Positions 1-64,000 of a stretch of DNA of 64,000 bases are shown here, one piece after another. The stretch is from Peptococcaceae bacterium (GTDB taxonomy: Bacteria; Bacillota; Peptococcia; DRI-13; PHAD01), in NCBI GenBank assembly GCA_024655825.1, contig JANLFJ010000012.1, forward strand, positions 1-64,000, written 5' to 3'. The translations under genes and the position numbers were made by a program. A model generated the notes under the pieces. That model did no database searches and had not been told where the DNA came from. It saw only the letters and a program-made list of their open reading frames with translations. The number at the start of each line of letters is the position of its first letter. Position 1 is the first letter of the stretch.

Positions 1-84
1 CTTGATTTGCGATTAGAAAATCATAAAAATAGCTTACATCGCAAAAAGCTCATAATAATAATGTCGGCTAATAGGAAATCTGTA

Positions 85-93
85 TGTTATAAT
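85..93 (+). promoter_or_regulatory. Extended -10 promoter for glycerate kinase
   Basis: TG-T-TATAAT lies about 50 bp before the glycerate kinase start and fits an extended -10. No good -35 box is visible. The first 84 bases of the window hold nothing else I can recognise. Confidence 0.45.
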
Positions 94-141
94 TATCTGC
101 AAGCATGGTTTAAATAGTTGGGATACGAGGAGAGAAAGTCA

Positions 142-1284
142 ATGAAAAGGGTAATTATTGCACCCGACTCTTTTAAGGAAAGCATGACTGCCGTGCAGGC
201 GGCAAATAAGATTAAGGAGGGTTTTACAAGAGTCTTTCCGGAGCTGGAAACAGTACTTGTGCCGATGTCGGACGGCGGAGAGGGTTTTACTGAAACCATG
301 GCGGCGGCGACAGGAGGCCGTATCCACAAGTGCATGGCAACGGGGCCTCTGGGCGCGCCCGTGGAGGCGTGTTATGGACTGCTGGGCGACGGCAAGACGG
401 CGGTGCTGGAGATGGCCACAGCCGCCGGGTTGGCGCTTGTTCCGCCGGAAAAAAGAAACCCGCTGTTCACGACGACTTACGGGGTTGGGGAGTTGATACT
501 TCATGCTGTTGATGCGGGAGCTGCGGTGGTGATCGTCGGCATTGGCGGCAGTTCGACCAATGACGGCGGCGCCGGTATGGCGCAGGCGCTCGGGGCGAAA
601 CTTTTGACGGAAGATGGCCGCGAAATCGAGCGCGGCGCGGCCGGGCTCCAAAAGCTGCACCGGATTGACACGGGAGATTTTCGTATTGATTTGAATAAGG
701 TGAAAGTATTGATTGCTGCCGATGTGGACAATCCGCTGTGCGGTCCAAGGGGAGCGTCTTATGTATATGCCAAGCAAAAGGGAGCAACGCCGGACATGAT
801 ACCTGTGCTGGACCAGGCTTTGTTCCATTATGCGGGGATTGTGGAGCGGGATCTTGGTGTAGACATTAAGGAAATACCCGGGGCGGGAGCAGCCGGCGGG
901 CTCGGCGGGGGAATGGCGGCTTTTTTGGACGCCGAAATCAAGTCAGGGGTGGAAATCGCTTTGGAAATGGTTAAAATGGAAGAGCTGCTTAAAAAGGACG
1001 TGGACCTGGTTATAACCGGCGAAGGGCAAATAAACCGCCAGACCGTTTACGGCAAGGTGCCTGTCGGGGTGGCCAGGCTGGCCAAAAAATACCAGGTCCC
1101 TGTTATTGCCTTGGTGGGTTCTGTTGGTGAAGGGGCGGAAGAAGTATTGAACAACGGGATTGACGCATATTTCAGCATCGTTCCCCGCCCCTTGACCCTG
1201 AAGGAAGCCCTGGAAGAAGGGGGAGCTTTTCTGGCCGATCAGGCTGAACAGGTTGCCCGTGTGCTCAGATTAAAGGGAATGTGA
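142..1284 (+). CDS. Glycerate kinase (GlxK/GarK family)
   Basis: ATP-dependent phosphorylation of D-glycerate to a phosphoglycerate, feeding lower glycolysis. The 380-residue length is typical of the family (Pfam glycerate kinase, PF02595). The N-terminus MKRVIIAPDSFKESM, the glycine-rich GIGGSSTNDGG stretch near residue 135 and ITGEGQ near residue 292 are family hallmarks. I start at the ATG at 142, preceded by GAGGAG at 126; an in-frame TTG at 118 would place that ribosome site inside the gene. It stands alone, with an opposing small gene downstream. Whether the product is 2- or 3-phosphoglycerate cannot be told from sequence. Confidence 0.93.
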   Translation: MKRVIIAPDSFKESMTAVQAANKIKEGFTRVFPELETVLVPMSDGGEGFTETMAAATGGRIHKCMATGPLGAPVEACYGLLGDGKTAVLEMATAAGLALVPPEKRNPLFTTTYGVGELILHAVDAGAAVVIVGIGGSSTNDGGAGMAQALGAKLLTEDGREIERGAAGLQKLHRIDTGDFRIDLNKVKVLIAADVDNPLCGPRGASYVYAKQKGATPDMIPVLDQALFHYAGIVERDLGVDIKEIPGAGAAGGLGGGMAAFLDAEIKSGVEIALEMVKMEELLKKDVDLVITGEGQINRQTVYGKVPVGVARLAKKYQVPVIALVGSVGEGAEEVLNNGIDAYFSIVPRPLTLKEALEEGGAFLADQAEQVARVLRLKGM

Positions 1285-1327
1285 TCTATGAAACCATGCT
1301 CAGACCGATATATTATTTTTTAATTAA

Positions 1328-1350
1328 ATAACATCCTTGAAGGATGTTAT
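1328..1350 (-). terminator. Hairpin terminator of the thioredoxin-like gene
   Basis: Perfect 9-bp inverted repeat ATAACATCC-TTGAA-GGATGTTAT, followed on the minus strand by a T-rich tract. It overlaps the stop codon of the minus-strand gene and faces the end of glycerate kinase, so it may serve both directions. Confidence 0.65.
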
Positions 1351-1592
1351 TTAGCCAGGGAGGCCTTGATTATTTTGGCCGCCTCTTCCCTGGAAGGCAC
1401 TTTCCCCAAAAGCTTCACTTTTCCGTCAATGATCAGGGCGGGGGTCATCAATATGCCTGTCTGAGCTATTTCATTAATATCGGAGATTTTGCCGATCGAT
1501 GCGTTCACGTTCATTTCCTGTACGACCTCACGGACGATTTCTTCAAGTTTTTTGCATTTGGCTCATCTGGTGCTCACGATCTTGATTTCCAT
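1347..1592 (-). CDS. Thioredoxin-fold redox protein with in-frame TGA (probable selenocysteine, UAKC)
   Basis: Reading TGA (1563-1565) as an amino acid gives an 81-residue protein beginning MEIKIVSTR-U-AKCKKLEE and ending TPALIIDGKVKLLGKVPSR-, the pattern of small archaeal/bacterial thioredoxin-like proteins (TM0996/MTH895 type). In these the motif is normally CxxC; here residue 10 is the TGA and residue 13 is Cys, giving UxxC. The frame stays open and family-like for 71 codons after the TGA. The start ATG at 1592 follows an AGAGAGGTG ribosome site. A selenium-metabolism cluster begins about 900 bp away. I could not draw a convincing SECIS by eye. The alternative is a nonsense mutation or a TGC-to-TGA read error. 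Confidence 0.75.
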
Positions 1593-1628
1593 AAAAAAAC
1601 ACCTCTCTTCAATGCGTAATCACATGAC

Positions 1629-1862
1629 TTAAGAGCAGCAGCATGCCGGGACTTTCCTTTCGCCCGTGTCGCCGAAATAGCTGATAGCTCCTTGGGGGCA
1701 CTTTTTCTGGCAGCCCCTGCAGCCGTCGACGCAACCGTCCGGGTTAATAACGGAGGGCAGGCTCTTTTCCTTGTCGTAGACGCCGTGAGTGCAGTAGTTT
1801 ACGCATATCATACACTCACTGCAAAGGGAATAGTCTATAACGGGGTACCAGTTTTTTGCCAT
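1629..1862 (-). CDS. Small 2[4Fe-4S] ferredoxin-like protein
   Basis: A 77-residue iron-sulfur protein, presumably a cytoplasmic electron carrier. Two Cys clusters are visible: CSECMICVNYC near residues 14-24, and CVDGCRGCQKKCP near residues 44-56. The protein ends in ACCCS, an unusual Cys-rich tail. I choose the ATG at 1862, with GAGGAG nine bases upstream, over the ATG at 1871 that abuts it. It sits just upstream of the UAKC thioredoxin-like gene on the same strand, with a 36-bp gap, so the two probably form an operon and may exchange electrons. The partner and function are not known. Confidence 0.8.
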   Translation of the reverse strand: MAKNWYPVIDYSLCSECMICVNYCTHGVYDKEKSLPSVINPDGCVDGCRGCQKKCPQGAISYFGDTGERKVPACCCS

Positions 1863-1990
1863 TCTATCCATCTCCTCGCTGTAAATTATATAAATAAATT
1901 CTTATATAATTATATCACCTAGATTATATTACGCAACCGGATAAAAAAAAAGCAATACCGGACGAGGGTGAATAATTTGTTTCTTGATTG

Positions 1991-2382
1991 ATGCCGGTAA
2001 TCCGGTTCGGGTTCCATTTTGACCCTGCACAGTACTGGGCTCCGTGATTGGTTTTTTAACCGGTATTATCGGGTTAGGCGGCGGGTATGCTTTAGTGCCA
2101 TCGTATCTCTATTTGTTTAAGGCGCCTATGAGATTAGCCATAGGAACGTCAATGGCCTCGTTTATTTGGATGGCGCTGGTTGGCGCTGGTTTTAAGCTTT
2201 ATGAGCAAGTGGTGAATATCCCCGTAGCTGTTACTCTAGGTATTGGCGCGGCCATCGGCGCCGTATACGGCGCCAGGCTCGTCGCAAAATTCAAGCCGGC
2301 TACGCTGAAGACCTTTTTCGGGGCTTTGTTCTTGTATGTTTCGCTAAAATACATTTTAATTTTCTTTGGCATTTTCATTTAA
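1991..2382 (+). pseudogene. TauE/SafE-family permease remnant
   Basis: From 2044 the frame encodes a clean half of a TauE/SafE anion exporter (GFLTGIIGLGGGYALVPSY, then AIGTSM, then three more hydrophobic segments). The family normally has about 250 or more residues in two such halves; only about 112 remain. Upstream, from 1991, a second frame encodes MPVIRFGFHFDPAQYWAP, which looks like the segment just before this half, and it stops at a TGA exactly where the other frame begins. One missing base near 2043-2045 explains the break. With the N-terminal half absent this is best called a degraded gene. Confidence 0.7.
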
Positions 2383-2416
2383 AAGTCTTCTGCGCGAGTA
2401 TTCAACCCGTAACCCG

Positions 2417-2458
2417 CACAATTGTGATAAAATGCTTATATAGCATAATGCAATTGTG
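2417..2458 (+). promoter_or_regulatory. LysR-gene promoter with nested palindromes
   Basis: TTGTGA (2422-2427), a 16-bp spacer and CATAAT (2444-2449) form a plausible promoter. Overlapping it are the palindrome CACAATTGTG (2417-2426), the inverted repeat ATGCT-TATAT-AGCAT (2432-2446) and a half-copy CAATTGTG (2451-2458). The ATGCT repeat, with a dyad centred on T/A, fits LysR-type operators, so autoregulation is likely. Confidence 0.55.
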
Positions 2459-2469
2459 TGGTGAGTGTG

Positions 2470-3423
2470 ATGGATTTCCGGCAGATTGAAGCATTCCTTC
2501 ATGTATCCAGGCTGAAGAGCTTCTCGAAAGCGGGCGATGCGCTGTATTTGACCCAGCCGACCATAAGCGCGCATATCAATTCCCTGGAAAGCGAACTGGG
2601 AGTAAAACTGTTCGACAGGTCCAGCAAAGATATCACGCTTACCAGGGCCGGGGAAATATTCTACGATTACGCTGTTGATATGATCAATACACGGGATACG
2701 GCCGTATTCTCACTAAACGACTATACCCGGCGGATCGAAGGGCGGCTGGAGGTCGCTTCGTCGACCATCCCGGCGCAGTATTTGCTGCCCGGGGTCATTA
2801 AAGCTTTCTCCCAAAAGCACGCAAATGTTAAGTACTCCTTGGTCCAGATGGACACAAGAGAGGTTTTGGAGAGGATTCTGGAGAAGGAATTTGAAATCGG
2901 CGTGGTGGGGTCCCGGCCGGATGGAGACAAAATGGTTTGCCGCCTGTTGTGCGAGGATGAACTGGTCCTTATCGCCCCCAGCGATGACAGCGTGTTCAGC
3001 GGCAAACGCTCGGGGACGCTCTCGATGCAGGAAATCGAGAGAGAGCCTTTTATTATGCGGGAGTCTGGCTCGGGGACCAGAAAGGAGTTTGAAAAGGCCC
3101 TGCAGAACAAGGGATATGACCCCGGGCGGTTAAAAACCATTGCCCAGGCAAACAGCACGGAGGCAGTGATTCAGGCCGTAAGGCAGGGAGTGGGGGTCTC
3201 CGTTGTGTCTTCCTTGAGCATATCGGATTATGTGAATCTCGGTTTGATCCGTGCGTTTCGAATAAAGGACCTGGAACTAAAACGGGCGTTTTATATGGTT
3301 ACGGTTAAAAACAGGCCGCTGTCACCCGTAGTCCAGGCTTTTAAAGAGTTTTTAACGAGTTATTTCCAGGGAAAGACCGCGGGCAATTTGCAAAAGGCGG
3401 CTGGAGAAAAGAAAAAAACTTAA
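2470..3423 (+). CDS. LysR-family regulator (selenium-metabolism-associated type)
   Basis: Transcription factor of 317 residues with an N-terminal winged helix-turn-helix (MDFRQIEAFLHVSRLKSFSKAG, residues 1-60) and a periplasmic-binding-type effector domain (about residues 90-300). I start at the ATG at 2470, the usual LysR N-terminus; an upstream GTG at 2458 has no better ribosome site. A selenium-associated LysR subgroup is known to travel with yedE, yedF and DUF3343 genes, and this copy sits beside exactly those. The effector is unknown. Palindromes at its own promoter suggest autoregulation, and the divergent promoter region at 4616-4805 is another likely target. Confidence 0.88.
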   Translation: MDFRQIEAFLHVSRLKSFSKAGDALYLTQPTISAHINSLESELGVKLFDRSSKDITLTRAGEIFYDYAVDMINTRDTAVFSLNDYTRRIEGRLEVASSTIPAQYLLPGVIKAFSQKHANVKYSLVQMDTREVLERILEKEFEIGVVGSRPDGDKMVCRLLCEDELVLIAPSDDSVFSGKRSGTLSMQEIEREPFIMRESGSGTRKEFEKALQNKGYDPGRLKTIAQANSTEAVIQAVRQGVGVSVVSSLSISDYVNLGLIRAFRIKDLELKRAFYMVTVKNRPLSPVVQAFKEFLTSYFQGKTAGNLQKAAGEKKKT

Positions 3424-3448
3424 TGCAGAAACGGGCCGGCCCTCCAGG

Positions 3449-4615
3449 CTAGCCCGTTTTAGTTATCTTATGCAAGGCCTCGATGGCAAGGGCAATTTCT
3501 TTTCTTGTATTGAAATGACTGAAACTGAAACGCACCGTGCCCCCAGGATAGGTTCCCAGGGTCTTGTGAGCAGAAGGGGCGCAGTGCATGCCTGAGCGGG
3601 TCATAATACCGTAAGTTTTGCTAAGCTCATAGGCCACCTCGCTGTTGTCTTTGCCCGGGAAATCAAGCGATACTACGGCCGTTCTTCCTTCTGGGTCTTC
3701 CAGACCCACACACCGCGCCTTGGGCAAGTTCCCGGCTTCTTTAAGGAACTGGGCCGTCAATTCAAACTCTGTTTGCCTGATGCTTTCCAACCCTTCCTTT
3801 TCCAGGTAGCTCAAGGCGGCGTGGAGACCGAACAGTCCCGGTATGTTCGGTGTCCCGGCTTCGTATTTGTCCGGCATGAACGGCGGCACTTCCTCCCTGT
3901 CCGACAGGCTTCCGGTGCCGCCGCTGATAAGGGTGTCCAGGACAGGAACAAGACGGTCGGAAATGATAAATCCCCCCGTGCCCTGCGGACCTAAAAGTCC
4001 TTTATGACCTGTAAAAGCCAGTGCGTCCAGGCCGGACTTTTGAAAATCTATCTCAATGGTTCCCGCTGTCTGGGCGGCATCGACCAGGAAAAACGCGCCG
4101 TTTTTCCGGCAGGCAGCACCGACCGCTTCCAGGGGCAGGATGGTACCGCAAACGTTGGAGGCGTGCGCTATGATCACCGCTTTCGTATTGTCCCGGAAAG
4201 CTTTCGTTATGTTTTCCGGATCCAGTCTACCCAGCCGGTCGCAGGCAGCCCTGGTGAACTGTACCCCCATTTCGGCGACTTGGGAAAGGGGCCGCATAAC
4301 CGCGTTGTGTTCCATGGAGGACACGATGCAGTGGTCGCCGGGTTTGAGAAGCCCTTTAATCAGGAAATTCAAGGCCTGGGTTACATTCAGAGTAAAGACC
4401 ACGTTGTCCGGTTGGGGAAAGTTAAAAAGCCGGCACAGTTTTTCCCTGGTTTCCAGGACAATCTCTTCTGCCGAGAATGCGCTGGCATAGCTGCCTCTTT
4501 TAATGTTACATCCCACGTTTTCCAGGTAGTTTTTCATTTTTTCCACTACACCGGGCGCCTTGGGGAAGCTGGTGGCCGCGTTATCAAGGTATATAAAATC
4601 ACGGGGCGCGCTCAT
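3449..4615 (-). CDS. Cysteine desulfurase-like PLP aminotransferase (class V)
   Basis: PLP enzyme of 388 residues that probably mobilises S or Se from cysteine/selenocysteine as a persulfide/perselenide. Visible features are the N-terminal DNAATSFPKAP, HNAVMRP with the PLP-stacking His, DAAQTAG, the PLP lysine in TGHKGLLGPQGTGG, and the catalytic Cys in RSGMHCAPSAHK on the mobile loop. It belongs to the short group found next to YedE/YedF rather than the housekeeping IscS. The ATG at 4615 has AAAGGAG upstream. It is divergent from the yedE operon and convergent with the LysR gene. Preference for S or Se cannot be judged from sequence. Confidence 0.9.
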   Translation of the reverse strand: MSAPRDFIYLDNAATSFPKAPGVVEKMKNYLENVGCNIKRGSYASAFSAEEIVLETREKLCRLFNFPQPDNVVFTLNVTQALNFLIKGLLKPGDHCIVSSMEHNAVMRPLSQVAEMGVQFTRAACDRLGRLDPENITKAFRDNTKAVIIAHASNVCGTILPLEAVGAACRKNGAFFLVDAAQTAGTIEIDFQKSGLDALAFTGHKGLLGPQGTGGFIISDRLVPVLDTLISGGTGSLSDREEVPPFMPDKYEAGTPNIPGLFGLHAALSYLEKEGLESIRQTEFELTAQFLKEAGNLPKARCVGLEDPEGRTAVVSLDFPGKDNSEVAYELSKTYGIMTRSGMHCAPSAHKTLGTYPGGTVRFSFSHFNTRKEIALAIEALHKITKTG

Positions 4616-4764
4616 TTGGTTTTTCTCCTTTCCGGTTAGTCTCTCTCCTCATTTTACATTATTGACGTGCGATTTGTGTTCGGGTTACCCCTTTCGATAG
4701 ATAATTCAAATACCTTCTTGCGGTCGCATAGACAGATACAATCAAAGTTAATCCTCCGGAGCAC

Positions 4765-4770
4765 TATAAT
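4765..4770 (+). promoter_or_regulatory. -10 box of the yedE-like operon
   Basis: TATAAT lies 35 bp before the yedE-like start in the 190-bp divergent intergenic region. The -35 is weak (ATCAAA). A short CTCCGGAG dyad precedes it at about 4754-4761. Confidence 0.4.
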
Positions 4771-4805
4771 AGAATCATGACTATAGAAATTGGGAGTGAT
4801 GGGAT

Positions 4806-5900
4806 TTGGACGATAAAAGAGGGATCGTTTTAGCAGGCGCGGTCATAGGCGCGCTTGCGGTTGTCCTGGTACAGGCGGGCAATGCCGTCAATTACGGGAT
4901 CTGCATAGCCTGCTTTATTCGCGATACGGTGGGGGCATTGGGGCTCCACAGGGCCGAGGTTGTGCAGTATATCAGGCCGGAACTGCTGGGAATAGGTCTG
5001 GGCGCTTTTCTTACGGCCGCAGTCAAGAAGGAATTCTCCCCGCGCGGCGGATCGGCGCCGTTAATACGTTTTATCCTGGGTTTTTTTGTAATCATCGGTG
5101 CTTTAATGTTCCTGGGCTGTCCCCTGCGGATGGTCCTCAGGCTTGCCGGGGGAGACCTCAATGCTGTCTTTGGGCTGTTGGGCTTCATCGCCGGCATTGT
5201 CACCGGCATCCAGTTCTTGAACAGGGGCTTTAGCCTAAAAAGGACGTATGCGCTTTCCCAAGCGGAAGGGTATGTTTTTCCGGGCATAAACCTGGTCGTC
5301 CTTGCATTGCTGACGGCTACGCCTCCGTTTATCTTTTTCAGCGTTAAAGGACCGGGAGCCGCTCATGCGCCGCTTTTGATTTCCCTGGCCGCCGGTCTGG
5401 TTGTGGGGGCTGCCGCGCAAAGAACAAGGCTTTGCATGGTCGGCGGGATCAGGGACGCTGTTCTTTTCCGTGAATGGCATCTTCTCCTGGGCTTCCTGGC
5501 CATATTCGCCGCCGCTTTGGCTGGCAACCTGGCGGTGGGCAAGTTCAACCCCGGCTTTGCGGGGCAATCCATCGCCCATACAGACGGCCTGTGGAATTTT
5601 CTGGGCATGGCTTTGGCCGGTTGGGGGTCTGTCCTGCTGGGCGGCTGCCCGTTGAGACAGCTCATCTTGTCCGGGGAAGGGAACATCGACTCCGTGATTG
5701 CCGTGCTGGGCATGGCGGCAGGAGCGGCCTTCGCCCACAATTTCAACCTGGCTTCTTCGACCAACGGGCCCACCTTTAATGGGCAGGTGGCCGTAATCAT
5801 TGGCTTTGTGGTGGTGTTTGCCGTCGCTTATTTCAATATGGACAGAAGCCCGGCGGTAAAAATGAAGGGAGGAATAAAAGTTGACTCTAATGCAGGTTGA
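4806..5900 (+). CDS. yedE: YeeE/YedE-family transporter, putative selenium/thio-compound uptake
   Basis: Integral membrane protein of 364 residues with about nine or ten hydrophobic segments. It carries the conserved Cys motifs of the YeeE/YedE (TsuA-like) fold: CIACFIRD, GCPLRMVLRLAGGDLNA, RTRLCMVGGIRD and GGCPLRQLILSGEGNID. In TsuA such cysteines relay thiosulfate, and in this context the family is annotated as a putative selenium transporter. The TTG at 4806 is used; the nearby ATG at 4799 runs into a stop. The gene overlaps the next one by 20 bases, so translation is probably coupled to the TusA-like protein that would accept the imported chalcogen. Confidence 0.87.
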   Translation: MDDKRGIVLAGAVIGALAVVLVQAGNAVNYGICIACFIRDTVGALGLHRAEVVQYIRPELLGIGLGAFLTAAVKKEFSPRGGSAPLIRFILGFFVIIGALMFLGCPLRMVLRLAGGDLNAVFGLLGFIAGIVTGIQFLNRGFSLKRTYALSQAEGYVFPGINLVVLALLTATPPFIFFSVKGPGAAHAPLLISLAAGLVVGAAAQRTRLCMVGGIRDAVLFREWHLLLGFLAIFAAALAGNLAVGKFNPGFAGQSIAHTDGLWNFLGMALAGWGSVLLGGCPLRQLILSGEGNIDSVIAVLGMAAGAAFAHNFNLASSTNGPTFNGQVAVIIGFVVVFAVAYFNMDRSPAVKMKGGIKVDSNAG

Positions 5901-6096
5901 CGCAAGAGGTATGTCCTGCCCGGAACCGTTATTGATGACCAAAAAGGCTATGGGCGAATCGCCGGCAGGTTTCCAGGTCATTGTGGACAATAATACGGCC
6001 CGGGAGAATGTCAGCAGGTTCGCCCGAGGGAACGGCTACCGGGTTAAGGTGGAACAGGACGGCAACGATTATGTTTTGACGATAACCAGGGAATAG
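5881..6096 (+). CDS. TusA/YedF-like sulfur or selenium relay protein
   Basis: A 71-residue TusA-fold protein with the signature CPEP (MSCPEPLLMTKKAM, residues 11-24); the Cys carries a persulfide or perselenide in this family. YedF proteins of selenium clusters usually have a second DsrE-like domain making about 200 residues; only the TusA half is here. The TTG start at 5881 has GGGAGG eight bases upstream, while the ATG at 5890 is too far from it. It lies between the membrane importer and the DUF3343 protein, as expected for a carrier. Confidence 0.87.
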   Translation: MTLMQVDARGMSCPEPLLMTKKAMGESPAGFQVIVDNNTARENVSRFARGNGYRVKVEQDGNDYVLTITRE

Positions 6097-6112
6097 GCAG
6101 GCGGGTGGTTCG

Positions 6113-6352
6113 ATGGAATACCTGGCCACCTTTCACACCCACTCCGGGGCGTTGAAATATTGCCGGTACCTGCAGGGGAAAGGGATTGCGGCTGAAACCA
6201 TGCCCGTGCCCCGCAGGTTCAGCTCCAACTGCGGCATTGGGGTCAAATTCCGGTTGGACGGCGATATAAACGATTTCATCAGCGAGGACATCGAAAGACT
6301 TTTCCAAATAGACCAGCCTGAAGCCAGGCAGATTTACAGCAGCCTGGAATGA
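6113..6352 (+). CDS. DUF3343 protein, putative Se/S carrier-like
   Basis: A 79-residue protein matching DUF3343 (MEYLATFHTHSGALKYCRYL, then PVPRRFSSNCGIGVKF). Family members are encoded near SelD, YedF and YedE and have been suggested to carry Se or S; conserved cysteines are at residues 17 and 40. It is the last gene of the yedE operon, 16 bp after the TusA-like gene, and a strong terminator follows. Biochemical function has not been shown for the family as far as I know. Confidence 0.87.
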   Translation: MEYLATFHTHSGALKYCRYLQGKGIAAETMPVPRRFSSNCGIGVKFRLDGDINDFISEDIERLFQIDQPEARQIYSSLE

Positions 6353-6368
6353 CGGGCAAAAGGGAAAA

Positions 6369-6405
6369 GAACCTGTCTACCGGGAGGTAAACAGGTTCTT
6401 TGCTT
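6369..6405. terminator. Bidirectional terminator between convergent genes
   Basis: Long hairpin: GAACCTGT, C, TACC, loop GGGA, GGTA, A, ACAGGTTC, with an A-rich 5' flank and a T-rich 3' flank. It sits between the DUF3343 gene and the convergent HAD gene. Confidence 0.8.
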
Positions 6406-6409
6406 TTTC

Positions 6410-6880
6410 CTAACATCTTAAAGTGGCGGCCAGTCTTTTGGGGTTTAACAGCAAACCCAGCGCAGCGTCAATGTGGCTGACGACGACATCCGCCTGCTGG
6501 AGCGTTCGGGCGGAACATCCTTCCGGCCCCATGACCACGATGCCCAGGTGGGATTTCTCGATCAACAGCCTGTCGTTTGCACCGTTGCCTATCGCCACAA
6601 TTTTTTGGGGGGCGAATCTGTTTAGGTATTGCGCTTTTTCTTCGGCATGGTTGCCGCTTTTCAGGACGTGCACAGTGACCGGCAGGAGTTTGCATTGTTC
6701 CTGAACGGTTCCAAAGGTATCGGAGGTCAGGATGTGGATTTCAAGAAGGTCTGACAGGGCGGTTAAAGCTTCGCGGGTGGACTGGAGAAGCATTCCATCC
6801 AGGGCCAGCGTCCCATTGTAATCAAGCACGAGAATTTCAAAGTTTTGCCGTCCCAAGCCGGGTATGTCGACTTCGAGCAT
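6410..6880 (-). CDS. HAD-superfamily phosphatase (soluble P-type-ATPase-like)
   Basis: Cytoplasmic 156-residue HAD hydrolase. Motif I is DYNGT (residues 20-24, with the nucleophilic Asp20); motif II is in HILTSDTFG (T52/S53); motif IV is IGNGANDRLLI near residue 98. There is no cap domain, and the layout resembles the phosphorylation domain of P-type ATPases (COG4087 type). The start at 6880 follows GGGGGGAG. Small HADs of this kind are often protein or metabolite phosphatases; the substrate is unknown. It may share a transcript with the MFS gene 70 bp upstream. Confidence 0.82.
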   Translation of the reverse strand: MLEVDIPGLGRQNFEILVLDYNGTLALDGMLLQSTREALTALSDLLEIHILTSDTFGTVQEQCKLLPVTVHVLKSGNHAEEKAQYLNRFAPQKIVAIGNGANDRLLIEKSHLGIVVMGPEGCSARTLQQADVVVSHIDAALGLLLNPKRLAATLRC

Positions 6881-6950
6881 GGAACTCCCCCCAAAACCAA
6901 TCCTAATACAAGCCCTGCAAAATAAGGGTTTGATCTTGATTGCCTGTTCC

Positions 6951-8126
6951 CTATTCGTTCAGCTTAATAATCTTGATAAGCAGCGGTAGGGCAGCCAGCT
7001 GGGCTAAAACGGATACCGCTATCAAAGCTGGTATCGAAATATCATAAACGATCCCCAGCAAAGCGCTTCCCATAAACCAAAAAAGCCCGTACCCGGCGTT
7101 AAACAGGCCGTATGCCGAGCCTCGTTTGTTCAAGGGAATCATTTCCGCTATAACCGCTCTCATGATCGACTCCTGGGCGCCCATACCAATTCCCCACAAG
7201 ACCATTCCGATAAGAGCGAAATAGAAACTTCCCCCAAACACCAGCGGGGCAAAAAACATGGAGAAGGCCGCCGCGACGATCAAAACCGCAAGCCCATACC
7301 GGTCGAACAAACGGCCCAAGATCAGGGCCGCCAGGGCGTCAACGCCCATGGCCACAGCGTAAAAAATGGGAATCAGATTATCAGCCGCCATTGAGATTTT
7401 TTTGAAATGAAAGGCAATCAATGGATAATCCACATATCCAAAAGCGATGAAAGCAACTGCCAGAAGATAAAACCAGTACTTTTTCGGGAAACGGCTGTAT
7501 TCAATTTTATCAATCGACTTTTCAAAATCACGGGGATTTGGGTACAGGAGCCTTGCCGTTGCAAGTACACTGATTGCCAAAACAGCGGGGACGGCGAGCA
7601 CGGCAAAACCGCTCTCGTACCGGCCGTTGATAACCATAACCAAAGAGACAATTAAAGGTCCTAACATTGCTCCAGTTTGGTCAAGGGCTTCATGCAGCCC
7701 GAATCCCCATCCCCTGCCGATTTCTTTTGTGGCATGGGAGAGCATGGTGTCACGGGGTGGAACGCGGACCGCTTTGCCTATTCTTTCAGCCATCATCAGA
7801 ATGGCGGCAGTTTCCCATCTTCCGGCTAAAGCCAACATTGGAACAGCGAACAAGTTTAAAAAATAACCGAAAAACGTGATGAACCAGTACTTTCCCGTTC
7901 TGTCGCTTATATATCCAGACAGCAGTCTCACGCCGTAGCCCAATAATTCGCCCAGCCCGGCGATGACGCCAACCGCTGCGCCGCTTGCTCCCAAAACGGC
8001 AAGGTAGGGGCCGATAATGCTGCGGGCTCCCTCGTAGGTCATATCGGCAAATAAACTAACCACGCCTAATAATAAAACGAATTTGAGGGGCTTTTTGACT
8101 CTGCTTTCTTCCTGCGCGCCGGACAT
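6951..8126 (-). CDS. MFS transporter
   Basis: A 391-residue major facilitator with about 11-12 hydrophobic segments. The loop 2-3 motif appears as SGYISDRTGKYW and the second-half repeat as LGRLFDRYGL. The N-terminus SLFADMTYEGARSIIGPYLAVLGAS is typical of a conserved but uncharacterised MFS group found in Firmicutes and archaea. The ATG at 8126 has AAGGAG eight bases upstream. It is divergent from the fluoride-riboswitch/dynamin unit, from which a 145-bp intergenic region separates it. The substrate is unknown and no link to fluoride is shown by sequence. Confidence 0.85.
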   Translation of the reverse strand: MSGAQEESRVKKPLKFVLLLGVVSLFADMTYEGARSIIGPYLAVLGASGAAVGVIAGLGELLGYGVRLLSGYISDRTGKYWFITFFGYFLNLFAVPMLALAGRWETAAILMMAERIGKAVRVPPRDTMLSHATKEIGRGWGFGLHEALDQTGAMLGPLIVSLVMVINGRYESGFAVLAVPAVLAISVLATARLLYPNPRDFEKSIDKIEYSRFPKKYWFYLLAVAFIAFGYVDYPLIAFHFKKISMAADNLIPIFYAVAMGVDALAALILGRLFDRYGLAVLIVAAAFSMFFAPLVFGGSFYFALIGMVLWGIGMGAQESIMRAVIAEMIPLNKRGSAYGLFNAGYGLFWFMGSALLGIVYDISIPALIAVSVLAQLAALPLLIKIIKLNE

Positions 8127-8271
8127 AACTTTAACTCCTTAATATTTCTTAATGCTCATCGATGGGCTCCATCAACATTAAATAATATATCACAAAATAT
8201 AAACCAAAAACAATTAAAACAAATCTATAGCCTAAACGCGGCTGTTTCTTGTATAATATAACCATACAAAT

Positions 8272-8318
8272 AGGTGATGGAGCTCACCATAAACGCGATA
8301 AGGCTAATAGCTCCTACC
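8272..8318 (+). ncRNA. Fluoride (crcB) riboswitch 1, aptamer
   Basis: The fluoride consensus is clear: GGTGATGG-AGCT-CACC stem-loop, then ATAAACGC, a short hairpin AAGGCTAAT, then AGCTCC. GGAGCT (8279-8284) is exactly complementary to AGCTCC (8309-8314), giving the aptamer pseudoknot. A TATAAT box stands at 8252-8257. It precedes the dynamin-like gene. Confidence 0.9.
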
Positions 8319-8349
8319 CGTAAGTCATACGGGCGGGAGCTTTTTGTTT
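8309..8349 (+). terminator. Fluoride-riboswitch terminator
   Basis: AGCTCC-T-ACCCGT, loop AAGTCAT, ACGGG-C-GGGAGCT followed by TTTTTGTTTT. The AGCTCC arm is shared with the pseudoknot, so fluoride binding should prevent the terminator and turn transcription on. Confidence 0.88.
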
Positions 8350-8375
8350 TGCCAATAATTAAAAGGGAGATTGGT

Positions 8376-10118
8376 ATGTTGTCTAGTAACATTGAAAGCG
8401 CGGAAAAACTGTTGTCAAAACTGGAAGAGCTCAGGGAGCTTTGCGGTCCCGGCGACTCTCCCGTGCTGATCAAACAAATTGAAGAAACGATAGAAAGATT
8501 AAAGGAAAAGAAATTCGTGCTGGTGGTTGTTGGACAGTTTAAACGGGGCAAATCCACCTTGATCAACGCTTTGTTAGGCCAAGAACTGCTGCCCAGCGCC
8601 GTTGTCCCCCTCACGTCCATTGTTACGGAAGTTTCTTTCGGGGAGCGGGAGCAGGCCGTCATACATTTTCAAAATGGTTCGCCTGTGGTAACGGAAATAG
8701 ATGATTTAGGCAATTATATTACGGAAAAGGGGAATCCTTTTAACAAAAAGAAGGTGACCAAAGCCGAAGTTAAGATTAAGGCCGATTTTTTGCGGAACGG
8801 GATCGTGCTCGTTGACACCCCGGGGATCGGGTCGACTTTTGTGCATAATACGGATGAGGCTTACGCATATCTTCCAATGGCTGATGCCGTGGTCTTCGTT
8901 TTGTCCGCCGACCCGCCCATCAGCCAGGCGGAACGTGAATATTTGCATGAGATAACCAAACATGTGCGCACTGTTTTCTTTGTCTTAAACAAGATTGATG
9001 CTCTTGACGCGGACGAAACCGAGGAAGCTTGTTCCTTCAACAAGAATATTGTCCGGGAAATTACCGGAAAGGACGTGGAGTTTTATTCGCTTTCCGCCAA
9101 ACGCGCCCTTAAAGCAAAACAAAAGGGGTGTGCTGGCGAGTATAAGGAAAGTGGATTAATGAGTTTTGAAGAGCGTTTAAAGGAGTTCTTTTACGCCCAA
9201 AAGGCGCATGAATCGCTGGCGGCGGCTGCCAAAAGGACGGCTGGCATCATTGACCAGCTGTGTTATCACCGCTCGCTGGAACTCAGCACTGCACGCCTGT
9301 CCCTGGAAAAACTGCAGGAAAAACAACGAATATTTCTGGACAAACTGCACCAGATCAACCGCCTGAAAGAAGACAACGACATCCTCCTCAAGGCCGAGAC
9401 CACTAAATTGATAAAAATAATCCAGGAAGACCTGGAAAACACAAACGCTCCTCTTATTGCCGACACGAAAGAGATTATCAAGGCCCATTACCAGCGAGTG
9501 GCGCGCTTGCCTGTCCTGCAAGAGTACAACGAATTAAATACTGTCGCCCAAAAAAACATTGCGGAATTCTATGACGGCTGGAGGAGCGATGAGGAAAGAA
9601 AAATTCAAGATATTTACGGGAAAATGCTCCAGCGATACACGCAAGCGGTAAACCAGGCAATTGAAGAAATTCACAGCCTTGTAAGGGAGCTTTTCGAAGT
9701 CCGGATCGATATTGACAGCGATATAAAGCCCATTGTCCCTTCACTGGACTTTTATTATAAATTTACAGAGAAAGTCGAGTTAATGAATTTGTCCTTGCTG
9801 GCTCTTGCTTCACTGCTGCCGAAATTTATTGTCCGCCCTTCTTTTCGCAAACGGAACCTGGAAAATATCGAATGGGATGTGGACCGCACCTGTGGCCGGC
9901 TTCAGGCGGACTATTCGGAAAGGGTCATGAAAAGCGTCCAGGCATATACCAGGCAGCTGGGCGAACAGTATGAAACCGTTCTGGCCGCCATTCGCAGCAT
10001 TATTGAGCGGGTTGTGAAACTCAAAGAAAAAACGGAGAAGGAACAAGGAGAACATATGAGGAAATGCGAGGCGGATGTGGAGAAACTAGAAAGTATTAAG
10101 AAACAATTGTTACGGTGA
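8376..10118 (+). CDS. Dynamin-like GTPase under fluoride control
   Basis: A 580-residue large GTPase. G1 is GQFKRGKSTLINALLG (near residues 52-67), G3 is DTPGIGS (near 146) and G4 is NKID (near 205). Long helical segments follow, with a hydrophobic stretch near residues 475-490 (LSLLALASLLPKFIV) that could be a membrane paddle. This is the bacterial dynamin family arrangement, implicated in membrane fusion or repair. I start at the ATG at 8376 (AAAGGGAG upstream); a longer reading would begin inside the riboswitch. The stop codon lies inside the next fluoride aptamer, which tightly links it to the antiporter gene. Direct fluoride control of a dynamin is unusual. Confidence 0.88.
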   Translation: MLSSNIESAEKLLSKLEELRELCGPGDSPVLIKQIEETIERLKEKKFVLVVVGQFKRGKSTLINALLGQELLPSAVVPLTSIVTEVSFGEREQAVIHFQNGSPVVTEIDDLGNYITEKGNPFNKKKVTKAEVKIKADFLRNGIVLVDTPGIGSTFVHNTDEAYAYLPMADAVVFVLSADPPISQAEREYLHEITKHVRTVFFVLNKIDALDADETEEACSFNKNIVREITGKDVEFYSLSAKRALKAKQKGCAGEYKESGLMSFEERLKEFFYAQKAHESLAAAAKRTAGIIDQLCYHRSLELSTARLSLEKLQEKQRIFLDKLHQINRLKEDNDILLKAETTKLIKIIQEDLENTNAPLIADTKEIIKAHYQRVARLPVLQEYNELNTVAQKNIAEFYDGWRSDEERKIQDIYGKMLQRYTQAVNQAIEEIHSLVRELFEVRIDIDSDIKPIVPSLDFYYKFTEKVELMNLSLLALASLLPKFIVRPSFRKRNLENIEWDVDRTCGRLQADYSERVMKSVQAYTRQLGEQYETVLAAIRSIIERVVKLKEKTEKEQGEHMRKCEADVEKLESIKKQLLR

Positions 10119-10160
10119 TGGAGTTCACCATAAACCACTGCCGCGCAGTTAATGACTCCT
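10113..10160 (+). ncRNA. Fluoride (crcB) riboswitch 2, aptamer
   Basis: A second fluoride aptamer: GGTGATGG-AGTT-CACC, ATAAACCAC, a small hairpin and TAATGACTCC. GGAGT (10120-10124) pairs with ACTCC (10155-10159) as the pseudoknot. It starts over the stop codon of the dynamin gene. The expression platform differs from copy 1: no U-run terminator is visible. Instead CTCCT (10156-10160) could pair with AGGAG at 10179-10183, suggesting translational control or control of a short upstream ORF. Confidence 0.88.
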
Positions 10161-10250
10161 GCCCAAGATGCTTATGAAAGGAGGCAAAGACAATTTATTT
10201 CTAAAACAATCCAGTGCCAGCAGTTTAAAATTTTGAAACGGAGGTATGAA

Positions 10251-11390
10251 TTGATAGAGCACAATTACCTGGTAGCCGCGCAATGGTTGTTCTGCGCTCT
10301 TGTTGCCAGTCTAATTTCCATTCGCGTCGGCATTTCGGTGGCTTTGATCGAAATAATGGTGGGAATAATGGCAGGGAATATTATCCAGCTAGAAATTACT
10401 GAATGGGTAAATTTTCTGGCCGGGTTTGGAGCCGTTATTTTGACTTTTATGGCGGGGGCTGAAATTGAACCGAGGACATTGAAAGAACACTTCTGGGAGA
10501 GCATCATCATCGGAACATTGGCTTTTCTATTACCCTTTTTAGTCTGCATGGCAGGAGCATATTATGTGTTTCACTGGGACCCGAATGCTTCCAAGATTGC
10601 CGGCATCGCTTTATCGACAACTTCCGTGGCGGTTGTGTATGCTGTCATGATTGAGAGCGGGCTGTCATCAACTTCGCTTGGGCAGGCTATACTAGCCGCT
10701 TGCTTTGTCAATGACCTTGGCACTGTTTTGGCGCTTGGTTTGTTGTTTACAGGTTTCACCATGAAACTCCTCATGTTTTCGATAGTTTTGGTAGTCACCG
10801 TGCTGGTTAGCACACCATTAGCCTCTAGGATATTTCAAAAATACAGCGGCAAAGTCAGTGAACCCGAAATAAAATTCATCTTTTTCGTGCTGGCATTGCT
10901 GGCTTATGCAGCCTTGTACGGCGGCAGCGAAGCGGTATTGCCGGCTTATATCCTGGGGATGGTCATGGCAGGTTTTTTTACTATGTACAAAGCAACACTT
11001 CACAAAATCCGGGCCATAATCTTCACGGCTTTTACGCCGTTCTACTTTATTAAAGCCGGTATTCTTGTTTCCTTTAACGCGTTGGTTGCGACGGCGGGAG
11101 CCATTTTAGTCTACCTGTTGTTTAAAACACTCGCAAAATTTATTGGAGTGCTGCCGACCACAAAATATTTTGGTTACGGCAAAAGACGGGGAATCTATAC
11201 CACCCTTTTGATGAGCACCGGTTTAACTTTCGGCACGATCTCGTCCTTATATGGTTACACGCATCATTATATAACCAGGGATCAGTACAGCGTGCTGGTG
11301 GCCGCAGTAATCCTGAGCGCCGTTGTGCCGACTCTGATTGCCCAAAAGTTTTTTTATCCAATGCCTAATGGAAACGATAATGTGGATTAA
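10251..11390 (+). CDS. Cation:proton antiporter (CPA2-type)
   Basis: About 379 residues with roughly a dozen membrane segments of the sodium/hydrogen exchanger fold: GIMAGNIIQLEI, an acidic FMAGAEIEPRTLKEHF, and the core ATTSVAVVY-like segment STTSVAVVYAVM with ACFVNDLGTVLALG, which holds the family Asp. I prefer the TTG at 10251, with CGGAGG seven bases upstream, because it starts right before the first membrane helix. An in-frame ATG at 10152 lies inside the aptamer. A 22-codon ORF (10168-10236) behind the riboswitch could be a leader. Antiporters are a known fluoride-riboswitch class, so a role in ion or pH homeostasis during fluoride stress is likely. Confidence 0.85.
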   Translation: MIEHNYLVAAQWLFCALVASLISIRVGISVALIEIMVGIMAGNIIQLEITEWVNFLAGFGAVILTFMAGAEIEPRTLKEHFWESIIIGTLAFLLPFLVCMAGAYYVFHWDPNASKIAGIALSTTSVAVVYAVMIESGLSSTSLGQAILAACFVNDLGTVLALGLLFTGFTMKLLMFSIVLVVTVLVSTPLASRIFQKYSGKVSEPEIKFIFFVLALLAYAALYGGSEAVLPAYILGMVMAGFFTMYKATLHKIRAIIFTAFTPFYFIKAGILVSFNALVATAGAILVYLLFKTLAKFIGVLPTTKYFGYGKRRGIYTTLLMSTGLTFGTISSLYGYTHHYITRDQYSVLVAAVILSAVVPTLIAQKFFYPMPNGNDNVD

Positions 11391-11505
11391 TGCGGATTAA
11401 AGATTGGAGGTATTAGCTAGCTTGAAAAATAACTCAACGTAGTTTAAAAATGGGCGCACTTAAATAAAGGTACTATTATCCTTTGAAAATTTAATAGCTG
11501 TAAGT

Positions 11506-12762
11506 TTAAGCCACAGAAATGTCAGTAGCTTTTATCACACCATTGGAAACGAGGAGTTTTACAGCCTGTTTAATTGCTTTCTCCTTCTGTTTTTCCAGCA
11601 TTTCTTGTGGCATGTCAATTTTGTACAAATCGCTTGGATTCCACTCTTCGCCGGTAACAAACATATTGTATATAGCGGTGAGTATCATCCTTGCGATAGC
11701 AATAATGGCTCTTTTTTTGCCCCTCCTTTTATAAAGACGTTCGTACTTGATTTTGTAGTAAGGAGCCTTATCCGATTTCACGGCTGCATGGGCAACTTGC
11801 ACCAATGCAGGTTTGAGGTAGACACCGGCACGTGTAATCCGGACAGATTTCTTCTTACCGGCAGATTCGTTGTTGCCCGGGGTTAGTCCCGCCCAACAAC
11901 ACAAACGCTTGGAGTTGGCAAACTGAGACATATCTGTGCCAATCTCGGAGATGATGGTGATGGCAGATTCCCTATCAACTCCGGGAATGGTACAGAGTAG
12001 ACTAATGGCGCTTTCATAAGGAGCAACCATTTTGTCTAACTTTTCATCCAGCTTGGCAATAGACTGTTGGACGAATTCCAGATGGGAGCGGACCATTCCG
12101 ATACGTTCCTTTTGTTCCTGGGTCATCTGGTATCCTTCAATGGATTCAATCACGGTATCTGCTTTTTTCTTCAAGGATTTGTGAAGAAGGGACGAACAGT
12201 GTACCGGGTCAAAGGAATCAGAGGAAACCAAGTAGTCCGTGATGGAAGAGGCAGATTTGCCAAACATGTCGGAGACGACAGCATCAAGGGCTACATTGCA
12301 AACAGTGAAAGCATTTTGAAAACGGTTCTTTTCACTGCTTTTACAGCAAACAAGTTTGTAACGGTATCGGGTGTATTCACGAAGAATACGGATTGGTTTG
12401 TCGGGGATATAACTTCCCGGGACTAAACCGAGGCGGAAGAGGTCTCCGATCCACTTGGAATCTTTCTTATCATCCTTGTTTCCTTTTACAGCCTTCACCC
12501 ATTTGGGGTTGGCGACAGTGATACGGATGGTATCTTCCAAAAGATTGTAGACTGGGACCCAATACTTCCCGGTGGATTCCATGCAGATGTCAAAGCAGTT
12601 GTTGTCGATTAACCACTGTTTAAACTGTAAGATGGAATTGTTGAAGGTGGAAAATCGCTTTTTTGAGTAATGTGGGACGATTCCCTGTGTAGTAATGAGC
12701 GTGGCGACGAGAAAAGTCTTATGAACATCGACGCCGCAGCAGATAGGGTAAACAACTTTCAT
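11506..12762 (-). CDS. IS110-family transposase (DEDD), copy 1
   Basis: A 418-residue recombinase. The N-terminal RuvC-like DEDD domain shows GVDVHKTFLVA (first Asp), MESTGKYW (Glu) and KGNKDDKKDSKW (Asp pair). The C-terminal transposase_20 domain shows LLCTIPGVDRESAITIISEIG and WAGLTPGNNESAGKKK, with the conserved Ser of the second half-site. The ATG at 12762 follows AAAGGAGG. It looks intact. IS110 enzymes are guided by a bridge (seek) RNA encoded in the adjacent non-coding end. Confidence 0.95.
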   Translation of the reverse strand: MKVVYPICCGVDVHKTFLVATLITTQGIVPHYSKKRFSTFNNSILQFKQWLIDNNCFDICMESTGKYWVPVYNLLEDTIRITVANPKWVKAVKGNKDDKKDSKWIGDLFRLGLVPGSYIPDKPIRILREYTRYRYKLVCCKSSEKNRFQNAFTVCNVALDAVVSDMFGKSASSITDYLVSSDSFDPVHCSSLLHKSLKKKADTVIESIEGYQMTQEQKERIGMVRSHLEFVQQSIAKLDEKLDKMVAPYESAISLLCTIPGVDRESAITIISEIGTDMSQFANSKRLCCWAGLTPGNNESAGKKKSVRITRAGVYLKPALVQVAHAAVKSDKAPYYKIKYERLYKRRGKKRAIIAIARMILTAIYNMFVTGEEWNPSDLYKIDMPQEMLEKQKEKAIKQAVKLLVSNGVIKATDISVA

Positions 12763-12970
12763 GGCCCAACCTCCTTTGAGAAATTAGTAGTTGAGGAGGA
12801 AGACATTGACTGAATCACCACACATTTAACGAGAAGCTAAAGCAATGATTAGCTTGCGGTCTTATAGAGCCACTTATTTGTGCTTGAAAGGTGATTCTTA
12901 CACTGGTTAATATACTGATTTAAGCTGAGAAGAGCAGTCTACGACTCACCCCACCGTGCTTTGTAGTATA
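12763..12970 (-). ncRNA. Candidate bridge/seek RNA region of IS110 copy 1
   Basis: The non-coding end upstream of the transposase shares, in plus-strand sense, CATTGACTGA (12804), CACTTATTTGTGCTTGA (12871-12887), ACTCACC (12944) and TTTGTAGT (12960) with copy 2. Distances are the same (42, 67 and 16 bp) except for a single 5-bp difference between the second and third blocks. This is the pattern of a structured RNA with variable loops, as known for IS110 bridge RNAs. Exact RNA ends were not determined. Confidence 0.65.
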
Positions 12971-13071
12971 TCTTCGCCCCTCAGCTTAATGATAACAAAG
13001 TGGTGAAAACCGCACACTATTTTTTCATTACTATTTGTGCCGCCGGCGGTAGCGGCGGAATGGAGGTTAAT

Positions 13072-13494
13072 ATGTCTTTTCGCAAAATAGTTATTGGGTA
13101 TGACAGTTCGGAATACAGCAAGAAAGCTCTTGATACCGGCCTGGTTATGGCCCAAAAGCTGGGCTCCTCGCTGGTGGTAGTGACGGTGTTGAGAAATCCG
13201 GAATTCAGCGCGACCATAGATGAAATAGACGAGTCTTTCACCCACGCGGAAAAACAGGTTCGACCGTGGCTTGACGAATTGAAAAAAGTATACTCGGCTC
13301 AAGGAGTAGAGATTGAGACCGCTATTTTAAGAGGACATCCTGCGGAAAGCATCGTCAAATTTGCAGCGGAGTGCAAGGCGGATTTGATCATCGTGGGGAC
13401 TCGCGGCATTGGCGGGTTTAAAAGTCTGGTCATTGGTAGTGTGGCCCAAAAAGTGGTCAGTTACTCGAAAATACCGGTGTTGGTCGTCAAATGA
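13072..13494 (+). CDS. Universal stress protein (UspA family)
   Basis: A 140-residue single Usp domain: MSFRKIVIGYDSSEYSKKAL at the N-terminus, and the ATP-binding GTRGIGGFKSLVIGSVAQKVV near residues 106-126 (G-2x-G-9x-G-S/T type). I take the ATG at 13072 (TGGAGG upstream) rather than upstream in-frame starts that fall next to the IS end. It was probably once directly behind the antiporter gene and is now cut off from it by IS110 copy 1. Usp genes have been seen in fluoride-regulated loci. Confidence 0.92.
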   Translation: MSFRKIVIGYDSSEYSKKALDTGLVMAQKLGSSLVVVTVLRNPEFSATIDEIDESFTHAEKQVRPWLDELKKVYSAQGVEIETAILRGHPAESIVKFAAECKADLIIVGTRGIGGFKSLVIGSVAQKVVSYSKIPVLVVK

Positions 13495-13517
13495 TTTGAA
13501 AGAAAGGAGTGAGCCGG

Positions 13518-14234
13518 TTGGATTCCTTTGCCGATATAAAGGAATTGCTGAAACAACCGTATTGCCCGGTCTGCTTTTATATAAACGAGTCTTTGGACAG
13601 GCAGTTTCGCTGGCTTTTCATTGAATACCGCTCTTCAGCCCCCTTTATTAAGAGGCTGGCCGAAGGCGGCTTGTGCCCGGTTCACTCCTGGCAAATAATT
13701 AACGGGCCGCATGGTAAGGAGATGTCGTTCGCCTACAGGGCTGTAATAAAACATTATGGGAACGTGTTGAGGCACTTAAAAGATAATATTGGAAAGAGTA
13801 TAAGCGAACAAAAGGGGATTAAACGGTTTTTTTCGTTTTTATTTCCAGATAAAAAAGAAGATCTAATAAAGAAACAAAAACGCAGCTGCCCATTTTGTGA
13901 TTCCCGAAAAATTTCGGGCGAATATATCATAGACAGGTTGATCAAAAGCCTGGACGATGAGGAGAACGTGCGCCTGTACAGAAAATCGCCGGGACTTTGC
14001 CGCAGCCACCTCTTTGAAGCCCTGGAAGCCTGTGACCACAGCAAGAAAATGGTCCTGCTGGGGGCGGCAATAAAAAATATCGAAGAAATCAGCGCCGATT
14101 TAGACGAGTATTTCCGGAAAACGGATTACCGATACAGCCACGAGCCCAAGGGTAAAGAACAAGAAGCCTGGTTGAAGGCAATGTTGATGTATGATGGTTA
14201 TATGGAGATTGGAAAGAAATTTGGACAGTGTTGA
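13518..14234 (+). CDS. DUF6062-type Cys-rich protein
   Basis: Soluble 238-residue protein with two repeats of the same metal-binding-looking pattern: CPVCFY then GGLCPVHSWQI, and CPFCDS then PGLCRSHLFEAL. Each CPxC plus LCxxH could bind zinc or an iron-sulfur centre. The layout matches the uncharacterised DUF6062 family. The TTG at 13518 has AAAGGAG nine bases upstream; the GTG at 13509 abuts it. It lies 23 bp after uspA, so the two are likely co-transcribed. Function unknown. Confidence 0.75.
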   Translation: MDSFADIKELLKQPYCPVCFYINESLDRQFRWLFIEYRSSAPFIKRLAEGGLCPVHSWQIINGPHGKEMSFAYRAVIKHYGNVLRHLKDNIGKSISEQKGIKRFFSFLFPDKKEDLIKKQKRSCPFCDSRKISGEYIIDRLIKSLDDEENVRLYRKSPGLCRSHLFEALEACDHSKKMVLLGAAIKNIEEISADLDEYFRKTDYRYSHEPKGKEQEAWLKAMLMYDGYMEIGKKFGQC

Positions 14235-14258
14235 ATATTTTATCAGAAGTAGTATAAT
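14231..14258 (+). promoter_or_regulatory. Promoter of the M-box/corA unit
   Basis: TTGAAT (14231-14236), a 16-bp spacer and TATAAT (14253-14258), just ahead of the Mg2+ riboswitch. It overlaps the stop codon of the upstream gene. Confidence 0.65.
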
Positions 14259-14271
14259 AGGCTTTGAAAAC

Positions 14272-14428
14272 TCCGTTAGGTGAGGTTACTATACAAAAAG
14301 ATGCTACTACCCTGAAACATCGAGAGATGCCAAAGGGTCAGCAGGCAACATCGGCTTAAGGTGTTACCTAATGTAGCTGGGGGAAACCCTACGTTGTATA
14401 GTGCTAAAGCTTTTACGAGGGGGAAAAG
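14272..14428 (+). ncRNA. M-box (ykoK) magnesium riboswitch
   Basis: Hallmark M-box segments occur in order: GTTAGGTGAGG, GCTACTACCCTGAAACATCG, AGAGATGCCAAAGGGTCAGC, GGCTTAAGGTG, AATGTAGCTGG and TTGTATAGTGCTAAAGCTTT. The arrangement matches the Bacillus ykoK leader. M-boxes switch Mg2+ transporter genes off when Mg2+ is plentiful, and corA follows. Confidence 0.93.
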
Positions 14429-14448
14429 ACGGTCATTACACCTTTTTT

Positions 14449-14482
14449 CCTCACCCGCTAACGGAGTGGGGATTTTATGTTT
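14449..14482 (+). terminator. M-box terminator
   Basis: CCTCAC-CCG, loop CTAA, CGG-A-GTGGGG followed by ATTTTATGTTTT: a nine-pair stem (one G·T) with one bulge and a U-rich tail. It lies between the riboswitch and the short ORF. Confidence 0.6.
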
Positions 14483-14498
14483 TAGGGAGGTGATTTAT

Positions 14499-14588
14499 AT
14501 GGACCCTGGGCCTGATCGAACTACACAAAAAATCAAATACCGGCGAGGTCCGCTGCATATAAATCGCCAATTGCGGCGAACCTCCTAA
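14499..14588 (+). CDS. Short upstream ORF (MDPGPD... leader peptide) of corA
   Basis: A 29-codon ORF with a very strong ribosome site (AGGGAGGTGAT, seven bases from the ATG). The peptide starts MDPGPDRTTQKIKYRR and is rich in Arg after an acidic/proline N-terminus. Gram-negative Mg2+-transporter leaders such as MgtL begin with a similar acidic-proline run, followed by arginines. The last codons and stop (ACC TCC TAA) form one arm of the hairpin that covers the corA ribosome site, so translation here should open it. It is not a known annotated peptide to me. Confidence 0.6.
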   Translation: MDPGPDRTTQKIKYRRGPLHINRQLRRTS

Positions 14589-14598
14589 TATTAGGAGG
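14581..14598 (+). promoter_or_regulatory. Hairpin sequestering the corA ribosome site
   Basis: CCTCCTAATATTAGGAGG is a perfect palindrome, giving a 7-bp stem with loop ATAT. Its 3' arm is the corA Shine-Dalgarno and its 5' arm contains the stop codon of the short ORF, a classic layout for translational coupling. Confidence 0.7.
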
Positions 14599-14605
14599 GA
14601 GAATC

Positions 14606-15535
14606 ATGCTAAAAATCTACAAAAGTGGAAACGAAGACGAAATATTTGAAGTCCGGAACTTTGAAAAAGGAACGTGGATTAATCTGGTCAACCCTTCCGA
14701 AGAGGAAATAAATATCGTCTCGGCGCATACGGGCATTTACAATGAATTCATCAGATACCCGCTTGACGAAGAAGAACGACCCCATATCGAATTTGAGGAT
14801 AACCAGCTGTTGATACTGATCAACGTTCCGGTGATCCGGCATAGAGACGTTATTTACGAAACCATCCCTCTGGGGATAATTGTAACGGATGACCATATTG
14901 TTACTGCCTGCCTGGAGGAAGTCGAAATAATAAAAGATTTTTATTCAAGAAGAATAAAGGGCTTTGCCACGAATAAAAGGACGCGCTTTGTCTTCCAGAT
15001 CCTGTTTAAAAATTCCGCCATGTACCTGAAATACTTGAGGGAAATTGACAAAAAGACGGATGAAATAGAACTGGAATTGCACAAGTCAATGAAAAACAGG
15101 GAACTGATCAAGCTTCTCAACCTGGAAAAAAGCCTTGTCTATTTTACGACCTCGCTGCGGTCAAATGAAATAGTTATGGAAAAGCTGCTGCGGGGTAAGC
15201 TGATCAAGATGTACGAAGAAGATCAAGACCTCCTTGAAGATGTTATCATCGAAAACAAGCAAGCGATTGAGATGGCCAACATATACAGCAATATTCTCAG
15301 CGGCATGATGGACGCTTTTGCTTCAATTATTTCAAATAACTTAAACATAGTCATGAAGTTTCTTGCGGCGGTGACGATTGTCCTTGCCCTGCCCACGATG
15401 GTGGCCAGTTTTTTCGGCATGAACGTGGATTTGCCGTTTCAACAGTCTCCGTATGGTTTTGCCATTATTGTAGCGTTTTCTGTCGTTTTAAGCGGCACGG
15501 CAATTGTTTATCTTGTTAAAAGGGATATGTTCTAA
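14606..15535 (+). CDS. corA: CorA-family Mg2+ transporter
   Basis: A 309-residue CorA: a large N-terminal cytoplasmic domain, a long stalk helix, then two C-terminal membrane helices (about residues 245-267 and 283-303) flanking the signature GMN (FFGMNVDLPF). The protein ends KRDMF, a common CorA tail. The M-box upstream independently supports Mg2+. The ATG at 14606 is preceded by AGGAGGG inside a hairpin. Placing Mg2+ uptake next to fluoride-response genes is sensible, since fluoride binds Mg2+ in enzymes; that link is inference. Confidence 0.95.
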   Translation: MLKIYKSGNEDEIFEVRNFEKGTWINLVNPSEEEINIVSAHTGIYNEFIRYPLDEEERPHIEFEDNQLLILINVPVIRHRDVIYETIPLGIIVTDDHIVTACLEEVEIIKDFYSRRIKGFATNKRTRFVFQILFKNSAMYLKYLREIDKKTDEIELELHKSMKNRELIKLLNLEKSLVYFTTSLRSNEIVMEKLLRGKLIKMYEEDQDLLEDVIIENKQAIEMANIYSNILSGMMDAFASIISNNLNIVMKFLAAVTIVLALPTMVASFFGMNVDLPFQQSPYGFAIIVAFSVVLSGTAIVYLVKRDMF

Positions 15536-15598
15536 CTCCAAGGCTGATAGAGTAAAAGCGGCACGATACCGGTCTTAAAACGGCAGGCGCGCAGTGTT

Positions 15599-15626
15599 AA
15601 GGATTCTGATTTGAATCCTTTTTTTC
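15599..15626 (+). terminator. corA terminator
   Basis: AAGGATTC, loop TGATTT, GAATCCTT followed by TTTTTCTTT. Confidence 0.85.
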
Positions 15627-15648
15627 TTTATTAAGCGGGATCTTTGGT

Positions 15649-15711
15649 TTGCAAAATTACCTATAACAATTTATAATAATTTACAACTGACAAGACAGAT
15701 GACAAGACAGC
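15649..15711 (+). promoter_or_regulatory. nad operon promoter with tandem operator-like repeats
   Basis: TTGCAA (15649-15654), a 17-bp spacer and TATAAT (15672-15677). Just downstream two directly abutting 12-mers, TGACAAGACAGA and TGACAAGACAGC (15688-15711), cover the start of transcription. De novo NAD operons in Firmicutes are commonly repressed by NiaR, so this is a candidate NiaR site; the assignment is inference. Confidence 0.6.
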
Positions 15712-15727
15712 CGGATGTGGGGGTATT

Positions 15728-16639
15728 ATGGATACAAAACAGCTGGCGGGAGAAATAAAGCGACTGAAGAAGCAAAGAAAAGCGGTGATCCTCGCTCACC
15801 TTTACCAGGTCGAGGAGGTCCAGGAAACAGCGGATTATACGGGCGATTCGTTGGAACTGAGCAGGAAGGCGGCTGAAACGGATGCTGAGACAATTGTGTT
15901 CTGCGGCGTGAGGTTTATGGCGGAGACAGCCAAGATACTTTCCCCAGATAAAACGGTTTTGCTGCCGGTTATGGACGCGTATTGCCCGCTGGCCGGCATG
16001 ATCACCGCGGAAGACGTCGCCAGGCTGAAAGAAGAGAACCCCGGGGCGGCGGTGGTATGCTACATCAATTCTCCGGCCGAGGTTAAAGCGGTCAGCGATT
16101 ATTGCTGCACTTCTTCCAACGCGGTTGGCATTGTCCGTAACATACCGGAAAAGGAGGTGATTTTTGTCCCGGATGCGAACCTGGGCAGGTTTGCGGCCCA
16201 ACACGCGCCGAGAAAAAGGATTATCCTGTGGGAAGGCGTTTGTTATGTTCACCACGGCATCACGGAAGAAGACGTGGATGAGGTAAGGCGTGAACACCCC
16301 GAAGCCCTCATCCTGGTCCATCCGGAATGCCGGCCGGAGGTTTTGGCGAAAGCGGATTTTGTGGGAAGCACTTCCCGCATTTTGAAATATGCCAAGGAAA
16401 GCAGCGCGGAGAATTTTATTATCGGCACGGAGATGGGAGTATTGTACAGGCTTCGAAAGGAAAATCCTCGAAAGAATTTTTACTTGCTTTCACCCCGCCT
16501 GGTTTGTTCAAATATGAAGAAGACGAAGCTTGAAGATGTGTATAAAGCCCTGCGGACAATGGGAAATCAGATCGAGGTGGAGGATAAAACGCGCGAAAAA
16601 GCGGTTGCAGCATTGAATAAGATGCTGCAGTTTTCCTGA
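15728..16639 (+). CDS. nadA: Quinolinate synthase NadA
   Basis: A 303-residue [4Fe-4S] enzyme condensing iminoaspartate with dihydroxyacetone phosphate to quinolinate. Typical segments are ILAHLYQVEEVQETADYTGDS at the N-terminus, FCGVRFMAETAKIL (first cluster Cys), DYCCTSSNAV, FVPDANLG, WEGVCYVHHG, HPECRPEV, and CSNMKKTKLEDVY near the C-terminus holding another cluster Cys. It is first in the nadABC operon; nadB follows after 34 bp. Confidence 0.97.
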   Translation: MDTKQLAGEIKRLKKQRKAVILAHLYQVEEVQETADYTGDSLELSRKAAETDAETIVFCGVRFMAETAKILSPDKTVLLPVMDAYCPLAGMITAEDVARLKEENPGAAVVCYINSPAEVKAVSDYCCTSSNAVGIVRNIPEKEVIFVPDANLGRFAAQHAPRKRIILWEGVCYVHHGITEEDVDEVRREHPEALILVHPECRPEVLAKADFVGSTSRILKYAKESSAENFIIGTEMGVLYRLRKENPRKNFYLLSPRLVCSNMKKTKLEDVYKALRTMGNQIEVEDKTREKAVAALNKMLQFS

Positions 16640-16673
16640 TTTGTATTTCACGACGTGATCATAAGGTGATGTC

Positions 16674-18212
16674 ATGGATAAAAAATGCGATGTGGTCATA
16701 ATCGGCAGCGGGCTGGCCGGGCTTTATGCAGCCTTGCGGCTTGATGGGTCCTTAAAGGTGGTCGTTTTGACGAAAGACCGGAAGGAAGAGTCCAACTCAT
16801 ACCTTGCGCAAGGAGGGATTGCCGTTACTCTTGACAAAGAAAACGACAGCCGAAAACTCCATTTTCACGATACGCTCCGCGCCGGCGCGGGCGCCTGCAA
16901 TCTCTGTGCTTTGCGCATACTGGTGAACGAGGCGGAAAAAAACATCACTATTTTGCAAAGGATGGGCGTAGACTTTGACCGGGAAAACGGCAGACTGTCC
17001 CTGGCCACCGAAGGCGGTCACAGCAGGGCGAGAATCGTTCACGCCGGTGGCGACGCCACCGGTAAGGGCATCATGGAAACGCTGTTTAAGAATGCCCGGC
17101 AAAGGCCGAATATTGAAATAAAAGAATACAGCTTCTGCCTGGACTTTTTACTGAAAAACAGCCGGTGTATTGGTGCCGCAGCCCTGGAGGAAAACGGCTT
17201 GACGAACTATTATGCGCGGTCTGTTGTCCTGGCGGCGGGTGGTATCGGGATGGTCTACGGGGTTACCACCAACTCTTTCACCATTACGGGCGATGCGGTG
17301 GCCATGGCCGCAAGGGCGGGAGCGGAAATAGCCGGGATGGAATTCGTCCAGTTCCATCCCACGGTTTTCCATAACAAGGAGCAGAGGAGGTTTTTGATTT
17401 CGGAAGCCGTAAGAGGTGAGGGCGCTGTCCTGAGGAACATCAACGGCGAAAGGTTTATGCCCAGGTATGACGAACGGCAGGAACTGGCGCCCAGGGACGT
17501 TGTTTCCCGGGCAATAACCCGGGAGATGAAAAGAACGGGTGCGGAACACGTTTTCCTTGACCTGACCCACTTGAACAGCGAACACATATTCAAGCGGTTC
17601 CCGCATATATCAGCAAAATGCAGGGAATACGGCCTCGATTTATCGAGGGATATGATCCCGGTTTCTCCCGCCCAGCATTATTTGATGGGCGGCGTTAAGA
17701 CCGACACGTGGGGCCGGACAAGCGTCCCCGGGCTGTACGCCTGCGGCGAGGCGGCCTGCACAGGCGTGCACGGGGCCAACCGCCTGGCCTCTAATTCTTT
17801 GCTGGAAGCCCTGGTCTTTGCCGGCAGGGTTGCCCGGGCGATCAACGACAGCATTGAAGGGATCGAAGCCGTTGCTGCCGGTGGCGAAACGGGTAGAAAG
17901 GCAGGACATTGCCAGGCAAAGCGGTGCGATGTCTCAGAAGAAAAAAAGAGCATCCAGGCGGCCATGCGGCAATATGCGGGGATAATCAGGGACCGGGAGG
18001 GGTTGCAAAGGTGCTTGGCGGAGCTGGCCAAGACAGAAAAAAGCCTTCAGGGAAAAAGTTGTCTTAACAAAGAGTTCATGGAATGCTTGAACATGTTGAC
18101 CGTTGCCCGGCTGGTTGTCCGCCAGGCGATGCAGCGGCCCAAAAGCATTGGCGCGCATTATTTAAGCGAGGGAAGGGGCGATTTTGAGGATGAACTGGTT
18201 GATAATAGATAG
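16674..18212 (+). CDS. nadB: L-aspartate oxidase NadB
   Basis: A 512-residue FAD enzyme making iminoaspartate for NadA. The N-terminal dinucleotide-binding GSGLAGLYAAL, the SYLAQGGIAV segment, the active-site HAGGDATGKGIM stretch, EFVQFHPTVF, the RGEGAVLRN and APRDVVSRAI blocks, and ACGEAACTGVHGANRLASNSLLE are all present. In anaerobes the electron acceptor is likely fumarate rather than oxygen. The gene overlaps the start of nadC. Confidence 0.97.
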   Translation: MDKKCDVVIIGSGLAGLYAALRLDGSLKVVVLTKDRKEESNSYLAQGGIAVTLDKENDSRKLHFHDTLRAGAGACNLCALRILVNEAEKNITILQRMGVDFDRENGRLSLATEGGHSRARIVHAGGDATGKGIMETLFKNARQRPNIEIKEYSFCLDFLLKNSRCIGAAALEENGLTNYYARSVVLAAGGIGMVYGVTTNSFTITGDAVAMAARAGAEIAGMEFVQFHPTVFHNKEQRRFLISEAVRGEGAVLRNINGERFMPRYDERQELAPRDVVSRAITREMKRTGAEHVFLDLTHLNSEHIFKRFPHISAKCREYGLDLSRDMIPVSPAQHYLMGGVKTDTWGRTSVPGLYACGEAACTGVHGANRLASNSLLEALVFAGRVARAINDSIEGIEAVAAGGETGRKAGHCQAKRCDVSEEKKSIQAAMRQYAGIIRDREGLQRCLAELAKTEKSLQGKSCLNKEFMECLNMLTVARLVVRQAMQRPKSIGAHYLSEGRGDFEDELVDNR

Positions 18213-19020
18213 AAAAATCAGGGAGTGGCTGGAAGAAGACATGAACAACGGCGATGTGACCACCGATTTTTTAATCGATGAGGATGCCGTTTCCGCAGCA
18301 AGATTAATTGCCAGGGAAAGCGGCGTGGCAGCGGGGCTGGAGGTTATGAAGAGGGTCTTTCAAATCCTTGATGGCGGCATTGTCGTCGACAGCCTGAAAA
18401 AAGACGGCGAGCGGATGGGAAAAGGAAAGGTCCTGGCTGTTGTTCAAGGCAAGACCAGGAGCATCCTGCAGGGCGAACGGCTGGCCCTGAATATTCTGCA
18501 ACGGATGTCGGGCATTGCCACCGAAACCGCCAAATACGTGGAGCTGTTGCGAGGGTTGAACACAAAGCTGGTGGATACCAGAAAGACGACGCCGGGATTG
18601 AGGATTTTGGAGAAGTACGCGGTGCGGGTTGGCGGCGGATGTAACCACCGCTTCAATTTGTCCGAGGCCGTGCTGGTTAAGGACAATCATATCAAAGCCA
18701 GCGGCGGCATTAAGGAAGCCGTCTGGAAGATTAAGAAAGCGGTTTCCCATACCATGAAAATAGAGGTGGAGGTGGAAACGCTGGAACAGCTGGAAGAGGC
18801 GGTAAGCTCGGGAGCGGATATTGTCTTGCTGGACAATATGGATGTCGCGACGATGAAAGAAGCGGTTCGGCGGAACAAAGGCAGGGCGATCCTCGAGGCT
18901 TCGGGTGGCATCAGCCTGGCCAATGTTCGTCAGGTGGCGGAAACCGGCGTCGATATCATTTCCGTAGGAGCGATAACCCATTCGGCTAAAGCCTTGGACA
19001 TTAGCCTGAAGTTTTGTTAA
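18190..19020 (+). CDS. nadC: Nicotinate-nucleotide pyrophosphorylase (quinolinate phosphoribosyltransferase) NadC
   Basis: Converts quinolinate and PRPP to nicotinate mononucleotide. Family segments are LEEDMNNGDVTTDF, LNILQRMSGIAT, DTRKTTPGLR, GGGCNHRFNLSE, VLVKDNHIKASGG, EVEVETLEQ, LLDNMDV, and LEASGGI with DIISVGAIT. I use the ATG at 18190 (MNWLIIDRKI); a TTG at 18184 is also possible and slightly better placed for an AAGGGG site. It overlaps nadB by 23 bases, indicating coupled translation. Confidence 0.96.
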   Translation: MNWLIIDRKIREWLEEDMNNGDVTTDFLIDEDAVSAARLIARESGVAAGLEVMKRVFQILDGGIVVDSLKKDGERMGKGKVLAVVQGKTRSILQGERLALNILQRMSGIATETAKYVELLRGLNTKLVDTRKTTPGLRILEKYAVRVGGGCNHRFNLSEAVLVKDNHIKASGGIKEAVWKIKKAVSHTMKIEVEVETLEQLEEAVSSGADIVLLDNMDVATMKEAVRRNKGRAILEASGGISLANVRQVAETGVDIISVGAITHSAKALDISLKFC

Positions 19021-19025
19021 ACGGA

Positions 19026-20189
19026 TTACTCGTGCCTTAAGGCCACGATCGGGTCAAGGTTGGCCGCTTTATAGGCCGGGTAAACCCCGAAGAAGAGGCC
19101 GACCGCCAAGGCGAAAAGGAAGGAAACAAAAACAGCGGCAAAGGAAATGACAGTGGTCCATTTGGCCAGGTAAGACACGGCCTTGGAAACACCTATCCCA
19201 AAAAAGACTCCTAAAATCCCGCCGCTCACGCTCAAAAATACCGACTCGACCAGAAACTGCCACATGATGTTTTTGCGCTTGGCGCCCAGGGCTTTGCGGA
19301 TGCCGATTTCCCGCGTCCGTTCAGTGACTGAAACCAGCATGATGTTCATGATGCCGATCCCGCCCACCAGGAGGGAGATGCCGGCTATGGCGCCAAGCAT
19401 GATGGTAAAGGTGCGGGTGGTCGTGTTAATGGTTTCCAACAGTTCGTCCTGGCTGGTCACTCTGACCGTGTTTTCCCTCTTGAATTTCTGGTTGAAAATA
19501 GAAGTGATGTGCGCCACGGCCAGGGCAGCCTTATCGGCGCTGGCCGCTTTCAGGTAAATGGAGTTAACCTGGGTGGAACCGGTGATCCGCTGAGCGACCG
19601 TAACTGGTATCAGGATGGTGTCGTCGCTGTCTCTCCCCATGCTGGAACCTTTTGCCGCCAGCACTCCGACCACCAGGAAAGACTTGCCCTTGATCATGAT
19701 TTTTTCTCCCAGCGGCGATTTTCCCGAGAAGAGTTCTTTGACCACCGTCTGGCCGACTACCGCCACCAGTTCCCTGTTGGACACCTCATCCCGGGTAAAA
19801 AGCCGGCCTGAGGCAATGCCGGCGGACCTGATCACCGTATAGTCCTCGGTAACGCCCTGCACGGAGGTGTCGTAGGTTTGATTGGACCACTTGGCCGTTA
19901 CCGAAAACGAAACATAAGGCATGGCGTTGGTGACGCTGGGAACCCGTTCCAGCAGTTCCTGGGCGTCGTCCAGGCTCAGCCTGGTTCCCCTCATCGGGGA
20001 GACGATGATCATGTTCGAGCCCATGTTGGAAATCCTGTCCGAGACATCTTTCGAGGCGCCCTGGCCGATGGAGATCATGGCGATAACCGCCCCAACCCCG
20101 AAGATGATGCCCAGCGCGGTCAGCAGGGATCGAAGCTTGTTGCCGCGCATCGCGGCAAAAGCCATTTTCAGCACTTCCAGGAAACTCAT
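19026..20189 (-). CDS. ABC transporter permease, MacB/FtsX type
   Basis: A 387-residue permease: one N-terminal membrane helix (residues about 20-42), a large extracytoplasmic MacB_PCD domain with GSNMIIVSPMRG, then three C-terminal FtsX-type helices with ERTREIGIRKALGAKRKNI. Such permeases work by mechanotransmission with a periplasmic/extracellular adaptor. The gene overlaps its ATPase gene by four bases (ATGA) and completes an adaptor-ATPase-permease set. In a Gram-positive the likely cargo is a peptide, antibiotic or lipid. Confidence 0.93.
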   Translation of the reverse strand: MSFLEVLKMAFAAMRGNKLRSLLTALGIIFGVGAVIAMISIGQGASKDVSDRISNMGSNMIIVSPMRGTRLSLDDAQELLERVPSVTNAMPYVSFSVTAKWSNQTYDTSVQGVTEDYTVIRSAGIASGRLFTRDEVSNRELVAVVGQTVVKELFSGKSPLGEKIMIKGKSFLVVGVLAAKGSSMGRDSDDTILIPVTVAQRITGSTQVNSIYLKAASADKAALAVAHITSIFNQKFKRENTVRVTSQDELLETINTTTRTFTIMLGAIAGISLLVGGIGIMNIMLVSVTERTREIGIRKALGAKRKNIMWQFLVESVFLSVSGGILGVFFGIGVSKAVSYLAKWTTVISFAAVFVSFLFALAVGLFFGVYPAYKAANLDPIVALRHE

Positions 20190-20911
20190 AGGTTCACCAC
20201 CCCGCCGGCCGGATGCGTTTTCAATGGAGAGGGCTGACCTGTCCTTTCGTCGCTTTGCATCACGCCGTCTTTAAAACGGATGACCCTTTTGGTCTGCAAG
20301 GCGACCTGTTCGTCATGGGTGACGAGAATGATGGTGATGCCTTCCATGTTCAGTTTTCGGAAGATGCCCATAACTTCGGAGCCGGAACGGCTGTCCAGGT
20401 TGCCCGTCGGTTCATCGGCCAGGATCAGGAGCGGGTTGCCGGCCAGGGCCCTGGCAATGGCCACTCTCTGCTGTTGCCCGCCTGACAGCTCCGACGGCAG
20501 GTGATGGATGCGCTCGTGCAAGCCGACGGCTTCCAAAGCCTCCTTGGCTTTGCGGATGCGTTCTCCGGCGGGCAGCCCGCGGTAGATCAAGGGCAGGGCC
20601 ACGTTTTCCAGGGCGTTCAGTCTGGGGAGGAGGTTGAAACTCTGAAAGATAAACCCGATGTATTGGTTGCGGATCAAGGCCAGTTCGTCATCGCTTTTCG
20701 CGCCGACATCTTCGCCGGCCAGGCAATAGGTGCCCTTCGTTGGCCGGTCAAGGCAGCCTAAAATGTTCATGAAGGTTGATTTCCCCGAGCCGGACGGCCC
20801 CATGACCGCGATGTACTCGCCCTTTTCCACGGCCAGGTTGATGCCCTGCAGGGCGGTTACCGTGTTGGGGCCTATCGAGTATTCCTTGTAAAGGTCTTTG
20901 ACCTGCAGCAT
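20186..20911 (-). CDS. ABC transporter ATPase, MacB/LolD type
   Basis: A 241-residue ATPase with Walker A GPSGSGKST, Q-loop IGFIFQSFNLLPRL, signature LSGGQQQRVAIARAL, Walker B LILADEPTGNLD and switch VTHDEQ. The NLLPRL Q-loop context and the gene order adaptor-ATPase-permease match MacB-type exporters. The ATG at 20911 has AGGGACG upstream, and the gene starts 18 bp after the adaptor stop. Confidence 0.95.
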   Translation of the reverse strand: MLQVKDLYKEYSIGPNTVTALQGINLAVEKGEYIAVMGPSGSGKSTFMNILGCLDRPTKGTYCLAGEDVGAKSDDELALIRNQYIGFIFQSFNLLPRLNALENVALPLIYRGLPAGERIRKAKEALEAVGLHERIHHLPSELSGGQQQRVAIARALAGNPLLILADEPTGNLDSRSGSEVMGIFRKLNMEGITIILVTHDEQVALQTKRVIRFKDGVMQSDERTGQPSPLKTHPAGGVVNL

Positions 20912-20929
20912 CTTCGTTCACGTCCCTTT

Positions 20930-22747
20930 CTACTTCTTAGTGGTGGTGGAGCGCTGCTGCCCGGGTGCGCCGCCCATGCCGCCCGGACCGCCCATATCCG
21001 GCGGCGGACCGGCCTGTTGGGTGGTGGAGGTGCTGGAAACTTTGGCGATGATGACCTGCTCTCCCTCCTCCAGGCCGCTGGTGATTTCCACCCACCTGCC
21101 GGTGTTGACGCCGGTTTTCACGGGCTTGGTTATTGCCTGGCCGTTTTCCAGCACCTGGACCGAACTGGCGCCGTTGCTGGTTACCAAGGCTTCCGACGGG
21201 ATGCGCAGCACGTTTTCTTTTTTCTCCAGGGAGATGGTCGCCGTGGCCGACATGCCGCCCTTGATGCCTTCGACATAGCCCACCTCCAGGGTCACGGTGT
21301 AGGTTGTCACCCCGTCGCTGGTGGTGCCCTCCTGGGCAATCCCGATCACTTTGCCGGTGGCGACGGCGTCCGGCAGGGCATCGATTTTAACTGAGGACTC
21401 CTGCCCGAATTTTATTTTGTTTATGTCCAGCTCGTCCACTTGTATTTCAAGGTAGTTCTTTTCAAAGTTGCAAACCACCAGAAGTTCTTGGCCGGCGCTG
21501 GAGGTGTCTTCGCCCAGCTCGTCGCCTGGGCTGACCGCTATGCTGGTCACCACCCCGTCGATAGGAGCGATCACGTTCAGGCTCTCCAATTTTTTGTTCG
21601 CCGCCAGCACTTTCTGGTAATTCTGTTCCACTTTCAGTTCCTGCGCCTTTATCGTGTCCTGATCCGGATGGAGCAGGAGCCGCAGTTCCTCTTCGGCGTT
21701 AGCCAGCTGGTTTTCCGCTTCTTTCACCTGGCGGGCATACTCGTCGTTGGCCAGGCGCATGATCGGTTCGCCTTTTAAGATCCTGTCCCCCGGTTTATGG
21801 TAGATTTCCGCCACCGTGCCGCTCACTTCGGTGACTATGTCCTCGGACTGGGCGTAGCGAAGATAACCTGAAGCAGACTTGAAGATAAAAATGTCCTGGT
21901 CCGGATCCCTTGCTATTATCACAATGCTATATGCTTTCATGCCCTCGCGCAGGTACTCGTCCGGGTCGTCGATCTCAATTATCGTTTCAAAGGTCCCGCT
22001 GGAAGAATCGCCCACGAAAGCGACTTCCCTGACATGGCCTTTGTATGTCCTGTTGAGGCCTGATACGTTTATGTTGGCCTCTTTTCCAGGGCTTATCACC
22101 AGAACGTCCTCGGAGGAAAAGTCGGCTACCATCTCGATCACGTCAGTGGTGGCGAAGGTTGCCGCCGTTACACCGGAATTCACTCTCTGTCCCAACAGCA
22201 GTTTGGTTTCCAGGAGAGTGCCGTCAAAAGGCGCCTTGATCGTCAGCTTTTCTTGCTGTTCTTTTTTGTCTTCCAAGGACAGCCTGTACTGCTCCACTTT
22301 TAATTCCGCCGCCCGCCGCTCATAATTGGTTTCGGAAGGGGGACTGTACATTTCCTCCAGATCGCTTTGGGCGATTTCCCATTCCAGGGCGGCCTGCTTG
22401 GCAGCGGAGTCAAGCTCGTTGTTTTTCACACGCATGAGAAGCTGGCCTTTTTTTACTTGTTCTCCTTCCGTCACCAGAACTTCTGTGACTGTGCCGCCGG
22501 CCCACGTTTTTAGGGCGTAACGTTCGGCAGGTCTCAAAGTGCCGGTGCCGTCAATGCTGTACTCGATGGTGCCGCGCTGTACTGTTGCCGTGGCGAAGTT
22601 TGCGGCAGCCGCGCCAGCCTTGCTGCTTTTATAAACGAACAAAAAGGAAGCAAGCAAGACGGCAGTTGCGGCGGCAGCGGCAATTATCAGCCTTTTTCTT
22701 GACCACCGGCCAGGCTTCAGACGGTTTATGATCCTGATCACATGCAT
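20930..22747 (-). CDS. HlyD/MacA-type efflux adaptor (membrane fusion protein)
   Basis: About 605 residues with one N-terminal membrane anchor (RLIIAAAAATAVLLASFLF). Two tandem lipoyl/barrel modules follow: near residues 60-210 (LRVKNNEL, IKAPFDGTLLETKLLLGQRV) and near 300-420 (IYHKPGDRILKGEPI, VIAPIDGVVTSIAVSPGDELG), with a helical hairpin between. This duplicated hairpin makes it longer than common MacA (about 370). The tail is Gly/Pro-rich. The start is uncertain: ATG at 22747 or GTG at 22741, the latter better spaced from GGGGAG. It is the first gene of the pump operon, divergent from the two-component system. Confidence 0.9.
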   Translation of the reverse strand: MHVIRIINRLKPGRWSRKRLIIAAAAATAVLLASFLFVYKSSKAGAAAANFATATVQRGTIEYSIDGTGTLRPAERYALKTWAGGTVTEVLVTEGEQVKKGQLLMRVKNNELDSAAKQAALEWEIAQSDLEEMYSPPSETNYERRAAELKVEQYRLSLEDKKEQQEKLTIKAPFDGTLLETKLLLGQRVNSGVTAATFATTDVIEMVADFSSEDVLVISPGKEANINVSGLNRTYKGHVREVAFVGDSSSGTFETIIEIDDPDEYLREGMKAYSIVIIARDPDQDIFIFKSASGYLRYAQSEDIVTEVSGTVAEIYHKPGDRILKGEPIMRLANDEYARQVKEAENQLANAEEELRLLLHPDQDTIKAQELKVEQNYQKVLAANKKLESLNVIAPIDGVVTSIAVSPGDELGEDTSSAGQELLVVCNFEKNYLEIQVDELDINKIKFGQESSVKIDALPDAVATGKVIGIAQEGTTSDGVTTYTVTLEVGYVEGIKGGMSATATISLEKKENVLRIPSEALVTSNGASSVQVLENGQAITKPVKTGVNTGRWVEITSGLEEGEQVIIAKVSSTSTTQQAGPPPDMGGPGGMGGAPGQQRSTTTKK

Positions 22748-22971
22748 CTCTCCCCGCAAGTAAAGTAGAGTATTGACGAGTTTTTGCCTCTTTTTGGCAA
22801 GTTTACACTACCAATATAGCCTTCCAATTTCACAGCAATTTGTTTGGAGTGTTACAGGAATAAAAACTTTTGGTTACAGTATTGTCAACAATGCGGCCGG
22901 TCGATGGACATAAAATTCGAAAAGTGTTATAAAATGAGTGAGAGATATTGCGGTCAGAGGGATGTTGTCTT

Positions 22972-23649
22972 GTGGAAAAGAAAACCGTGCTGGTAGTGGA
23001 CGATGAATTCAAGATACGGGTATTGCTAAGGGACTTCCTGGAAAAGGAAGGTTTCAATGTGGTTGAAGCAGAGAACGGCAAACAGGCTCTCCACATTTTT
23101 CAGTCTTTGAACAAGGTTGACCTTGTTTTGCTCGATGTAATGCTGCCCTGCTATGACGGCTGGACAGTATGCAGGGAGATCAGGAAAAGGTCCAACGTGC
23201 CGGTGATTATGCTTACCGCCAGGAGCGAAGAGTTTGACGAGGTGCACGGCTTTGAGATCGGCGCGGACGATTACGTGGTCAAACCGGTGAAACTCACGGC
23301 TTTGATTGCGAGGGTTCATGCCTTGTTTCGCCGGATAGAGAAGCACAGGGACGAAAAAAAACGGCTGGTTTCAGGCGGGTTAGAAATTGACGACGCCTCG
23401 CATGTGGTTACTGTGGACAAAAAAGAAATAATTTTAAGTCCCAAGGAATATGCGCTATTGTACATCCTGGTCGAAAAGAAGGGGCGGGTCGTTTCCCGCG
23501 AAGAGTTGATGAACCAGGTTTGGGGGTATGAGTATTACGGAGGGCTTAGGACCGTGGATACCCATATCAACAGGCTGAGAATGAAACTGGGAAAAAAGGG
23601 GAACGCCATCACCACCATCCGCGGTTTTGGCTACCGTTTTGAGGGATAG
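22972..23649 (+). CDS. OmpR-family response regulator
   Basis: A 225-residue DNA-binding regulator. The receiver domain shows VVDDEFKIR, the phospho-accepting Asp in LVLLDVMLP, MLTARSEE and the Lys in DDYVVKPVKL. The C-terminal winged helix contains LSPKEYALLYILVEKKGRVVSREEL and RTVDTHINRLRMKLG. I start at GTG 22972, with GAGGGA ten bases upstream. It is followed by its kinase after 3 bp. Its position opposite the efflux operon suggests it controls that pump. Confidence 0.95.
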   Translation: MEKKTVLVVDDEFKIRVLLRDFLEKEGFNVVEAENGKQALHIFQSLNKVDLVLLDVMLPCYDGWTVCREIRKRSNVPVIMLTARSEEFDEVHGFEIGADDYVVKPVKLTALIARVHALFRRIEKHRDEKKRLVSGGLEIDDASHVVTVDKKEIILSPKEYALLYILVEKKGRVVSREELMNQVWGYEYYGGLRTVDTHINRLRMKLGKKGNAITTIRGFGYRFEG

Positions 23650-23652
23650 GTT

Positions 23653-25194
23653 ATGAGCATGTCCATCCGCCTCAAACTGTTTTTGTACATGACGGCCGGC
23701 ATATTGCTTTTTGCCGCCCTGTTGTACGGCTTCAACATCTTCTTTATTGAGAGGTATTACACCAATCATAAGAAAGAGGCGCTGATCGAGGTCAGGCAAG
23801 AGTTGAGCCGGTTGACAGAGGGAAAGACCAGGCATGAAGATTTCGAAGACGAGGACCTTGTTTTTGCCTTGGAAAAGATCGGCAAGAGCAGGGGAATAGC
23901 CATCAGCATCGGCACGCTGGATGGCGACATTTATTACCCCTTCCCGCATGAGTTTGGTGGTTTCCCCAAAAAAGCGGGCGACAACAACCCCTTTTTTGTC
24001 ATCGACAGGAGTGGAGACGGGCCGCCAAAACCGGCGCAGAAGTCTCCGGCGCCTCCCCCCAATGGCATTAAAAGCTGGGAGGTGCGCCCGGATAATTCGT
24101 TCTTCATCATCACCAAGGACCCGAGATTAATGATTGACACCCTGAGATACCAAGCGGAGCTGGACAACGGGCTTATACTGCTTCTGTGGGTGCCGATGGC
24201 GGAAATCGCGGAAAGCGCAGCCATATCCAACAACTTTACCGCCCTCATTGCGGTGCTTACCGTTTTCGTGACCGGGATATGGGCGCTGTTCATCTCCGAA
24301 AAGTTTACCCGGCCGATAAAACAGATGAACAGGATCACCAGGAAGATGTCGGAGCTTGATTTTTCAGAGACGCTGCAGGTTGCCGGCCAAGACGAGATCA
24401 GCCAGCTCTCGCAAAGCATTAACAACCTCTCCTGCAAGCTGGACAAGGCCATCCGAGAACTGGATCAAAAGAACAAGCAGCTGGAACAGGACATCGACCG
24501 CGAAAGAAAGCTGGACAGAATGAGGCGCGAATTCATTTCCAGCGTCTCGCACGAGCTGAAAACACCCCTCTTTTTGATTCAAGGATACGCGGAGGGGCTG
24601 AGGAGCAATATCGCCCACGATGAAGACAAAAGAAATTTCTACTGCGACGTCATTATGGACGAGGCGAATAAAATGGACATCCTAGTTAAGGACCTCCTGG
24701 ATTTATCAATGATGGAATCCGGCATGTTTTCAATCAAGAGGGTTGATTTTGACCTTGCGCTGCTGGTGAAAGACGTGCTCAAAAAACTCGAACCCTCCTT
24801 TGCGGAAAAGGGCATCAGTTTGGAAACGCAGGCGCCGGAAAGCTTGATGGTTAACGCCGATCCGGTGCGGACCGAACAAGTCTTGGTAAATTATCTCAAC
24901 AATGCGATAAACCATGCGGGCGGCAGAAAAATCGTCAGGATAAGCATAAGCGGGGTTAACGGCAAAGCCAGGATTTCGGTGTACAATACCGGCGCCCGCA
25001 TTCCCGCTGAGTCCCTGGACAAGATCTGGACCGGCTTTTATAAGGTTGACAAGGCGCGGACGAGAAAAAGCGGCGGGATGGGTTTGGGATTATCCATTGT
25101 GAAGGCCATCCAGGAAGCCCACCGGAACGAATACGGGGTCAACAACGTGAAAGAAGGCGTCGAGTTCTGGTTTGATGTCGATTTGGCAGGTTGA
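23653..25194 (+). CDS. Sensor histidine kinase
   Basis: A 513-residue membrane kinase: membrane helix 1 (residues about 10-30), an extracytoplasmic sensor region to about 185 with a Pro-rich stretch, membrane helix 2 (about 195-215), then HAMP (SEKFTRPIKQMNRITRKMSELD). HisKA follows with the H-box SSVSHELKTPLFLIQGYAEGL, then HATPase_c with N-box VNYLNNAINHAGG and G-boxes IWTGFYKVDK and GGMGLGLSIVK. The signal is probably an envelope stress or a substrate of the adjacent pump. Confidence 0.95.
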   Translation: MSMSIRLKLFLYMTAGILLFAALLYGFNIFFIERYYTNHKKEALIEVRQELSRLTEGKTRHEDFEDEDLVFALEKIGKSRGIAISIGTLDGDIYYPFPHEFGGFPKKAGDNNPFFVIDRSGDGPPKPAQKSPAPPPNGIKSWEVRPDNSFFIITKDPRLMIDTLRYQAELDNGLILLLWVPMAEIAESAAISNNFTALIAVLTVFVTGIWALFISEKFTRPIKQMNRITRKMSELDFSETLQVAGQDEISQLSQSINNLSCKLDKAIRELDQKNKQLEQDIDRERKLDRMRREFISSVSHELKTPLFLIQGYAEGLRSNIAHDEDKRNFYCDVIMDEANKMDILVKDLLDLSMMESGMFSIKRVDFDLALLVKDVLKKLEPSFAEKGISLETQAPESLMVNADPVRTEQVLVNYLNNAINHAGGRKIVRISISGVNGKARISVYNTGARIPAESLDKIWTGFYKVDKARTRKSGGMGLGLSIVKAIQEAHRNEYGVNNVKEGVEFWFDVDLAG

Positions 25195-25268
25195 AAGTTG
25201 ATAACCTGTTTTTTTATGTCACCTAACAGTGCTGGCGCATAAATAAAAGAAGTCACCCAAGACGTTGG

Positions 25269-25298
25269 TTGACACAACAACCGTGCGGGTTGTATTAT
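25269..25298 (+). promoter_or_regulatory. Promoter with operator-like palindrome in the spacer
   Basis: TTGACA (25269-25274), an 18-bp spacer and TATTAT (25293-25298). The spacer contains the inverted repeat ACAACC-GTGCG-GGTTGT (25277-25293), well placed for repressor binding. The remainder of 25195-25493 holds no gene; a weaker hairpin with CAGGC/GCCTG arms precedes TTTT near 25409-25440 and could be an attenuator. Confidence 0.6.
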
Positions 25299-25493
25299 TT
25301 TATTAAAGCGCTGAATTGCTAATATAATACCAATATAATGAATCCGGTTTTAATAATAACAACTCTTGATGGGGATTTTTGTTGCATTATTAAGAGAGAG
25401 CAAGCGGGCAGGCTCCCGTAGGCGTGGAGTGTGCCTGTTTTATGTGGTGAAAGACGGATTAAGCAGCAACAAGCAAGATGGGAGGAGATGTTA

Positions 25494-26801
25494 ATGTATA
25501 TTCCGGTCTATAGGCTTAAGGAGATGGCCAAACAGGACTACGAACGCATCATGAAACGCAGCGAGACGGAGACCGCCGATATACTGCCCGCCGTGGAAAA
25601 GGTCATCAATGAAGTCAGGGCGCGCGGCGACGCTGCGCTGGTGGAGTATACCAAGCAGTTTGAAGGCATCGACATCACAAAGGACCAGGTGCAGGTTTCG
25701 GCCAGGGAAATCAAGGACGCCTATGACAAGGTTGACCAGGATACGGTTGAGGCCATTGAGACGCTTGCCGGCAACGTCAAGAGATTCCATGCCGCCCAGC
25801 TCCCGCAAAAGATGTGGTCCATGGAAATCTCCCCCGGGCTGGTGGCCGGGCAGGTTCTGATCCCCCTGGAAAAAGTGGGTTGTTACGTGCCGGGCGGCCG
25901 CGGATGGTTCCCCTCGGCCGTGATGATGTCCGTACTGCCGGCCAAGGTGGCCGGGGTGTCCCAGGTTGTGGTCTGTACCCCTTCGACACCCGACGGCTCC
26001 GTGCCTGCAGGTACCCTCATCGCCTGCGACATCTGCGGCGCAGACGCCGTTTTCCGCATCGGCGGCAGCCAGGCTGTAGCGGCTATGGCCTATGGGACCG
26101 AGACGGTGCCCAAGGTTGACAAGATAGTGGGACCGGGCAGCAAGTGGGTCCTGGCAGCCTTTAAACTCCTTTACGGGCAGGTGGAAATCGGCACCCACGC
26201 CGGTCCTGGCGAAGGGCTTATCGTGGCCGACGAGTCGGCTGACCCGGAATTTGCCGCCGCCGACATCTGCATCCAGGCGGAACACGGTCTTGATTCTTCT
26301 GGCGTCCTGGTCACCCATGTTCCGGAACTGGCTTACGAGGTTCAGAAACGCATCGGCCGCCACATCGAACGGCTCAGCGATTACCGCCGGGACTTCGTGG
26401 TGGAGTCCCTGCGCAAGTACGGGGCCATTATCCTAACCGATTCCCTGGAGGAATCCCTTGCTTATGCCAATGAATATGCGGTGGAGCACCTGGAACTAAT
26501 GACCAAAGACCCCCTCCACGACATGCAGAAAGTCAAGAATGCCGGCGGCATCTACCTGGGTCACTACACCCCCCTCTCTACAGGCTGTTTCGGCTCCGGG
26601 CCAAACCATGTGCTGCCCACCGGCCGTAAAGCAACCGTCTCCGGGGGCTTAAAGACCCTGGATTTCGTCAAGCACGTTACCTTTGAATATTTTTCCAAAG
26701 AAGGTTTGACCAATCTCAAGGACGCCATGGTCAAACTGGCCGACTACGAAGGCTTCCCCGCCCATGGAAACGCCATCCTGGAGCGGTTTGCCAGGGATTG
26801 A
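25494..26801 (+). CDS. HisD-like dehydrogenase (histidinol dehydrogenase family), not in a his operon
   Basis: A 435-residue NAD-dependent dehydrogenase of the HisD fold with strong family segments: GCYVPGGRGWFPSAVMM, CDICGADAVFRIGGSQAVAAMAYG, DKIVGPGSKWV, GPGEGLIVAD, and EHLELMTKDP with the catalytic Glu-His. Zinc ligands equivalent to Gln259, His262 and His419 of E. coli HisD are kept (Q261, H264, H424), but the Asp360 position is Cys365 (TGCFGSGPNH). It is beside a ribose-type ABC importer and not other his genes. HisD paralogues such as the sulfopropanediol dehydrogenase HpsN act on other diols, so the true substrate is probably the imported compound. Start ATG 25494, GGAGGAG upstream. 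Confidence 0.85.
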   Translation: MYIPVYRLKEMAKQDYERIMKRSETETADILPAVEKVINEVRARGDAALVEYTKQFEGIDITKDQVQVSAREIKDAYDKVDQDTVEAIETLAGNVKRFHAAQLPQKMWSMEISPGLVAGQVLIPLEKVGCYVPGGRGWFPSAVMMSVLPAKVAGVSQVVVCTPSTPDGSVPAGTLIACDICGADAVFRIGGSQAVAAMAYGTETVPKVDKIVGPGSKWVLAAFKLLYGQVEIGTHAGPGEGLIVADESADPEFAAADICIQAEHGLDSSGVLVTHVPELAYEVQKRIGRHIERLSDYRRDFVVESLRKYGAIILTDSLEESLAYANEYAVEHLELMTKDPLHDMQKVKNAGGIYLGHYTPLSTGCFGSGPNHVLPTGRKATVSGGLKTLDFVKHVTFEYFSKEGLTNLKDAMVKLADYEGFPAHGNAILERFARD

Positions 26802-26850
26802 CGGGAAAGCAATATGGACGGGAATCAGAGCTAAGGAGCTGCAGCATAAA

Positions 26851-28440
26851 ATGAACGCCGCAAAAAGGGGAGCGCATGACCTGTTGCAGGGAGAACAGCC
26901 CAAGCGGGAAGTCATCCTGCAACTGAAAAACATAACCAAAATCTATCCGGGCACCGTGGCCTTGCAAAAGGTCAACCTGGAGGTAATGCGGGGCGAGGTT
27001 CACGGCATCATCGGCAAGAACGGCGCCGGCAAATCCACGTTGGTAGGCATCATCTCCGGGATGGTTGCCTCCTCCGGCGGAGAGATTTTGATTAAAGGGC
27101 GCAAACTGGCCCATCTTTCAAGGCTGGACGCCAAGCGGGAACGGATTGCCATTGTGCCTCAGGAACCCCAGGTGATCAGCGATTTCACAGTCGCGGAAAA
27201 CCTCTTCCTGGGCGACTATCCACACCAGGGGCCATTGGTCAACTGGCCGGAAATGTTCCGCCGCGCCGAGGACATCTTGCGGCGGACGGGGCTAAATATC
27301 AACGCCCGGGCCAAGGCGGGGGAGCTGTCCATTAGTGAGCAGCAGCTCCTTTTGCTGGCGAAAGCCTGCGGCGTGGAACAAGCCGACATCATCATTCTGG
27401 ACGAGGCCTCGGCCTCCCTTTCCCATGATGATGAGAGCGTTTTTTTCTCCCTCCTTGGGGAGCAAAAAAGGATGGGCAAGACCATTATCCTCATTTCCCA
27501 CCGCACCGATGAAATACTTAAGGTCTGCAACCGGGTCACCGTGATCCGTGACGGGCGCTCGGTCAAGACCATATCCTGTGAGGGATTGGACAGGCAGCAG
27601 CTTTCCGCCCTGATAGTAGGAGATGAGTCCGGCCGGGAGCAACATGTTATGGCCGGGAGTTCGCGGGCTCAGGCGGGGGGCGAGGTTGTCCTGAAGGTGG
27701 AAGGGTTCACCCGCGCAGGCTGTTTTGAGAATGTCCATTTTGCTTTAAAGAAAGGGGAAGTCGTGGGGCTGGCCGGTTTGCGGGGCAGCGGCCGCACGGA
27801 ACTCTTCAAAAGCATAGTGGGCATTGACCCCCACGATGCGGGCACACTTGAGATCGCCGGCTGCAAATGCACGGTGGCCTCGCCCTCGCAGGCCCTGGAA
27901 CGGGGCATTGTTTACTTGCCGGAAGACAGGGAGAAGGAAGGACTGGTTGCCGGTTTGAGCGTGCGGGAAAACCTGGTTCTTAATTCCCTTGCCCAGATTA
28001 GCAAGGCCACGCTTATTGACCGGAAAAAGGAAGACAGCCTGGTTTCACGCCTGATAAAAACACTTGGGATTGTGACCGCCGCCCCGGCACAGGAAGTAGG
28101 CCAGTTGAGCGGAGGCAACAAGCAGAAGGTGGTGGTAGGCAGGATTTCGGCCTTCGGACCGTTGGTTTACCTGTTGGACGAACCCACCCGGGGTATCGAC
28201 ATCGCCACCAAGGACAGCATCCTGCGCACCATTCGCGAAAAACTGGCCGCCCAGGCCGGCGTTGTCATAACCTCGCCCGGCCTCGATGACCTCCTGCTTA
28301 TCTGTGACCGCATCCTTGTCCTGTATAAAGGCAGGATTGTCGCCGGGTTTGAGCGTGCGGAGTTCAACGAGGGGCAGATTTTTATGGCCATGCAGGGCGA
28401 ATTGGCCCAATCGTCCCATACCGGCGCAACAGCCAATTGA
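26851..28440 (+). CDS. Ribose-type (CUT2) ABC transporter double ATPase
   Basis: A protein of about 529 residues with two ABC cassettes. Cassette 1 has Walker A GKNGAGKSTL and Walker B IIILDEASASL; its signature is degenerate (LSISEQQLL). Cassette 2 lacks a good Walker A (GLRGSGRTELF) but has the signature LSGGNKQKVVVGR and Walker B VYLLDEPTRGID. This asymmetry is normal for RbsA/MglA proteins. The ATG at 26851 has AAGGAG twelve bases upstream; an overlapping start inside the HisD gene is less likely. It pairs with the next permease. Confidence 0.9.
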   Translation: MNAAKRGAHDLLQGEQPKREVILQLKNITKIYPGTVALQKVNLEVMRGEVHGIIGKNGAGKSTLVGIISGMVASSGGEILIKGRKLAHLSRLDAKRERIAIVPQEPQVISDFTVAENLFLGDYPHQGPLVNWPEMFRRAEDILRRTGLNINARAKAGELSISEQQLLLLAKACGVEQADIIILDEASASLSHDDESVFFSLLGEQKRMGKTIILISHRTDEILKVCNRVTVIRDGRSVKTISCEGLDRQQLSALIVGDESGREQHVMAGSSRAQAGGEVVLKVEGFTRAGCFENVHFALKKGEVVGLAGLRGSGRTELFKSIVGIDPHDAGTLEIAGCKCTVASPSQALERGIVYLPEDREKEGLVAGLSVRENLVLNSLAQISKATLIDRKKEDSLVSRLIKTLGIVTAAPAQEVGQLSGGNKQKVVVGRISAFGPLVYLLDEPTRGIDIATKDSILRTIREKLAAQAGVVITSPGLDDLLLICDRILVLYKGRIVAGFERAEFNEGQIFMAMQGELAQSSHTGATAN

Positions 28441-28459
28441 ATTATTGAGGGTGAACGGC

Positions 28460-29503
28460 ATGTCAAAAAAGCTGAAAATCGAATTGTTTTTATTGGAAAA
28501 CCTGATCTGGGTCCTGGTCGCGTTTTTTTTCCTGTTCAACGCCATCGTCACTCCCAACTTCGCCACAACCCGCAACATCATCAATATACTGTACCATTCG
28601 TCGATCATGAGCATGCTGGTCCTGGGCGAAGGACTGATCCTGATCATCGGGAACCTGGATTTATCCCTTGAATCCATCCTGGCCTTTGCGCCCGGGATGG
28701 CCATGCTCCTGGCAGTCAAGTGGTTTCCGGGCGCCTTTGGGCCTGTGGCCTGCATCCTCATTACCCTGCTGGTTGGGGCTTTGATAGGGCTGTTTAACGG
28801 CATCCTGATATCCCGGGTTCAGGTCAATCCCTTCTTGCAGACGCTTTCCATGCTGATAATGTTGCGGGGACTGGTCCTCTTTTTGGTCCCGTTTTCCATC
28901 TTCCCGCTGCCAGAGACTTACGCCTATTTAGGGCAGGGCTGGGTTTTCGATAAAATCCCCGCCGCTATTCTGGCGGTTTTTGTCATCTATCTTGGCTTCC
29001 ATCTCGTGCTCCAGTACACCACCTTCGGGCGCAAGTACATGGCGACGGGAGGCAACCCAAAGGCCAGTTTCGTCTCCGGGATTAACACCTCCCGCATGGT
29101 AATTATCGCTTTTGTTTTGAGCGGGTTATTGGCAGCCGTGGCCGGGCTGCTGGCAGCCGGCCGGCAGGGTTCCGTCAATAACTCCATGGGGACCGGGATG
29201 GTCATGCTGGCCTTCGCCGGCGCCATCCTGGGCGGCGCCAGCCTGGAAGGCGGCAAAGGCACGCCTGTCGGCATGCTGGGCGGGGCTATCCTGCTGGGGA
29301 TGATTTCCAACTCCCTGACGCTGCTCGGGGTGCAGGCCACGCTGGTCTATGCGACCCAGGGCGCCTTGATATTCCTGGCCATCATCATTGACCGTCTGCG
29401 AATTTACATACGCAACCGCCTGCTTCACCAGGAGCAGCTGCGCAAACTGGCCCTGGAGCAGCGTGAAGACGAAGGGGGTGCGGCGCCTCCCGTCTCCGGC
29501 TGA
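28460..29503 (+). CDS. Ribose-type (CUT2) ABC transporter permease
   Basis: A 347-residue membrane protein with about nine or ten hydrophobic segments. Family marks are LVLGEGLILIIGNLDLSLESILAF near residue 50, RVQVNPFLQTLSMLIMLRG, the cytoplasmic coupling segment FGRKYMATGGNPKASFVSGIN, and AFAGAILGGASLEGGKGTPVGMLGGA. I start at the ATG at 28460 (GAGGGTG upstream), 19 bp after the ATPase gene. The C-terminus is an unusually charged tail of about 30 residues. Confidence 0.92.
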   Translation: MSKKLKIELFLLENLIWVLVAFFFLFNAIVTPNFATTRNIINILYHSSIMSMLVLGEGLILIIGNLDLSLESILAFAPGMAMLLAVKWFPGAFGPVACILITLLVGALIGLFNGILISRVQVNPFLQTLSMLIMLRGLVLFLVPFSIFPLPETYAYLGQGWVFDKIPAAILAVFVIYLGFHLVLQYTTFGRKYMATGGNPKASFVSGINTSRMVIIAFVLSGLLAAVAGLLAAGRQGSVNNSMGTGMVMLAFAGAILGGASLEGGKGTPVGMLGGAILLGMISNSLTLLGVQATLVYATQGALIFLAIIIDRLRIYIRNRLLHQEQLRKLALEQREDEGGAAPPVSG

Positions 29504-29621
29504 CCTGCCGTGCCCGGTCGCCTGAGTTATACCGCAAAGTGCATATTTTTCCGGCAAACCGTGTTTGCTCCGTTCTTTTAACTGGTTACAGACAAATAAA
29601 TTATCAAGGAGGCATTCTATT

Positions 29622-30722
29622 ATGGTGAAGAAAAACATCCTGCCTGTATTTATCGTTGCGCTGGCGGTTGCCCTCTTTGCTGGCTGCGCTCAAAAGCCTG
29701 CCGAGAAAAAGGCCGAGACACAGGCGGAAAAACCCATGACCATCGGAATGGTCATCAAAGACCCGACGGCGCCCTATGAAGTGGCCTTTGCCGAAGGAGC
29801 CAAGGCCAAGGCCAAGGAATTGGGCATTACCGTTGACATCAAGGACGGCCAGGCCGACTCCCTGAAAATCATGGAACTGATGGACAACTACATTACACAG
29901 AAGGTAGATGGTTTCATCATGGCTGGGGCTGTTGACCTTAAAGCCATCGTGCCCGGCGTCAAGAAACTGAACGAAGCCAAGATCCCTATCATGGCGCTGG
30001 ATACCTCCCCGGAAGGCGGTAAGGTAGACCTTTTCATTTCCTTTGACATTGAACAGGCCAGCAAGAAGGCCACCGAAGCATTTGTACAGGGTATCAAGGA
30101 CCGCAACGGCGGCCAGGTGCCCAACGGCGTAGTCATCGAAATCACCGGCGCCCTGGAAGACATGTTCACCCGGGCCTGCAACAAGGGTTTCCAGGCAGTC
30201 ATCAGCCAGTATCCCCAGCTCAAGGTGGTACAGGGTGAGGGCAAATGGGACAATACCATCTCCCATGAACGGGCCAGCGACCTCCTGACACGTTACGGCA
30301 AAGAAGTCCTGGGGATTTACGTACATACTCCTGACATCATGGCCCCGGGTGTAGTTACTGCTATTGAATCCCACAAGCTCGATCCCAAAGATTTCGGTAT
30401 CGCCGGGATCTGCATCGGACCGGAAGGTATTGACCTGATAAAACAGGGTAAAATGCTGGCGGCTGTCGAACAGCCTGCCTACGATTCTGCCGTTTTGGCT
30501 GTCCAGTATCTATATGACCTGAAGAAAGGCAAACCCATTCCCCAAATCGGTGACACGGTGAAACAGGACGGCGCAATCTGGTCCCCGGCTACGGTGGTCA
30601 AGAATCCCTGGGCTGAAGAAGGCGGTTATATGATCCTGCAGGGTCCCCTGGTCCCCACGGAAGTGAAAGTGGACGACCCGCGCCTGTGGGAAAACAAGCT
30701 GAGCAGCTTCTGGAAGAAATAA
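29622..30722 (+). CDS. Substrate-binding lipoprotein of the CUT2 transporter
   Basis: A 366-residue extracytoplasmic binding protein with lipobox LFAGC (Cys22), then the periplasmic-binding fold (peripla_BP_4 type): IGMVIKDPTAPYEVAFAEGAKAKAKEL, DGFIMAGAVDLKAIVPGVKKL, IPIMALDTSP, AAVEQPAYDSAVLAV. It is last of the HisD-transporter operon, preceded by AAGGAGG and separated by about 120 bp from the permease, perhaps with its own mRNA-stability context. The ligand is unknown; the family favours sugars, polyols and related small molecules. Confidence 0.9.
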   Translation: MVKKNILPVFIVALAVALFAGCAQKPAEKKAETQAEKPMTIGMVIKDPTAPYEVAFAEGAKAKAKELGITVDIKDGQADSLKIMELMDNYITQKVDGFIMAGAVDLKAIVPGVKKLNEAKIPIMALDTSPEGGKVDLFISFDIEQASKKATEAFVQGIKDRNGGQVPNGVVIEITGALEDMFTRACNKGFQAVISQYPQLKVVQGEGKWDNTISHERASDLLTRYGKEVLGIYVHTPDIMAPGVVTAIESHKLDPKDFGIAGICIGPEGIDLIKQGKMLAAVEQPAYDSAVLAVQYLYDLKKGKPIPQIGDTVKQDGAIWSPATVVKNPWAEEGGYMILQGPLVPTEVKVDDPRLWENKLSSFWKK

Positions 30723-30726
30723 TATG

Positions 30727-30765
30727 AAAAAGACCGCACACATCCTGTGGCGGTCTTTTTGCATT
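30727..30765 (+). terminator. Terminator of the HisD/ABC operon
   Basis: AAAAAGACCGC, loop of 12 bases, GCGGTCTTTTT: a perfect 11-bp stem with built-in A and T tracts. Confidence 0.9.
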
Positions 30766-30805
30766 AACACTAGCAATATTAACAGCAGCTTACCGTAATA
30801 CCATT

Positions 30806-31177
30806 TTATACTAATGCCCCTGAATCCTTTAGGACTTTTAGTGCTTGATGGTGAAGGGACTCATCGACTACTATCGTTAAAAGGATGTCATGTCCTGAAA
30901 CAACGTCATTTCCTCCATCGCTCATACCGCTTGCACTAACACTGGCATCCAATAATACTCTGGAATCAGGGCCTGTCTCTTCAAGTCCCAGGGTTAATCC
31001 GGCCAGGCTTTCTGTTTGTCCAGTAAGGGGATTCATAAAACGATTAATCCCGTCACCTGGATAACTTTGATAACGATCAATTTGAATTTCTTCGATACCT
31101 AACTCTTGTAAAGTCTTAGCAGCCCTTTGGGCCAGTTCAGGACTTTTAAAAAAAGCCAAGATGTTTTTTTCAGACAT
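30806..31177 (-). CDS. Small general-stress-like hypothetical protein
   Basis: A 123-residue soluble protein. It has an N-terminal alpha-beta segment (ILAFFKSPELAQRAAKTLQELGIEEIQIDRY) and a C-terminal one (HDILLTIVVDESLHHQALKVLKDSGALV), resembling the ferredoxin-like repeats of YflT/GSP17M-type stress proteins, separated by a Gly/Ser-rich middle. The ATG at 31177 follows GAGGGAGGA. It is convergent with the ABC operon terminator. No function can be assigned. Confidence 0.7.
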   Translation of the reverse strand: MSEKNILAFFKSPELAQRAAKTLQELGIEEIQIDRYQSYPGDGINRFMNPLTGQTESLAGLTLGLEETGPDSRVLLDASVSASGMSDGGNDVVSGHDILLTIVVDESLHHQALKVLKDSGALV

Positions 31178-31266
31178 ATTAGAAGAATCCTCCCTCAGAC
31201 AACATAAGAATAGTCATCATTATTCTCTGCCTTTAGGAAGGGATTATTCATCTTTAGACTAGCAAG

Positions 31267-31521
31267 TTGGTTACTAAAGGATTTGTTTCGGCTAAAGCAA
31301 TCATGCATGCCAATGTGCTTCTTTCTGCTGACGAAACCATCAGCAACCCCAAACTCAGTGAAAAGGAAATTGCTGAACAGTACCACGTTAATCCTCAAAC
31401 TGTCCATGCGATTCGAAAATGTTATGCCATACAAGGACTTTCAGCAGCTATTATCCGAAAAAACGCGTGAAACCGCAGGTGCCGCCCAAGATTAAAGGAG
31501 AGGTGGGGGCCAGGTACTAAG
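31267..31521 (+). pseudogene. IS630-type transposase N-terminal remnant
   Basis: The frame from 31267 encodes the helix-turn-helix end of an IS630-family transposase (SEKEIAEQYHVNPQTVHAIRK). It stops at 31470, and the family-like continuation (KPQVPPKIKGEVGARY) is in another frame and ends at 31521. The catalytic DDE part is absent. A degraded leftover; it shows this interval has received several insertions. Confidence 0.7.
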
Positions 31522-31577
31522 TCCGGCAATAGAATTAAGTGGACTAAGTATTATCTAAAGTACTCTCCAATTCTTCA

Positions 31578-31612
31578 GGCTATACGGACCAGTATAGCCA
31601 TTTTATTTTATT
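31578..31612 (+). terminator. Terminator-like hairpin in the gap before IS110 copy 2
   Basis: GGCTATAC, loop GGACCA, GTATAGCC followed by ATTTTATTTTATT. The rest of 31522-31715 contains no gene I can recognise. Confidence 0.65.
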
Positions 31613-31750
31613 GGTATAGTATTAAAAACAGGAGGAGAGATAAAGTCTGAAACTATGCCCGCGGGTGATATTACCTAAAAAAGGGTATAGCAAACAAACC
31701 ATCCATGGGACGGTTTTTGAAAATTTAATAAGGATAACTTTGAATTACTA

Positions 31751-32989
31751 TCAACCTTTAATTACTGAGTACCCGTGTCTTTGAGCTATTAAAATAGCTT
31801 GCTCTACAGTGATATTGCGAGTCTGCGGCATAATTTCCGCCTTTTTGTATAGTTCGGGATTGTAAGGTTCCCCTTTTTTCAGGATGTGATATATAGCAGT
31901 AAGCAACATTCGAGCAACCGCTATAATAGCACGCTTATGACCACGTCGCTTTTTAATAGATAAATAGCGGCCTTTGATTTCAGGGTGTTTATCACTTTTA
32001 ACAATCGCGTTCGCGCATTGGACTAAAAGAGGTTTGATATAAACACCGGCACGGGAAATGCGAACAGAAAGTTTCTTGCCCGCACTCTCGTTGTTTTGAG
32101 GAGTCACCCCTGCCCAGGAACACAAGTGTTTGGCTGAGGAGAACGCAGACATATCAACACCGATTTCTGAGATTATAGCGATGGCAGAAAAAAGATTTTT
32201 GATACCTGGTACAGTCGACACTAAAGAAAGTTCCCTGGCATAGGGCTCTGAAAGCGAAAGAATTAAGGATTCAAGATTGGACTTGCACTTTTCCAATCCG
32301 TCGTAATGCTGAAGGATAATATTCATTTTTTGCTGTTGTTCGGGTGTAATCATTCCGTCTAAAGCAAGGCGGATCTTATCCACCTTATCCAGCATGGATG
32401 GGTGAAGAAGAGGAACAAAATCGAAATCCTTATCATCAGGATTTTCAAGCAAGTAGTCAATGATTCTCATTGAACTCTTACCGAAAGTATCAGATACCAC
32501 GTTGGCAAGCTGGATATTTGATACAGTAAGACAATTTTGAATCCGGTTCTTCTCGCTGGAACAAAAGTTTGTGAGCTTAAAACGGTAACGCATCAAGTCA
32601 CGCAATTGACGAATTGGAAGGGGGGGCATAAAGCTTCCGGCAACGAGGTCGTGCTTAAACAGGTCAGCAATCCACTTGGCATCCTTTTTATCGGTTTTCT
32701 TGCCGCGAATCGCCTTTACGTACTTTGGGTGGGCCAGGGTAATTTTACAGGTAGCTTCCAAAATATTGTACACAGGTATCCAGTACTTACCAGTAGATTC
32801 CATGCAAACTTGTGTACAGGAATTAGAGAAAAGCCACTCCGAGAGCTTTCGCAAATCGTTGGTGAAGGTAGAAAAGCGTCTGGACTTGTAAGTGGTAACC
32901 CCTTTGTCATTGGTAATGGCAATACAGGCAACAAGAAACTTTTTGTGGACATCAATTCCACAACAGATGGGGTAAACGATTTTTAACAT
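31751..32989 (-). CDS. IS110-family transposase (DEDD), copy 2
   Basis: A 412-residue recombinase: GIDVHKKFLVACIA, MESTGKYWIPVYN and RGKKTDKKDAKWIADLF in the RuvC-like part; LVSTVPGIKNLFSAIAIISEIG and WAGVTPQNNESAGKKLSVR in the C-terminal half. It is clearly homologous to, but well diverged from, the transposase at 11506-12762. The ATG at 32989 follows GGGAGA; an upstream in-frame start at 33007 lies before that site. It appears intact. Confidence 0.95.
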   Translation of the reverse strand: MLKIVYPICCGIDVHKKFLVACIAITNDKGVTTYKSRRFSTFTNDLRKLSEWLFSNSCTQVCMESTGKYWIPVYNILEATCKITLAHPKYVKAIRGKKTDKKDAKWIADLFKHDLVAGSFMPPLPIRQLRDLMRYRFKLTNFCSSEKNRIQNCLTVSNIQLANVVSDTFGKSSMRIIDYLLENPDDKDFDFVPLLHPSMLDKVDKIRLALDGMITPEQQQKMNIILQHYDGLEKCKSNLESLILSLSEPYARELSLVSTVPGIKNLFSAIAIISEIGVDMSAFSSAKHLCSWAGVTPQNNESAGKKLSVRISRAGVYIKPLLVQCANAIVKSDKHPEIKGRYLSIKKRRGHKRAIIAVARMLLTAIYHILKKGEPYNPELYKKAEIMPQTRNITVEQAILIAQRHGYSVIKG

Positions 32990-33190
32990 GAATGTCTCCC
33001 TTCGCAAAAAAAATTATTGAGAAAAGCAGGCATTGACTGATTGTCCAGCTATAAACGAGTTGTTTATACAAAGATAAGTCTTCGTGCTCAGGTGGCACAC
33101 TTATTTGTGCTTGATAGGACAACCTACACATATAATAATGCGGTCTACTCCCAAAGGAGCAGCGCACTCACCTCCACGTGATTTGTAGTT
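32990..33190 (-). ncRNA. Candidate bridge/seek RNA region of IS110 copy 2
   Basis: It contains CATTGACTGA (33031), CACTTATTTGTGCTTGA (33098-33114), ACTCACC (33166) and TTTGTAGT (33182). Distances from the transposase start match copy 1 (42, 67 and 16 bp), with one 5-bp change between the second and third blocks. Conserved blocks with divergent sequence between them suggest a structured guide RNA. Confidence 0.65.
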
Positions 33191-33219
33191 GCCTGTAATC
33201 TCAACAAGATAGTTTTAAA

Positions 33220-33268
33220 ATAAAAAAAGCTCAAGGGCAACGGTTTCATGCCGTTTTGTGCCTTGAGC
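33220..33268 (-). terminator. Minus-strand terminator beyond IS110 copy 2
   Basis: GCTCAAGG...CCTTGAGC with an inner ACGG/CCGT pairing; on the minus strand it is followed by TTTTTTTATTTT. It would block minus-strand transcription entering the element from the radical SAM side. Confidence 0.65.
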
Positions 33269-33290
33269 GAAGCGAAAGGAATGGGTAATA

Positions 33291-34199
33291 ATGATGAATA
33301 AATATCCCAGTTATCTGACACATCTTGATGGAGAAGGCCTGCGACAAAAGGCACAAGTGCTTATGTCCTGCTTAGAGGATTGCACCGTTTGCCCACATCA
33401 CTGCCACGTCAACCGACATAAAGGTGAACTGGGCTATTGTCACGCGGGTTGGGATGCAGAAATCAGCGGTTATGGACCACATTTCGGAGAAGAGCCCCCG
33501 CTAGTGGGTAGTTATGGGTCAGGTACCATCTTTTTTAGCCACTGTAATTTGGGGTGTGTGTATTGCCAAAACTGGGACACCAGTCGCCGGCACGGCCAGG
33601 AGGCAACTCCGGAGGAACTGGCGGACATCATGCTCGCTCTGCAACGCCAGGGCTGCCACAATATCAATCTCGTATCCCCATCGCACTATGTCCCGCAGAT
33701 TGTAGCCGCCCTGGCGGCGGCAGCCGGCAGGGGCCTGCGGATACCCCTGGTATACAATTGCGGGGGATACGACGAAAAGGCTACTCTGGAACAAATCGAT
33801 GGGCTGGTGGACATTTACATGCCGGATTTCAAGTACGCCGACCCGGAAGTGGGGAAGAAGCTGTCCGGCGTCGACTCTTATCCTGAAATTGCGAAAACCG
33901 CCATAAAAGAAATGCACCGCCAGGTGGGCGATCTGGCGGTGGATAAGCGGGGAATCGCCAAGCGCGGCCTGATCGTCCGTCACCTGGTTTTGCCGGGTGG
34001 TTTGGCGGGGACTGCGGAGGTGCTTGATTTCATCGCCAGGGAAATATCGCCTCGTTCCTATGTCAACATTATGGACCAGTATTACCCTGCCCACAAAGCA
34101 AAAGACCATCCCGAGCTAAACCGGCGGATCACGAAACATGAATACCGGGCAGCACTGATGGCGGCCAAAAAAGCAAGCCCGCATTTCCGGCTGGCTTAA
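33291..34199 (+). CDS. Radical SAM protein (PflA-like, COG1313 type)
   Basis: A 302-residue radical SAM protein. The cluster motif is CNLGCVYCQN (CxxxCxxC, near residues 84-93). An N-terminal Cys-rich region, CTVCPHHCHVNRHKGELGYC, could hold an extra Fe-S centre. SAM-binding segments include NINLVSPSHYVPQIV and LVYNCGGYD, then PDFKYADPEVGKKLSG and VRHLVLPGGLAGT. These proteins resemble pyruvate-formate-lyase activases, but no glycyl-radical enzyme is nearby, so the partner is unknown. The ATG at 33291 is followed directly by a second ATG. Confidence 0.9.
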   Translation: MMNKYPSYLTHLDGEGLRQKAQVLMSCLEDCTVCPHHCHVNRHKGELGYCHAGWDAEISGYGPHFGEEPPLVGSYGSGTIFFSHCNLGCVYCQNWDTSRRHGQEATPEELADIMLALQRQGCHNINLVSPSHYVPQIVAALAAAAGRGLRIPLVYNCGGYDEKATLEQIDGLVDIYMPDFKYADPEVGKKLSGVDSYPEIAKTAIKEMHRQVGDLAVDKRGIAKRGLIVRHLVLPGGLAGTAEVLDFIAREISPRSYVNIMDQYYPAHKAKDHPELNRRITKHEYRAALMAAKKASPHFRLA

Positions 34200-34241
34200 T
34201 ACAAATGGACACGACCCAGGTAGACCCCAGGCGGATTTTTA

Positions 34242-34271
34242 TTGACAAAAGCAGGGGCGCAGAACTAAAAT
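34242..34271 (+). promoter_or_regulatory. Promoter of the cobalamin-riboswitch operon
   Basis: TTGACA (34242-34247), an 18-bp spacer and TAAAAT (34266-34271), about 30 bp ahead of the riboswitch. Confidence 0.65.
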
Positions 34272-34298
34272 TATTGATGAAAAGTTAATACATGCCAG

Positions 34299-34457
34299 AT
34301 TCAAGGTGCCCTTGAGAGAGGGAGAATAGGGAAGCCGGTGAAAGTCCGGCACGGACCCACCACTGTAAGCGGTTACAAATCCCCGGAAAATGCCACTGGG
34401 TTGAGCCGGGAAGGCGGGGAGGAGGACAAGCCGCGAGTCAGGAGACCTGCCTTGAAT
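34299..34457 (+). ncRNA. Cobalamin (B12) riboswitch
   Basis: Canonical segments: GGTGAAAGTCCGGC, CACGGACCCACCACTGTAAG, GCCACTGGGTTGAGCCGGGA, AGGCGGGGAGGAGGACAAGC and GAGTCAGGAGACCTGCC. The outer helix P1 is ATTCAAGG (34299-34306) with CCTTGAAT (34450-34457). It controls the long operon beginning at 34586. Confidence 0.96.
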
Positions 34458-34527
34458 TATTATCGATGGTTGACGAAAGGGGGAAGATTTCGTTGCCTTC
34501 ACCAGCCGGCGGCTTTAAGATGGGAAA

Positions 34528-34561
34528 AGTCTCTTAGGAAACTAAGAGACTATGTTTTTTT
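34528..34561 (+). terminator. B12-riboswitch terminator
   Basis: AGTCTCTTAG, loop GAAA, CTAAGAGACT, then ATGTTTTTTT. This suggests cobalamin-dependent transcription termination ahead of the operon. Confidence 0.85.
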
Positions 34562-34585
34562 GGAGAAAAAAGGGGGGGATAAACA

Positions 34586-36922
34586 GTGCTGAAAAGATTT
34601 TCGGCGGTATTAGCGGTATTAATTATCATGCTCGTGTTTTCACTGGCGATGCTGCTTGAAGCAGCATATGCCGCTGAAGCCAACCGTTTTGCTTCAATAG
34701 TGGCGGCGGACAGGGATTGTTTGCAGGCGGACGGTTCGGAATTTGTAAAGTTTACGGTATACTTGCTGGACGGGACCAATCAGATTGCCGATAACCAGAA
34801 AGTGTTTGTCGCTTCCAGCCGGGGAGGCACAGTCGACAAGTTCTTTGCGGATGACGGCGTCACACCGCTTGCGGCTGCCGGGCAGCCCAATGTTTTCGAG
34901 GCGCCTGTCGCTGCGGACGGAAAAGCGGAATTCAAGGTTAAGTCTTCTATAACCGGCACGGCCAAAATTGGAGTCGGCCTGGTCCAACCGGCAGGCGATG
35001 CCAGCAGCGTCTACCAGTATCTGGTTGAAAACCCTGCGGCCAACGCTTCTTCGGTGGGCCTCATAAGGGTAATTGAAATACGCTTTGTGGACACCGACAT
35101 CGCTGAGATCGAAGTTTCCGGAAAGCCTGTTCCCAATGAAGGGACAATAAGCGGGAACGGGACGAAGGGGTCGCCTTACAAGGCGAACACCGGCGGCGCT
35201 TCACCGGAAGTGAACGGGAACGGAGTTGATTATTTTGAAGTCGAATTCAAGGTAAAGGGGCATAACGGAGCCCCTATCCCCGGAGTTGAAGTGCAGTTTT
35301 CTACGAACTACCCTCAAATAGTCCTGAGCAAAAATTCCGCAACCACAGATGCGGGGGGGATGGCAGCAGTCCGGATTTATGCCCAAAAAAGCGGTACATA
35401 TGCGGTCAAGGCGGCTGCGGGAGACAAGTCGAAAGAGGTATACTTCAGCTTTGCCAGCAACAACCCGGCAACCTGGGAACTCTCCTCCATGAAAATTGAT
35501 GACGTGGTCCCCGTAGGAATCGACAAGCCGGACAAGCAGTACCTGAAACTGTACGACAGTGACGGCAGTTTGGTGAACCCGGCCAATTTGCAGATTCAAA
35601 ACATCATCTCCTTTGAATGGTTAAAGCAGCCCGAGGGTTCAAATCTAGCCAACGACTGGGCATTTGACGGCCTGCTGTCCGGAAAGCTCCAGACTGACCA
35701 AAACAGCCCCAATCAACACATGTACTATACTTCCAGCGGCTATGTCGTTGTCGCCCTGCCGAAACTGGACAAAAAAGGCGAGTATGTGTTGAAGATGTGT
35801 CTTCTGACCAGCGGCAAATCCCACGAGTTCGTTTTTCAGGCCGGAGATTTCGGGGAAGTGACCAGAATAACGCTTTCTTACAGCAAAGCCTTGCCCCTGG
35901 ACTCCGTCTCGGTGTATCCCAAGGTGTACCGCTATAATGCCGCGGGTTTGTCTGAATCAGTCAGTTCCAGCGATTTCGGCAGCAAAATTGTTTTTTCCGT
36001 AAGCGACATCACCAAACTGAATCCGAACAAAGCGGATTTAAATGCGGCCAAAGGCCGAATCCACACGACGGCTACCAGGGAAAACAAAGGGCCGATAACT
36101 GTAACAGCGATTGATACGGTGAACAACAAGGCGGCAACCTGCAACATTGAGATCAACGATCTGCTAAGCGGCATAAAGGTTTGCGATTTGGACGGCAACA
36201 TCCCTGTAAACAAGGAGACAACGGGGAAAATCAAGCTGTTGGATGTTGAGGGAAAGGAAACATACCCCGGAGACTTAAAATCAGTAAGTTTTGATTATGT
36301 AGTAACCCAAAAGCCTGAAGGGGCCAAGGTTTATCTTCGGGAGAGCGAGAGCCTGTTGACCGACCTGGAGGATTACGGCTACGGCAAGTTTGACATTTTT
36401 TGCGATAAGCCGGGCGAGGTTACCTTCGCCGTAACGCTTAACATCGAGAAATATAAAAATGACGGGAGCAGCAAAGATAATTTGCGTTTCGTCAAGGAAA
36501 AAACAGTGCGCTTTGTATCCCGGGAAAAATATGGAGCTCAGAAGGTCGTGATGTTTATAGGCAATACCAGCTATTATGCGGACGGCAAAGTCAAAACCAT
36601 GGAGGGGGCGCCGTTTATCCTGGCCAACAGGGTGTATGTCCCGCTGCGGCCGGTTGCCGATGAATTGATGGCGGAAACAGAGTGGGACGAAGAGTCGCAG
36701 ACCGTAACTTTAAAGAGGGAGGACAGGGTCGTGACCGCAACCATCGGCAGCAGCCTGGTCAAGGTGAGCTACGGGCCGGCTTTCATGGCCGACGGGGTGC
36801 CGATGATAATTGACGGCCGCACCTTCATTCCGTTCAGGGTGATTGGGGAAGCCTTCGGGGTAACGGTGGAGCCGTTTCTTGACAGTTCAGACAAGGTGGT
36901 GGGCGTTGAATTCAGCCAGTGA
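34586..36922 (+). CDS. Secreted surface protein with Ig-like and stalk (copper-amine-oxidase-N) domains
   Basis: A 778-residue exported protein with a signal peptide (residues 1-30, ending AYAAEA). Residues about 30-140 resemble an invasin/Big_1-like fold, and 210-290 form another Ig-like repeat (VEVQFSTNYPQIVLSKNSATTDAGGMAAVRIYA). The C-terminus (about 650-778) is a stalk/copper-amine-oxidase-N domain (YVPLRPVADELMAETEWDE, then FIPFRVIGEAFG). No catalytic motif is visible. As the first gene behind a cobalamin riboswitch it may be a surface binder or scaffold for a corrinoid or other tetrapyrrole. That role is inference; the sequence does not show a ligand site. Confidence 0.85.
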   Translation: MLKRFSAVLAVLIIMLVFSLAMLLEAAYAAEANRFASIVAADRDCLQADGSEFVKFTVYLLDGTNQIADNQKVFVASSRGGTVDKFFADDGVTPLAAAGQPNVFEAPVAADGKAEFKVKSSITGTAKIGVGLVQPAGDASSVYQYLVENPAANASSVGLIRVIEIRFVDTDIAEIEVSGKPVPNEGTISGNGTKGSPYKANTGGASPEVNGNGVDYFEVEFKVKGHNGAPIPGVEVQFSTNYPQIVLSKNSATTDAGGMAAVRIYAQKSGTYAVKAAAGDKSKEVYFSFASNNPATWELSSMKIDDVVPVGIDKPDKQYLKLYDSDGSLVNPANLQIQNIISFEWLKQPEGSNLANDWAFDGLLSGKLQTDQNSPNQHMYYTSSGYVVVALPKLDKKGEYVLKMCLLTSGKSHEFVFQAGDFGEVTRITLSYSKALPLDSVSVYPKVYRYNAAGLSESVSSSDFGSKIVFSVSDITKLNPNKADLNAAKGRIHTTATRENKGPITVTAIDTVNNKAATCNIEINDLLSGIKVCDLDGNIPVNKETTGKIKLLDVEGKETYPGDLKSVSFDYVVTQKPEGAKVYLRESESLLTDLEDYGYGKFDIFCDKPGEVTFAVTLNIEKYKNDGSSKDNLRFVKEKTVRFVSREKYGAQKVVMFIGNTSYYADGKVKTMEGAPFILANRVYVPLRPVADELMAETEWDEESQTVTLKREDRVVTATIGSSLVKVSYGPAFMADGVPMIIDGRTFIPFRVIGEAFGVTVEPFLDSSDKVVGVEFSQ

Positions 36923-37005
36923 AGCAGCCGGCTCTCTCTCCGCTGATGATGGGATGAAGCGTTAAGTCGTCAACAACAGATTTCAAGGGGGGCAAAGTAC
37001 GCACT

Positions 37006-38208
37006 ATGAGAAGATGGATATCGGTTATCCTGGTGGTCTGCTTGATGTTAAGTCTGTTCTCGTCCGCCGGTTGCATCAGAGACGAAAAGACCGGGCCGCA
37101 ACAGGTCGCCCCGGGCGCTGAAGCGAGCAGCGGCAGCAAGGGTACCCCGGAAGTGGATGCGGCTGAAGGAAAGCCAGCCGGTGGAGCGATTCAAGGTCAA
37201 AAAGAAAATATAGAAAATGTAGGGAAAACCAGTCCGGAAGAAAACAAGATTCAGGATGGACAGGGCGAGGCCTCTGAGACGCCTGGCAAAGAGAAAGAGG
37301 CGTCTCCTCCGGCGGGCGGAAGTGGGCAGGAACCAGCCGGATCCCGCGGGAGTGAGTATGTGACTTTTGTGGACAGCCTGGGAGAGACGGTCCGTATTAA
37401 GAAGAGGCCGCAGAGAGTGATTTCGCTGTATAACTCCTACACCAATGTATGGTATTCGGCGGGCGGGGAAGTAATTGGCAGGATTGACAGCACTGAGCAA
37501 TTGACGAAAAAGGCCCTTTCGGCAGAGGTCTGCGGCAGCATGGGCAATCCGAACGTGGAAAAAATACTGTCATTAAGACCGGATCTGGTGCTCTTGTCGG
37601 CAGGAATAGGCGGGCAAAAAGCCCTGATCCCCATCTTGAAACAGAACAACATACCATACATGGCCATATCCTATGAGAACCTCCAAGAATACCTGCAGGT
37701 CCTTAAAACCATGACTGAAATTACGGAAAGGCCCGACTTGTACGACAGGATAGGCAACAAGCTCCAGCGGGAAGTGAACGAAATACTGGCCAGGGTTCCC
37801 AAAGACAAACACCCAACCGTCCTGTTGCTCTTCGGCACGGCTACCAGCTTAAGGGTCAGGCTGCCCAACACCACGGTCGGCTATATGTTGAAGGATTTGG
37901 GGACCGTGAATATCGCCCAGGATTCCCGTTTGACCGAAGCCGAAATGCAGGTGTTTAGCATGGAGCGTATCCTGGAAAAGGACCCGGACTTCATTTTCTT
38001 GCAAACTATGGGCAGCGACTTGGAAAAGATCAAGGCCCGGGTAGCGGAAGAAACGTCGGCCAATCCGGCCTGGAAAACCTTGAGGGCCGTTAAAGAAGGA
38101 CGGTACATAGTTTTGCCGAAAGACCTCTATCTTTACAAGCCCAATGAAAGATATGCGGAAGCCTATGAGGGGCTGGCCAGGATACTTTACCCGGAAGTGT
38201 TCAAGTAG
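37006..38208 (+). CDS. BtuF/FepB-type substrate-binding lipoprotein
   Basis: A 400-residue lipoprotein (lipobox SSAGC, Cys23). A low-complexity Glu/Gly/Ser/Pro linker spans residues about 28-120 and probably holds the binding domain away from the membrane. The periplasmic-binding domain starts YVTFVDSLGETVRIKKRPQRVISL and contains VEKILSLRPDLVLL and WKTLRAVKEGRYIVL. This class binds B12, haem or ferric siderophores. With the permease and ATPase that follow, and the riboswitch, a corrinoid or related tetrapyrrole is the best guess. Confidence 0.88.
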   Translation: MRRWISVILVVCLMLSLFSSAGCIRDEKTGPQQVAPGAEASSGSKGTPEVDAAEGKPAGGAIQGQKENIENVGKTSPEENKIQDGQGEASETPGKEKEASPPAGGSGQEPAGSRGSEYVTFVDSLGETVRIKKRPQRVISLYNSYTNVWYSAGGEVIGRIDSTEQLTKKALSAEVCGSMGNPNVEKILSLRPDLVLLSAGIGGQKALIPILKQNNIPYMAISYENLQEYLQVLKTMTEITERPDLYDRIGNKLQREVNEILARVPKDKHPTVLLLFGTATSLRVRLPNTTVGYMLKDLGTVNIAQDSRLTEAEMQVFSMERILEKDPDFIFLQTMGSDLEKIKARVAEETSANPAWKTLRAVKEGRYIVLPKDLYLYKPNERYAEAYEGLARILYPEVFK

Positions 38209-38246
38209 CCAACTTATTTTTAAGGAGAATTCAAGGAGCTTGGCGA

Positions 38247-39263
38247 ATGCAACGGTCTGGAAACGGTGAAAACGTGCAAAACGAAAGCAATAGAAGGCTT
38301 ACAATCCTGTTTGTTTTGTTGGCGGCGTGTTTTTTGAGTTTTTTAATCAGCGTGGGTAAAGGGTCGTTGAACATCTCCATGGGACAGGTGCTTAAAGCCA
38401 TTTTTTTGGAGACTGACACCTTGAACCACCAGGTCATTTGGAACGTTCGCCTGCCGAGAACGCTGACAGCCGGGATGGTGGGCATCTGCCTGTCCTTATC
38501 AGGGGCAATCCTGCAGGGTGTCTTGCGGAACCCGCTGGCTGCGCCCAACATAATCGGCGTTTCAGCCGGCGCGGGTTTTATGGCCTACCTGGTCCTGATA
38601 CTGTTTCCGGATTGGTATTACCTGGTGCCTGGCGGGGCGTTCATCGGGGCCTTGCTGGCCACGCTCGCCATTTATTTGCTGGCCTGGAGGCAGGGGGCTC
38701 ATCCGATGCGGCTTGTTTTGGCCGGCGTAGCTATTTCGTCCTTGCTCAGTGCCGGGATCAATGCCCTGATGATCTTTTACCCTGACCGTTTGGCGGGAAT
38801 TACAAGTTTTATGGTAGGGGGTCTGGCGGGGAGGACCTGGCCGCATTTCAACCTGTTGTGGCCCTATGCGACTCTGGGGATTGTGACGGCTTTTTTGTTC
38901 CCGCAAAGGCTGAACATCCTGATGCTGGGGGATGAGATTGCCACCGGCCTGGGGTTGAATGTCGAGCGCACCAGGCTGCTGTTTATCGCTATAGCTTCGC
39001 TGCTGGCCGCAAGCGCTGTCAGCGTGGCGGGACTTCTCGGCTTTGTGGGACTGATTGTCCCGCACACGGCACGGCTTTTGATCGGTTCCGACTACCGGTA
39101 TTTATTCCCGGCCACAGCCGTCCTGGGGGCGGCAACAGTCGTGTTATGCGATACTGTGGCTCGGCTCCTGTTTGATCCGGTGGAAATCCCGGTCGGGATT
39201 ATCATGGCAATATTGGGCGGGCCGTTTTTCCTGTATTTGTTGAGAGAAAAAGGGGTGCATTGA
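38247..39263 (+). CDS. BtuC/FecCD-type ABC permease
   Basis: A 338-residue membrane protein with about ten hydrophobic segments and FecCD hallmarks: VIWNVRLPRTLTAGMVGICLSLSGAILQGVLRNPLAAPNIIGVSAGAGF, then GLLGFVGLIVPHTARLLIG and GIIMAILGGPFFLYLL. The ATG at 38247 has AAGGAG upstream. It couples with the lipoprotein before it and the ATPase directly after. Confidence 0.93.
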   Translation: MQRSGNGENVQNESNRRLTILFVLLAACFLSFLISVGKGSLNISMGQVLKAIFLETDTLNHQVIWNVRLPRTLTAGMVGICLSLSGAILQGVLRNPLAAPNIIGVSAGAGFMAYLVLILFPDWYYLVPGGAFIGALLATLAIYLLAWRQGAHPMRLVLAGVAISSLLSAGINALMIFYPDRLAGITSFMVGGLAGRTWPHFNLLWPYATLGIVTAFLFPQRLNILMLGDEIATGLGLNVERTRLLFIAIASLLAASAVSVAGLLGFVGLIVPHTARLLIGSDYRYLFPATAVLGAATVVLCDTVARLLFDPVEIPVGIIMAILGGPFFLYLLREKGVH

Positions 39264-39265
39264 GG

Positions 39266-40048
39266 ATGGTTCTACGGGCCGAGCATGTTTACCTCGGTTA
39301 TGGGAAGAAGAGTGTGGTGGAGGACTTCAATTTGAATGTCAGCAAGGGGGAAATCGTCAGCATCATCGGACCTAACGGCTCAGGCAAAACAACCATACTC
39401 AAATCCCTGGCCCGGTACTTGAAACCCCAACAAGGCAAGGTGTATTTGGAAGACCAAGATATTTTCCAATTGAATACCAGGTACGTGGCCCGGAGGATAG
39501 CGGTTCTGCCGCAGGTAAAAAGCGCAGCCGGAGATTTGAAGGTGAAAGACTTGATAGAGTATGGGCGCTACCCCCATCTGAAGTTTGGCCGGCGAATGAA
39601 CGAGGAGGATCACCGTATTGTGGACTGGGCCCTGGAAAGAACAGGGTTGTCCGAACTGCGTCACCGGCCGTTGGCCACGCTTTCCGGCGGTGAAAGGCAG
39701 AGGGCGTGGATCGCCATGGCTCTTGCCCAAAAACCGGAAATCATGCTCTTGGATGAGCCTACCGCCTTTCTCGATATTTCTTACCAATTGGAGGTTTTGG
39801 AACTGGTCAAGGAGTTGAACGAAACCTTGGGGTTGACGATTGTCATGGTGTTGCACGATTTGAATCACGCCGCCCGTTATTCTCACAGGATCGTGGCGGT
39901 CAAAGACGGCGAAGTCCGCAGTGCTGGCGAGCCCCAAAAGGTTTTAACCGGAGACCTGTTAAAGACGATATTCCGGATAGAAGCCGATATGCTCGAAGAC
40001 AAAACCAACGCCTGCCCTCATATCATTCCCCAAAGAGTGGTCGGCTAA
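39266..40048 (+). CDS. BtuD/FecE-type ABC ATPase
   Basis: About 260 residues: Walker A GPNGSGKTTILK, Q-loop VLPQVKSAAGDLKV, signature LSGGERQRAWIAMAL, Walker B IMLLDEPTAFLD and switch VLHDLNHAARYS. It is a standard iron/B12/haem importer ATPase. The ATG at 39266 lies two bases after the permease stop; an overlapping TTG at 39260 is possible. Confidence 0.93.
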   Translation: MVLRAEHVYLGYGKKSVVEDFNLNVSKGEIVSIIGPNGSGKTTILKSLARYLKPQQGKVYLEDQDIFQLNTRYVARRIAVLPQVKSAAGDLKVKDLIEYGRYPHLKFGRRMNEEDHRIVDWALERTGLSELRHRPLATLSGGERQRAWIAMALAQKPEIMLLDEPTAFLDISYQLEVLELVKELNETLGLTIVMVLHDLNHAARYSHRIVAVKDGEVRSAGEPQKVLTGDLLKTIFRIEADMLEDKTNACPHIIPQRVVG

Positions 40049-42058
40049 ATGGAAAATATCGGTCGCGTGGTCTACCCGTTTACAGCGATAATCGGTCAGG
40101 AGAAACTGCAAACGGGCCTGGTATTGAATGCGATTAACCCGAAGATAAACGGCATTTTGATCCGGGGGGAAAAAGGGACGGCCAAGTCAACCGCCGTCCG
40201 CGCGCTTGCGGCTCTGCTTCCGGAAATCGAGGCGGTATCCGGATGCCCGTACAATTGCAATCCCGGCGACCCGGCCCGGATGTGCGAATCCTGCAGGGCC
40301 GAAATCTCAGCGGGACGGGCACTGGAAACAAAACTTCGCCGGGTGCAGGTAATAGACCTGCCGGTTTCGGCCACTGAAGACCGGGTGGTTGGGAGCCTGG
40401 ACTTTGAATACGCCATAAAACATGGCCGGCCGCGGTTCGAACCAGGTCTTCTGGCCAGAGCCAACCGTGGCATCCTGTACATAGACGAAGTCAATCTGTT
40501 GGACGACCACATCGTGGATGTGCTCCTTGATGCGGCTGCCATGGGAACAAACGTGGTGGAAAGGGAAGGAATATCTTTTTCTCATCCGGCAGAGATCATC
40601 CTGGTGGGCACCATGAACCCGGAAGAAGGAGAGCTTCGTCCCCAGTTGTTGGACCGCTTCGGCCTGTGCGTCCAGGTCGAAGGGGTTAAAGACCCCAGGA
40701 TGAGGGTGGAAATCGTCAAACGCCGCGAAGAGTTCGACGCCAATCCCCTGGAGTTTGTTTCCCGCTGGGCCGGGGAAGAACAGAAACTGAAGGAACGCAT
40801 AGCTGCCGCCAGGCATCTGCTGCCCCAGGTCAAAGCGTCCCAGGAGATGTTTGAACTGGCCGCCAGGTTATGCCTGCAGGAAAACGTGGCCGGGCACCGC
40901 GCCGATATCGCCTTGATAACGACAGCCCTTACCCTGGCGGCCTGGCACGGGCGGACGGAAGTGAAGGAAGAGGACGTCCGTGAGGCGGCGGAACTGGTCC
41001 TGCCCCACCGTTGCCGGAACATCCCCCGGCCGCCGCTGGAGCAGGCGGAGAGCGGGGGTGAACAACCGGAACCGCCCGAACGGGAGAGCGATGCCCGGCC
41101 GGAATCGCCGCCGGAGTATGAACCAAAAGAGCAAAAAGAGCTTGGAGAAAACGAGCGGCGTGAAGGCGAAAGGGTGGCTAACGAAGATGAGACAAACGCC
41201 ATTCTCCCGGCTGGAGCATCCGAAAGGGTGTTTGCCGTAGGCCAACCGTTTGCGGTCCGGAAGATTACCAAAGAACGGGACCGGGTACTGCGCCAGGGGT
41301 CGGGTCGGCGTTCCCGCACCAGGACAGCTTCCCGGGCCGGGCGCTATGTGCGCAGCACCACGCAGCGCAGGAACAACGACCTGGCCTTCGATGCCACCAT
41401 GCGCTCCGCGGCCCCTTACCAGCCCTATCGCTGCAAGAAGGGCGTGGCGCTGGCCATCGAACCAGCCGATATCCGTGAGAAGGTGCGGGAGAAACGCATC
41501 GGAAATCTGTTGCTGTTCGTGGTTGATGCCAGCGGGTCAATGGGAGCCCGGCAGAGGATGGTGGAAACCAAGGGGGCCATCCTTTCCTTGCTGCTGGACG
41601 CTTACCAGAAGAGAGACAAAATCGGCCTGATCGCCTTTAAGGGAAATGCAGCCGAGATGCTCCTGCCGCCCACCAATAGCGTGGAGATGGGACAGAAACT
41701 GCTGGAGGACCTGCCCACGGGTGGGAAGACGCCGTTATCCGCCGGCCTGTGCAAGGCTTATGAGGCAGCGAAAACCTGTCTCCATAAAGACCCGAACATT
41801 TCCCCGCTGTTGATTATTGTCTCCGACGGGAAAGGGAACGTGAGTATGGGCACCGACAAGCCCTGGTCTGAAGTGCAGAAGATGGCAGGGATCATTCAAC
41901 AAGAGGAAAGGATTAAGACGCTGGTTATTGATGTGGAAAAAGACGGGTTCGTCTCCCTGGGCCTGGCCCGAGAACTGGCTCAAGCCCTGGGCGGCGACTA
42001 TTATAAAATAGACGATTTAAAAGCGGATGAGCTGGTGCAGGCTGTAAAGAAGGTCTGA
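40049..42058 (+). CDS. Magnesium/cobalt chelatase ChlI-ChlD fusion subunit
   Basis: A 669-residue chelatase motor protein. The N-terminal AAA+ ChlI part has Walker [11 protein letters not shown] (residues about 34-43) and the arginine-finger region [12 protein letters not shown] cysteine insertion, C-x3-C-x8-C-x2-C at about residues 68-84, may bind metal or Fe-S. An acidic/proline-rich linker (about 330-400) leads to a vWA domain with MIDAS DASGSMG near residue 494 and [11 protein letters not shown]. It drives metal insertion by a CobN/ChlH-type subunit, encoded 1.8 kb downstream. The start abuts the previous stop. Confidence 0.92.
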
Positions 42059-42153
42059 GGTCAGGCGGGTATTAAGCGGTGCGGGGCATTGGGCTATAGA
42101 AGCAGAGACAGCAGGCAGCAAAAAATGAACAGCAGGCAGGGAAGGGGAGAAGT

Positions 42154-42885
42154 ATGGACTGGTACACGGTTTTTTGGCGTGAGATGGTGGTTTTAAAAAA
42201 GAGGCTGTTTAAATTTTTCGCTGGCAGCATGGTGAGCCCTCTGTTGTACATGATTGCCTTCGGCTGGGGATTGGGACGCGGCCTGCAGACAAACGGCACC
42301 GACTACCTGGCGTTTGTGGTGCCGGGTATTATCGCCTTGAGCGCGATGAACGGCAGCTACAACGCGACCGGCGTGCCGGTAAACATCAGCCGGTTTTACC
42401 ACAAGACCTGGGAAGAGTATCTGATAGCCCCCATCACTCCCTTCTCTTTGGTGCTGGGTAAAATAATGGCCGGCTGCGTACGCGGTTCCTTTTCTTCCTT
42501 GCTTATACTTGCTCTTGCTTACGGCATGGGCACCCGGTTGGTATTAAACCTGTGGTTTTTCGTTGCACTTTTTTTGACGAGCTTTTTGTTCGCTTCCCTG
42601 GGCCTGGTGGCGGCGCTCATCATAACATCCCATGAGGATATGAACCAGTTTGGGACGTTTGTAATCCTGCCGATGACTTTCCTGTGCGGCACTTTCTTCT
42701 CGGTCGACAAGCTGCCGGAATGGGCGGGCTGGCTGATCCGGGCCCTGCCCTTGACTCACGCCAGCCAGTCGCTGCGATCGATTGCCCTGGGACACGGTTT
42801 CCCGCTCGCCTCTCTGCTGGTCTTAATGCTGTACTCGGCGGTGCTGTTCGGGTGGGGAGTCCATATTGCCAGGAGAGTTGAGTGA
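42154..42885 (+). CDS. ABC-2 type permease
   Basis: A 243-residue membrane protein with six hydrophobic segments and ABC-2/NodJ-type features: ALSAMNGSYNATGVPVNISRFYHKTWEEYLIAPITPFSLVLGKI and the C-terminal LPLTHASQSLRSIALG. The ATG at 42154 has GGGGAG upstream. Together with the following ATPase it forms an exporter placed between the chelatase subunit genes, an unexpected neighbour for a metal-insertion system. Confidence 0.88.
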   Translation: MDWYTVFWREMVVLKKRLFKFFAGSMVSPLLYMIAFGWGLGRGLQTNGTDYLAFVVPGIIALSAMNGSYNATGVPVNISRFYHKTWEEYLIAPITPFSLVLGKIMAGCVRGSFSSLLILALAYGMGTRLVLNLWFFVALFLTSFLFASLGLVAALIITSHEDMNQFGTFVILPMTFLCGTFFSVDKLPEWAGWLIRALPLTHASQSLRSIALGHGFPLASLLVLMLYSAVLFGWGVHIARRVE

Positions 42886-42886
42886 C

Positions 42887-43825
42887 ATGCTGTCCAGGGA
42901 GGGTCGGTTCTTGATCAGGCTTGAGCATGTGGTAAAAAAATACAAATCCGTAATTGCCGTAAATGATTTGAATCTTCATATAGAGCGGGGAACAGTATTC
43001 GGCCTGTTGGGTCCCAATGGAGCGGGCAAGACCACCACGGTCCGCCTCCTGACGACACTGGCCCGCCCCAGCAGCGGGCAGATTATCATCAATGGGTACA
43101 ACATGAACCGCGACCTGGTCGAAATAAAAAGGCAGATCGGGGTTGTCCCCCAGCATCTTAATGTGGATATTGAGCTGACCGTGCGGGAAAACCTGGACCT
43201 GCACTGCCGGTTGCACAGGATAAAACACGCGGAGCGCGCCCAACGGATACAGGAGATGCTCCGGTTTGTCGGCCTGGCAGACCGCGCGGATGATCTGGCG
43301 GGAGTTTTGTCCGGCGGGATGAAGCGGCGGATGATGATCGCCCGGGCCCTTATCCACCGGCCGTCGATCCTGTTTTTGGATGAGCCGACGGTCGGGCTGG
43401 ATCCCCATTCCCGGCGCAGCATCTGGGACTTGATAAAGAATATGAATGCCATGGGGATGACGGTGCTTCTGACGACCCATTATATCGAGGAAGCAGAAGC
43501 CTTATGCCATTGCGTGGGACTGATTAATCAAGGAAGGCTGATTGCCCTGGGCAGCCCGCGGGAACTGCTGCAGAAGGTGGGAGAAACAGTGGTGGAATAC
43601 CTGGAAGACGGAACCACCAGGAACAAGTTTTTCTCCAGACGGGAAGACGCCATCAGCTTTGCCGCCGGCCTCAGGGGCAGCGTGTTGATCAGAGAGGGCA
43701 ATCTGGAAGACGTGTTTGTGGAATTGACCAGCCGCAAAGTTGACTTGCCCGGGTTTGTTCAACCACAGGGCACGGACCACAGTCATGGCCCCATGTCCGG
43801 CCCGGCTAGCCAGATTGGGCGGTAA
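42887..43825 (+). CDS. ABC-2 transporter ATPase (daunorubicin-resistance type)
   Basis: About 312 residues: Walker A GPNGAGKTTTVR, Q-loop GVVPQHLNVDIELTV, signature LSGGMKRRMMIARAL, Walker B ILFLDEPTVGLDP and switch TTHYIEEAE, plus a DUF4162-like C-terminal region. This is the CcmA/DrrA exporter class. The start is ATG 42887; a TTG at 42911 has a better GGGAGG site and would remove eight residues. The end of the permease gene lies just upstream. Confidence 0.9.
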   Translation: MLSREGRFLIRLEHVVKKYKSVIAVNDLNLHIERGTVFGLLGPNGAGKTTTVRLLTTLARPSSGQIIINGYNMNRDLVEIKRQIGVVPQHLNVDIELTVRENLDLHCRLHRIKHAERAQRIQEMLRFVGLADRADDLAGVLSGGMKRRMMIARALIHRPSILFLDEPTVGLDPHSRRSIWDLIKNMNAMGMTVLLTTHYIEEAEALCHCVGLINQGRLIALGSPRELLQKVGETVVEYLEDGTTRNKFFSRREDAISFAAGLRGSVLIREGNLEDVFVELTSRKVDLPGFVQPQGTDHSHGPMSGPASQIGR

Positions 43826-43850
43826 TGATGCGTAGGGAGGGAATGGAAAC

Positions 43851-46800
43851 ATGTCGTTCAAAGTGATCTATCTTACGTCGATCGAAAACGACATTCATAC
43901 CCTGGTCCAGGCTGTCAATCGAATTAAAGAGGAACATGGCCCGGTTGTCCGGGTTTACGCCCGGGCCAAAAGCGACTTGGCTGATGAGGACAATATTGTT
44001 CGATTGCTTAATGAGGTTAGGGAGGCCGGTTTGGTTATATTTAATCTGATGGGAGGCAAGGAAAGCCTGCCGGGTTTCGACCGGGTGGTGAAAGAGGCCC
44101 TTAAGAATGGTGTTCCTCTCCACGCCCAACCCTCCTCGGCCGAAAACAGCCAGGAACTGAGGAAAATCTCCACGGTTTCCGCTCAGGATTATTCCCTGGC
44201 GCAAAGGTATATTCATTACGGGGGGACTGAAAATTTTATCAACCTGTTGCTGTGGGCAGCCAACCGTTTTGGAGGGCTTGCCTTGGCGGCAGCGGAGCCG
44301 AAGATGCTGCCCTGGGAAGGGATTTATCATCCGCGATTTCCGGCCGGGATTGATCAAACAAGCTATTGGCGGCAAAACTGCCTGTTGAACCGCATCGCGG
44401 TCGGGATAGCATTTTACCGGAGCCACTGGATAGCCGAAAATACGTTGTTCGTGGATGCCCTCATCGAGGCTTTGGAAAAGCGCGATGTCAACGTTGTTCC
44501 GGTGTTTCTTCACGCTGTCCGCGATGCGGAACTCGGCACCAAAGGCCTCGAGTGGGTGATAGAAAACTATTTCATGCAGGGCGGAAGGCCGGTGATTGAT
44601 GTTCTGGTCAGCCTGCTGAGCTTTTCGCCTTTCACAGGGTTAGGCCATAAAATCAAAGAATCGAGCACGGATAACTGTTTATTGGAATTAGGGGTGCCGG
44701 TCATCAAGGCCATTACGTCCATGAACAATTATCAAGAGTGGTCCGGGTCGATTCAGGGGTTGGGCCCCTTGGATGTGAGCATGAGCGTGGCCATGCCCGA
44801 GTTTGACGGGACCCTGATTACCGTGCCGGTAGCTACCAGGGAATACGGGGAACGGGACGCTTCGACCGGCGCCGCTCCCGTTTGTTACAAGCCTGTCCCT
44901 GAGCGGGTGGACAAAGTGGCAGGATTGGCCGTTAATTGGGGAAAGCTGCGGCATAAACCCAACGCTGAAAAGAAAATAGCGATCATATTCCATAATTATC
45001 CTCCCCGCAACGACCGGATCGGCTGCGCTTTTGGGCTGGATTCGGCCGCGAGCGTGTGGAACATCTTGAAGGACTTGCAAAAAGCGGGTTATGTGCTGGA
45101 ATCATTGCCGGAAAACGGGCAGGAATTGATGGAACAGATTATTAACAGGGTGACGAATGACCGCCGTTGGGCCAGTGCAGAACAGATGGCCGGTCTGGCA
45201 GTCGACGGAGTGACCCCGCAAGAGTACGGAGCGTGGTTTGAGCGTTTACCCCCGGAAGTGCGGGAAAAAATGAACTCCGATTGGGGACGGGCGCCGGGGG
45301 AGGTGTTCAATTATGGCGGCAGGCTGCTGATCCCCGGCATCATCAACGGGAACGTTTTTATCGGTTTGCAGCCTCCCCGGGGGTTTGGGGAAGACCCGGC
45401 CAAAATTTACCACAGCCCGGATGCATCGCCCACACACCATTACCTGGCTTATTACCGCTGGATCAGGGATGATTTCAAGGCCGATGCGGTTCTGCATATT
45501 GGCAAGCACGGTTCTTTGGAGTGGCTGCCCGGAAAATCGGTGGGCCTTTCCGCAAGCTGTTACCCTGATCTGGCCATCACCGACCTGCCGCACATTTATC
45601 CCTACATAATCAACAATCCCGGGGAGGGAACCCAGGCCAAACGCAGGAGCTATGCCTGCATTATCGACCACTTGGTTCCGGTGATGACCAATGCTGATTC
45701 CTACGATGAAATGGCGGAGATTGAGGTCCAGCTGGAGGATTATTACCAGGCAAAAACCCTTGACCCGGATAAGTTGCCGCACTTTAAGAAGCTTATTTGG
45801 GAAAAGGTCGTCCAGGCCAACCTTGATAAAGACCTTGCTGTGGATAAACAAACTGCGCTGCAGGATTTTGACGGATTTCTGGAGAAGCTGCACGGCTATT
45901 TAAGTGAGATAAAAGATACCCAGATCCGGGACGGGCTGCACATTTTGGGCGAGCCTCCGCGTGACGGTCGGCTGGTGGAAATGCTGGTTGCCTTGACCAG
46001 GCTGGCCAATGGCCCGGTCCCTTCCTTGCGACAGGCGGTGGCCGAAGCGCTGGGCTATGATTATGAGGACCTGTTGGCCAAAAGGGGCAGGTTGATTCCA
46101 GCGGCAGGACGGACCTGCGGGCAAATACTGGATGAGATTAATGCCGTTGTTATGAAGATGATGGAAGAGCTGCACCAAAAAAACTTTTGCCCGGAAGAAA
46201 TTCCGGCGATTTGCAGGCAGTACTTGAATAAAACAGCAGCACCCGTCGAGGAGGCATTGCGTTATGCCGCCACGACTCTGGTGAAAAAACTGGGTGAGAC
46301 AACCGCTGAGCTTTCCAATATCCTGAATGCTTTGGCTGGCGGGTATACGCCGCCTGGCCCGTCCGGGGCGCCTACCAGGGGCATGGCTGATATACTGCCT
46401 ACGGGGCGCAACTTCTATTCCGTTGACCCCCAGGCAATCCCTTCCCCAGCCGCCTGGAAAACAGGAGTTGCCCTGGGTGATGCGCTCTTGGAAAGGTACC
46501 TGGCTGATGAGGGACGTTACCCTGAGAGCATCGGCATCATAGTCTGGGGCAGCCCGACCATGAGGACCAAAGGGGACGATATAGCCGAAATATTATACCT
46601 GATGGGGGTCAAGCCCGTCTGGGAAGAAAAGAGCGGGCGGGTGAAAGGGCTTGGCATCATACCGCTGGATGAGCTGAACCGCCCGCGGATCGATGTGACC
46701 ATGCGCATCAGCGGTTTTTTCCGCGACGCTTTCCCCAATATTGTCGCTTTGCTGGATGAAGCGGTGGAGATGGTGGCAAGACTGGAGGAAAGAGACGACG

Positions 46801-47615
46801 AAAACTACCTGGCCAAGCATGTGCGGCAAGAAATTGAAGAGAACGTTAAGGCGGGCCTGGACGAGAAAACGGCCAGGGAATTGGCCGGTTTCAGGATTTT
46901 CGGCTGCCGCCCCGGGGCATATGGCGCAGGGGTAAGCAATGTCATTGAGGCGAAGAACTGGCAGGACGAAAAGGATTTGGGGCAGGTGTATGTGACCTGG
47001 GGAGGGTATGCATACGGGCGCAAAGTGTACGGCAAGACCGTCCCGGAAGTGTTCAAGAAACGGTTGAGCCGGCTGGATTTGGCAGTAAAAAACGAAGATA
47101 CCCGGGAACACGACATCCTCGACAGCGATGATTTCTATTCATACCACGGCGGGATGGTCGCTGCGGTTAAAGCCTTCAAGGGAGCGCTGCCCCGGGCTTA
47201 CAGCGGGGACAGTTCCGACCCGGACAGGGTAAAAATGCGCTCCACGGCAGAGGAGACCAAGCATGTTTTCCGCAGCCGCGTCTTAAACCCCAAGTGGATC
47301 GCCAGCATGCAAAGACACGGTTATAAAGGGGCCGGCGATATGTCAGCTCTGGTTGACAACATTTTTGGCCTGGATGCCACCGCTGAGGTGATGGAAGACT
47401 GGATGTACGAGCGGCTGGCGCGAACCTACGCCCTGGATCCCAAGATGCAGGAATGGTTTAAAAAAGTCAACCCGTACGCCCTGCAGAATATAACTGAACG
47501 CTTGCTTGAGGCCATAAAGCGGGGGATGTGGGAAGCCAGCCCCGAGATGGCGGAGGAACTAAAAGAGATTTACCTGGATGTGGAAGGAGAGCTGGAGGCG
47601 CCTACCGGTCATTGA
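43851..47615 (+). CDS. cobN: CobN/ChlH-family chelatase large subunit
   Basis: A 1254-residue porphyrin/corrin-binding chelatase subunit, full length for CobN. Family segments include HNYPPRNDRIGCAFGLDSAASVWN, DAVLHIGKHGSLEWLPGKSVGLS, YACIIDHLVPVMTNADSYDE, WGSPTMRTKGDDIAEILYLMGVKPVW and the C-terminal RSRVLNPKWIASMQRHGYKGAGDM. It works with the ChlI/ChlD ATPases. CobN acts as aerobic cobaltochelatase on hydrogenobyrinate diamide, but anaerobes normally insert cobalt early by CbiK/CbiX, so this homologue probably has another tetrapyrrole or metal, or removes metal. The B12 riboswitch supports a corrinoid link. Confidence 0.92.
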   Translation: MSFKVIYLTSIENDIHTLVQAVNRIKEEHGPVVRVYARAKSDLADEDNIVRLLNEVREAGLVIFNLMGGKESLPGFDRVVKEALKNGVPLHAQPSSAENSQELRKISTVSAQDYSLAQRYIHYGGTENFINLLLWAANRFGGLALAAAEPKMLPWEGIYHPRFPAGIDQTSYWRQNCLLNRIAVGIAFYRSHWIAENTLFVDALIEALEKRDVNVVPVFLHAVRDAELGTKGLEWVIENYFMQGGRPVIDVLVSLLSFSPFTGLGHKIKESSTDNCLLELGVPVIKAITSMNNYQEWSGSIQGLGPLDVSMSVAMPEFDGTLITVPVATREYGERDASTGAAPVCYKPVPERVDKVAGLAVNWGKLRHKPNAEKKIAIIFHNYPPRNDRIGCAFGLDSAASVWNILKDLQKAGYVLESLPENGQELMEQIINRVTNDRRWASAEQMAGLAVDGVTPQEYGAWFERLPPEVREKMNSDWGRAPGEVFNYGGRLLIPGIINGNVFIGLQPPRGFGEDPAKIYHSPDASPTHHYLAYYRWIRDDFKADAVLHIGKHGSLEWLPGKSVGLSASCYPDLAITDLPHIYPYIINNPGEGTQAKRRSYACIIDHLVPVMTNADSYDEMAEIEVQLEDYYQAKTLDPDKLPHFKKLIWEKVVQANLDKDLAVDKQTALQDFDGFLEKLHGYLSEIKDTQIRDGLHILGEPPRDGRLVEMLVALTRLANGPVPSLRQAVAEALGYDYEDLLAKRGRLIPAAGRTCGQILDEINAVVMKMMEELHQKNFCPEEIPAICRQYLNKTAAPVEEALRYAATTLVKKLGETTAELSNILNALAGGYTPPGPSGAPTRGMADILPTGRNFYSVDPQAIPSPAAWKTGVALGDALLERYLADEGRYPESIGIIVWGSPTMRTKGDDIAEILYLMGVKPVWEEKSGRVKGLGIIPLDELNRPRIDVTMRISGFFRDAFPNIVALLDEAVEMVARLEERDDENYLAKHVRQEIEENVKAGLDEKTARELAGFRIFGCRPGAYGAGVSNVIEAKNWQDEKDLGQVYVTWGGYAYGRKVYGKTVPEVFKKRLSRLDLAVKNEDTREHDILDSDDFYSYHGGMVAAVKAFKGALPRAYSGDSSDPDRVKMRSTAEETKHVFRSRVLNPKWIASMQRHGYKGAGDMSALVDNIFGLDATAEVMEDWMYERLARTYALDPKMQEWFKKVNPYALQNITERLLEAIKRGMWEASPEMAEELKEIYLDVEGELEAPTGH

Positions 47616-47687
47616 CGGGGGATGGGCTTGTTTGCAGGTTTGCCGGGCGGTGCTTTGCCCAAAGTACGGGGTTGGTGGCGTATTCAG

Positions 47688-49808
47688 ATGATTAAGCGTT
47701 GGATTAATCCGAAACTAATCTTGGGATTGTTCTCAGGCCTATGCCTGGCGTTGTCCGGAATCGCAGGCGCAAGGCCTGCGGCGCAAGCCGTGCCGGTGGG
47801 GCCTTCAAGAAACGTGAGCTTTGATACGGTGGAAGGAGACCTGCGCTGGGATAATGGCGTATCCGTCAATAAGGGCCGGGCGGTTTTTCAGCTGGCTGTT
47901 CAGGAAGACGCGCATCCCCGGAAGCTGAAATGGGCCTGGCGCGGCGCCGGCCAGGTCTGGGCGATGGCAGAGTATACCGACAAGAATGTCATTTATTACA
48001 TAATGAAAGGCTCTGAACCGCCCAAGGCCGATAAAGTAACCTTTATTGACCAGAATGGCGTTCCCAGGATCATGGTCCCCACCGTGTTGGAACTTCCCCA
48101 GGGTACGGTTTTGGTAGACTTGCTGGAAGACTATCGCCGGTATTACGGCCAAAAAGAAGTCGGCGTGGAGAATGTGCGCATCGGCCTTAATGCTGCAGAC
48201 TTTACAGAGATCAAAGATTTTATGATCGAGGAATATGCAAAACAACCAAATCCCGGCCGGGGAAACGGGGCTGGCCTGCCAACGGGCATACATTTACAAT
48301 TGCAGGTGCCTCAGGGCAACGATAAGGATTTTTACCTGATTAAAGGAGTGGAATCTCCGATTCAGGTAATGGTAAGGGCGTTTTTGGACAAAAGTCAAAA
48401 GGGAGAGTTAACCGTTACCCTTCCGGAAACGGTAACGATAATTTCCTACGATGATGCAAAGCTGAAGCTGGTTGAGGGTCACACTTTGCTAATGCCGCTG
48501 GCAATGGGGCCGGGCTATGCGGAAGAATCCTTCGCCGTCACGGTGAAAGGTTCCGGGCCTGGCAGGGTAGTGGCGCAAGCCCGGTTGGGCGATGAAACCC
48601 AGAGGGTGGATAAGGATATGGCTTGCCCGGAACTGGAGAGCATCTCCGGCAGCATCCGCCTGCGGAAGGAAGGGGTTTATCCCGTCCAGCACAGTTCGCA
48701 TAAGGTTACCCTGAAAAAAGAGCTTAAAAATTATGTCAAGGTAAAAGAAGACGTTTTCTCTTCATTCCACAAGCTGTTTGGCGCCGAAGAGGAATACGAC
48801 AAACCGGCGGGTATGGCCTGCGGGGTTTTGGAAAACGGCACATCATACAACTTGCTCCTGCGGGTGAAACTCTCGGTGCTGGATGCAAACTGGCAAGAAA
48901 TTCCTTGTTTCAGGGGCGAACATTTTCAAAGAGAAGGGGGAACGGAAGCCCCGCCGGTGCCGGAAACCGTAATAAGCGTAGAGGCGGCCTCAGCCCAGGA
49001 CTTTAAGGTGCCGCTGTTTGCAGACGCTTACTCGGTAAAACCCGGCATCTACCCGGCCGTGTTAAAGGTTTCCCTGTTCGGCACCAGCACTGATGTTGTC
49101 GTTCGGGAATTCGACCTTCATGTAGAAAAGGAAAGCCAGATCCAGATAATTACCGGATTTTTGGCCATTGTCTTGTCTTTGCTGAGCGTACTGTTGATGG
49201 TCCTTAAAAACAAAAGCTGGGCGGGGCGGCTTAAGACCAGCGAAATCATTCTGATTGCCCTGTTTGCGGCGGTAAAATTCTCAATTGTGGATGTTCCCTG
49301 GTTTGTTTTTGGCGATGTGATCAGGGCTGTCCTGGGTCCGATGGGTCCGTTCATGCATCTTGTCACCGGCGTTTTCTGGGACATTATCAATGCCATGTTT
49401 CTGGTATCTTTGGTTGTCCTGATTTCCAAGCCGGGAGTGGTCATCATTTCCTCGGCGGTGAGAATAATCCTGCAGGGCATTGCCTTTGGCACATTTAATC
49501 CCGTGACCATCCTGCTGATGCTCTCTTATGCCTTTCTGGCCGATGCACTGCTGTATTTTACCGGTTTCACCAGCCAAAAAAGGGCCTTTCAAGAGCGCTT
49601 GTCGACATTTTCCGTGTTGGGGGTTATCTTCGCTATGCAGCACGTTTATTCGACCTATACCTTTTATTACATCTGGATGTATTTGTATCGTCTGTTTTAT
49701 CCGAACTGGTATATAAACATCAGCGCCATTGTTTCGGCAGCGTACTCCGCCCTGGGTGCCGTGATGGGTGTGTACCTGGGCAACAGGTTGAAGCGGGTGA
49801 ATGGATAG
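47688..49808 (+). CDS. ECF transporter S-component fused to a large extracytoplasmic domain
   Basis: About 706 residues. A signal-anchor (residues 1-34) and some 450 residues of beta-rich ectodomain with no family I recognise are followed, from about residue 475, by a single helix. The ectodomain is bounded by VSFDTVEGDLRWDNG and a C-terminal Ig-like part ending VVVREFDLHVE. An S-component of about six membrane helices follows (TSEIILIALFAAVKFSIVDVPW, GPMGPFMHLVTGVFWDI, AVMGVYLGNRLK). S-components are usually about 180 residues and lack ectodomains. An ATG at 47622 would add 22 residues before the signal. EcfT and EcfA genes follow directly. Confidence 0.8.
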   Translation: MIKRWINPKLILGLFSGLCLALSGIAGARPAAQAVPVGPSRNVSFDTVEGDLRWDNGVSVNKGRAVFQLAVQEDAHPRKLKWAWRGAGQVWAMAEYTDKNVIYYIMKGSEPPKADKVTFIDQNGVPRIMVPTVLELPQGTVLVDLLEDYRRYYGQKEVGVENVRIGLNAADFTEIKDFMIEEYAKQPNPGRGNGAGLPTGIHLQLQVPQGNDKDFYLIKGVESPIQVMVRAFLDKSQKGELTVTLPETVTIISYDDAKLKLVEGHTLLMPLAMGPGYAEESFAVTVKGSGPGRVVAQARLGDETQRVDKDMACPELESISGSIRLRKEGVYPVQHSSHKVTLKKELKNYVKVKEDVFSSFHKLFGAEEEYDKPAGMACGVLENGTSYNLLLRVKLSVLDANWQEIPCFRGEHFQREGGTEAPPVPETVISVEAASAQDFKVPLFADAYSVKPGIYPAVLKVSLFGTSTDVVVREFDLHVEKESQIQIITGFLAIVLSLLSVLLMVLKNKSWAGRLKTSEIILIALFAAVKFSIVDVPWFVFGDVIRAVLGPMGPFMHLVTGVFWDIINAMFLVSLVVLISKPGVVIISSAVRIILQGIAFGTFNPVTILLMLSYAFLADALLYFTGFTSQKRAFQERLSTFSVLGVIFAMQHVYSTYTFYYIWMYLYRLFYPNWYINISAIVSAAYSALGAVMGVYLGNRLKRVNG

Positions 49809-50722
49809 TGCGCCTGAAGTTTATCGAAGCGGAACTGAAAGAGACGCCGTTTCACCGGCTGGATGTGCGAACCAAGCTGATAATGCTGTTTTGCGTGGCC
49901 GTGCTTGGGATGGCTTTGAATCAATGGAAGGCTTTGGCCTTCATTTACCTGGCGGTGTTAAGCCTGGCCGCCCTGGCCCGTCTTTCCGGCGACAAGTGGA
50001 AGGCGCTGGGCGTCATTACTTTCCTGACAATGTGGGGGATCATGTGGGTGCAGGCTGTTTTTTATGACGCCTACCCCCGCACTCCCCTCATTTACCTGCT
50101 CCCGCCCATGCTGGTTAATCCATCAACGCCGGTGATAGGCGGATTATGGGAGGGGATTGCCATTTACTACGAGGGATTCACCTATGGAATGGCCCAGTCC
50201 TTGCGGATGATCGCTCCCATGACACTCGGGCTGCTCATTTTCTGGACGGAGGACCCTGTAAGGGTGCTGACAGGTTTGAACAAACTCAAACTTCCCTACG
50301 CCGTATCCTTTATGGTGATGACCTGCCTGCGCTTTATACCCATCGCTTTTGCGGAAGCAAAGGTAACCATCGGTTCGCAGCGCCTGCGCAGGTACAAGCC
50401 GTTTGATCCAAAAGGCATCCTGCTTGGCTACGGCATTTATCGGACTACAGTGCAGGTGATGATGCCTCTTCTGGCCAATTGCGTGAGAAAGGCCGCCAAT
50501 ATGGCCAAGAGCGCCGATTCCCGGGCTTTCCGGGCCTCCGAAGAGCGGACGGAACTGCGGGAAACTAAAATTAAGGCGGCGGATGGAATAATGATTCTGT
50601 TCTTTGTTGGCGCCACTTTTATGGTCTTGGCCTCCAAATTCCTGTTTTATCTGTCCGTGTCCGACAGGTACACGAACGACACCCTGCTGCCCATCTATTG
50701 GATTGCCCACAGATACCTTTGA
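49808..50722 (+). CDS. ECF transporter T-component (EcfT)
   Basis: A 304-residue membrane protein with an N-terminal amphipathic segment (RLDVRTKLIMLFCVAVL), several helices and the CbiQ/EcfT coupling motifs with Ala-Arg signatures: in the C-terminal half SADSRAFRASEERTELRE (ADSRAF in place of ARG-type) after IGSQRLRRYKPFD. GTG 49808 overlaps the stop of the S-component by one base, so the two are translationally coupled. Confidence 0.88.
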   Translation: MRLKFIEAELKETPFHRLDVRTKLIMLFCVAVLGMALNQWKALAFIYLAVLSLAALARLSGDKWKALGVITFLTMWGIMWVQAVFYDAYPRTPLIYLLPPMLVNPSTPVIGGLWEGIAIYYEGFTYGMAQSLRMIAPMTLGLLIFWTEDPVRVLTGLNKLKLPYAVSFMVMTCLRFIPIAFAEAKVTIGSQRLRRYKPFDPKGILLGYGIYRTTVQVMMPLLANCVRKAANMAKSADSRAFRASEERTELRETKIKAADGIMILFFVGATFMVLASKFLFYLSVSDRYTNDTLLPIYWIAHRYL

Positions 50723-50751
50723 TTGAGGATGCTGGTCGAGGAGCATTGGCG

Positions 50752-52359
50752 ATGATAATAATAGAAAATGTTTCGTTCAGGTATCCGACAAGAAAAGATT
50801 TTGCCTTACAGGGCATCAATTTGCGGGTAAATGAGGGCGAGTTCGTCCTGCTTGCCGGCCCTACGGGATGTGGCAAAACGACCTTGCTGAAATGCTTGAA
50901 CGGGATCATTCCCCACGAATCCGCAGGAGAGTTTCACGGCCAGGTCTGGATCGATGGCCTGAATACCAGGGAATACCCTGTCAGGGTCTTAGCCCAAAAG
51001 GTTGGCCTGGTGTTCCAGAACCCCGATGAGCAGATCTTCTCGACCAGGGTGGTGGATGAGGTCGCTTTCGGCCTGGAAAATCTCTGCTGCCGCCGAGATG
51101 AAATGCTGGCCAGGATAGAGTGGGCATTGGAGAAGGTAGGGATGGCCGGGCACATAAACAGCAGCACCAATTCCCTGTCAGGAGGGCAAAAACAGAGGGT
51201 GGCCGTTGCTTCGATGCTGGCCTTGAAACCGGGAGTGCTGGTGCTGGACGAGCCGATCAGCCAGTTGGATCCACAAGGGGCCCAGGAAGTCCTCGAAGTG
51301 GTGAAAAAACTTAGTGATGAGGGGATCACCATCATCCTGGTGGAACACCGTCTTCACGAGGTTGCCTCATGGGCGGACCGGGTGATTGTCATGAATGACG
51401 GCATGATAGAACTGGATACGTCGGCCCGAAAAGTGCACGAGCACCTCGATTGTTTCGAAAAGCTCGGCTTGAGAAATCCAATAGTCAAGAAGGGCTTAAG
51501 GCCGGTGATGCAGGCTATGATATTCCCGGGCGCGGTGAAGGGAGAGCATAAAGTAGAGGCTATTGAGAACGAGGTTATTGAGAACGAGGGAGCCGACAGC
51601 GCAAAACGCCAAAGAAAGCTTATTGAGGTGAGGGATTTATGGTTTGCCTATAACTCCAGGAAGGCGCGCAACAAAGAAAATTGGGTGTTAAAAGGGATTG
51701 ATCTGGATATATATGCGGGCGAAGTTGTCGCTGTGCTGGGGAATAACGGGAGCGGAAAGACTACCCTGCTGCATCACCTGGCCGGGCTGCATAAGCCCCA
51801 AAAGGGCAGAGTGACGGTGGCAGGAAAGGACACTATAAAGAATAATGCGTACCGGCTTGCGGGCACGGCGGGGATTCTTTTTCAAAACCCTTCGTTAATG
51901 CTGACCTGCGACACCGTCTATGACGAAGTGGCCTTTGGGCCGCGGAATTTGAGATTGCGGAAAGAAGATATTAGCAATCGCGTTGCCGAATGCTTGGTGC
52001 TGATGGAATTGGAGGATTTGGCGCCATATCATCCCCAGTCCTTGTCAGGCGGCCAGCGCCTGAGATGCGCGGCTGCCGCCATTCTCTCCATGAGCCCGGC
52101 GGTCATTCTGCTGGACGAGCCTACCAGCGGGCAGGATATATTGCATATCAGGAAGCTGATGGGGCTGTGCCGGGAGTTGGCCAAGCAGGGCAAGGCAGTG
52201 GTCTTTATAACCCATGATTTTGAAGTCGCTGCCGAATACAGCGACAGGATAGTGGTGATGCGTGACGGGAAGATCTCGCTGGAGTGCAGCGCGGAAGATA
52301 TTCTTCCGGCAGAGGGCTGTGCTGGTACAGGAAACAAACCGGAATGGAATCAGTGTTAG
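50752..52359 (+). CDS. ECF transporter fused double ATPase (EcfA-EcfA')
   Basis: A protein of about 535 residues with two complete cassettes. Cassette 1 has Walker A GPTGCGKTT, Q-loop VFQNPDEQIFS, signature LSGGQKQRVAVASM, Walker B VLVLDEPISQLD and switch VEHRLHE. Cassette 2 has Walker A GNNGSGKTT, Q-loop LFQNPSLMLTC, signature LSGGQRLRCAAAAI, Walker B VILLDEPTSGQD and switch ITHDFE. Both match EcfA. The ATG at 50752 has GAGGAG upstream; the longer frame would overlap ecfT. Confidence 0.92.
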   Translation: MIIIENVSFRYPTRKDFALQGINLRVNEGEFVLLAGPTGCGKTTLLKCLNGIIPHESAGEFHGQVWIDGLNTREYPVRVLAQKVGLVFQNPDEQIFSTRVVDEVAFGLENLCCRRDEMLARIEWALEKVGMAGHINSSTNSLSGGQKQRVAVASMLALKPGVLVLDEPISQLDPQGAQEVLEVVKKLSDEGITIILVEHRLHEVASWADRVIVMNDGMIELDTSARKVHEHLDCFEKLGLRNPIVKKGLRPVMQAMIFPGAVKGEHKVEAIENEVIENEGADSAKRQRKLIEVRDLWFAYNSRKARNKENWVLKGIDLDIYAGEVVAVLGNNGSGKTTLLHHLAGLHKPQKGRVTVAGKDTIKNNAYRLAGTAGILFQNPSLMLTCDTVYDEVAFGPRNLRLRKEDISNRVAECLVLMELEDLAPYHPQSLSGGQRLRCAAAAILSMSPAVILLDEPTSGQDILHIRKLMGLCRELAKQGKAVVFITHDFEVAAEYSDRIVVMRDGKISLECSAEDILPAEGCAGTGNKPEWNQC

Positions 52360-52393
52360 GAAATAAAGGTTAATTATAGGGAGGCAAATCAGG

Positions 52394-53893
52394 ATGTTGC
52401 GGTTACCAATAAGAGGAAAAAGCCGCCTCTTTGTGCTGGCGGCAGTTTTGGTTCTGGTGGTTGGAGGGTGCAGTCAAGATGGCAGAAAATCAGGGCATAA
52501 ACCGGCAAGCCTAAAGCCGCATTTGGAACTCGTTCATGAAATATCGCTGGGCAATGCGGCGGAGGATAGGATTCCTGACGTTACCACGGACCGGTGGTCG
52601 TTCGGCGTACAGCCCAGCATGCCGCTGGTAGCGCCGGACGGCAAGCATGTGCTGGTGGTTAAGGAAGAAAAGATGTCCTGGTTTGATATTTCCACGGGGG
52701 CCGAAAAGTGGAGCAGGGCGACTTATGGAGGCATAAGCTCTTACGTTGTCGATGATGCCCGGTTGTACATGATTGAGAAATACGCGAACAAACGTGATAA
52801 AGAACACGGCTATATCATTTGCCTGGACAGCGATACCGGCAAAGAACTATGGAAGTACGACGTTCAAAAAGACCTGGCGCCCGCCGTGTCAAAACATAAG
52901 CCCCAGGCTGTGCCACCGGACATTTGCTGTTATATAAAAACGGCCTTGGATGCAGGCAAGGTTTACGTGATCGGCAGCACCTCGTGGAGTGAGGGCATAA
53001 ACAAAAACAAGGCGGAAATACTCTTGTGCTTGGACCAGAACGGCCGGCAGATCTGGAAAAGGGAGTATTATGGGTATCCCGGTTTAATCAGCATGAGCAA
53101 TATGAAAGTTGTTGCGGGGAAGCTGGTAATGGGAAACTACAGCTACGGCGACGAGATCAATGGGCCCGCCTGCGTTCATGCCTTCGACATTAATACCGGG
53201 GAAGAAGTATGGAAATATGATATCGAAAACGACCCGGGGCTGGCCAGTTCAAAGAGCACTAACGTAGCCGCCGATGTGGTGGGTGACAAAATAATAGCTG
53301 TTGCCAACTTCGGGAAAGTGTATATTCTGGATGTCAATGGGCGGAAAATCAAAGACTTTATTGTTTTCAAACCGGAGCAATACCAGAATGTCACTTTGTA
53401 CACGAGCGTTTATAACAGTGGCCTGGCCCCCGGCCAGGACGAGATCATTATTGCCCCTGGCAGCACCATTGTCAAAGGCGCCAGCAATGTAAAAGCGCAA
53501 GTCGAGCATCCCGATGCCAATTCAATCATGGTGTACGACCTGAATGGAAACATGAAATGGAAGTTTCGTTTGGGCGGTAAGGTCTCAAGCTTATTGGTGA
53601 AAGGCAAATTTCTTTTGCTGGGAACAATGCATAACCAATATACGATGGACTATGATTATTGCGGGGTTTACGCCTTTGACCTTACCCAGGAGGCCTCGAG
53701 CACAGAACTGAACATGGCGGAAAAAAGCGTTGTGGACAGGTATATCGGTTTCTACCGGACGGATGGGGCTGTTCTTTATGATTGCCTGGGCGCCTCGCAA
53801 GACGGGCAGACCATTTGCGCCACCACTTGGCCGACCCGGGTAGGCGTCAATAAGTTCGGCAGGCATGGCCTTTATGTTTTGAAAATACAATGA
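52394..53893 (+). CDS. PQQ-binding-like beta-propeller lipoprotein
   Basis: A 499-residue lipoprotein (lipobox VVGGC). The body shows repeated propeller blades of the PQQ type: WFDISTGAEKWSR, ICLDSDTGKELWKYD, LCLDQNGRQIWKREY, AFDINTGEEVWKYD, YDLNGNMKWKFRL. Such WD-like blades are usually protein- or ligand-binding scaffolds, and the motif alone does not prove PQQ. It lies between the ECF ATPase and a SPASM radical-SAM gene. Its position outside the membrane next to importers suggests a capture or docking role. Confidence 0.87.
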   Translation: MLRLPIRGKSRLFVLAAVLVLVVGGCSQDGRKSGHKPASLKPHLELVHEISLGNAAEDRIPDVTTDRWSFGVQPSMPLVAPDGKHVLVVKEEKMSWFDISTGAEKWSRATYGGISSYVVDDARLYMIEKYANKRDKEHGYIICLDSDTGKELWKYDVQKDLAPAVSKHKPQAVPPDICCYIKTALDAGKVYVIGSTSWSEGINKNKAEILLCLDQNGRQIWKREYYGYPGLISMSNMKVVAGKLVMGNYSYGDEINGPACVHAFDINTGEEVWKYDIENDPGLASSKSTNVAADVVGDKIIAVANFGKVYILDVNGRKIKDFIVFKPEQYQNVTLYTSVYNSGLAPGQDEIIIAPGSTIVKGASNVKAQVEHPDANSIMVYDLNGNMKWKFRLGGKVSSLLVKGKFLLLGTMHNQYTMDYDYCGVYAFDLTQEASSTELNMAEKSVVDRYIGFYRTDGAVLYDCLGASQDGQTICATTWPTRVGVNKFGRHGLYVLKIQ

Positions 53894-53918
53894 CAATGAT
53901 GCGCAGCAGGATGAGCAA

Positions 53919-55028
53919 ATGAACGGCGGCAATGAGTTAATCAAACTTCTCGTCCTGCGGGTGACGAACGACTGCAACTTGCGCTGCCGGTATTGTTATG
54001 CCCGCGGCGGGGACAACCGCGACCGCATGAGCCTGGATGTCGCCCGACAAGCGATTGATTATGCAGCCGCCCGCAGCAAGTCATTTAAAATACAGTTTAC
54101 CGGCGGTGAACCACTCCTGGAATTTCCTTTAATCAAAAAAATCATAGACTATGCCAACAGCCGGTGTTCATCAGCGGTTGTCTACCAACTGCAGACCAAC
54201 GGCACCTTGATTACGCCGGGGATTGCCAGGGAATTGAAGTACCTGGGGGTTGCCGTAGGGGTCAGCCTGGACGGCATGCCCAAGACCAACGATTGGTTGC
54301 GCCCCGCGGCCCATGGGGGCGGTTCGGCTCTTGCCGTCTTGCAGGGCTTGCACAACCTGAAGTCGGCCGGGATAAAGGTGGGACTCACCGCTGTCTTGAC
54401 GGCAGATAATGTTGCCGGGTTGCCGCAATTGGTGGAGTTGGCCAGCTACCTGGGGAACATTTATGGCATTGCCCTTGACTTGTTACGGCCCTTGGGGCGC
54501 GCCGCGCAAAACAATGTCTTGCCGCCGGCGCCGGAATTGCTGGCAGGCCAAGTCAGAGCCGCTTTAAGCAGGGCCGAGGAGTTGTCCGGTATGGGAGGCA
54601 GCCAGGTCAGGTTCAGGGAGGTCGAGAGGCTAAAGTACCAACTGCATCGCGGAATAGCCCGAAAACATTATTGCTATGCCACCACAGGCCAATCCATGGC
54701 TGTAACGCCGCGGGGCGAGGTTTATCCCTGCTCTTCTCTGGCTGATGTTACCGGCTTTTGCCAGGGAAACATCGCTGACCGTGATTTTTCCCTGGCCAGA
54801 GCTTTATCCCGGACGCCATCGTTGAAGGGTGCGGCCCACGGGCCGGCAAGATGCCGGGAATGCCCTGACCGGTGGCTCTGCGGCGGAGGATGTCTGGCCC
54901 GTGCTTATGCCTATACGGGCGGGGTCGATGCGGTATATTCGGGCGACTGTCTTCTCAAGCAAGTGTTTTTGCGGTATGTGCGGGAAAAAGAACAAGCTGT
55001 TGCGCGAACGGAGGTAAAAATGACGTGA
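53919..55028 (+). CDS. Radical SAM/SPASM protein
   Basis: A 369-residue radical SAM enzyme. The cluster motif [13 protein letters not shown] (CxxxCxxC) lies near residues 19-31, followed by [13 protein letters not shown] and [16 protein letters not shown]. The C-terminal SPASM region shows [31 protein letters not shown], and [23 protein letters not shown] enzymes modify peptides or proteins, including quinone-cofactor and sactipeptide maturases, and some act on haem-like substrates. No precursor peptide is visible next to it. Its stop overlaps the following ChlI start. Confidence 0.9.
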
Positions 55029-56050
55029 ATAAAACATATCCCTTTGCCGCAATTGTCGGGCAAGAAGAAATGAAAAAAGGGTTGCTGCTGAATGCTATAA
55101 ACCCCAAACTGTCGGGGATCCTCATCCGCGGGGAAAAAGGGACGGCCAAATCAACCGCCGTGCGGGCCCTGGCAGCAGTTTTGCCGGAAATAGAGGTCGT
55201 GGCGGACTGCGTATTTAGCTGCGATCCAGGCGACATTGCCACCATGTGCAGCGGCTGCCGCCAGCGGTTGGAGTCCGGCGAAAAACTGCCGCGGGCCAGG
55301 CGCAAAATGAGGGTTGTCGACCTGCCGGTGTCGGCCACCGAAGACCGGGTGGTCGGCAGCCTGGATATAGAAAAGGCTATCAAGAAGGGGGAAAAGCATT
55401 TTGAGCCGGGGGTGCTGGCCCAGGCCAACAGGGGCATTCTGTATGTCGATGAGGTCAACCTCCTGGACGATCACATCGTGGACGTGCTGCTGGACTCCGC
55501 GGCCATGGGGGTTAACACTGTGGAAAGGGAGGGGGTGTCTTTCAGCCACCCCGCCAATTTCATCCTGGTCGGCACCATGAACCCCGAGGAAGGGGAGCTC
55601 AGGCCCCAGCTGTTGGACCGTTTCGGCTTGTGCGTAACAATCAGCGGGATTCTTGACCCGGTCCTGCGGGTGGAAGTGGTCCGGCGGCGGCTTGATTTTG
55701 AAGAAAGACCGGATGAATTCATCAGGCGCTGGGAGCCGGAAGAGGAAAAGCTCAGGCTGCAGATAAGCAAAGCCATGGAGCTTTTGCCCCGGGTGACAAT
55801 ATCGGACGATATGCTGTACCTGATTGCGCATATAGCGGTGGAGATGGGGGTGGACGGGCACCGGGCCGACCTGGTGATGATGAAGGCCGCCAAAACCACG
55901 GCCGCCTTGAACGGCAGGGTAGAGGTAATCAAGGATGATGTCCTGGAATCGGTTGATTTGGCCTTGCTTCACCGCATGCGCCGCAAGCCTTTTCAGGAGC
56001 CGGCCCTCGACCGGCAGAAGTTGCAGGGCATATTGACAGGGGTAAGATGA
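55025..56050 (+). CDS. Second ChlI-type chelatase AAA+ subunit
   Basis: About 341 residues, an AAA+ ATPase closely similar to the first half of the fusion at 40049-42058: Walker [11 protein letters not shown], sensor/arginine segment [15 protein letters not shown], and the same Cys insertion C-x3-C-x8-C-x2-C (residues about 63-78). It lacks the vWA ChlD part. The GTG at 55025 has GGAGG ten bases upstream and overlaps the radical SAM stop. Having two ChlI proteins and one ChlD suggests mixed or alternative hexamers. Confidence 0.9.
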
Positions 56051-56071
56051 TCAGATGAAGAGGGTCAAAAA

Positions 56072-56158
56072 ATGAGGAAATTTGCCTGGATATTGTTGAT
56101 GTTGTTAGGACTGAGCGCGTTCGTGCCGTCAGGGTGCAAAAAACAGGATTGCAGGTGA
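56072..56158 (+). pseudogene. Lipoprotein signal peptide, probable frameshifted 5' part of the CobN-tail gene
   Basis: ATG 56072 (AGAGGG seven bases upstream) encodes a 28-residue peptide with a perfect lipoprotein signal (AWILLMLLGLSAFVPSGC), then stops six residues after the lipobox Cys. Removing one A from the A6 run at 56138-56143 would continue the frame through a short linker into the CobN-like tail at 56205-56687. Either this is a broken gene, slippage at A6, or a sequence error. Confidence 0.6.
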
Positions 56159-56204
56159 CCCGGCGCATCAATCCCCTTGTTCGCATGACTACGAAATCAC
56201 CGAT

Positions 56205-56687
56205 TTGGACCATTATTATGAGTATTTTGGCGGGCTAGCCAAATCCGTTGAGGCCGCCGGCGGGATGAAGCCGGAAATGCTGTTCAACGACACGACAAAA
56301 GAGGTGATCATTACGGAGAATGTGGCGGCGGCCATCAACAGGGGGGTGAGGACACGCCTTTTAAATCCCAAATGGATTAAGGGTCTGCTGAAGCACGACT
56401 ATCACGGAGTCCAGCACATTTCAGACCGGGTGGAGAATCTGCTGGGTTTGGCGGCGGCCACCAACAGGGTCGACAACTGGATATGGAGCAAGGTCGCCGA
56501 ACGCTATGTGTTCGACGAAGAAATGAGGAAGCGGCTGCAGGAAAACAACCGCTGGGCTGCCGCCGAAATAATTGACAGGCTGCTGGAAGCGAACAAGCGA
56601 GGATACTGGCTGGCCGGCGACGAAGAGCTGGAAAAACTCCGCGAGGCCAGCCTGGAAATGGAAGGCGCCATCGAGGAAAAGCTCTGA
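56205..56687 (+). pseudogene. CobN C-terminal-domain fragment
   Basis: About 160 residues clearly homologous to the last part of the CobN encoded at 43851-47615: DLDHYYEYFGGLAKSVEAAGG, RTRLLNPKWIKGLLKHDYHGVQHISDRVENLLG, then NRWAAAEIIDRLLEANKRGYW. Similarity starts upstream of any start codon, at about 56184. The only in-frame start (TTG 56205) lacks a ribosome site, and the frame is open back to 56115. It may be the body of a lipoprotein whose frame is broken at A6 (56138-56143). If real, it would be an exported CobN tail. Confidence 0.7.
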
Positions 56688-56832
56688 TACAAAAGGTTAT
56701 TATGGCCAATAATAGCCGTTTTGCAAGATGGTTGGCATTGACTATTATATTTAATTTAATTGACAAATAAACGTTTAGGGCATATGCTTAAAACAGATGC
56801 AAATTATGGGGAGAGGAGGTGAGATTATATTT

Positions 56833-57714
56833 ATGAGGTTCAATATGGGTCAATTGGATGCTCTCGAAATTACTGTATTGGCTGAAGATTCCGTACCCTA
56901 TGAGAGCCGCTTATCTGGCCAGCACGGTATTTCCTATTTGGTTGAAGCATTTAAAAACGGGCATAAAGTAAATGTCTTAGTCGATGTTGGACAGAATCCC
57001 CAAGGACTTTTGCATAATATGGAGCAATTAAAGGTGGACCCTGCCAGCATTGACATGGTTGTGCTCACCCATTGTCACTACGACCACACCAAAGGCTTGG
57101 CCGCAGTCCTTTCCAGGATCGGAAAGGATAATGTCCCTGTGGTGGCTCATCCTTCGCTGTTCAGACTGAATTTTGTGACAAGACCATATTTGATGCATGT
57201 CGGCGTAATGAACGGGGATCAGCCGGACGAAGTGGTAAAAAACGGCGGGAGACTGTTTTTAGTTTCCGAACCGCTGGAGCTAATGGAAGGGCTTATTACC
57301 AGCGGCGAAATTGAAAGGACAACTGATTTTGAAGAAGTGGGAATACCGTTGTACACCTTGGCTAATGGCCGCATAGAAGCGGACCAAATGAAGGATGATC
57401 TTGCCCTTATTGCCAATGTAGCCGGGAAAGGATTAGTGATTGTTTCAGGTTGCAGTCATGCCGGAATTGTCAATATTTGCCGGCAAGCCATAAAACTGAC
57501 AGGGGTTGAGAAGATCGAAGGCATACTAGGGGGATTTCACCTTGTAGGATCTGGGCCGGAACGAATTTCAAAGACAGCGTCAGCCTTGGAAGATTTAAGA
57601 CCTGCCTGGATTGCAGCCGGGCATTGCACTGGTTTCGAGGCCGAAGTTGTCCTGAAAAACGTTTTAAATGATCGTTTTCATCATCTATCATCAGGCAATG
57701 TCTATACTGTTTAG
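56833..57714 (+). CDS. Metallo-beta-lactamase-fold hydrolase (COG1237 type)
   Basis: A 293-residue protein with the metal-binding THCHYDHTKGL (near residues 78-88), later metal-ligand region SGCSHAGIVNI and AGHCTG near the C-terminus. The arrangement matches the COG1237 group, whose members include the beta-ribofuranosylaminobenzene 5'-phosphate-type methanopterin enzyme; that activity is not shown here. The ATG at 56833 has GAGGAGGTGA upstream. It may be co-transcribed with brnQ, 38 bp downstream. No signal peptide, so cytoplasmic. Confidence 0.85.
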   Translation: MRFNMGQLDALEITVLAEDSVPYESRLSGQHGISYLVEAFKNGHKVNVLVDVGQNPQGLLHNMEQLKVDPASIDMVVLTHCHYDHTKGLAAVLSRIGKDNVPVVAHPSLFRLNFVTRPYLMHVGVMNGDQPDEVVKNGGRLFLVSEPLELMEGLITSGEIERTTDFEEVGIPLYTLANGRIEADQMKDDLALIANVAGKGLVIVSGCSHAGIVNICRQAIKLTGVEKIEGILGGFHLVGSGPERISKTASALEDLRPAWIAAGHCTGFEAEVVLKNVLNDRFHHLSSGNVYTV

Positions 57715-57752
57715 AAGTTTAAAGAAATAAACGGGATGAGGTGAATAATTAT

Positions 57753-59057
57753 ATGAGAAAGCTAACCCTAGGCGAGGTAATTGTTATTGGCGCTGCTCTT
57801 TTTGCTGGTCATTTTGGCGTTGGCAATACCATTTTTCCCATGAAACTGGGGCATGAAACCGGTACGGCATGGTTAATGGCCGCTATTGGTTATGCCGTTG
57901 TCGATTCGCTGTTGCCTATGCTGGGGTATTTGGCTGTAGCCATGACGAATAACAATATCGTTAACATAGCCTCTAGGGTATTGAATCCTACCTTCGGGAA
58001 AGTTTATGCAACGATTCTGATGTTGATTATAGGACCGGTTTTTATCCTGCCCAGGGTATCATCAGCAACCCATGAAATGTCTGTTTTGCCAATATTTCCC
58101 GGAGTGCCGCTGGTGGCAACCGTAGCGGTCTTCTTCCTGTTGAATGCTTATGTCTGCCTTAACCCCAGCAAAGTTGTTGATCGTCTGGGACAGATACTTT
58201 CTCCGCTATTGGTTTTGTCGATTGCTCTTGTCCTCATAAAAGGTATTTTTTCACCCATTTCGGCTCCTGTTGATTTGGGTGTCAAATCTCCTTTCGGAGT
58301 AGGGTTTACATATGGTTATAACACAATGGATGCTATTGGGGCAGTTTTATTTGGGGGATGGATTCTGGCCGAATTTAAAAGACGCAATGTGACGGAGAAA
58401 AAGGCTCAATACGAAGGATTGCTCAAAGTTGGAGTAATAACTGTAGTATTGTTGGCTGTTACCCAGGCATCAGAGATTTACCTTGGCGCGTCTACCGGCA
58501 GCTTAATGAAGGATGCCACCTTGGGGTCCTTGCCGGTTAAAATTACAACTAGTTTATATGGGCAGGTCGGGGTTGTAATATTTGCCCTGCTAATGGCCTT
58601 GGCCTGTTTTACCACATCTGCCGGACTGACAGCCACCTCTGGGCATTTTTTTGAGGATTTGAGCCAGGGCCGGTTAAAATACAGGTCAGTCGTTATTGCC
58701 AGTTCCTTAGTTGGTTTTGCCCTGGCCAATTTTGGTTTGGACAAAATTGTGAGGTGGACAGTGCCCTGGCTGAATTTAACTTACCCTGCCTTGATTGTGA
58801 TGATTGTGGGTACTGTCTGCGGCTTACTTGAGAAGAACAGGGCGTCCATGACCTGGGGCTCTGCAGCGGGGCTAATCTTTGGGGCGATGGAAGCCGTGGG
58901 TGTAGCCGGGTTTAATGTGCCGGTTTTTAACAACATACTAAAAGCAATGCCCTTGGCCAGTTCGGGCTTTGCGTGGCTGGTTCCCACCATAATTGCCATG
59001 ATAATCGGAACCCTGATAAGCAAATATACGGGAACGAAATCGGCAATTAACACCTAG
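57753..59057 (+). CDS. brnQ: Branched-chain amino acid transporter (BrnQ/LIVCS family)
   Basis: A 434-residue sodium-coupled importer with about 12 hydrophobic segments. Family hallmarks are FAGHFGVGNTIFPMKLGHETG at the N-terminus, GPVFILPRVSSATHEMSVLP, GYNTMDAIGAVLFG and ACFTTSAGLTATSGHFF. The ATG at 57753 has GAGGTGA upstream. LIVCS members take Leu, Ile and Val with Na+ or H+. The link to the upstream metal-dependent hydrolase is unexplained. Confidence 0.9.
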   Translation: MRKLTLGEVIVIGAALFAGHFGVGNTIFPMKLGHETGTAWLMAAIGYAVVDSLLPMLGYLAVAMTNNNIVNIASRVLNPTFGKVYATILMLIIGPVFILPRVSSATHEMSVLPIFPGVPLVATVAVFFLLNAYVCLNPSKVVDRLGQILSPLLVLSIALVLIKGIFSPISAPVDLGVKSPFGVGFTYGYNTMDAIGAVLFGGWILAEFKRRNVTEKKAQYEGLLKVGVITVVLLAVTQASEIYLGASTGSLMKDATLGSLPVKITTSLYGQVGVVIFALLMALACFTTSAGLTATSGHFFEDLSQGRLKYRSVVIASSLVGFALANFGLDKIVRWTVPWLNLTYPALIVMIVGTVCGLLEKNRASMTWGSAAGLIFGAMEAVGVAGFNVPVFNNILKAMPLASSGFAWLVPTIIAMIIGTLISKYTGTKSAINT

Positions 59058-59137
59058 CCGGCTGTTAAACTTGACAAATTCAGCCGGTTTGATAGAATTT
59101 CTTTAACAATCAATCAAGGTACGATGGGTATTATGGA

Positions 59138-59238
59138 GTAGCTTGGCTACGGTATCGGAACGCACTTCCGATATAGAGTAATCAAGCCTAGCTCTTTGAA
59201 TGCATGGTTATGTGTTCTGGAGAGTTAGGCTTTTGTTT
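59138..59238 (+). promoter_or_regulatory. Structured leader with three hairpins ahead of the sigma-54 regulator
   Basis: GTAGC-TTG-GCTAC (59138-59150), TATCGGAA-CGCAC-TTCCGATA (59153-59173), then a terminator-like stem AAGCCTAGCTCT ... AGAGTTAGGCTT followed by TTGTTTTTT (59184-59238). It could be the brnQ terminator plus an operator or attenuator for the next gene. It does not match a riboswitch class I know. Confidence 0.5.
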
Positions 59239-59287
59239 TTTGTCAGGATGATTCTCTCAAGTTTTAAAACCAACAGGGAGGATGCCT

Positions 59288-61282
59288 ATGTTAAGAACAG
59301 ATTTGGATGAAATAAAAAAAGAATGGATAAAAATGACCAACGGTCAAGCTGTCAATACAAACATTGTCAAACCGTACATACGTGAATCATGGCAAAGAAG
59401 CCTTGCCTTTAAGGTTAATCCCTATCAAATAAGCGAAGAACTGTTTTTGTCTAATGAGGAAATAGAGAAATTATCGGCTCTTGAACATATAAAAGAATCG
59501 TACGGAGATATAGTGAGCGCCATCAAAGATGTAGCTCTTGAAATGGAGCTTACTGTTGAAATATTTGATCAAAACGCCAGAATTCAAGGCATCCTTGCTT
59601 TTTCCGGCGTTTTTCATCTTAATAAGGAACCCCAGCAAAAATATATTATCTTCCGGGACTTATCCGAAGAAAAGATAGGGACTAATGCGGTTATCCTGGC
59701 TTTAAAAGAAGGAAAACCCATTCAGTTAAGAGGGCCGGAGCATTTTAACCATGGCTTGCAAAATGCCAATTGTTCCGCGGCTCCTATTCATGATGTCAAT
59801 GGGAAGATTATCGGGGCAATAAATATTGTTAGTCACAGTAAATCTCAGACCGTTGAAACATTAGGTTTAGTGACAAGTATCGCCAAGATACTGGATGACT
59901 ATACGCTCATTAGGAATATGTTGGATCAATTGACTGTTTACAATTCAACTTTAAATGAAATCATCGAATACTTGCCCCAAGGGATAATCTGGGTTAACAG
60001 CCAGAATCAGATTGAGAGCTACAATAAAAAGGTTTTCCGCATGTTGGAGATGGAAGAAGCTCATAAAGACTACAACTTATCTAAAGAGAGGCTTGGAAGA
60101 TATCTAAAACAAATCGACTCTCTTGCCAGCAAAAAAGAACTCGATCAAAGGGAAATTGTTTTAGAGGTAAACAATATTAAGAAGTCTTTTCTCATTTCAA
60201 TAAAAGATATCTTGGATAAACAACAACAAATCAAAGGCAAATTAGTTGTTTTTGAAGATACGCATAAAATCCTGCGCAACACTTTCAGAGGCGACGGCGC
60301 CATCTATACGTTTGCGGATATTGTCGGCGAGAGCAGAGAAATAACAGAGCTTAAAAAAATGGCCAATAAAATTGCCAAGTCATCTTCTGCGATTCTAATC
60401 TATGGCGATAACGGCACAGGGAAAGAATTGCTTGCCCAGGGCATACACAACGCAAGTTTGCGCAGGGATAAACCTTTTGTAGCCATAAACTGCGGGGCTA
60501 TTCCTTCAGAATTGATTGAAAGCGAGCTCTTCGGCTATGAACCCGGGTCTTTTACCGGCGCCTTAAAAGGCGGAAAAATAGGGAAGCTGGAAGCGGCATC
60601 GGGCGGGACTTTGTTTTTAGACGAGGTTGAAAGCATGCCGTTACATGTGCAAATAAAACTGTTGAGGGTCCTTTCAACCAATAAAATAACAAAGATCGGC
60701 GGTATAAACGAGGTGCCGATCGATGTCAGGATAATTTCAGCTACGAAGAAAGATCTTTTAAAAGAAGTGGAGCAAGGCAGTTTCAGGGAGGATTTTTATT
60801 TTCGTATCAGTGTAATAACCCTTAAGATTCCTCCCCTGCGCGAAAGAAAAGAAGATATTCCTTTGTTGGTAAGTTATTTTATCCGCATGTTTTCCAAGCA
60901 GCTGGAAATCGAAGGCGTTACTGTAACGAACGAATTTATGCAGGCATTGTCCAGTTATAATTGGCGCGGCAATATTCGCGAGCTGAGGAATGTCATCGAA
61001 AGAGCAATGCTATTGTTAGGCAATGAAAGGCAATTGACAATTGCGGCTTTGCCGGAAAGAATTATTAAATCCTATGAATACCACAGCAAAAAACAGAAAA
61101 TAGAAGCTATTATAAAAGCTAATAAAGATGAAGCGAGCAGGGGGATACTCCGAGATATTGAAAAGTATGTGATTGAATCAATCCTAAAGGAAGAAGGGGG
61201 CAATATTACAAAAACTGCAGAAAGACTGGGGATTAGCCGGCCTACACTTTATAAAAAAATGCAGGAAAATGAAATTAAGTAG
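59288..61282 (+). CDS. Sigma-54-dependent transcriptional activator (GAF/PAS, AAA+, Fis)
   Basis: About 664 residues. An N-terminal GAF-like sensor (about 60-220) is followed by a PAS-like segment (about 225-325). The AAA+ domain has Walker A GDNGTGKELLAQ, the sigma-54 contact loop ESELFGYEPGSFTGA (GSFTGA instead of GAFTGA), Walker B GGTLFLDEVE and the R-finger region FREDFYFRIS. The C-terminal Fis-type helix-turn-helix is GGNITKTAERLGISRPTLYKKM. I use the second ATG at 59288, six bases from GGGAGG. It faces a -24/-12 promoter 300 bp downstream of its end, so it most likely drives the symporter operon. Confidence 0.93.
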   Translation: MLRTDLDEIKKEWIKMTNGQAVNTNIVKPYIRESWQRSLAFKVNPYQISEELFLSNEEIEKLSALEHIKESYGDIVSAIKDVALEMELTVEIFDQNARIQGILAFSGVFHLNKEPQQKYIIFRDLSEEKIGTNAVILALKEGKPIQLRGPEHFNHGLQNANCSAAPIHDVNGKIIGAINIVSHSKSQTVETLGLVTSIAKILDDYTLIRNMLDQLTVYNSTLNEIIEYLPQGIIWVNSQNQIESYNKKVFRMLEMEEAHKDYNLSKERLGRYLKQIDSLASKKELDQREIVLEVNNIKKSFLISIKDILDKQQQIKGKLVVFEDTHKILRNTFRGDGAIYTFADIVGESREITELKKMANKIAKSSSAILIYGDNGTGKELLAQGIHNASLRRDKPFVAINCGAIPSELIESELFGYEPGSFTGALKGGKIGKLEAASGGTLFLDEVESMPLHVQIKLLRVLSTNKITKIGGINEVPIDVRIISATKKDLLKEVEQGSFREDFYFRISVITLKIPPLRERKEDIPLLVSYFIRMFSKQLEIEGVTVTNEFMQALSSYNWRGNIRELRNVIERAMLLLGNERQLTIAALPERIIKSYEYHSKKQKIEAIIKANKDEASRGILRDIEKYVIESILKEEGGNITKTAERLGISRPTLYKKMQENEIK

Positions 61283-61298
61283 ATTAAGGATGCATGGT

Positions 61299-61315
61299 TG
61301 TAAAATTGTTTTACA
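61299..61315 (+). promoter_or_regulatory. Upstream activator site 1 (TGTAAA-N5-TTTACA)
   Basis: TGTAAAATTGTTTTACA, inside a longer perfect 12-3-12 dyad (61294-61320) just after the regulator gene. Probable binding site of the Fis-type activator; it could also act as the gene's terminator hairpin. Confidence 0.65.
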
Positions 61316-61326
61316 ACCATACGAAG

Positions 61327-61343
61327 TGTAAAATATGTTTACA
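61327..61343 (+). promoter_or_regulatory. Upstream activator site 2 (TGTAAA-N5-TTTACA)
   Basis: TGTAAAATATGTTTACA, centred 28 bp (nearly three helix turns) from site 1. Confidence 0.65.
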
Positions 61344-61400
61344 TAGGAGAAAACTCTTGTTTTTTATTGAGAAAAGTCTGTATGCTGTTTCGAAATGCTG

Positions 61401-61430
61401 GGCGTGTAAATAAAATTTACACGCCCTTTT
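61401..61430 (+). promoter_or_regulatory. Upstream activator site 3, overlapping a terminator
   Basis: TGTAAATAAAATTTACA (61405-61421) sits inside GGGCG...CGCCC followed by TTTT, a terminator shape. A second GGGGCG/CGCCCC hairpin follows at 61448-61468. The remaining stretch to 61579 shows nothing else. Confidence 0.6.
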
Positions 61431-61579
61431 GCATTTTTAAAAAGAAGGGGCGTGTTTTACTCGCCCCTGATGCGGATACATTTTTTATAATTATAGCTCA
61501 GGGCTTGAATTAACTAGGTTTTTTTGTTTCTTTTATGTTTAAAAAATCATGCCAAAGTGATTATTGGCAAACTCTGTTT

Positions 61580-61596
61580 TTGGCATAGAAATTGCT
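61580..61596 (+). promoter_or_regulatory. Sigma-54 (-24/-12) promoter
   Basis: TTGGCATAGAAATTGCT matches the sigma-54 consensus with the invariant GG and GC ten bases apart. It lies about 225 bp before the symporter gene and downstream of the three activator sites. The transcript leader (about 61608-61819) contains two GGAGG sites with no convincing ORF. Confidence 0.85.
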
Positions 61597-61819
61597 TCTA
61601 TCAAATAACCTGAAACATTATATAATCGCAGTTTGATTATTAAGGAGGTGATAGCGTTTATAAATCCGAGAAAAATCTTTGCATGGGGAGGCGATTAACT
61701 GAGTTCCGGTAAAAAGAATGTCTGAAAATATTAATAATTACCTCGCGGATCCTAGTCTATCTTTAAATCAGACTTGTTCTTTCGTATGACGTTAGATATG
61801 AAGGGGAGGGAATATCCAT

Positions 61820-63280
61820 ATGGGAGTTTTAATCGCTGTTATTGTATATACTGTGGGAATATCGCTTATCACTACTTATTTAGTAAAAAGAAATGAAAAG
61901 GCCGGTAAAGACAATTTTATGCTGGCAAGCCATAGTTTGCCGTGGTACGTGGTAGGGGTAACCATGGGATTGACCGTCCTCGGGGCGGTACACGTGTTTG
62001 GACTGCTGGAGATGGGCTTCATCATGGGCGCCGGGGCAATATGGTTTTCCCTGGCCGTTGCCTTCAGCATTGTCCTCGCCGGATTCTTTACAGGCCCGTG
62101 GGTACGCAAGCTGAAGTTTGCCACGATGCCTGAGTTTTTTGCTGCGATATTTGGCGAAAAGATTAGGTTGCTTGCCGTGTGTGGTACCGTAGGCGTGGTT
62201 TGGGGATATTTAACCTTAGAAACACAAGGTTTAGGAATTCTTTTTTCGTTGTTTACCGGGTGGGATATCAAGCCTGCTATTATTCTGGGTGCGGTACTTG
62301 GACTTCTGTACGTTTATCTGGCAGGTATGAAACAAATCGGCTGGCTTAACCTGGTAAATACGGTAGTCATATATAGTGGCTTAATCGTGGGGATTGTCTT
62401 CTTTTCCGCAAAATTACCTGGTGGAAACTGGGAACAAGTAAACAATTTTTACTTGCAAAAATCCCAGGCATGGATGCTGAACATATTGTCAACTCCGGAA
62501 ATTCTCTACGGTTTTGCCTTGAGTTTGCTGGTAGCAACAGCTTTTGCCAATGCTGTCAGCCAGACTCTTTTACAATCTGCAATATCTGCAGATGATGAGG
62601 CAAGCATCAGAAAATCCACCTGGGTTGCTGTGCCGGTTAATGGTCTGTTTGGTGTTTTCACCGTTGCTATGGGTATTGCGGCAGCAAGCGTACCGGAATA
62701 TGCCAAATTAGGGCCGAAAATGGCTGGCCCCACTATGATCGTCAATTACCTTCCGCCGTGGTTGGTGGCCTGGTTGTTGGCCGGCTTTTTAGCGGCTGTT
62801 TTATCTACTTTTGCTATGCACTCCATGTCAACGGCAACATTGTTTGTCAAAGATATCTATGTCAACCGCTACAAGCCAAATGCCACAGAAGAAGAGCAGA
62901 CCAGGCTTTGCCGCATCCTGATTTTGCTTTTGGCTGCTTCGGCTACCGCGGTAGGCACGTTCCTTCCCACTATTGTGGCCGCTGTATCTTGGCTGAATTC
63001 GTTCTTGGCTCCTTTATTCTTTGTCCTGGTGGCAGGACTGTTCTGGAAAAGGTCGGAGGCAGCGGGTACAATAACTATTTTGGTTGCATGGATAGTAAAC
63101 ATTTTATGGTCATTCACTTCATTGCCAAAACTTTTAAATATGCCTCAGGACATAAATGGCTATATAACGGTTTCGATAACCTTGGTATTGGGCATTGTCT
63201 TGTTTGCCGCTATGGACGGAAAGCCCGGGCTTTTCAAAGAACGCAAGGAAAATTTGGTTTCTGTATCCAGTGCTGAATAA
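61820..63280 (+). CDS. Sodium:solute symporter (SSS family)
   Basis: A 486-residue symporter with 12-13 hydrophobic segments. The N-terminal VGISLITTYLVKRNEKAGKDNFMLASHSLPWYVVG, GLTVLGAVHVFGLLEMGF and the later LLAGFLAAVLSTFAMHSMSTATLFVKDIY fit the SSS fold, with Na+-site Ser/Thr in the latter. The ATG at 61820 has AGGGGAGGGAA upstream. Its control by sigma-54 suggests a particular carbon or nitrogen source; the substrate cannot be read from sequence. Two tiny membrane genes and a MoaF-like gene follow. Confidence 0.9.
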   Translation: MGVLIAVIVYTVGISLITTYLVKRNEKAGKDNFMLASHSLPWYVVGVTMGLTVLGAVHVFGLLEMGFIMGAGAIWFSLAVAFSIVLAGFFTGPWVRKLKFATMPEFFAAIFGEKIRLLAVCGTVGVVWGYLTLETQGLGILFSLFTGWDIKPAIILGAVLGLLYVYLAGMKQIGWLNLVNTVVIYSGLIVGIVFFSAKLPGGNWEQVNNFYLQKSQAWMLNILSTPEILYGFALSLLVATAFANAVSQTLLQSAISADDEASIRKSTWVAVPVNGLFGVFTVAMGIAAASVPEYAKLGPKMAGPTMIVNYLPPWLVAWLLAGFLAAVLSTFAMHSMSTATLFVKDIYVNRYKPNATEEEQTRLCRILILLLAASATAVGTFLPTIVAAVSWLNSFLAPLFFVLVAGLFWKRSEAAGTITILVAWIVNILWSFTSLPKLLNMPQDINGYITVSITLVLGIVLFAAMDGKPGLFKERKENLVSVSSAE

Positions 63281-63357
63281 TTAAAAGAAAAGTGCTTTGG
63301 GCCGCGCATTACTCCACGCCACTACTGAATTAATTTTGTTTGGAGAGGTGATTATCG

Positions 63358-63465
63358 ATGTTTTGGCCGTTTTTTCTAAAAGTGTTGATAATTTTGTTGA
63401 TTGAAGTAGTAATTGGTCAGATGCTTTACTCATTACTGTTTAGAGGGAAGGAGAGCAAGAGCTAA
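63358..63465 (+). CDS. Tiny membrane protein 1, candidate symporter accessory subunit
   Basis: A 35-residue protein with one membrane helix (FLKVLIILLIEVVIGQMLYSLLF) and a short basic tail (RGKESKS). The ATG at 63358 is preceded by GGAGAGGTGA. Its stop overlaps the next start (TAATG). Small accessory proteins encoded beside SSS symporters are known, but I cannot assign this one to a named family. Confidence 0.75.
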   Translation: MFWPFFLKVLIILLIEVVIGQMLYSLLFRGKESKS

Positions 63466-63593
63466 TGGAAGACGTGATCGTAACCAAATATTGGATGATG
63501 GGTGTCATTGTTGTAATGTTGATTTATGCAATTTCGTATTTTGTCTTCTCGAACAAGGGTTCTGATAAATCAACGGACAAACCCGTACGATAG
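63465..63593 (+). CDS. Tiny membrane protein 2, candidate symporter accessory subunit
   Basis: A 42-residue protein with one membrane helix (WMMGVIVVMLIYAISYFVF) and a polar tail. The ATG at 63465 overlaps the preceding stop by one base and has AAGGAGAG about nine bases upstream, which strongly supports both genes being real and translated together. Confidence 0.75.
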   Translation: MEDVIVTKYWMMGVIVVMLIYAISYFVFSNKGSDKSTDKPVR

Positions 63594-63744
63594 GCGCTTA
63601 AATCTATTCAACTAATCTTCTGTAAACTGGGCGGGGGAAAATATACAAATATTATGTCAAGAAATTGCGTTGTTATATTGATCCCCCGTTCACTCCCTTG
63701 CTTTAAGCAAAGTATGGTAATTTGAATGGGAGGAGAAGGATGTT

Positions 63745-64000
63745 ATGAGTGGCGTATTGGCTGAAGGCGCTGAGAAAGGCTGGAAGAACTACGATGATTT
63801 TGCAGCCGGGCAAGAGACAAACCGCTTGCCAAATACCGACCATTGGGTAGGAAAAGAACTGAGTATTAAACTGGAAAACCATAAAACACTGAAACTGTCT
63901 TTTGAAAGAGAAAAGGTAAAATGGGATTACAACGGCGAAACAGGTAAAGATACTTATGAAGAAGTTTGCACTTCTCCCAATCATTACTTTATAGACATTC
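63745..64000 (+). CDS. MoaF-like protein, cut by the window end
   Basis: The first 85 residues only. The segment ETNRLPNTDHWVGKELSIKL, followed by LKLSFEREKVKW, resembles the N-terminal domain of MoaF, a lipocalin-like protein first noted near molybdenum cofactor genes. The ATG at 63745 has GGGAGGAGAAGGA upstream. The frame stays open to base 64000. With so little sequence the family call is tentative. Confidence 0.6.
   Translation, partial: MSGVLAEGAEKGWKNYDDFAAGQETNRLPNTDHWVGKELSIKLENHKTLKLSFEREKVKWDYNGETGKDTYEEVCTSPNHYFIDI

Follow-up and report, generated by a model that had tools for sequence, protein, structure and literature searches.

Small thioredoxin-like proteins of the MTH895/ArsE family (TIGR00412, PF13192), of which 1ILO is a solved example, contain a GxGCxxC active site. 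Related selenocysteine (Sec) proteins are known, namely SaoT, with a UxxC motif (NF040730), and, in PF13192 itself, the thioredoxin-like selenoproteins Sec.1 and Sec.2, with the motifs CxU and UxC (PMC13188914). The bSECIS hairpin has been modelled with an apical loop of 3–9 nt bearing an early G, located 16–37 nt from the UGA and folding at −7.5 kcal/mol or below (PMC13188914), while the program bSECISearch misses about 13% of known selenoprotein genes (PMC12013277). Here, we describe a gene of the MTH895/ArsE family in which a TGA occupies the codon of the first active-site Cys. Reciprocal decay of duplicated copies is, with moderate confidence, the explanation that best accounts for this TGA, the gene being a recently inactivated spare copy of the ArsE/MTH895 type.

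The thioredoxin-like gene is located at positions 1347–1592 on the minus strand of the window, i.e., the whole stretch of 64,000 nucleotides of Peptococcaceae DNA analysed, and the in-frame TGA is its codon 10 (1563–1565, minus strand). Translation from 1592 to 1347 through the TGA gives a product of 81 residues, MEIKIVSTRUAKCKKLEEIVREVVQEMNVNASIGKISDINEIAQTGILMTPALIIDGKVKLLGKVPSREEAAKIIKASLAK, that terminates at a TAA. With Cys put in place of the TGA, this product matches PF13192 (Thioredoxin_3) over approximately its whole length (88.8 bits, cut-off 24.8) and TIGR00412 at residues 2–76 (89.3 bits, cut-off 62). These full-length matches show that the frame is a real thioredoxin-like gene and not a chance one, as proposed in the initial annotation, and the TGA indeed stands in place of the first Cys in the CxxC motif, which Sec decoding would turn into UAKC, since homologues have TGC or TGT there. 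The gene contains no frameshift; a strong Shine–Dalgarno-like stretch, GAGAGGTG, lies 5' of its ATG, and an intrinsic-terminator-like stem-loop, AACATCCTTcAAGGATGTT (1326–1350, minus strand), which is kept in the closest relative (G009, locus L041), lies 3' of its TAA. Reassignment of TGA is ruled out, as it is an ordinary stop in this host, terminating 13 of the 32 long ORFs of the window.

An intact ferredoxin-like gene with a 2×[4Fe–4S] motif and a CCCS tail (1629–1871, minus strand) precedes the thioredoxin gene at a distance of 36 nt, and the two probably form one operon with the ferredoxin as its first gene. Upstream of the ferredoxin gene, a perfect 10-bp inverted repeat (AATTATATAA-8 nt-TTATATAATT, 1884–1911) constitutes a putative ArsR/SmtB-like operator, largely present in L041 and partly conserved in a second copy of the operon on contig C15 of the same genome. 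The gene order in L041 comprises ACR3 and ArsR (divergent), followed by ferredoxin, thioredoxin, an ArsP-like permease, and ArsR, which makes this locus a cluster of the arsenic type. A permease is missing from the window copy, and its thioredoxin gene is followed by the terminator and then by a convergent glycerate kinase gene. The putative operator, the ribosome-binding site, and the terminator are all intact. Nearby, a TauE/SafE-like ORF (2044–2382) covers only the C-terminal half of PF01925 (136–236 of 237), and its frame extends upstream across a TGA at 2020–2022 (F-TGA-P-C); this ORF is probably a truncated remnant.

The second copy presents the opposite lesion. Its thioredoxin gene (C15:55063–55296) is 78% identical to the window copy, retains an intact CAKC, and is located in an arsenic island with an ArsP-like permease, ACR3, and ArsM as neighbours, whereas its ferredoxin is reduced to MKKMAKNWYPVIDYSFK*, i.e., the first ~16 codons and then a stop, just upstream of the Cys thioredoxin (L059, about 10340–10395, minus strand). 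A search for the ferredoxin found a match in the host genome only on the window contig (C12), which thus holds the only intact copy found. Therefore, the gene that was lost differs between the copies: the window copy keeps the ferredoxin with a broken thioredoxin, and the C15 copy keeps the thioredoxin with a broken ferredoxin. In the same island, ArsM, an arsenite methyltransferase, is fused with an ArsN2-type acetyltransferase (L059, 5680–6957), and a third, distant paralogue with 33% identity and an open frame but no CxxC is also found on the contig (C15:23804–24037, L011). Damage in this operon is common among relatives. The ferredoxin of L041 (2332–2574) has a TAG at the codon of Trp8 (codon 8), being otherwise 79% identical and intact, and that of another relative (G090; L160, about 1300–1760, C64), upstream of the thioredoxin gene, shows an apparent 1-nt deletion in the codon of the first cluster Cys that leads to a frameshift. 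Moreover, the ferredoxin search returned no ferredoxin in several, or even most, of the other genomes with a close thioredoxin.

In its working form, the operon consists of the ferredoxin and, as second gene, the thioredoxin, under an ArsR-type repressor and with the ArsP-like permease next in relatives, and the CxxC of the thioredoxin presumably provides reducing equivalents or handles a thiol-bound metalloid for efflux. After duplication, the two copies probably decayed reciprocally: the window copy keeps its ferredoxin and has lost the thioredoxin active site through the change of Cys10 to TGA, so that its translation most likely ends after nine residues, while the C15 copy keeps the CxxC thioredoxin and the permease and has lost the ferredoxin beyond ~16 codons. 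We infer that codon 10 is not decoded as Sec, together with this order of events and this function. Decay is favoured because no SECIS and no homologue with TGA were found, because invariant Gly residues are lost, because a Cys paralogue is present, and because the operon decays in relatives as well; the TauE gene, located 450 bp away and reduced to its C-terminal half, was also counted for this explanation. The weights given to the competing readings throughout are a matter of judgement and were not computed.

The principal alternative, which we regard as unlikely although it survives better than any other, is a true selenoprotein in which SelB inserts Sec at codon 10, yielding a UxxC protein paired with the ferredoxin of the operon and directed by a SECIS that departs from the usual form or is very weak. 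Sec could provide a better nucleophile or metalloid ligand at the first active-site residue in an arsenic-responsive operon. The host is equipped for this. Its draft genome (3.16 Mb in 98 contigs, 99.5% complete, with an estimated contamination of 2.2%) contains a tRNA-Sec (77 bits), the gene of which adjoins selB, as well as selA directly beside a Sec-type selD that has its own in-frame TGA (C17:28085–29041). The presence of these four genes, which the initial annotation had named as the ones to look for, means that the host is able to make Sec, and the idea of a host lacking the Sec machinery is thus ruled out; a genome without selB or selC, which would have refuted the initial reading, is not what was found. 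The host SelD is thus predicted to be a selenoprotein as well, and 16 nt past its TGA lies a clear bSECIS hairpin, GGUC-CGGGA-GACC. In the window, a selenium metabolism-associated LysR regulator (NF040786; 2458–3423, plus strand) matches its NCBIfam model with 342 bits (cut-off 250) and is accompanied by the YedE selenium transporter (505 bits, cut-off 200), a TusA/YedF-like protein, and a DUF3343-type Se/S carrier (4806–6352, plus strand), the last two supported by Pfam, and by a cysteine desulfurase family protein identified by NCBIfam. All members of the selenium set, which was initially reported to start less than 1 kb from the gene, are real; of these, only the LysR gene starts within that distance (2458), and yedE starts at 4806. 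These neighbours demonstrate selenium use by the organism and are not co-operonic with the thioredoxin gene.

The homologues speak against Sec. Their alignment, suggested initially as a means of finding out whether others have TGA or TGC/TGT at this position, revealed no other TGA: Cys occupies the position in 75 of 75 aligned homologues, encoded by TGC or TGT in the close ones tabulated by codon. All 75 likewise have G7, G9, C10, and C13, while the window gene reads SxR-TGA-AKC in place of the GxGCxxC of TIGR00412, with codons 7–9 (1566–1574, minus strand) being AGC ACC AGA (S T R). Apart from the window gene, no active-site stop was found in 60 relatives, nor among the matches listed from 399 genomes of the phylum, the host being the only member of its genus among the genomes compared. 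The TIGR00412 profile survey lists only the best matches, below which weaker TGA forms may lie, and the few phylum matches flagged for TGA were taken as having terminal stops without being individually read, on the basis of a profile search of the same genes in which the two strongest have no stop inside the domain. Homologues with TGA were also sought in the order, plasmids, phages, IMG/VR, and GTDB contigs, and none were found, the plasmid and phage matches not being read by codon.

The distribution of the changes within the gene is the strongest point for Sec. Among 17 columns conserved at 85% or more, the window gene differs at only three (G7S, G9R, and C10-stop) and the other 14 are untouched; under a random spread over the 17 conserved columns, the probability that all three losses fall by chance within the four active-site columns is 0.006. 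Furthermore, only 1 of the 28 one-step nonsense changes available in the thioredoxin gene lands on the redox Cys. When codons 7, 9, and 10 are excluded, the branch of the window gene (0.099) is not clearly longer than that of the paralogue (0.080), which indicates that the gene was normally constrained until recently and that the change is local; dN/dS is uninformative owing to saturated synonymous sites. Such a local change can mean either that a recent multi-base mutation inactivated the gene or that the active site was remodelled to accommodate Sec.

The search for a SECIS, in turn, disfavours Sec. Hairpins were scored under the bSECIS constraints, with 14 homologous Sec-SelD genes, including that of the host, as controls (row L093 of the control table, a chance motif match and not a SelD, was left out). 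Under the same scoring, these controls range from −7.8 to −19.4 kcal/mol, whereas the best constrained hairpin after the window TGA reaches −4.3 kcal/mol and none attains the limit of −7.5 kcal/mol, so that the look for a bSECIS after the TGA, suggested initially, gave none at the threshold of the model. The scorer is permissive, since it lets through many coding positions and even some Cys genes, and failing is consequently more telling than passing. A weak hairpin, CGUCC-GUGA-GGUCG (approximately 1520–1536, minus strand), lies about 31 nt past the TGA, inside the 16–37 nt range, and its apical loop starts with G-U; loop and spacing fit the model, but its energy of −3.7 kcal/mol does not. The hairpin is not significant, given that 73% of synonymous shuffles equal or surpass the folding of the region of the TGA, which is, moreover, less structured than most, with only 12.5% of random coding positions in the window being weaker. 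Finally, the 25 nt past the TGA are identical to those of the Cys gene of L041, which implies that no new element has been built 3' of the TGA.

Taken against decay were the stop exactly on the redox Cys, the intact operator, ribosome-binding site, and terminator, the 14 untouched columns, the clustering of losses in the active-site loop, unlike uniform decay, and the presence of the Sec machinery together with the fraction of known selenoprotein genes that bSECISearch misses. The same position of the TGA on the nucleophilic Cys, the conserved and not clearly accelerated remainder of the gene, and the restriction of changes to the active-site loop, which suggests remodelling over general decay, favour Sec, as do the host machinery, the known Sec relatives, and the placement of the weak hairpin. 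Against it stand the energies of −3.7 to −4.3 kcal/mol, weaker than in every Sec-SelD control and no better than in synonymous shuffles, the absence of a TGA homologue from the genomes searched, the loss of invariant G7 and G9, and the disabled operon genes of relatives. Accordingly, the initial judgement that Sec is likelier than a random stop holds only in part: the gene, the Cys-to-TGA replacement, and the Sec machinery are real, but no SECIS at the threshold of the model and no TGA homologue among those compared were found, G7 and G9 are lost, a Cys paralogue is present, and related operons are disabled. The complete proposal, in which a UxxC selenoprotein of the ArsE/MTH895 type has its own ferredoxin partner, is encoded in an operon under ArsR control, and is decoded although no bSECIS can be recognised, appears doubtful and slightly less probable than Sec at codon 10 as such.

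A base error or a strain mixture in the draft assembly, with TGC or TGT as the true codon, is improbable. The number of contigs and the estimated contamination of the draft would allow it, and every homologue has one of these codons; however, an error would a priori hardly be expected to hit this exact codon, and it would leave the adjacent changes G7S and G9R to be explained as well. Least convincing, and very improbable, is the use of a low amount of product arising from near-cognate readthrough of the TGA or from a restart at the internal ATG of codon 27, which, in the codon-level comparison of close sequences, occurs only in the window copy and opens an ORF of 55 residues, but has no properly spaced ribosome-binding site ahead of it, as read from the sequence, and would yield a fragment without the entire active site. 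Explanations other than decay, Sec, or sequence error deserve, as a whole, scarcely any more weight.

Decay of the spare copy would make this gene a useful decoy, showing that Sec machinery, selenium-related neighbours, and a TGA on a catalytic Cys are insufficient for calling a selenoprotein. If codon 10 were instead decoded as Sec, the gene would extend to UxxC a thioredoxin family for which this motif is not listed, tie selenium to arsenic handling, and provide a test case for insertion without a recognisable bSECIS. Among known systems, SelD with Sec (TIGR00476) has an in-frame TGA at its catalytic Cys in the same genome, but also a clear hairpin right after it that the window gene lacks. 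SaoT of the SAO organometal system, which has UxxC, is also a small thioredoxin-like protein, and the permease found in relatives of the window operon is a sub-threshold match to SaoE; however, no other Sao genes were seen adjacent to the window gene, no SECIS was found, and membership of SaoT is ruled out on score (19.9 bits, where NF040730 requires 65). Sec.1 and Sec.2 share with the window gene the Pfam family PF13192 and have Sec in place of an active-site Cys, as the window gene would if codon 10 were decoded as Sec, and their motifs differ from UxxC. The closest likeness is that to MTH895/ArsE, with a full-length match, an ArsR-type operator, and, in relatives, an ArsP-like permease and ACR3, from which the window gene departs in the TGA at its first Cys codon and in the replacement of invariant G7 by Ser and G9 by Arg.
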